From positions 1-19,290 of the forward strand of contig JACMKH010000085.1 in the NCBI GenBank assembly GCA_014380205.1: a stretch of DNA of 19,290 nt. Direction: 5' to 3'. The translations under genes and the position numbers were made by a program. This DNA comes from Sphingomonadaceae bacterium. GTDB lineage: Bacteria; Pseudomonadota; Alphaproteobacteria; Sphingomonadales; Sphingomonadaceae. The notes under the pieces are model-generated. The model saw only the letters and a list, made by a program, of their open reading frames with translations, did not search any database and was not told where the DNA came from. Shown piece after piece: positions 1 through 19,290 of this stretch. Position 1 is the stretch's first letter. Every line of letters begins with the position of its first letter.

Positions 1-2
1 CC

Positions 3-1037
3 CCGCCCCCGCGCGTCGCCGCCGCGCCGCCACTCCCGCAATACAGGGCACCCCCGCCTCCGCGCGCCCAGACGCAAATCCCGCAAGGCCCCTCGCCCGA
101 GCTCGAAAGCGCGATCCGCTCGCTCGGCGCGGGGTTCAACGGCATCGTCGGCATCGCCGTGCGCGATGTGGAAGCGGGCTGGACCGTGTCGTGGAACGGC
201 GCGCGCTATTTCCCCCAGCAGAGCGTCTCCAAGACCTGGGTCGCGCTCACCGTGCTCGATCAGGTCGACCGCGACCAGCTCAGCCTCTCGCAATCGGTCC
301 GCGTCGAGCCCGACGACGCCGTGATCTTCCACCAGCCGATGCTCGCGCGAATGGGATCGGGCGGCTTCACCTCGAGCCTGAGCGAGCTGTTCAACGAGGC
401 GATGACGCGCAGCGACAATCTCGCCAACGACCGGATGCTGTGGCTCGCGGGCGGGCCGCAGGCGGTCAACGCCTTTCTTGCGCGCAACAACCTCACGGGG
501 CTGCGCTTCGGCCCCGGCGAGCGTCAGCTTCAGGCGGGGATCGCGGGCCTCCAATGGGATCAGAGCATGGCGCGGCCCGGCCGCTTCAACGCCGCGCGCA
601 ACGCCTTGCCGATGGCGACGCGCCGCGCCGCGATGGACCGCTATGTCGAGGATCCCGTCGATGGTGCGACACCCGACGGTATGGTCGGCGCGCTCGCCCG
701 GCTCGCGCGTGGCGAATTGCTCTCGCCGCAATCGACCGCGCTGATGCTCAACACGATGCGCTCGTCGCGCACCGGACCCGAGCGGCTGCGCGGCGGCGTC
801 CCCGCCGGCTGGAGCTTCGGCCATAAGACGGGCACAGGCCAGCAGCTCGGCGGGCGCGTCGCAGGCTACAATGATGTCGGCATCGTCACCTCGCCCGAGG
901 GCGACAGCTATGCCGTCGCGGTGCTGATCGGCAGCACCAGCGAAGGCATCCCCGCGCGCCAGCAGCTCATGCAGGCGGTGATGGGCCAGGTGGTGAACCA
1001 CCATTTGCGGCGGCGCTCGCAGCGGTTCGGAAGATAG
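3..1037 (+). CDS. Class A beta-lactamase-type serine hydrolase, 5'-truncated by the window edge
   Basis: Penicillin-recognising serine hydrolase of the class A beta-lactamase fold, probably periplasmic. The reading frame is open from the first bases of the window, so the true start and any signal peptide lie upstream. The visible N-terminus is a Pro/Ala-rich stretch followed by the first helix of the domain (ELESAIRSLG). The catalytic motifs are all present: SVSK with the nucleophile Ser at 222-224 and Lys at 231-233, SDN at 411-419, and KTGTG from 825. Counting from the SDN serine as residue 130, the Glu codon at 519-521 falls exactly at position 166 (GERQLQ), with Gln where most class A enzymes have Asn170. 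A complete catalytic set suggests an active acylating enzyme. Whether it hydrolyses beta-lactams or acts on a peptidoglycan-like substrate cannot be told. The stop is TAG at 1035-1037. Confidence 0.85.
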   Translation, partial: PPPRVAAAPPLPQYRAPPPPRAQTQIPQGPSPELESAIRSLGAGFNGIVGIAVRDVEAGWTVSWNGARYFPQQSVSKTWVALTVLDQVDRDQLSLSQSVRVEPDDAVIFHQPMLARMGSGGFTSSLSELFNEAMTRSDNLANDRMLWLAGGPQAVNAFLARNNLTGLRFGPGERQLQAGIAGLQWDQSMARPGRFNAARNALPMATRRAAMDRYVEDPVDGATPDGMVGALARLARGELLSPQSTALMLNTMRSSRTGPERLRGGVPAGWSFGHKTGTGQQLGGRVAGYNDVGIVTSPEGDSYAVAVLIGSTSEGIPARQQLMQAVMGQVVNHHLRRRSQRFGR

Positions 1038-1039
1038 AC

Positions 1040-1057
1040 CCTCCCCGTTCCGGGAGG
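1040..1057 (+). terminator. Possible weak hairpin terminator after the serine hydrolase
   Basis: CCTCCC at 1040-1045 pairs with GGGAGG at 1052-1057 around a six-base loop, directly after the hydrolase stop codon. There is no T-run after it, so intrinsic termination is doubtful. The right arm could also be mistaken for a ribosome binding site of kynA, but it lies more than 40 bases upstream of that start. Confidence 0.3.
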
Positions 1058-1101
1058 ATTTCACGCTCGCCACGCCTCCCCTCCCGCGCTAATCCCTCGC
1101 C

Positions 1102-1896
1102 ATGTCCGCCCCCGAAATGACCTACGCGCGCTATCTCGCGCTCGAGCCGCTGCTCGCCGCGCAGCACCCGATCTCCGATGTGCACGACGAGAGCCTGTTC
1201 ATCATCATTCACCAGACCAAGGAGCTGTGGCTCAAGCAGATGCTGCTCGAGCTTCGCCACGCGATCGATCTCGTCCGCGACGACGAGCTCACCCCCGCCT
1301 ACAAGACGCTCGCGCGGATCAGCCGCATCCAGGCGGTGATGACCTTGTCGTGGGACGTGCTCGCGACGATGACCCCGACCGACTATACGCGCTTTCGCGA
1401 CGTGCTCGGCACGAGCTCGGGCTTCCAGTCGGCGCAGTTCCGCACCTTCGAGTTCATGCTCGGCCTCAAGGACGCCTCGCACCTCAACCACCATGCCGAG
1501 GATCCCACCGCGCAGGCCATGCTCCGCGCCGCGCTCGACGCGCCGAGCCTGTGGGACGAGGCCAATCGCGCGCTCGCCCGCGCCGGCTTCGACCTCCCGC
1601 TCCACGCGATCGAGCGCGATTGGAGCGAGCCCTACGAACCGAGCCCCGTGGTCGAGGCCGCCTGGGCCGAGGTCTATCGCGACACCCCGCGCTGGTGGAG
1701 CCTATACCAGCTTGCCGAGAAGCTCGTCGACACCGACGACGCGATGGCCACCTGGCGACACAAGCACGTCGTCACTGTCTCGCGGATCATCGGCGGCAAG
1801 CGCGGGACGGGCGGGACGCCGGGCGTCTCCTACCTCCAGTCGACCTTGGCGAAGCGCGCGTTTCCCGAGCTGTGGAGCCTGCGCACGCTGCTCTGA
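1102..1896 (+). CDS. kynA: Tryptophan 2,3-dioxygenase
   Basis: Haem-dependent cytosolic enzyme that opens the indole ring of L-tryptophan with O2 to give N-formylkynurenine, the first step of the kynurenine pathway. The family signatures are clear: IIIHQTKELWLKQ with the distal-pocket His37, SGFQSAQFRTFEF in the substrate pocket, and WRHKHVVTV with the proximal haem ligand His222. These are followed by the glycine-rich loop GGKRGTGGTPGVSYL that closes over the substrate. At 264 residues it has the compact bacterial length. The ATG at 1102 is the only reasonable start, because an in-frame TAA lies at 1090-1092. No clear Shine-Dalgarno sequence is seen. The PhoD-like gene follows after 17 bases, so the two are probably cotranscribed. 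The usual partners kynB and kynU are not in the window. Confidence 0.95.
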   Translation: MSAPEMTYARYLALEPLLAAQHPISDVHDESLFIIIHQTKELWLKQMLLELRHAIDLVRDDELTPAYKTLARISRIQAVMTLSWDVLATMTPTDYTRFRDVLGTSSGFQSAQFRTFEFMLGLKDASHLNHHAEDPTAQAMLRAALDAPSLWDEANRALARAGFDLPLHAIERDWSEPYEPSPVVEAAWAEVYRDTPRWWSLYQLAEKLVDTDDAMATWRHKHVVTVSRIIGGKRGTGGTPGVSYLQSTLAKRAFPELWSLRTLL

Positions 1897-1913
1897 CCAC
1901 GGGAAAGGCCGCC

Positions 1914-3518
1914 ATGACGCTTCACATCGACCGCCGCGCGCTGATCAAGACCGCTGCATGGGGTATCGCGGCGATCGCCACACCCGGCGTGGCGCAGCTT
2001 CTCGCGGCGCGCGGCTTCACCCACGGCGTCGCCTCGGGCGAGCCGGGCGCGAACAGCGTGCTGCTCTGGACGCGTTTTGTCGCGGCGGGCGAGACCCAGC
2101 TCGGCATCGAGCTTGCCGCGGATGCCGAGTTCGGCAGAATCGTCGCGAGAGGCGAGGCGACCGCCGATCCCGAGCGCGACTGCACCGCGCGCGCGACGGT
2201 CCACGGCCTCGCCCCTGATCGCTGGTATTTCTACCGCTTCACCGCGCCCGACGGATCGCGATCCCCCATCGGCCGCACGCGCACGCTCCCCGAGGGCATG
2301 CCGCAGCGCTTCGCGCTCGGCGTCTTCTCCTGCGCCAACCTCCCGTTCGGCTGGTTCAACGCCTATGCGCACGCCGCCGCGCGCGACGACCTCGATCTGA
2401 TCGTCCATCTCGGCGACTATCTCTACGAGTATCCGCGCGGCCGCTATCCCGAGATCGCGCAGGCGCTCGCCGGCCGCGTCATCGAGCCCGCGAGCGAGAT
2501 CGTCGCGCTCGCCGACTATCGGCTGCGCTACGCGAGCTATCGCGCCGATCCCGATCTCGCCGCGCTCCACGCCGCCTACCCGATGATCGCGATCCCCGAC
2601 GATCACGAGTTCGCCAACGACGCCTGGGCGGGTGGCGCGCAGAACCACCAGCCCGAGGAGGGCGACTGGGCGGTGCGCAAGGCGGCCGCGATCCGCGCGC
2701 ACCGCGAGTGGCTGCCGATCTCGGACGGAAGCTGGGCGCGCTACCGGATCGGCGGCCTCGCGACGCTGCACAGGCTCGAGACGCGCGCGACCGCACGGAT
2801 GGAGCAGCTCAACTATTCCGCCGTGTTCGGCCAGCCGGGCGACATCGCGGCGGGCCTGCGCGATTTCCGCGACGGCGTCTGGTCCGATCCGGCGCGTACC
2901 TTGCTCGGCACCGCGCAGGAAGCCTGGCTCGCCGAGGGACTGCGCGGCGACACACGCTGGCACATCCTCGCGCAGCAAGTCATCATGGGCACCGTCAACG
3001 CCGCGCCCGAGACCGAGGCCATGCTCGCCGGCGCGCCCGAGGAGGTTCGCGCGCGCGCGGGGGCGCTGATCGCCGCCGCCCGTGCGGGGTTGCCGCTCAA
3101 CCTCGACGCATGGGACGGCTATCCGGCGGCGCGCGCCCGGCTGCTCCGCGCCTCGCTCGAAGCCGATGCCGACCTCATCGTCCTCGCCGGGGACAGCCAC
3201 AACGCCTGGGCGTTCGATCTCGCGCACGAGGGCGCGCGCGCCGGCGTCGAGTTCGCTGTCCACAGCGTCACCTCCCCCGGCTTCGAAGGCTTCCTCCCCG
3301 CCGCCGCGCCCGCCGACGTCGCCGCCTCGCTGATCGGCGCGAGCCCCAACCTGCGCTGGGCCGACACCGCGGGGCGCGGCTATATGACGGTGACACTGAC
3401 CCCCGACGAGGCGCGCGCGGAGTGGCTGTTCCTCGACACGGTCAGGGAGAGGTCAACTCGGCTCGCAAGGCGGCATTCGCTCGCGGCGCGGCACGGCGCG
3501 CGGGCGCTGGCCGCATAG
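1914..3518 (+). CDS. PhoD-like alkaline phosphatase/phosphodiesterase, Tat-exported
   Basis: Metallophosphoesterase of the PhoD family (534 residues), expected to release phosphate from phosphomono- or diesters in the periplasm. The N-terminus has a twin-arginine motif (DRRALIK, Arg7-Arg8) and a hydrophobic stretch ending near AAR, so export by the Tat pathway is likely. A PhoD N-terminal beta-domain follows (GVASGEPGANSVLLWTR), then the catalytic domain with metal-binding motifs FSCAN, HLGDYLYEY, IPDDHEFANDAW and VLAGDSHNAWAF. The frame stays open far upstream through kynA, but the ATG at 1914 is preferred. It sits behind GGGAAAGG (1901-1908) and directly precedes the Tat signal. It probably forms an operon with kynA, a pairing with no obvious metabolic logic. 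The inverted repeat after the stop may end the transcript. Confidence 0.9.
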   Translation: MTLHIDRRALIKTAAWGIAAIATPGVAQLLAARGFTHGVASGEPGANSVLLWTRFVAAGETQLGIELAADAEFGRIVARGEATADPERDCTARATVHGLAPDRWYFYRFTAPDGSRSPIGRTRTLPEGMPQRFALGVFSCANLPFGWFNAYAHAAARDDLDLIVHLGDYLYEYPRGRYPEIAQALAGRVIEPASEIVALADYRLRYASYRADPDLAALHAAYPMIAIPDDHEFANDAWAGGAQNHQPEEGDWAVRKAAAIRAHREWLPISDGSWARYRIGGLATLHRLETRATARMEQLNYSAVFGQPGDIAAGLRDFRDGVWSDPARTLLGTAQEAWLAEGLRGDTRWHILAQQVIMGTVNAAPETEAMLAGAPEEVRARAGALIAAARAGLPLNLDAWDGYPAARARLLRASLEADADLIVLAGDSHNAWAFDLAHEGARAGVEFAVHSVTSPGFEGFLPAAAPADVAASLIGASPNLRWADTAGRGYMTVTLTPDEARAEWLFLDTVRERSTRLARRHSLAARHGARALAA

Positions 3519-3521
3519 CTT

Positions 3522-3544
3522 CCCTGCCCCCTGCGAAGGCAGGG
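3522..3544 (+). terminator. Inverted repeat downstream of the PhoD-like gene
   Basis: CCCTGCC (3522-3528) and GGCAGGG (3538-3544) form a perfect 7-bp stem with a nine-base loop, four bases after the PhoD stop. There is no T-tract. It resembles small GC-rich palindromes scattered in sphingomonad genomes, and may act as a terminator or be only a repeat. It ends just before the decayed etfA copy begins at 3551. Confidence 0.45.
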
Positions 3545-3550
3545 CAGGCG

Positions 3551-3763
3551 CTACAGCCTCTCGGTCAGCTCCGGCACGATCTTGAACAGGTCGCCGACCA
3601 GCCCGATGTCGGCGACCTGGAAGATCGGCGCGTCCTCGTCCTTATTGATCGCGATGATCGTCTTCGAATCCTTCATCCCCGCGAGATGCTGGATCGCGCC
3701 CGAGATGCCCACGGCGATATAGACCTCGGGCGAATCTTGCCAGTCTGCCCAATCTGGTAGTCG
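3551..3763 (-). pseudogene. Truncated, frameshifted copy of the etfA 3' end
   Basis: This segment is a direct repeat of the 3' end of the intact etfA at 5015-5231. The match begins exactly at the stop codon (CTA on the + strand at 3551 and 5015). Over the first roughly 182 bases I count about ten mismatches. On the minus strand they give only three conservative amino acid changes (R/K, V/I, V/I), the rest being synonymous. A 4-base deletion near 3733 then breaks the frame. The match continues more weakly (the peptide [10 protein letters not shown] is still readable) to about 3763 and is lost beyond. The pattern says this was once part of a selected etfA gene, probably from a related strain or an older allele, and is not a fresh duplication. 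It has no start, promoter or FAD domain beginning and cannot be functional. Confidence 0.88.
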
Positions 3764-3820
3764 CTCTCCAAGTGCCGCCCGGCCCGCGAACTGTGAAAAC
3801 CAGCTAGTTGTGCAACGGGC

Positions 3821-3847
3821 CTATCGACCGCCGCTTTTAGTCGATAG
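3821..3847. promoter_or_regulatory. Perfect palindrome upstream of the YaaC-like gene
   Basis: CTATCGAC (3821-3828) and GTCGATAG (3840-3847) are exact inverted repeats separated by 11 bases, ending 27 bases before the ATG at 3875. The position fits an operator for a dimeric repressor or a hairpin in the leader of the acquired gene. I see no convincing -35/-10 pair, and no regulator gene is nearby. The rest of 3764-3874 is non-coding and AT-richer than the flanks; apart from this palindrome and the ribosome binding site I see nothing in it. Confidence 0.4.
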
Positions 3848-3874
3848 ATTGAAAATTTCCATGGGAGCCAGCCG

Positions 3875-5011
3875 ATGAAGTTGCCGCCCGTCAGAGAAGG
3901 CACGAAACTCCTCGTCAAAGGGAAGCGGGTGCCCTTCACCTACTGGCCCACATACCAGGGTCCTACAAGAGAGGGCCTCCAGTGGACCGTCTTCGCAAGC
4001 GATCCCTGGTTCTTGATTGAGACCTCGCTTTTGACCCTCCCAACGGCAGCGCGGGAGCAGGCAAGCGCCTTTCTCATTCAGGCTAGAGATTTCTTCAGGG
4101 CAGCCACAGATTCTCACATATCGGCTGCAAAACCACTGCTACTTTACTATTCCTTTCTAAATCTCGCGAAATGTTATGTCGTTAAGCAGCAAAACGCCCC
4201 TATTACGGGCAGGGTAGAGCACGGCCTATCTGAAAAACTTCCGACTACGCCCGGCGCCATACACGGAGATGTTCATGTCCTGAGAAATAAGGATACGGTT
4301 AGCGCTTTCGCAATGTTTTCAAGAGCGATAGGAGCTTCCCTTCCGGTTGCCAATGCCGCAAATCAGGTTGCATCTCTGCGCTCACAGGATTTTCTCGCGC
4401 AGATACTTGTCGGGCATAGGCTTTGGTGCCGAGCCGACAACAATCGGAAGGAACGGTTTATCAGTCTTCGGACATTGCGATATCGATATAACTATGATGA
4501 CCAAGAAGTATGGATTGCCGCCGACGTTTTCAAGGACGACCTCACGAGGTTTGGATACACCCAACAAGAGGTAGCTAACGCCTTCGGGTCCTCCATTCCC
4601 TTTCGGAATGTGGCGTCAGAACTTGAGGTCGATAAAAGAGCGGTTGTCAAATACGAAATGATTAACGTTGTAAATTATCCGAACCGTCCATCCGAGTGCT
4701 TGGCGGACCTCTCGATAGCGCTCAAGTCGCGTCTATGGCGAAGCGTTACTATGGATCATCCCTTTAGAAAATATTATGTTTATCTGCCGACATCAGCTCA
4801 GATTTTGCTTCATCAGTTGCAATCCCTATATATTGCAACCTATTATTTTGGCTCCATCACTCGTTATAAGCCCGTGGCATTTTCGGAAATTCTCCGATCC
4901 CCAATAGGGCCGTTTGTAAATGAATTCTTTACAAACCAGCCAGCCCAGTTCCTCTATTTAATGGCATCTGAATTTGTGGAGCAGGAAATTACGAGAGCGG
5001 CGATCGCGTAG
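3875..5011 (+). CDS. YaaC-like protein of unknown function (acquired gene)
   Basis: A 378-residue soluble protein without signal peptide or membrane span. From memory it resembles the YaaC family, whose function is not established: the central segment [17 protein letters not shown] and the C-terminal [14 protein letters not shown] are the parts that suggest it. No catalytic motif is obvious. The ATG at 3875 is supported by GGGAG at 3863-3867 with a 7-base spacer. Base composition is visibly AT-richer than the neighbours, with codons such as ATA, TTA and AGA that the core genes here avoid, which indicates horizontal acquisition. It sits between the intact etfA and a decayed copy of the etfA 3' end. 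Its stop codon is only three bases from the etfA stop, so the two genes converge with no room for a terminator. Confidence 0.7.
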
Positions 5012-5014
5012 CTC

Positions 5015-5944
5015 CTACAGCTTCTCTGTCAGCTCCGGCACGATCTTGAACAGGTCTCCGACCAGCCCGATGTCCGCGATCTGGAAGATCGGCGCGTCCT
5101 CGTCCTTGTTGATCGCGATGATCGTCTTCGAATCCTTCATCCCCGCGAGATGCTGGATCGCTCCCGAGATGCCGATCGCGATATAGACCTCGGGCGCGAC
5201 GATCTTGCCGGTCTGGCCGACCTGATAGTCGTTGGGAACATAGCCCGCGTCGACCGCCGCGCGGCTCGCGCCGACGGCCGCGCCGAGCTTGTCGGCGAGC
5301 GGCTCGATCAGCGCGTGGAAATTCTCCGAATTCTGGAGCGCGCGCCCGCCCGAGACGATGATCTTGGCGCTGGTCAATTCGGGCCGCTCGGACTTGGCGA
5401 GCTCCTGGCCGACGAAGCTCGACAGGCCCTTGTCGCCCTCGCCCGAGACATTCTCGATGGTCGCCGATCCGCCTTCGGACGCCGCCTTGGCGAAGGCGGT
5501 GCCGCGCACCGTGACCACCTTCTTCGCATCCGACGATTGCACCGTCGCGATCGCGTTCCCCGCGTAGATCGGCCGCGTGAACGTGTCCGGGCTCTCGACC
5601 GAGAGGATATCGGAAATCTGCATCACGTCGAGCAGCGCGGCGACGCGCGGCGCGATGTTCTTGCCCGTGGTGGTCGCGGGGACGACGAAGGCGTCGTGAT
5701 GGCCCATCAGCCCCGCGATCAGCGGCGCGACATTCTCGGCGAGGCCATGGTCGTAGGCCGGATCGTCGGCGACATGAACCTTGGCGATACCCGCGATCTT
5801 CGCCGCCGCCTCGGCGACGCCACCGACGTTGCTTCCCGCGACGATCGCGTGGACCTCGCCGAGCTCACCCGCCGCGGTGACCGCAGGCAAGGTCGGATCC
5901 TTGAGCGCGCCGCCCTCATGCTCGACCCAGAGAAGAACGCTCAT
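5015..5944 (-). CDS. etfA: Electron transfer flavoprotein subunit alpha
   Basis: Alpha subunit (309 residues) of the soluble ETF heterodimer, which carries electrons from acyl-CoA and other dehydrogenases to ETF:ubiquinone oxidoreductase. The C-terminal FAD-binding domain is intact: VSGGRALQ, then [22 protein letters not shown], and [17 protein letters not shown] followed by [16 protein letters not shown]. The start ATG (complement of 5942-5944) overlaps the etfB stop by four bases, so translation is coupled. The 3' end is duplicated at 3551-3763 on the far side of the YaaC-like gene. The present last 215 bp may therefore be either original or delivered with that insertion. No terminator lies between this stop and the convergent YaaC-like gene. 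Confidence 0.97.
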
Positions 5945-6687
5945 GCGACGACTCCCAATGCCTTGAGCTTGCCGATCAGCGCGTCGACATCGGCGACCTT
6001 CTCGCCCGCTTCGCGCTTCGAAGGTTCGACCACCTTGAGCGTGGTCAGCCGCGGCGACACGTCGACGCCGTAGTCGGCGGGGGTCTTGTTCGCGAGCGGC
6101 TTGTTCTTGGCCTTCATGATGTTGGGCAGCGAGGCGTAGCGCGGCTCGTTGAGACGCAGATCGGTGGTGACCACGGCGGGCGTGTTGAGCTTGACCGTCT
6201 GGAGTCCCCCATCGACCTCGCGCGTCACGCTGACGCTGCCTTCCTCCATTTCGACCTTCGACGCGAACGTCCCCTGCCCCCAGCCGAGCAGCGCGGCGAG
6301 CATCTGGCCGGTCTGGTTCGAATCGTCGTCGATCGCCTGCTTGCCGAGGATGATCAGCCCCGGCTGCTCCTCATCGGCGACGGCCTTGAGCAGCTTGGCG
6401 ACACCGAGCGGCTCGACATCTTCGGCCTCGATCAGGATCGCGCGGTCGGCGCCCATCGCGAGCGCGGTGCGCAGCGTCTCGGTCGCCTTGGCCGGCCCGA
6501 TCGACACCGCGACGATCTCGCTCGCCGCGCCCTTCTCCTTCAGCCGGATCGCCTCTTCGACCGCGATCTCGTCGAAGGGGTTCATGCTCATCTTGACGTT
6601 GGCGAGATCGACCCCGCTGCCGTCGGCCTTGACCCGCGGCTTGACGTTGTAATCGATCACCCGCTTGACCGCGACGAGAACCTTCAT
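5941..6687 (-). CDS. etfB: Electron transfer flavoprotein subunit beta
   Basis: Beta subunit (248 residues) of ETF, which binds AMP and docks the dehydrogenase partners. It starts with the typical [19 protein letters not shown], and shows [18 protein letters not shown] and the ETF-beta signature region [18 protein letters not shown], with a C-terminal arm that wraps the alpha subunit. It is the promoter-proximal gene of the etfB-etfA pair (overlap of four bases, 5941-5944). Upstream, a palindromic repeat (6719-6777) separates it from the 3' end of sucC on the same strand. Whether etfBA has its own promoter in this short gap cannot be told. Confidence 0.97.
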
Positions 6688-6718
6688 TGCCTGATCTTCC
6701 CTCTCAATTCCCCATCCT

Positions 6719-6777
6719 GCTCACCCTGAGCTTGTCGAAGGGTGCATCCCCAACGCTTCGAAAGGCTCAGCGTGAGC
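6719..6777. repeat. Palindromic dispersed repeat, copy 1 (REP-like)
   Basis: Left arm 6719-6740 and right arm 6756-6777 are imperfect inverted repeats (19 of 22 positions pair), built around CTGAGCTTGTCGAAG and its complement. The same unit recurs at 14472-14531. It lies between sucC and etfB, both on the minus strand, where it could form a transcript hairpin that separates the two units. Similar sequences are known to me as abundant intergenic repeats in sphingomonads. Confidence 0.85.
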
Positions 6778-6793
6778 GGAGTGAGTTATTACC

Positions 6794-7999
6794 TCAAGCC
6801 GCCTCGGACTCTCTAACTTCCGCCACGATCTTCCTCGCCGCATCCCCCAGATCATCCGCCGAGACGATCCTAAGTCCGGACTCGGCCAAGATCGCCTTGC
6901 CCTTCTCGACATTGGTGCCTTCAAGCCGCACCACCAGCGGCACGTCGAGCGCGACCTCCTTCGCCGCCGCGACGATCCCCTCGGCGATCACGTCGCAGCG
7001 CATGATCCCGCCGAAGATGTTGACGAGAATGCCCTCGACCGCGGGGTCCGAAAGGATGAGCTTGAACGCCGCGGTGACCTTCTCCTTCGAGGCGCCGCCA
7101 CCAACGTCGCAGAAGTTGGCGGGGAAGGCGCCGTTCAATTTGATGATGTCCATAGTCGCCATCGCGAGGCCCGCGCCGTTGACCATACAGCCGATGTTGC
7201 CGTCGAGCTTGATGTAGGCGAGGTCGTGCCGCGCGGCCTCGACCTCGATCGGGTTCTCCTCCGAGGGGTCGCGCAGCGCCTCGAGCTCGGGATGACGGAA
7301 CTCGGCGCTCGAATCGAAGCTGATCTTGGCGTCGAGCACGATCAGCTCGCCGTCGCCGGTCTCGACCAGCGGGTTGACCTCGATCATCGCGCAATCGAGC
7401 GCGACGAACATGTCGTAAAGGCTACGGCACAGCGCCGAGCACTTCTCCGCGAGCCCGCCTGAGAGCCGCAGCGTCTCGGCGGCCTTCGCCCCGTCGGTGT
7501 CGATAAACCCCGCGTCGGGATCGATCGTGATCGTCGTTATCTTCTCGGGGCTGTCGTGCGCGACCTTCTCGATGTCCATCCCGCCCTCGGTCGAGACGAC
7601 CATCGCGACGCGCGAGGAACCGCGATCGACGAGCAGCGCGAGATAATATTCCTTCGCGATGTCCACCCCGTCGGTGACGTAGAGCCGGTTGACCTGCTTG
7701 CCCGCCTCGCCGGTCTGGACCGTGACAAGCGTGTTGCCGAGCATCTCGCGCGCGTCTTCGCCCACCTCCTCGACCGATTTGGCGATCCGCACCCCGCCCC
7801 CCGCATCGGGCCCGAGCTCGGCAAACCGCCCCTTGCCGCGCCCGCCCGCGTGGATCTGCGCCTTGACGACATAGATCGGTCCCGGAAGGCTTTGCGCCGC
7901 CGCGACGGCTTCATCGACGCTCGTCGCCATAACCCCGATGGGCACAGCGACGCCGTGCTTGGCGAGCAGCTCCTTGGCCTGATACTCGTGAATGTTCAT
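6794..7999 (-). CDS. sucC: Succinate-CoA ligase (ADP-forming) subunit beta
   Basis: Beta subunit (401 residues) of the TCA-cycle enzyme that makes ATP while converting succinyl-CoA to succinate. The N-terminal ATP-grasp domain begins [16 protein letters not shown] and contains [14 protein letters not shown]. The middle has [19 protein letters not shown] with metal-binding residues. The C-terminal CoA-ligase domain has [11 protein letters not shown] and the loop [15 protein letters not shown] that meets the alpha subunit. The ATG at 7997-7999 is chosen because homologues start with [13 protein letters not shown] eight codons upstream would add an unconserved tail. The partner sucD, usually next to sucC, is not in the window, so it must be encoded elsewhere. 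Confidence 0.96.
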
Positions 8000-8072
8000 G
8001 CGCTGCGAGGGCTCCGGAGGCAATTCTTGAGGCGGCTAAAGCACAGTCGTCCAGCGATGGGAAGGGCGCTTC

Positions 8073-8402
8073 TCAGCCGTAACGCAGGGTGCATACGACC
8101 GTCGCCGCGGCGGCGATGCGTTGGACCTCCGGATCGCGCAGCCCGCGCGTCGCTCGCACGAACTCGGCAAGCGTGAGCGCCTCGATCGGTTGCCTGCGCA
8201 GCCGCGACAGTGAGGAAAGCCGCCATAGCTGAACCATCGGCAGCCGGTCGGCCACGCGCTCCCCGATGCACGCCGCGACGGGCTCGCTCACGCCGGCCTC
8301 GATCAACGCGTCGCGGATTTTCGCCTCGGGGCGGATGAGCAGCAAAGCCGCGATGACAATCGCGATGATCATCCCTCCGCCGATCCATATCCATTTGCGC
8401 AT
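8073..8402 (-). CDS. Small hypothetical protein with one N-terminal membrane span
   Basis: A 109-residue protein starting MRKWIWIGGGMII, with a hydrophobic segment at about residues 4-23 and then a soluble Arg/Ala-rich part of about 85 residues containing two cysteines (AACIGERVADRLP and VVCTLRYG). The start codon (complement of 8400-8402) has an excellent ribosome binding site, GGAGGAG five bases upstream, which supports it as a real gene. I do not recognise a named family. The soluble part looks helical and may sit in the periplasm with the two cysteines disulfide-linked, but that is inference. It lies upstream of sucC on the same strand with a 73-base gap, and diverges from crtZ. Confidence 0.7.
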   Translation of the reverse strand: MRKWIWIGGGMIIAIVIAALLLIRPEAKIRDALIEAGVSEPVAACIGERVADRLPMVQLWRLSSLSRLRRQPIEALTLAEFVRATRGLRDPEVQRIAAAATVVCTLRYG

Positions 8403-8461
8403 CGCGGCTCCTCCAGCGTGTCACACTCGCACATCGTCCCGCGCGCGGCTATATCGCCCCC

Positions 8462-8977
8462 ATGCCCTGGCCATTCGGCATTGCCCTCTTCCTCGCCACC
8501 ATCCTCGCGATGGAGGGCGTCGCGTACGCCGCGCACCGCTGGGTGATGCACGGCCCCGGCTGGTTCCTCCACGCGAGCCACCATCGCCCGCGCGCCGGGA
8601 ATTGGGAGCTCAACGACCTCTACGCCGCGATCTTCGCGATCCCCTCGATCGTGCTGCTCCTCGGCGGCGTCCAGCTCGGCTGGTGGCCCGGCTTCACCCG
8701 GATCGGCGCGGGAATCGCGGCCTATGGCGCGATCTATTTCGGCTTTCACGACCTCATCGTCCACCGGCGGCTGCCCCACCGCTATGTCGCGCGCTGGCGC
8801 TACATGAAGCGCATCGTCCAGGCGCACCGCATCCACCACGCGGTCGAGACCAAGGACGGCGCGGTCAGCTACGGCTTCCTATGGGCGCCGCGGCCTGAGG
8901 CGCTCAAGGCCGAGCTCAAGCGGCGGGAACGCGCGGGCGTAAGAGCGCCGGCGACGCCGGGCGAGGCGACATCCTGA
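8462..8977 (+). CDS. crtZ: Beta-carotene hydroxylase of the CrtZ type
   Basis: Membrane-bound non-haem di-iron hydroxylase (171 residues) that adds 3- and 3'-hydroxyls to beta-carotene, giving zeaxanthin. The His clusters of the fatty-acid-hydroxylase superfamily are complete: HRWVMH (His25, His30), HASHH (His37, His40, His41), FHDLIVHRR and HRIHH. Hydrophobic segments at about residues 5-22 and 52-95 provide the membrane spans. The C-terminal 30 residues are polar and not conserved in my memory. The ATG at 8462 has no clear Shine-Dalgarno sequence, and the short gap to the divergent gene at 8402 must hold both promoters. No other crt genes are in the window, so the pathway genes are scattered, as is common for crtZ in sphingomonads. 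Confidence 0.93.
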   Translation: MPWPFGIALFLATILAMEGVAYAAHRWVMHGPGWFLHASHHRPRAGNWELNDLYAAIFAIPSIVLLLGGVQLGWWPGFTRIGAGIAAYGAIYFGFHDLIVHRRLPHRYVARWRYMKRIVQAHRIHHAVETKDGAVSYGFLWAPRPEALKAELKRRERAGVRAPATPGEATS

Positions 8978-9096
8978 TCGGCTATCGCAGGCGCGTCAGC
9001 GCAAGCTGACCCGAACAGCGCCAGGACCTCCAAGAATCCGATTACGCGGGACCGCCCGAGGCAGGCGGACCTTCGACGCACGTCAAAGCGCGGGTG

Positions 9097-9183
9097 CTAG
9101 AACATGAAATCGATCACGCCCGCCACGATCAACAGGCCGATCACGATCACGGCGAGGACAAGGCAACCTATCGCTCTTAACAT
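9097..9183 (-). CDS. Small membrane peptide (28 residues)
   Basis: A short minus-strand gene. The start ATG is the complement of 9181-9183, preceded by GGGAG with a 6-base spacer, and the stop is the complement of 9097-9099. The peptide begins MLRAIGCLVLAVIVIG and is almost entirely one hydrophobic helix ending in Asp-Phe-Met-Phe. The combination of a well-placed ribosome binding site, a clean transmembrane helix and an isolated position between crtZ and the ligase makes a real small protein likely. Function is unknown. The remaining parts of the gap, 8978-9096 and 9184-9294, show nothing else I can support. Confidence 0.6.
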   Translation of the reverse strand: MLRAIGCLVLAVIVIGLLIVAGVIDFMF

Positions 9184-9294
9184 AATCTACTCCCGACGGA
9201 CGGATCACCACGATAAAGCACAGGCTGCGTGACGGTTCCGCCGCGCTGCGATCGGCGCTGTTTCGCCGCGGCTTCAGCGGCTAGATTGCGCCCC

Positions 9295-10884
9295 ATGCGC
9301 GAATTCTCGAAGCTGCTCGATGGGCTCGCCTACACGCGTTCGCGCAACGCCAAGCTCAAGCTGATCGCCAATTATCTCGTCGCCACGCCCGACCCCGATC
9401 GCGGCTGGGCGCTCGCGGCGCTGACCGGCGAGGTCGACATTCCGGGAGTCAAGCCGGCGGTGATCCGCGCGCTGGTCGAGGAGCGCTGCGATCCCGTGCT
9501 GTTCCGGATGAGCCGCGACTATGTCGGCGACACCGCGGAGACGGTATCGCTGATGTGGCCCAAGCGGCTCGACCAGCCGCCCGAGCTCGACGACGGCGTG
9601 CTCAGGGTCGCGGGCGTGGTTGAGCGGTTGATGACGCTTGGGCGGGTCGAGGCGCCGTCTGCACTCGCGACGATGCTCGATCATCTCGACGCCTCGGGGC
9701 GCTATGCCTTGCTCAAGCTCGCGACTGGCGGGCTGCGCGTCGGGGTCTCGGCGCGGCTCGCCAAAACCGCGCTCGCTCAGGCGTTCGGGCTGGATGTCGA
9801 TGCGGTCGAGGAGGTGTGGCACGGCATCGCGCCGCCCTATGCGCCGATCTTCGCCTGGGCCGAGGGTGGCGAGCAGCCGACCGCCGCGAACACGCCCGTC
9901 TTTCGCCCCTTCATGCTCGCCCACGCGCTCGAGGAGACGCGCGTCTCGCTCGACGATTTCGCGGCCGAATGGAAATGGGACGGGATTCGCATCCAGCTCG
10001 TCCATGCGGGCGGCGAGACGCGGCTTTACAGCCGCGGCGGCGACGACATCACCGGGAGCTTTCCCGAGGTCGCGGCGGCCTTCGCCGAGCCCGGCGCGCT
10101 CGACGGCGAGCTGCTCGTGCGCGGCGAGGCGCAAGGTGGAACGGAGGGTGGCGCGGCGAGCTTCAACGCGCTCCAGCAGCGGCTCGGGCGTAAAAAGGTA
10201 ACGGCTAAGATGCAGGCTGACTATCCGGCGTTCGTCCGGCTCTACGACATATTGTTCGATGGCGACGATGATTTGCGCGGGCTGGCGTGGGCCGAGCGGC
10301 GCAAGCGGCTCGAAGGTTTCGTCAAGCGACTGCCGCGCGAGGGCTTCGATCTCTCGCCGACGATCGACGCCGCAAGCTTCGAGGCGCTCGAGGAGCTTCG
10401 CGCGGGCGCGCGGGATGTGGCGATCGAGGGCGTGATGCTCAAGCGGCGCGACAGCCCCTACGTCGCGGGGCGCAGGACGGGGTTATGGTACAAATGGAAG
10501 CGCGATCCGCTCACCGCCGATTGCGTGATGATGTACGCCCAGCGCGGCAACGGCAAGCGCTCGAGCTATTATTCGGACTACACCTTCGGCTGCTGGACCG
10601 AGGCGGGCGAGCTGCTGCCGGTCGGCAAGGCCTATTCGGGGTTCACCGACGAGGAATTGAAATGGCTCGACCGCTTCGTCCGCAACGCGACGGTCAACCG
10701 TTTCGGCCCGGTTCGCGAGGTCGAGAAGACGCTGGTGCTCGAGGTCGCGTTCGATTCAATTCATGAATCGAAGCGGCACAAATCGGGGCTCGCGATGCGC
10801 TTTCCCCGCATCGCGCGCATCCGCCGCGACAAGCCCGCGGCGGAGGCGGATCGCATCGATACGCTGCGGCGGATGATCGCTTAA
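9295..10884 (+). CDS. ATP-dependent DNA ligase, bacterial cisplatin-damage-response type
   Basis: Joins DNA nicks through a lysyl-AMP intermediate. The protein (529 residues) has an N-terminal DNA-binding domain (about 1-200), an adenylation domain with motif I EWKWDGIR (catalytic Lys227), ELLVRGE (motif III region), EGVMLKRRDSPY (motif IV) and LWYKWKRDPL (motif V). A C-terminal OB-fold follows, with VLEVAFDSIHES and RFPRIARIRRDKP. Length and the opening MREFSKLLDGLAYT fit the family TIGR04120. That family is normally encoded beside a ligase-associated helicase, an exonuclease and a phosphoesterase; none is seen here on either side. The ATG at 9295 is chosen by homology over the GTG at 9229. 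A short match to its last codons recurs at 11820, beyond the AT-rich gene that follows. Confidence 0.93.
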   Translation: MREFSKLLDGLAYTRSRNAKLKLIANYLVATPDPDRGWALAALTGEVDIPGVKPAVIRALVEERCDPVLFRMSRDYVGDTAETVSLMWPKRLDQPPELDDGVLRVAGVVERLMTLGRVEAPSALATMLDHLDASGRYALLKLATGGLRVGVSARLAKTALAQAFGLDVDAVEEVWHGIAPPYAPIFAWAEGGEQPTAANTPVFRPFMLAHALEETRVSLDDFAAEWKWDGIRIQLVHAGGETRLYSRGGDDITGSFPEVAAAFAEPGALDGELLVRGEAQGGTEGGAASFNALQQRLGRKKVTAKMQADYPAFVRLYDILFDGDDDLRGLAWAERRKRLEGFVKRLPREGFDLSPTIDAASFEALEELRAGARDVAIEGVMLKRRDSPYVAGRRTGLWYKWKRDPLTADCVMMYAQRGNGKRSSYYSDYTFGCWTEAGELLPVGKAYSGFTDEELKWLDRFVRNATVNRFGPVREVEKTLVLEVAFDSIHESKRHKSGLAMRFPRIARIRRDKPAAEADRIDTLRRMIA

Positions 10885-10961
10885 GCGTGCGTTGATCGTG
10901 GTGTGGCGGGGAGTTGCCGTCTGTGATAACTCTTGGGACATGCTTCCATAAGGAATGGGTC

Positions 10962-11774
10962 ATGACAGCTAACGATAGCTATACCCTCTGGGACATATTC
11001 AACGCGGGGTGGTTCAGCGTGCTGATGGGTTCACTCATCGGGATTTTAGGCATAACGCTAGCGATTATATTTCATTTTCGTGCTAGACAGATTGCTCGAT
11101 TATATTATTTAGTGGGCGATAATCTGCTTATATGGCCAAAAGAGGATCGTCACGACGATGGATTGGAAATTCGTTGCGATGGAATAGTGGTTCCAAGAGT
11201 AACATCTACAAGTTTTGGGATTTGGAATTCTGGAACAACAACCATTCAGGGGCAAAGCATTGTAGATAGTGATAGACTGAGGTTGGTATTAACAAAGGGA
11301 GGGCAAATACTACGTGCAACTATCACAAGCTTCACCAGAGATGTTAATGGATGCAGCATAAAAATTGTAGACGGCGATGCGTGCGAGCTGCATTTTGATT
11401 TTCTTGATCCTGGGGACGGGTTTTCGGTTCAAATTGTACACTCTTCTAGTATGAAATCATTGGAACCTATTGGCACTATTATGGGATTACCACAAAGTGT
11501 TATGCCGTTCAAACTCAATCCAATAGGTAGATTCTTTGATTTTGTCATCTTCGCTGTACCGGTCTTATTCGGTTTATTATTTTTAGGCACATCAATATAT
11601 CTGTCGCTTAGCCTAGCTTTTCCTTGGAAACTGATACCAATGCTGGTACTATTCATATCAATAGCCGGACCGATTGTTATGCTTGTTTATACACCCGATG
11701 CAACTACGCCACCGAAAATTCGCGGTGTACCAACGGAAATTGCCGCTGACCCAGTGTTGCGCGGTTTTCGTTGA
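10962..11774 (+). CDS. Membrane-anchored protein of unknown function (acquired gene)
   Basis: A 270-residue protein with an N-terminal membrane span (about residues 16-38, VLMGSLIGILGITLAIIF), a polar, probably beta-rich domain (about 45-175) and two strongly hydrophobic C-terminal spans (about 190-250). The middle domain contains FGIWNSGTTTIQGQSI and FDFLDPGDGFSVQIVHS. I remember similar WNSG-T-I and LDPGDG patterns in uncharacterised membrane proteins but cannot assign a family. The ATG at 10962 has AAGGA seven bases upstream. Composition is the most AT-rich in the window, with frequent ATA, TTA and AGA codons, pointing to recent transfer. It lies between the DNA ligase and a short remnant matching the ligase 3' end. 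Confidence 0.75.
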   Translation: MTANDSYTLWDIFNAGWFSVLMGSLIGILGITLAIIFHFRARQIARLYYLVGDNLLIWPKEDRHDDGLEIRCDGIVVPRVTSTSFGIWNSGTTTIQGQSIVDSDRLRLVLTKGGQILRATITSFTRDVNGCSIKIVDGDACELHFDFLDPGDGFSVQIVHSSSMKSLEPIGTIMGLPQSVMPFKLNPIGRFFDFVIFAVPVLFGLLFLGTSIYLSLSLAFPWKLIPMLVLFISIAGPIVMLVYTPDATTPPKIRGVPTEIAADPVLRGFR

Positions 11775-11819
11775 CAGGGGCCGTGGGATAAAAAATTCAC
11801 GAGCGATGTCAGACGTCCG

Positions 11820-11882
11820 ATCGGGGCACTGCGACGGATGATCGCCCGATTTGTCGCTTGCAAAAGCCAACCGCTCGAGTAG
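11820..11882 (+). pseudogene. Remnant resembling the DNA ligase 3' end
   Basis: Bases 11820-11845 match 10855-10880 in the ligase at 21 of 26 positions, including an identical 11-base core (CGGATGATCGC). Read in the same codon phase, both give LRRMIA, with synonymous changes in the Arg and Ala codons. In the remnant the frame continues for 11 more residues to TAG at 11880-11882, where the intact ligase stops at once. I read it as the displaced end of a ligase gene left behind when the AT-rich gene was inserted. The match is short, so chance cannot be excluded without comparison to relatives. Confidence 0.5.
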
Positions 11883-11950
11883 ACAAAGCCGTGGGGACCA
11901 GGCGGGCTCCCCGCTCGAAGGCGCTCCAGCCCAAGCTCCGCCCTTCCACG

Positions 11951-11968
11951 GCGGCGCTTCCGCGCCGC
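11951..11968 (+). terminator. Strong hairpin just upstream of the chromate transporter
   Basis: GCGGCGC (11951-11957) and GCGCCGC (11962-11968) form a perfect 7-bp stem with the loop TTCC, ending six bases before the GAGG ribosome binding site of the ChrA gene. There is no T-run. It may stop read-through from the acquired gene or affect access to the ChrA start. Which of these applies cannot be told from sequence. Confidence 0.35.
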
Positions 11969-11985
11969 TAGGCGAGGATTTGGGC

Positions 11986-13350
11986 ATGGCCGTCGACACC
12001 GCACCTCCCCCCTTCCCGAGCTTCCGCGAGGCGCTGCGCGTCTGGACAAAGATCGCGTTGCTGAGCTTCGGCGGCCCGGCCGGCCAGATCGCGCTGATGC
12101 ATCGCGTGCTCGTCGAGGAAAAGCGCTGGATCGGCGAGGAGCGCTTTCTCCACGCGGTCAATTTCTGCATGCTGCTCCCCGGCCCGGAAGCGCAGCAGCT
12201 CGCAACCTATATCGGCTGGCTGCTCCACCGGGTGAAGGGCGGGCTCGTCGCCGGTGCGCTGTTCGTGCTGCCCGGGCTCGTCGCGATCATGGCGCTCTCC
12301 TGGATCTACGTGCTCTACGGAGACGTTCCGGCGCTCGCCGCGCTGTTCTTTGGCCTCAAGGCGGCGGTGCTCGCGATCGTGTTCCACGCGGTGGTGCGGA
12401 TCGGCAGCCGCGCGCTCGCCAACCCTGCGCGCGTCGCGCTCGCGCTCGCGGCGTTCGTCGCGATCTTCGCCTTTGCCGCGCCTTTTCCGCTGATCGTGCT
12501 CGGCGCCGGGCTGATCGGCTTCTTCGCGGCGAAGGCGGGGAGTAAGGCGTTCGCGGGCGGCGGACACGGCTCCTCCAAGGGCCCGATCGTCGCCGATGAG
12601 GCGACCGCGCTCGGCGTCGAGATGCCGGCGCACGCGCGCACGACCACCGGCAAGCTGCTGCGGATCGCGCTGTTCCTCGCGCTGCTCTGGCTCGCGCCGG
12701 TCGCGCTGCTCGTCGCGACGGGAGCCGGAACCTTCGCCGATATCGCAACCTTCTTCTCGCGCATGGCGGTGGTGACCTTCGGCGGCGCCTATGCGGTGCT
12801 CGCCTATGTCGCACAGGCGGCGGTCGAGAATTATCACTGGCTGGCGCCGGGCGAGATGCTCGACGGGCTCGGACTCGCCGAAACGACGCCGGGGCCGCTG
12901 ATCATGGTCACCCAGTTCGTCGGCTTCCTCGGCGCCTATCGCGACCCCATGGGGCTGCCGCCGCTGCTTGCGGGGACGCTCGGCGGGCTGCTCACCACCT
13001 GGGTCACCTTCATGCCTTGTTTCCTGTGGATCTTCGCCGCCGCGCCCTGGGTCGAGCGGCTGCGCGCGAACAAGGCGCTGTCGGGCGCGCTCGCCGGGAT
13101 CACGGCGGCGGTGGTCGGCGTGATCCTCAATCTCGCGATCTGGTTCGCGCTCCATTTCTGGTTCGCGCGGCTCGATCCCTGGCGCGCGGGCCCCTTGAGC
13201 CTCGATCTGCCGCAATGGGCGAGCCTCGATCCGCTCGCGCTCGCGCTCTCGGCGGGCGCGCTGCTGCTGATGTTCGGGCTGCGCTGGGGGGTGGGGCGCA
13301 CGCTGATCGTGTGCGCGCTCGCGGGACTTGCGGTGGGCCTGCTCCGTTGA
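11986..13350 (+). CDS. chrA: ChrA-family chromate transporter
   Basis: Inner-membrane transporter of the CHR family (454 residues), in known cases exporting chromate. It is the long form with two homologous CHR domains. The N-terminal one has LSFGGPAGQIALMHR and MLLPGPEAQQLATYIGW. The C-terminal one has VTFGGAYAVLAYVAQ and ETTPGPLIMVTQFVGF, each followed by several hydrophobic spans. A polar loop at about residues 185-225 joins them. The ATG at 11986 is preferred: GAGG at 11974-11977 lies eight bases upstream, and the earlier TTG in frame would add a low-complexity tail that runs over the ligase remnant. No chrB regulator is present, so inducible regulation by the usual route is not supported here. 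Substrate assignment rests on family only. Confidence 0.9.
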   Translation: MAVDTAPPPFPSFREALRVWTKIALLSFGGPAGQIALMHRVLVEEKRWIGEERFLHAVNFCMLLPGPEAQQLATYIGWLLHRVKGGLVAGALFVLPGLVAIMALSWIYVLYGDVPALAALFFGLKAAVLAIVFHAVVRIGSRALANPARVALALAAFVAIFAFAAPFPLIVLGAGLIGFFAAKAGSKAFAGGGHGSSKGPIVADEATALGVEMPAHARTTTGKLLRIALFLALLWLAPVALLVATGAGTFADIATFFSRMAVVTFGGAYAVLAYVAQAAVENYHWLAPGEMLDGLGLAETTPGPLIMVTQFVGFLGAYRDPMGLPPLLAGTLGGLLTTWVTFMPCFLWIFAAAPWVERLRANKALSGALAGITAAVVGVILNLAIWFALHFWFARLDPWRAGPLSLDLPQWASLDPLALALSAGALLLMFGLRWGVGRTLIVCALAGLAVGLLR

Positions 13351-13383
13351 GGAGATTTGCGGATTGGCGAGCGATGGCGCACG

Positions 13384-13417
13384 GGAGCGGGGCAACGCGA
13401 TAATGCTTGCCCGCTCC
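13384..13417 (+). terminator. Probable terminator of the chromate transporter gene
   Basis: GGAGCGGGGCAA (13384-13395) pairs with TTGCCCGCTCC (13407-13417), with one bulged G and an 11-base loop, 33 bases after the ChrA stop. It is followed by only a short T/A stretch (ATTCAT), so the termination strength is uncertain. Confidence 0.5.
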
Positions 13418-13510
13418 ATTCATCGCGCGTAAAGCACGGTTCATCGATAGGCCCATAGGGGCCGCACAGATTTGGGTCGCACCAAACTCGCTTGCCTCAG
13501 GGAGACGAAC

Positions 13511-14404
13511 ATGAAGGGACTCGTTTTCAAGTCGGCGGTCGTCACGACCGCCGCGCTGCTCCTCGCCGGGACCGCGCTCGCGCAGAACGCGCGGCCGCTC
13601 GCGCCCGGCCAGTCGCGCAACGGGACGCTCAGCACGCGCAGCCCGATGATGACCGAGAACATCTACTATCTCGACCGCTACACGATCAGCGGCAGCGCGG
13701 GCGACCGCGTCGCGATCACGATGCGGTCCGAGAGCTTCGACACCTATCTCGAGGTCGGGCGGATGGAGGGCGAGAGCTTCAGCGTGCTCGGCTCGGACGA
13801 CGACAGCGGCGGCGAGCTCGATTCGCGGCTGGTCTTCACCTTCCCCGAGACGGACAGCTACATCGTGCGCGCGCGCACCTTCGGGGCCAATACGACGGGT
13901 GCCTACACGATCGCGGTCGAGACCGTGGCGCCTCCGGGGCCGCCGCCGCCGCCGACGCCGATCCAGGTCGGCCAGACCGTCGAAGGCAGCTTCACCGCCG
14001 ACAGCCCGAGCTACATGCCGAACGGCTACGAGGATTACGGCGGAGGAACGGGGCGGCATTACGCGCTCTACACGCTGACCGGCGCGGCGGGGCAGACCGT
14101 CACGGTGACGCTGCGCTCGACCGAGTTCGACGCCTATCTCGAGATCGGCGCCGACACGCCGCTCGGATTCGGCGTCGTCCAGAGCAACGACGACATGCCG
14201 ATGCCCGCCGAAGGCGAAGTGACGCCGGCCGTCGATCCCGAGATGATGGCGCACGACGAGCATGGCGAGATGGAGCATTCCGACTTCATCGGCACGCTCG
14301 ATTCGCAGATCCGCTTCACCTTCCAGAGCGCGGGAACGGTGATGATCCGCGCCACCACGCTCGCGAGCGACACGACGGGAGCTTATACGCTGAGCGTCGA
14401 GTAG
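13511..14404 (+). CDS. Secreted protein with two PPC-like domains
   Basis: A 297-residue exported protein with a signal peptide that ends near Ala24 (TALAQ). Two repeats of a bacterial pre-peptidase C-terminal (PPC)-like beta-sandwich follow, at about residues 34-137 and 152-297, joined by a proline-rich linker (139-150). Each shows the family pattern: FDTYLEVG with SDDDSGGELDSRLVFTF and TGAYTIAVE in the first, FDAYLEIG with LDSQIRFTF and TGAYTLSVE in the second. The second domain carries an extra Met/His/Asp/Glu-rich insertion at about 228-258. No protease domain is present, so it is not the tail of a peptidase in this form; a periplasmic or surface adhesion or binding role is inference. The start has GGGAGA five to six bases upstream. 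A strong terminator follows, so it is probably monocistronic. Confidence 0.85.
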   Translation: MKGLVFKSAVVTTAALLLAGTALAQNARPLAPGQSRNGTLSTRSPMMTENIYYLDRYTISGSAGDRVAITMRSESFDTYLEVGRMEGESFSVLGSDDDSGGELDSRLVFTFPETDSYIVRARTFGANTTGAYTIAVETVAPPGPPPPPTPIQVGQTVEGSFTADSPSYMPNGYEDYGGGTGRHYALYTLTGAAGQTVTVTLRSTEFDAYLEIGADTPLGFGVVQSNDDMPMPAEGEVTPAVDPEMMAHDEHGEMEHSDFIGTLDSQIRFTFQSAGTVMIRATTLASDTTGAYTLSVE

Positions 14405-14411
14405 TTAGCAG

Positions 14412-14446
14412 AAGGCCCGGCTCACTGTTCGTGGGCCGGGCCTTTC
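14412..14446 (+). terminator. Rho-independent terminator after the PPC-domain gene
   Basis: AAGGCCCGGC (14412-14421) and GCCGGGCCTT (14435-14444) form a perfect 10-bp GC-rich stem with a 13-base loop, followed by a short T-rich tail. It starts seven bases after the stop of the PPC-domain gene. It is the clearest intrinsic terminator in the window. Confidence 0.8.
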
Positions 14447-14471
14447 ATTCACACCGAGTCCCTCCCCATCC

Positions 14472-14531
14472 GCTCACCCTGAGCTTGTCGAAGGGTGCGG
14501 CGGGCAACGCTTCGATAGGCTCAGCGTGAGC
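14472..14531. repeat. Palindromic dispersed repeat, copy 2 (REP-like)
   Basis: The left arm 14472-14493 is identical to the left arm of copy 1 at 6719-6740. The right arm 14510-14531 differs from the right arm of copy 1 by one base. The loop is different. It lies between the 3' ends of two convergent genes (the PPC-domain protein and the cold-shock protein), a typical position for such repeats. It may add bidirectional termination. Confidence 0.85.
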
Positions 14532-14556
14532 GGAGTTGGAGCCGGAGGAGACCCGT

Positions 14557-15291
14557 TCAGTCCTGCTTGGGCTGAAGGTTTACGGCCGCGTGCTTGCCGC
14601 GCCGGTCGACCTCGAGTTCGAAGTCGAGCCGGTCGCCCTCGTTGAGCGTGCCCATGCCGGCGCGTTCGACCGCGCTGATGTGGACGAACGCATCGGGCTG
14701 GCCGTCGTCGCGCTGGATGAAGCCGAAGCCCTTCATCGAGTTAAAGAACTTGACCGTGCCGCTGGCCTTCTCGCCGGTCAGCTGACGCATCGGGCCGCCA
14801 CCGCCACCGCCGCCGCGATCGCCGCGATCCTCGCGCGGCTGGGCGCGGCTCGATTCGGTCACCGGCAGCGGCTCGCCCTCGATCGTCAGATCGGTCGCCG
14901 AGACGCGCCCGCCGCGATCGACCAGCGTGAAGGCGAGTTCCTGTCCCTCGGCGAGCCCGGTCAGCCCGGCCTGCTCGACAGCGCTGATGTGGACGAACAC
15001 GTCCTCGCCGCCATCGTCGCGGACGATGAAGCCGAAGCCTTTCTGGCCGTTGAAGAATTTGACGACGCCCTTGCCCTCGCCGACGACTTGGGGCGGCATT
15101 CCGCCGCCCGGCCCGCCGCTGCGAAAACCGCCGCCGCCGCCGCCGGGGCGGAAGCCGCCGCCCTGGCTGCCGCCATATCCACCCGGCCGGTCGCCGCCGC
15201 CGCCGCGCTCCTGATAGCCCTCGAAATTGTCGTCGCCGAATCCGTCGCGCTTGTCCTTGCCGCGTCCGCGGCGGCCCCTGTCAAAACCCAT
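14557..15291 (-). CDS. Double cold-shock-domain RNA-binding protein
   Basis: A 244-residue nucleic-acid chaperone with two cold-shock domains instead of the single one of CspA. Residues 1-68 are Gly/Arg-rich and probably disordered (RGRRGRGK, then GGYGG and GGGGG runs), like RGG-type RNA-binding tails. Domain 1 (75-137) has GVVKFFNGQKGFGFI (RNP1) and DVFVHISA (RNP2); domain 2 (176-240) has GTVKFFNSMKGFGFI and DAFVHISA. A Glu/Arg/Gly-rich linker (138-172) joins them. The start is the complement of 15289-15291, with only a weak Shine-Dalgarno match. The 223 bases upstream, shared with the divergent RNase D gene, must hold the promoter and any cold-shock leader; I see no conserved cold box. Confidence 0.9.
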   Translation of the reverse strand: MGFDRGRRGRGKDKRDGFGDDNFEGYQERGGGGDRPGGYGGSQGGGFRPGGGGGGFRSGGPGGGMPPQVVGEGKGVVKFFNGQKGFGFIVRDDGGEDVFVHISAVEQAGLTGLAEGQELAFTLVDRGGRVSATDLTIEGEPLPVTESSRAQPREDRGDRGGGGGGGPMRQLTGEKASGTVKFFNSMKGFGFIQRDDGQPDAFVHISAVERAGMGTLNEGDRLDFELEVDRRGKHAAVNLQPKQD

Positions 15292-15514
15292 CTGTCGTCA
15301 AATCTTTCCGGTTGTCCACCTGCCTTATCAGGCCGAACGCGCCGGACCCAGCACGCAAGCCTCAAGAAACGGCGAACCGCAGCCGCTCCCGCGATTCGCC
15401 ATAGCGGAAAAGCTGCAACACCGCGAGCGGATTCAGCGCGATGCCTCACGCGGCTCGGGCAGGGCGTGCGGGGCGGCCATTGAGCGTTCATGCCAGTGCG
15501 CCTATGTCCGCCGC

Positions 15515-16132
15515 ATGGCCGTCCATTTCCATGAGAACGACATTCCCGCGGGCGTGTTCGGCGAGGGCGCGATCGCGGTCGACACCGAGACGATGGGGCT
15601 CGCGACGCCGCGCGACCGGCTCTGCCTCGTCCAGCTCGCCGACGGCCAAGGCGACGAGCATCTCGTGCGCTTCGCGCCGGGCAGCGCCTATGACGCGCCC
15701 AATCTGAAGGCGCTGCTCGGCGATCGCGACCGCGTCAAAATCTACCATTTCGCGCGCTTCGACCTTGCCGCTATCGCGCATTACATGGGGGTGATGGCGG
15801 CGCCGGTCTATTGCACCAAGACCGCCTCGCGGCTCGTGCGGACCTACACCGACCGCCATGGGCTCAAGGAGCTGTGCAAGGAGCTGCTCGGCGAGGAGAT
15901 TTCCAAGCAGCAGCAAAGCTCGGACTGGGGCGCCGCCGAGCTCAGCGACGCGCAGAAGGATTACGCCGCCTCGGACGTGCGCTTCCTCCACCGGCTGAGG
16001 GACGCGCTCGAGGCGATGCTCGAGCGCGAGCGGCGCGACGACCTCGCCCGCGCCTGCTTCGATTTCCTGCCCTGGCGCGCCGATCTCGATCTCGCAGGCT
16101 GGGCCGAGCAGGATATTTTCGCACATGTCTGA
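15515..16132 (+). CDS. rnd: Ribonuclease D-type 3'-5' exoribonuclease (short form)
   Basis: A DEDDy-family 3'-5' exonuclease of 205 residues. The exonuclease motifs are complete: VDTETMGL (Asp23, Glu25), HFARFDLAAIAHYM (Asp83) and DYAASDVRFLH (Tyr150, Asp154). E. coli RNase D is nearly twice as long because of HRDC domains; these are absent here, as in the short alphaproteobacterial forms. Activity on tRNA 3' ends is the family expectation, not shown here. The ATG at 15515 follows homology (MAVHFHENDIPAG). The frame is open further upstream, but that part runs into the divergent promoter region. The stop overlaps the lptC start by eight bases, so rnd, lptC and lptA form one operon. Confidence 0.9.
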   Translation: MAVHFHENDIPAGVFGEGAIAVDTETMGLATPRDRLCLVQLADGQGDEHLVRFAPGSAYDAPNLKALLGDRDRVKIYHFARFDLAAIAHYMGVMAAPVYCTKTASRLVRTYTDRHGLKELCKELLGEEISKQQQSSDWGAAELSDAQKDYAASDVRFLHRLRDALEAMLERERRDDLARACFDFLPWRADLDLAGWAEQDIFAHV

Positions 16133-16763
16133 GGCCGCCCTCGCGCAACGCACGCGCCGCCGCGCCTGGGCCGCGCCGGGCAGTCGGCATGATCGGCTCG
16201 TGCGCATCCTCGCGATCGCACTTCCGCTCGCGATCGGCGTGCTCGCGGCTTTCCTGTTCATGGCGCCGCTCAACCGCGACAGCGAGCTCGCCTTCCATCT
16301 CGACAAGGACAGCCTCGAGCAGGCGGGCGAGCGGATGCGGATCGAGAACGCGCGCTACAGTGGCGCCGACACCGACGGTCATTTGTTCCAGCTGCGCGCG
16401 GGATCGGCGGTCCAGCCCAACTCGCGCGAGCCGCTGATTCGGCTCAACGATCTTTCGGCGATGATCGATCTTTCGGACGGCGCGGCCTCGTTCGCCGCCG
16501 AGCGCGGGCTCTACAATTCCGACACGCAGATGGTCGCGATCGACGGGCCCGTCGCGCTACGCGGCAGCGACGGCTATGCGCTCGACACGAGCGACGTGGT
16601 GGTCGACCTCAACAGCCAGCGGATGCGCAGCCGCGGCGGGGTCGAGGGACGGATTCCGCTGGGCAGCTTCAGCGCGGAGCGGATGAGCGTCGATATCGAG
16701 GACCGCAGGGTGAGCCTCGAGGGCCGCGCGCGCTTGCGCATCGTCCAGGGCGGGGGCAGGTGA
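16125..16763 (+). CDS. lptC: LptC-like protein of the LPS export bridge
   Basis: A bitopic inner-membrane protein (212 residues) with a basic N-terminus, one membrane span at about residues 25-48 (RILAIALPLAIGVLAAFLF) and a periplasmic beta-jellyroll domain. The fold pattern is visible in ENARYSGADTDGHLF, LSDGAASFAAERGLYN and MRSRGGVEGRIPLGSFSAERM. LptC takes lipopolysaccharide from the LptBFG transporter and passes it to LptA. The gene overlaps rnd by eight bases upstream and lptA by four bases downstream (if the GTG start is used), which supports coupled expression. In sphingomonads with glycosphingolipids in the outer membrane the true cargo may differ from classic LPS; that is inference. 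Confidence 0.88.
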   Translation: MSEAALAQRTRRRAWAAPGSRHDRLVRILAIALPLAIGVLAAFLFMAPLNRDSELAFHLDKDSLEQAGERMRIENARYSGADTDGHLFQLRAGSAVQPNSREPLIRLNDLSAMIDLSDGAASFAAERGLYNSDTQMVAIDGPVALRGSDGYALDTSDVVVDLNSQRMRSRGGVEGRIPLGSFSAERMSVDIEDRRVSLEGRARLRIVQGGGR

Positions 16764-17308
16764 GGGCGATGCGGTTCCCGCTTCCCCTGGCGCTGGCGCT
16801 CACCGCCTTCGCCGCGGTTCCCGCTGCGAGCCAGTCGTCGCTGCAGGGGCTCAACACGCGCGGGCCGGTCAATGTCGAGGCCGATCGGATCGAGGTCCAG
16901 GACCGCGCCGACCGCGCGATCTTCGCGGGCAACGTCATCGCGACGCAGGGCAGCATGACGCTCACCGCTGCGCGAATCACGGTCGCCTATTCGGGCGGCG
17001 TGGGCGAGGGAATCGCGGTCCAGCGGCTCGACGCGAGCGGCGGCGTCACCGTGCGCGGGCCAGGCGAGAGCGCGCGCGGCGCGTTCGGCGTCTACGACCT
17101 CAACCGACGCATCATCACCCTGCTCGGCGGGGTCGAGCTCAACCGCGGCGGCAACACCGTGCGTGGCGGGCGGCTGATCATCGATCTCAATTCGGGCCGC
17201 GCGGTGGTCGACGGCCGTGCGCAGGGCGGCACGGGGCTGACCACATCGGGCGCGCCTGGCGGACGCGTGAGCGGGACATTCACCGTGCCCCAAGGGGACG
17301 GCAACTAG
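16760..17308 (+). CDS. lptA: LptA/OstA-like periplasmic protein
   Basis: A periplasmic protein (about 182 residues) of the LptA/OstA-N family that polymerises into the bridge between LptC and LptD. A signal peptide (FPLPLALALTAFAAVPAAS) precedes the beta-jellyroll, with the typical VEADRIEVQDRADRAIFAGNV, GSMTLTAARITV, and a repeat-like NRRIITLLGGVELNRGGNTVRG. Two starts are possible: GTG at 16760, overlapping the lptC stop as GTGA, or ATG at 16769. Both leave the signal peptide intact, and I use the GTG because of the coupling. lptB, often next in this cluster, is absent; the next gene, 17 bases on, faces the other way. Confidence 0.88.
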   Translation: MRAMRFPLPLALALTAFAAVPAASQSSLQGLNTRGPVNVEADRIEVQDRADRAIFAGNVIATQGSMTLTAARITVAYSGGVGEGIAVQRLDASGGVTVRGPGESARGAFGVYDLNRRIITLLGGVELNRGGNTVRGGRLIIDLNSGRAVVDGRAQGGTGLTTSGAPGGRVSGTFTVPQGDGN

Positions 17309-17325
17309 CCCCGGCGTTCGCCGCG

Positions 17326-17967
17326 CTATCCGGTTTTCTCGAACGCGGCGGTGATCTCGAGCTCGACCTCGTCGCTGACCATCGGAATGCCGTAGTCCAT
17401 GCCGAGAGCGCTGCGGCGGACAGTGGTGGTCGCATGAAATCCAATCGTCGCGACCTGCGTCATCGGGCTTGCGCCCGCGCCCGTGAACTGGGCGTCGAGC
17501 ACGACAGGGATCGTGCGGCCGCGCACGCCGAGCTCGCCGGCGATGGCAGCCTTGGTCGGATCGGCGGGATCGATCGCCACGCTTGTCGAGCGGAAGGTCG
17601 CGGTCGGATAATTGGTCGTATCAAAGAAGTCTGCGGTGGCGAGGTGCGCGTTAAGATCGGCGCTGGTCGTGACGATGCTGGCGAGCGGAATCTCGATCTG
17701 GACCGAGGCGGCCGAGGGGTTGGCGGGGTCGATCGTCAGTGTGCCCGTGGTCCCGCCGAAGATGCCGAAATAGGGGTTGAAGCCGAGATGATCGACCTCG
17801 AAGACGATCTGGGTGTGGTTGGCATCGACCGTGTAGGTCCCCGCGGCGATGCGCGAGGGATCGTCCGCGCCGGGCGCTTCGCTGGGCATCGCGGGCTGGA
17901 CGGCGTGGGCGGCGATCGCGCCGGCCAGCGCTAGGCCCAGCCCAGCGGCGGCGAACTTGCTGTTCAT
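17326..17967 (-). CDS. YceI-like periplasmic protein
   Basis: A 213-residue exported protein with a signal peptide ending near Ala22 (AAHAV) and a YceI lipocalin-like barrel: GTYTVDANHTQIVFEVDHLGFN at the start of the domain, then IPLASIVTTSADLNAHLATADFFD and ATIGFHATTTVRRSALGMDYG. Members of the family bind long hydrophobic isoprenoid ligands such as polyprenyl or quinone lipids; the exact role is unknown. The start (complement of 17965-17967) has GAGAGG seven bases upstream. It converges with lptA with only 17 bases between the stops and diverges from the beta-helix gene at 18099. No cytochrome b561 partner, common for YceI, is visible. Confidence 0.9.
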   Translation of the reverse strand: MNSKFAAAGLGLALAGAIAAHAVQPAMPSEAPGADDPSRIAAGTYTVDANHTQIVFEVDHLGFNPYFGIFGGTTGTLTIDPANPSAASVQIEIPLASIVTTSADLNAHLATADFFDTTNYPTATFRSTSVAIDPADPTKAAIAGELGVRGRTIPVVLDAQFTGAGASPMTQVATIGFHATTTVRRSALGMDYGIPMVSDEVELEITAAFEKTG

Positions 17968-18098
17968 CGAGGGACCTCTCGTGAATTGGGGCGGCGTCGC
18001 GGCCGATAACCGACCGGGAGCGGCCGCGCCAATTCAACGCGCCACTTTGTGCAATCGGTCCGCTGCGTTATTCGGGCGGTCGGAAGGACGTCGCAGAT

Positions 18099-19289
18099 AT
18101 GAGAACCGCCACCGCATTCGCCGTCGCGATCCTGCTCTCCGGAACCGCGCACGCCGCCACGATCGCGGTCGAGGCGGGGGACGACGCCCAGGAGCGGCTC
18201 CAGGCGGCGCTGATCGAGGCCGCGCGCGGCGATACCGTCCAGATCGGCGCGGGGCGGTTCGCGCTGACCGACGGGCTGTCGCTCGATGTCGACCGCGTCA
18301 CCGTCCGCGGCGCGGGGCCGGGTGAGACGATCCTCGATTTTTCGGGCCAGCTCGGCGCGGGCGAGGGGCTGCTCGTCACGTCGGACGATGTCGTGCTCCG
18401 CGATTTCGCGGTCGAGAACCCGCGCGGCGACGGCATCAAGTCGCGCCGCGCCGACCGCATCGTCTATCACAACCTGCGCGTCGAATGGACCGGCGGCCCC
18501 GCCGCGACCAACGGCGCCTATGGGCTCTACCCGGTCGAATCGGAGGATGTGCTGGTCGACGGCTGCACCGTGATCGGCGCGTCGGACGCGGGGATCTATG
18601 TCGGCCAGTCGGACCGGATCGTCGTGCGCAACAACAGCGTCCGCCACAATGTCGCGGGGATCGAGATCGAGAACAGCTTCAACGCCGACGTCCACCACAA
18701 CACAGCCACCCAGAACACCGGCGGCGTGCTCGTCTTCGACCTCCCCAACCTGCCGCAGATGGGCGGGCACGGCGTCCGCGTCTTCGCCAACACGATCCGC
18801 GACAACAACACCCCCAATTTCGCGCCCGAGGGCAATATCGTCGCGACGGTGCCGGCGGGGACGGGCGTCATCGTGATGGCCAACCGCGACGTGCGCGTGT
18901 TCGACAATGACATTGGCGAGCACGGCACGAGCAACGTGATGCTGATCTCCTACCCGCAGAGTTTCGACGACGCGAGCTACGATCCGAGCCCGCGCAATGT
19001 CGTGGTGTCGGGGAACCGGCATGGCCGCGCGGGCTATGCGCCCGGCCGGCCGGGGATGGCCGAGATGGCCGCGGCGATGGGTGGGACGCTGCCGCCGGTG
19101 ATGTGGGACGGGACGGGCGAGGGGATCGCGGTGCTCGATGCAGTGCCGGTGCTCTCACTGGGGCTGACGCGCGCGGGCCAGCCCGTTGACGAGGCGCAGC
19201 CGTCGCTCGCGCAATTCGAAGCCGCACCGCCCGCCGCCGAGCTGCCGCGCGTGACCCTCCCCGCCAGCATGGAGGCGGCGATCCGGTGA
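18099..19289 (+). CDS. Exported parallel beta-helix repeat protein
   Basis: A 396-residue protein with a signal peptide ending near Ala19 or Ala20 (GTAHAAT). A right-handed parallel beta-helix follows (about residues 25-310). Many short coils are visible, such as DTVQIGAGRFAL, DVVLRDFAVENPRGDGIKS, DVLVDGCTVIGASDAGIYVG, RIVVRNNSVRHNVAGIEIENS and DVRVFDNDIGEHG. The folding and length suggest the uncharacterised beta-helix family related to NosD-like proteins (possibly TIGR03805). The C-terminal 80 residues are Ala/Pro-rich and outside the helix. Substrate is unknown; such proteins often bind or cleave polysaccharides, but I see no lyase signature. The ATG at 18099 follows GGAAGGA at 18082-18088. 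The stop TGA is at 19287-19289, so the gene is complete. Confidence 0.85.
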   Translation: MRTATAFAVAILLSGTAHAATIAVEAGDDAQERLQAALIEAARGDTVQIGAGRFALTDGLSLDVDRVTVRGAGPGETILDFSGQLGAGEGLLVTSDDVVLRDFAVENPRGDGIKSRRADRIVYHNLRVEWTGGPAATNGAYGLYPVESEDVLVDGCTVIGASDAGIYVGQSDRIVVRNNSVRHNVAGIEIENSFNADVHHNTATQNTGGVLVFDLPNLPQMGGHGVRVFANTIRDNNTPNFAPEGNIVATVPAGTGVIVMANRDVRVFDNDIGEHGTSNVMLISYPQSFDDASYDPSPRNVVVSGNRHGRAGYAPGRPGMAEMAAAMGGTLPPVMWDGTGEGIAVLDAVPVLSLGLTRAGQPVDEAQPSLAQFEAAPPAAELPRVTLPASMEAAIR

Positions 19290-19290
19290 A

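Follow-up and report, generated by a model that had tools for sequence, protein, structure and literature searches.

A putative docking place for lone genes at the 3' end of etfA in Sphingomonadaceae

The analysed window is the whole 19,290-nt contig C198 (JACMKH010000085.1) of GCA_014380205.1, a metagenome-assembled genome of a Sphingomonadaceae bacterium with 498 contigs and a completeness of 87.6%. Its etfB and etfA genes run towards a convergent gene for a YaaC-family protein, beyond which lie a truncated second copy of the etfA 3' end (hereafter the orphan) and a long phoD-like ORF (Table 1). Only 3 nt separate the stop codons of yaaC and etfA, and continuous homology of the phoD-like ORF to its counterparts in the genus begins at about residue 223. 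The insert has a GC content of 0.46–0.54, while etfA and phoD have at least 0.65 (500-nt windows), in agreement with the initial annotation, which had described one AT-rich gene between two repeat copies. No tRNA or tmRNA gene was found in the window. The absence of an integrase or transposase, likewise noted from the start, was confirmed for the 19 ORFs, a subset of those in the window, that were scanned with Pfam.

Table 1. Features of the etfA locus, by position in the window
Feature	Position	Strand	Basis
phoD-like long ORF, flank past the orphan	1227..3518	+	PF09423 and PF16655
Orphan, truncated etfA 3'-end copy with stop codon and 4-nt deletion, without upstream gene	3551..3763	-	Repeat match; frame broken upstream
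Junction, orphan edge to yaaC start	3764..3874	.	Sequence, translation
Cargo gene yaaC, YaaC-family protein, 378 aa	3875..5011	+	PF14175
3' part of intact etfA duplicated in the orphan; within the gene's conserved last 285 nt	5015..5231	-	Repeat match
etfA, electron transfer flavoprotein alpha subunit, 309 aa	5015..5944	-	PF01012 and PF00766
etfB, outside the genus clade like EtfA	5941..6687	-	PF01012; tree

Both copies of the direct repeat start at the etfA stop codon on the minus strand. Positions 3551–3732 and 5015–5196 (182 nt, offset 1464) are 95% identical and differ at exactly 10 sites, where about ten mismatches had been claimed. The 4-nt deletion said to break the orphan is also present; when it is allowed for, the repeat extends to 3763/5231 with 91% identity over 217 columns, and a match with E of about 1e-81 to 1e-83 is not due to chance. 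Beyond the deletion, the orphan and the working etfA differ at 7 of 33 aligned nt. A weaker etfA likeness, judged by eye in the translation, can be followed past 3763, suggesting that the similarity may continue from the orphan edge to about 3800. A search of the genome's contigs returned only these two close etfA 3' ends. The uneven spacing of mismatches (10/182 and 7/33, Fisher p 0.007) was considered as a sign of a mosaic breakpoint in the orphan and set aside, decay being an equally good explanation. Third codon positions account for 12 of the 17 scored differences between the two ends, a bias with p 0.002 against one third and p 0.07 against one half (the half-decay model), which makes divergence during function somewhat more likely than decay in place.

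The YaaC-like identity first proposed for the cargo was borne out, as its protein scores 101.8 bits against PF14175 (gathering cut-off 27, E 6.1e-29). The gene has no PADLOC and no NCBIfam match, and the label of a defence gene was dropped for lack of the former; a profile search of the PDB returned no relative. It had no match in phage records or viral contigs, and on plasmids it matched three from Pseudomonas at 37% identity; a phage or plasmid origin was rejected. In genomes YaaC is rare: two of the 397 in the family have it, one of them with a weak match, and of the 385 in the class just the window's own does. A large, mostly metagenomic protein collection holds 567 relatives at E 0.001, the nearest of which (87–73% identity, with P0002–P0004 at 81–87%) are on short contigs, and a pattern-based scan of species genomes gave six YaaC loci. 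Repeats of the kind described here are absent at two other YaaC loci (Aureimonas L055, Erythrobacter L056). YaaC was also rejected as the driver of the arrangement because the other etfA cases carry different genes. YaaC terms returned nothing from the literature searched, which was partially covered.

These other cases came from a search, proposed in the initial annotation, for genes placed between etfA and a partial etfA copy. The last 236 nt of etfA were compared with 397 family genomes, at most two candidates being scored in each; 383 genomes gave a match and 53, the window's included, gave two, and 43 of the 53 were searched again with up to 18 candidates scored per genome. The second match is a whole second etfA copy in several of the 53 genomes, and in the nine that, the window's aside, were not searched again, the two matches are on separate contigs or far apart. 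We counted as a case any contig on which, within 2 kb, an intact etfA is accompanied by a single foreign gene and by a same-strand, truncated etfA 3' end. Such a contig is present in 4 of the 397 genomes, the window's and three more (G254, G012 and G105). As G012 and G105 belong to one genus (g4) and have their insert in common, the four genomes make three cases with three different cargo genes. The cargo protein is 298 aa long in G254 and 231 aa long in G012 and G105, encoded by one gene each in the same direction as etfA. Neither the G254 nor the G012 protein has a Pfam match, and both look secreted from their N termini, read by eye. The GC content of these inserts is 0.56–0.60 versus 0.66 in etfA.

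In all three cases an insert of about 0.7–1.3 kb holds a single gene and no recombinase. Counted from the stop, the orphans have their edges at about −219, −155 and −103 nt, which is not one crossover point, and decay at the 5' side of the orphans could have blurred them. An element of the integrase type is therefore not the preferred reading. The same anatomy with other genes in two related genera makes the etfA end look like a recurrent docking place for integrase-free single genes. Outside the case count, G369 has two partial etfA matches close together on one contig. Eight assemblies (G364, G316, G167, G362, G258, G357, G025 and G076; L187–L203) break inside the etfA 3' end; the partial ends at their contig ends, perhaps collapsed whole duplicates, were left out of the count, and given these breaks etfA gene-end copies may exceed those counted.

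Insert-free relatives indicate the direction of the event in two genera. Among the ten members of the genus of G254 (g7) that were searched, G359 has an etfA that passes straight into the flank found after the orphan of G254 (227 of 250 nt agree), and the sequence behind the working etfA of G254 does not align; hence the orphan occupies the place of the old end. Over the last 139 nt the working copy of G254 differs from G359 at 5 sites, and the orphan at 8 and by a 3-nt gap. In g4, with three members searched, the insert is absent from G166. G012 and G105 share the last 15 nt of their working etfA, and 7 of these 15 sites are different in G166; the corresponding part of the orphan differs from G166 at 2 in G012 and at 6 in the decayed orphan of G105. 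Over 102 nt the differences from G166 number 12 in the working copy and 6 in the orphan of G012, and 9 and 11, respectively, in G105. The direction in g4 thus rests on the G012 figures and the new ending common to both genomes, the G105 figures being unhelpful, and together these support the view that the 3' end came in with the insert. Homogenisation between the copies was considered and rejected, the two working copies differing at 5 of 102 nt and each from its own orphan at 9 and 13. The original proposal of an insertion at the etfA 3' end with the old end left behind thus holds for G254 and G012/G105; for the window we infer that the insert arose in the same way. The replacement of the host gene end, also proposed, is supported in g4 by the new terminal 15 nt of G012/G105.

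The surroundings of the window's etfA are unusual for its genus. In eight of nine congeners phoD is convergent with a beta-lactamase-family gene, the contig ending there in the ninth, and seven of eight congener etfA loci have downstream a gene that we assigned as SDR-like, a close relative of which is absent from the window's genome. In the relatives examined phoD and etfA are not neighbours, and the matches listed from a search of 298 family genomes include no phoD and orphan together or side by side. Since phoD replaces the usual etfA neighbour of the genus, the orphan sits at a rearrangement breakpoint. The contig joins three blocks (bla, TDO and phoD; etfA, etfB and sucC; the ligase gene onwards) whose genes are about 0.4–1 Mb apart in the single-contig congeners G001 and G005. 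None of the eight genus members with an etfA locus has a downstream partial copy, so that YaaC-free relatives carrying one, named at the outset as evidence against an insertion, were not encountered. The genomes compared include no insert-free close relative of the window's organism, and with the phoD flank this makes the age order of the window's two copies unreadable.

SucC and PhoD trees place the window's genome inside its genus. EtfB falls outside, although the neighbouring SucC falls inside, and for EtfA residues 1–247 the genus clade is rejected (AU p 0.007), which means that the separate history may cover more than the last 215 nt. Either etfBA was imported into the window's genome, or it was replaced in the other members of the genus. 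The 182-nt tree joins the window's two copies weakly (88/58, not starred) and so leans towards a recent duplication within the genome, the other finding that was to speak against an insertion, but AU tests on these last 182 nt (p 0.2–0.3) give no placement and do not decide between the two. At 24 columns that split the 8 genus members from 32 other sequences, the working copy has the state of the latter 18 times and the orphan 21 times, in a comparison biased by the selection of non-genus sequences for likeness to the window's copy.

In g7 the slot behind etfA can be followed through several species. It is closed by a DUF445 gene, 85–98% identical to that of G254 in eight of the nine others and 74% in G287. 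The slot is empty in G015, G217 and G169, where the DUF445 gene starts 90 nt past etfA; it holds two tandem genes in G377 and one gene in each of G339, G317 and G287, and G108 has a partial gene there. In G254 it is taken up by the cargo, the orphan and another ORF, which in G359 is present alone. The tandem genes of G377 (L260), at 149–964 and 1214–2047 after etfA, are of the secreted type and about 28% identical to the G254 cargo. In a non-random sample, compiled for other purposes, of 80 etfA copies followed by no less than 1 kb of sequence, 17 (G254 included) are followed by a member of the G254 cargo family on the same strand, starting 64–157 nt after etfA and with best-match identities of 24–37%. 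This number was obtained by removing five of 22 matches, those of G169, G217, G015 and G359, short ones that we took to lie antisense to the DUF445 gene, and the weak one of G004. Instead of gene swapping, a single resident gene may have diverged fast; the tandem pair and the orphan favour gain of genes. Two conserved genes enclosing cassettes that differ by lineage, the hallmark of a minimal mobile element, are found in g7 between species, not strains. The far flank of the window (phoD) is not conserved, unlike the slot in g7.

The end of etfA is well conserved. Among up to 41 family sequences, the non-genus ones picked for likeness to the window's copy, the mean identity to the consensus is 0.80–0.99 per 15-nt bin over the last 285 nt and 0.74–0.76 over the preceding 45 nt, where the ungapped counting of columns back from the stop may depress the figures. 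The conserved end could possibly serve as a recombination anchor for incoming etfA 3'-end pieces in most members of the family. A stretch of 33 nt at 5201–5233 (−219 to −187 from the stop) is nearly fixed, synonymous sites included; 40 other family sequences differ from the working copy at 0–2 of these nucleotides, and the orphan at 7.

A survey of gene ends covered 800 kb of G001, G254, G012, G359 and G005, cut into 40 stretches of 20 kb of which some overlap by 1 kb, with 648 ORFs of at least 120 aa; the four known cases, used as controls, were all recovered. None of the 648 ORFs gave a further case at another gene end, and a general process at gene ends was rejected on this ground. At 2 events or 3 genomes per 396 (window excluded) about 3 to 5 cases would be expected, so that etfA looks favoured, the numbers being small. 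One match was rejected as a case, being judged an intergenic hairpin-type repeat: it is a 115-nt hairpin-like sequence in G001 (L222), at 11058–11172 and 14348–14462, directly 3' of stop codons.

We consider it somewhat probable that the window is one instance of a recurrent docking slot for lone genes at the etfA 3' end, filled by a single homologous crossover. The incoming DNA would be a cargo gene, in the window that of the YaaC family, joined to a short etfA 3'-end fragment, and one RecA-type crossover in the conserved etfA end would insert it. The working etfA would then keep its own 5' part, gain the incoming 3' end and be followed by the cargo; the rest of the old 3' end, truncated where the incoming fragment ends, would remain as the orphan. 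The substrate of the crossover would presumably be circularised or end-joined DNA, of which neither a donor molecule nor a circle was observed. The reading draws on the shared anatomy of four genomes with three cargos and no recombinase in their inserts, on the insert-free relatives in two genera, on the position of the orphan beside the old flank in G254/G359 and on the new terminal nucleotides of the working gene in G012 and G105. In E. coli, according to PMC3240628, DNA homologous at one end gave gene-end duplications in 56 of 60 clones, of 109–950 bp in the 14 clones sequenced, which were explained by one crossover of a recircularised molecule. The orphans described here are about 100–220 nt long. 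Both sets of products contain a partial duplication of the homologous gene end, but the E. coli ones came from a laboratory construct with a selected marker, whereas those at etfA are natural and involve divergent sequences.

Homology-facilitated illegitimate recombination, in which a linear donor aligns through its etfA end and its far end is ligated, with no homology, inside the host's etfA 3' end upstream of the crossover, would also leave an orphan. It accommodates orphan edges that differ between cases, and PMC3240628 describes such reactions in naturally competent bacteria and, rarely, in E. coli. However, it reports that the true events of this type in E. coli, 4 of 60, gave deletions and attributes the duplications to single crossover; the joint would moreover have to fall upstream of the anchor every time, and we regard this route as unlikely. 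A still less likely origin of the window's orphan is the decay of a second etfBA operon, or of an in-genome duplication, down to its final piece. The 53 genomes with two etfA 3' matches, several of them whole second copies, and the weak clustering of the window's copies speak for such an origin, but the differences between the copies are concentrated at third codon positions, and in G254 and G012/G105 the insert-free relatives rule it out.

Some integrative elements enter protein genes at the 3' end, as phage 21/e14 does at icd. With such elements (SGI1 at trmE, phage 21/e14 at icd) the etfA cases have in common a working gene with a new 3' end and an old end that remains at the far side of the insert, and a remnant whose integrase acted inside etfA and was later lost could look alike. 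The etfA inserts differ in their one-gene cargo and in having neither a site-specific recombinase of their own nor a fixed crossover site; with no recombinase in any of the three, edges that vary between them and no phage or viral-contig relative of YaaC, a remnant of this kind seems very unlikely. Least credible is a chimeric contig, which the fragmented metagenome assembly, the distance between the contig's gene blocks in single-contig congeners and the differing ancestry of EtfA and EtfB versus SucC and PhoD would fit, but the same anatomy occurs in the G254 and G012 assemblies of about 10 contigs each, and copies that differ at 10 of 182 nt were not produced by a join at identical sequence.

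Among known systems, the minimal mobile elements of Neisseria reportedly go back to Saunders and Snyder 2002, and the insertion of restriction-modification genes with long target duplication to Nobusato et al. 2000. As described in PMC3082526, the former are different whole-gene cassettes between conserved genes, devoid of mobility genes, that enter via homologous recombination in the flanks. The etfA slot likewise holds different whole-gene cassettes and no mobility genes, and its conserved anchor and the anatomy of the orphan would fit homologous entry; it differs in the truncated anchor-gene end beside the cassette in four genomes, in its occurrence across genera and, in the window, in one flank that is not conserved. 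In the latter system, according to PMC3031569, direct repeats of a long target stretch lie on both sides of the inserted gene. A long direct repeat flanks the etfA insert too, although the terminal 15 nt of the working copy in G012/G105 are not of the target type. The etfA slot may therefore resemble a minimal mobile element in its working and an insertion with long target duplication in its product, departing from both. In the literature searched, partially covered, etfA is not mentioned as an integration site among the matches listed, and a search for hypervariable etfA in Sphingomonas gave only an unrelated paper.

The finding identifies a concrete place, used repeatedly, at which foreign single genes enter genomes of one bacterial family, and its signature, an intact gene, a lone gene and a truncated copy of the gene end, can be scanned for in any genome. 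If the single-crossover reading is right, an accessory gene on its own needs no mobile-element machinery to enter and uses only the conserved end of a core gene, and such docking is testable in the laboratory. It is conceivable, though doubtful, that the cassettes are also re-usable, looping out by host recombination as a circle with one etfA end and re-entering any etfA that is similar over its last few hundred nucleotides. A cassette of this sort would be an integrase-free mobile unit moved between genera by host recombination alone, and the conserved gene end its portable attachment site.

Elsewhere in the window, the ATP-dependent DNA ligase gene is followed by a lone AT-rich ORF (10914–11774, 286 aa) without Pfam or PADLOC match. 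A 17-nt piece of the ligase 3' end is repeated past this ORF (10864–10880 and 11829–11845, 16/17 identical), with a score reached by none of 1000 local shuffles and not striking in a looser whole-window test. It could be a small-scale case of the etfA kind.
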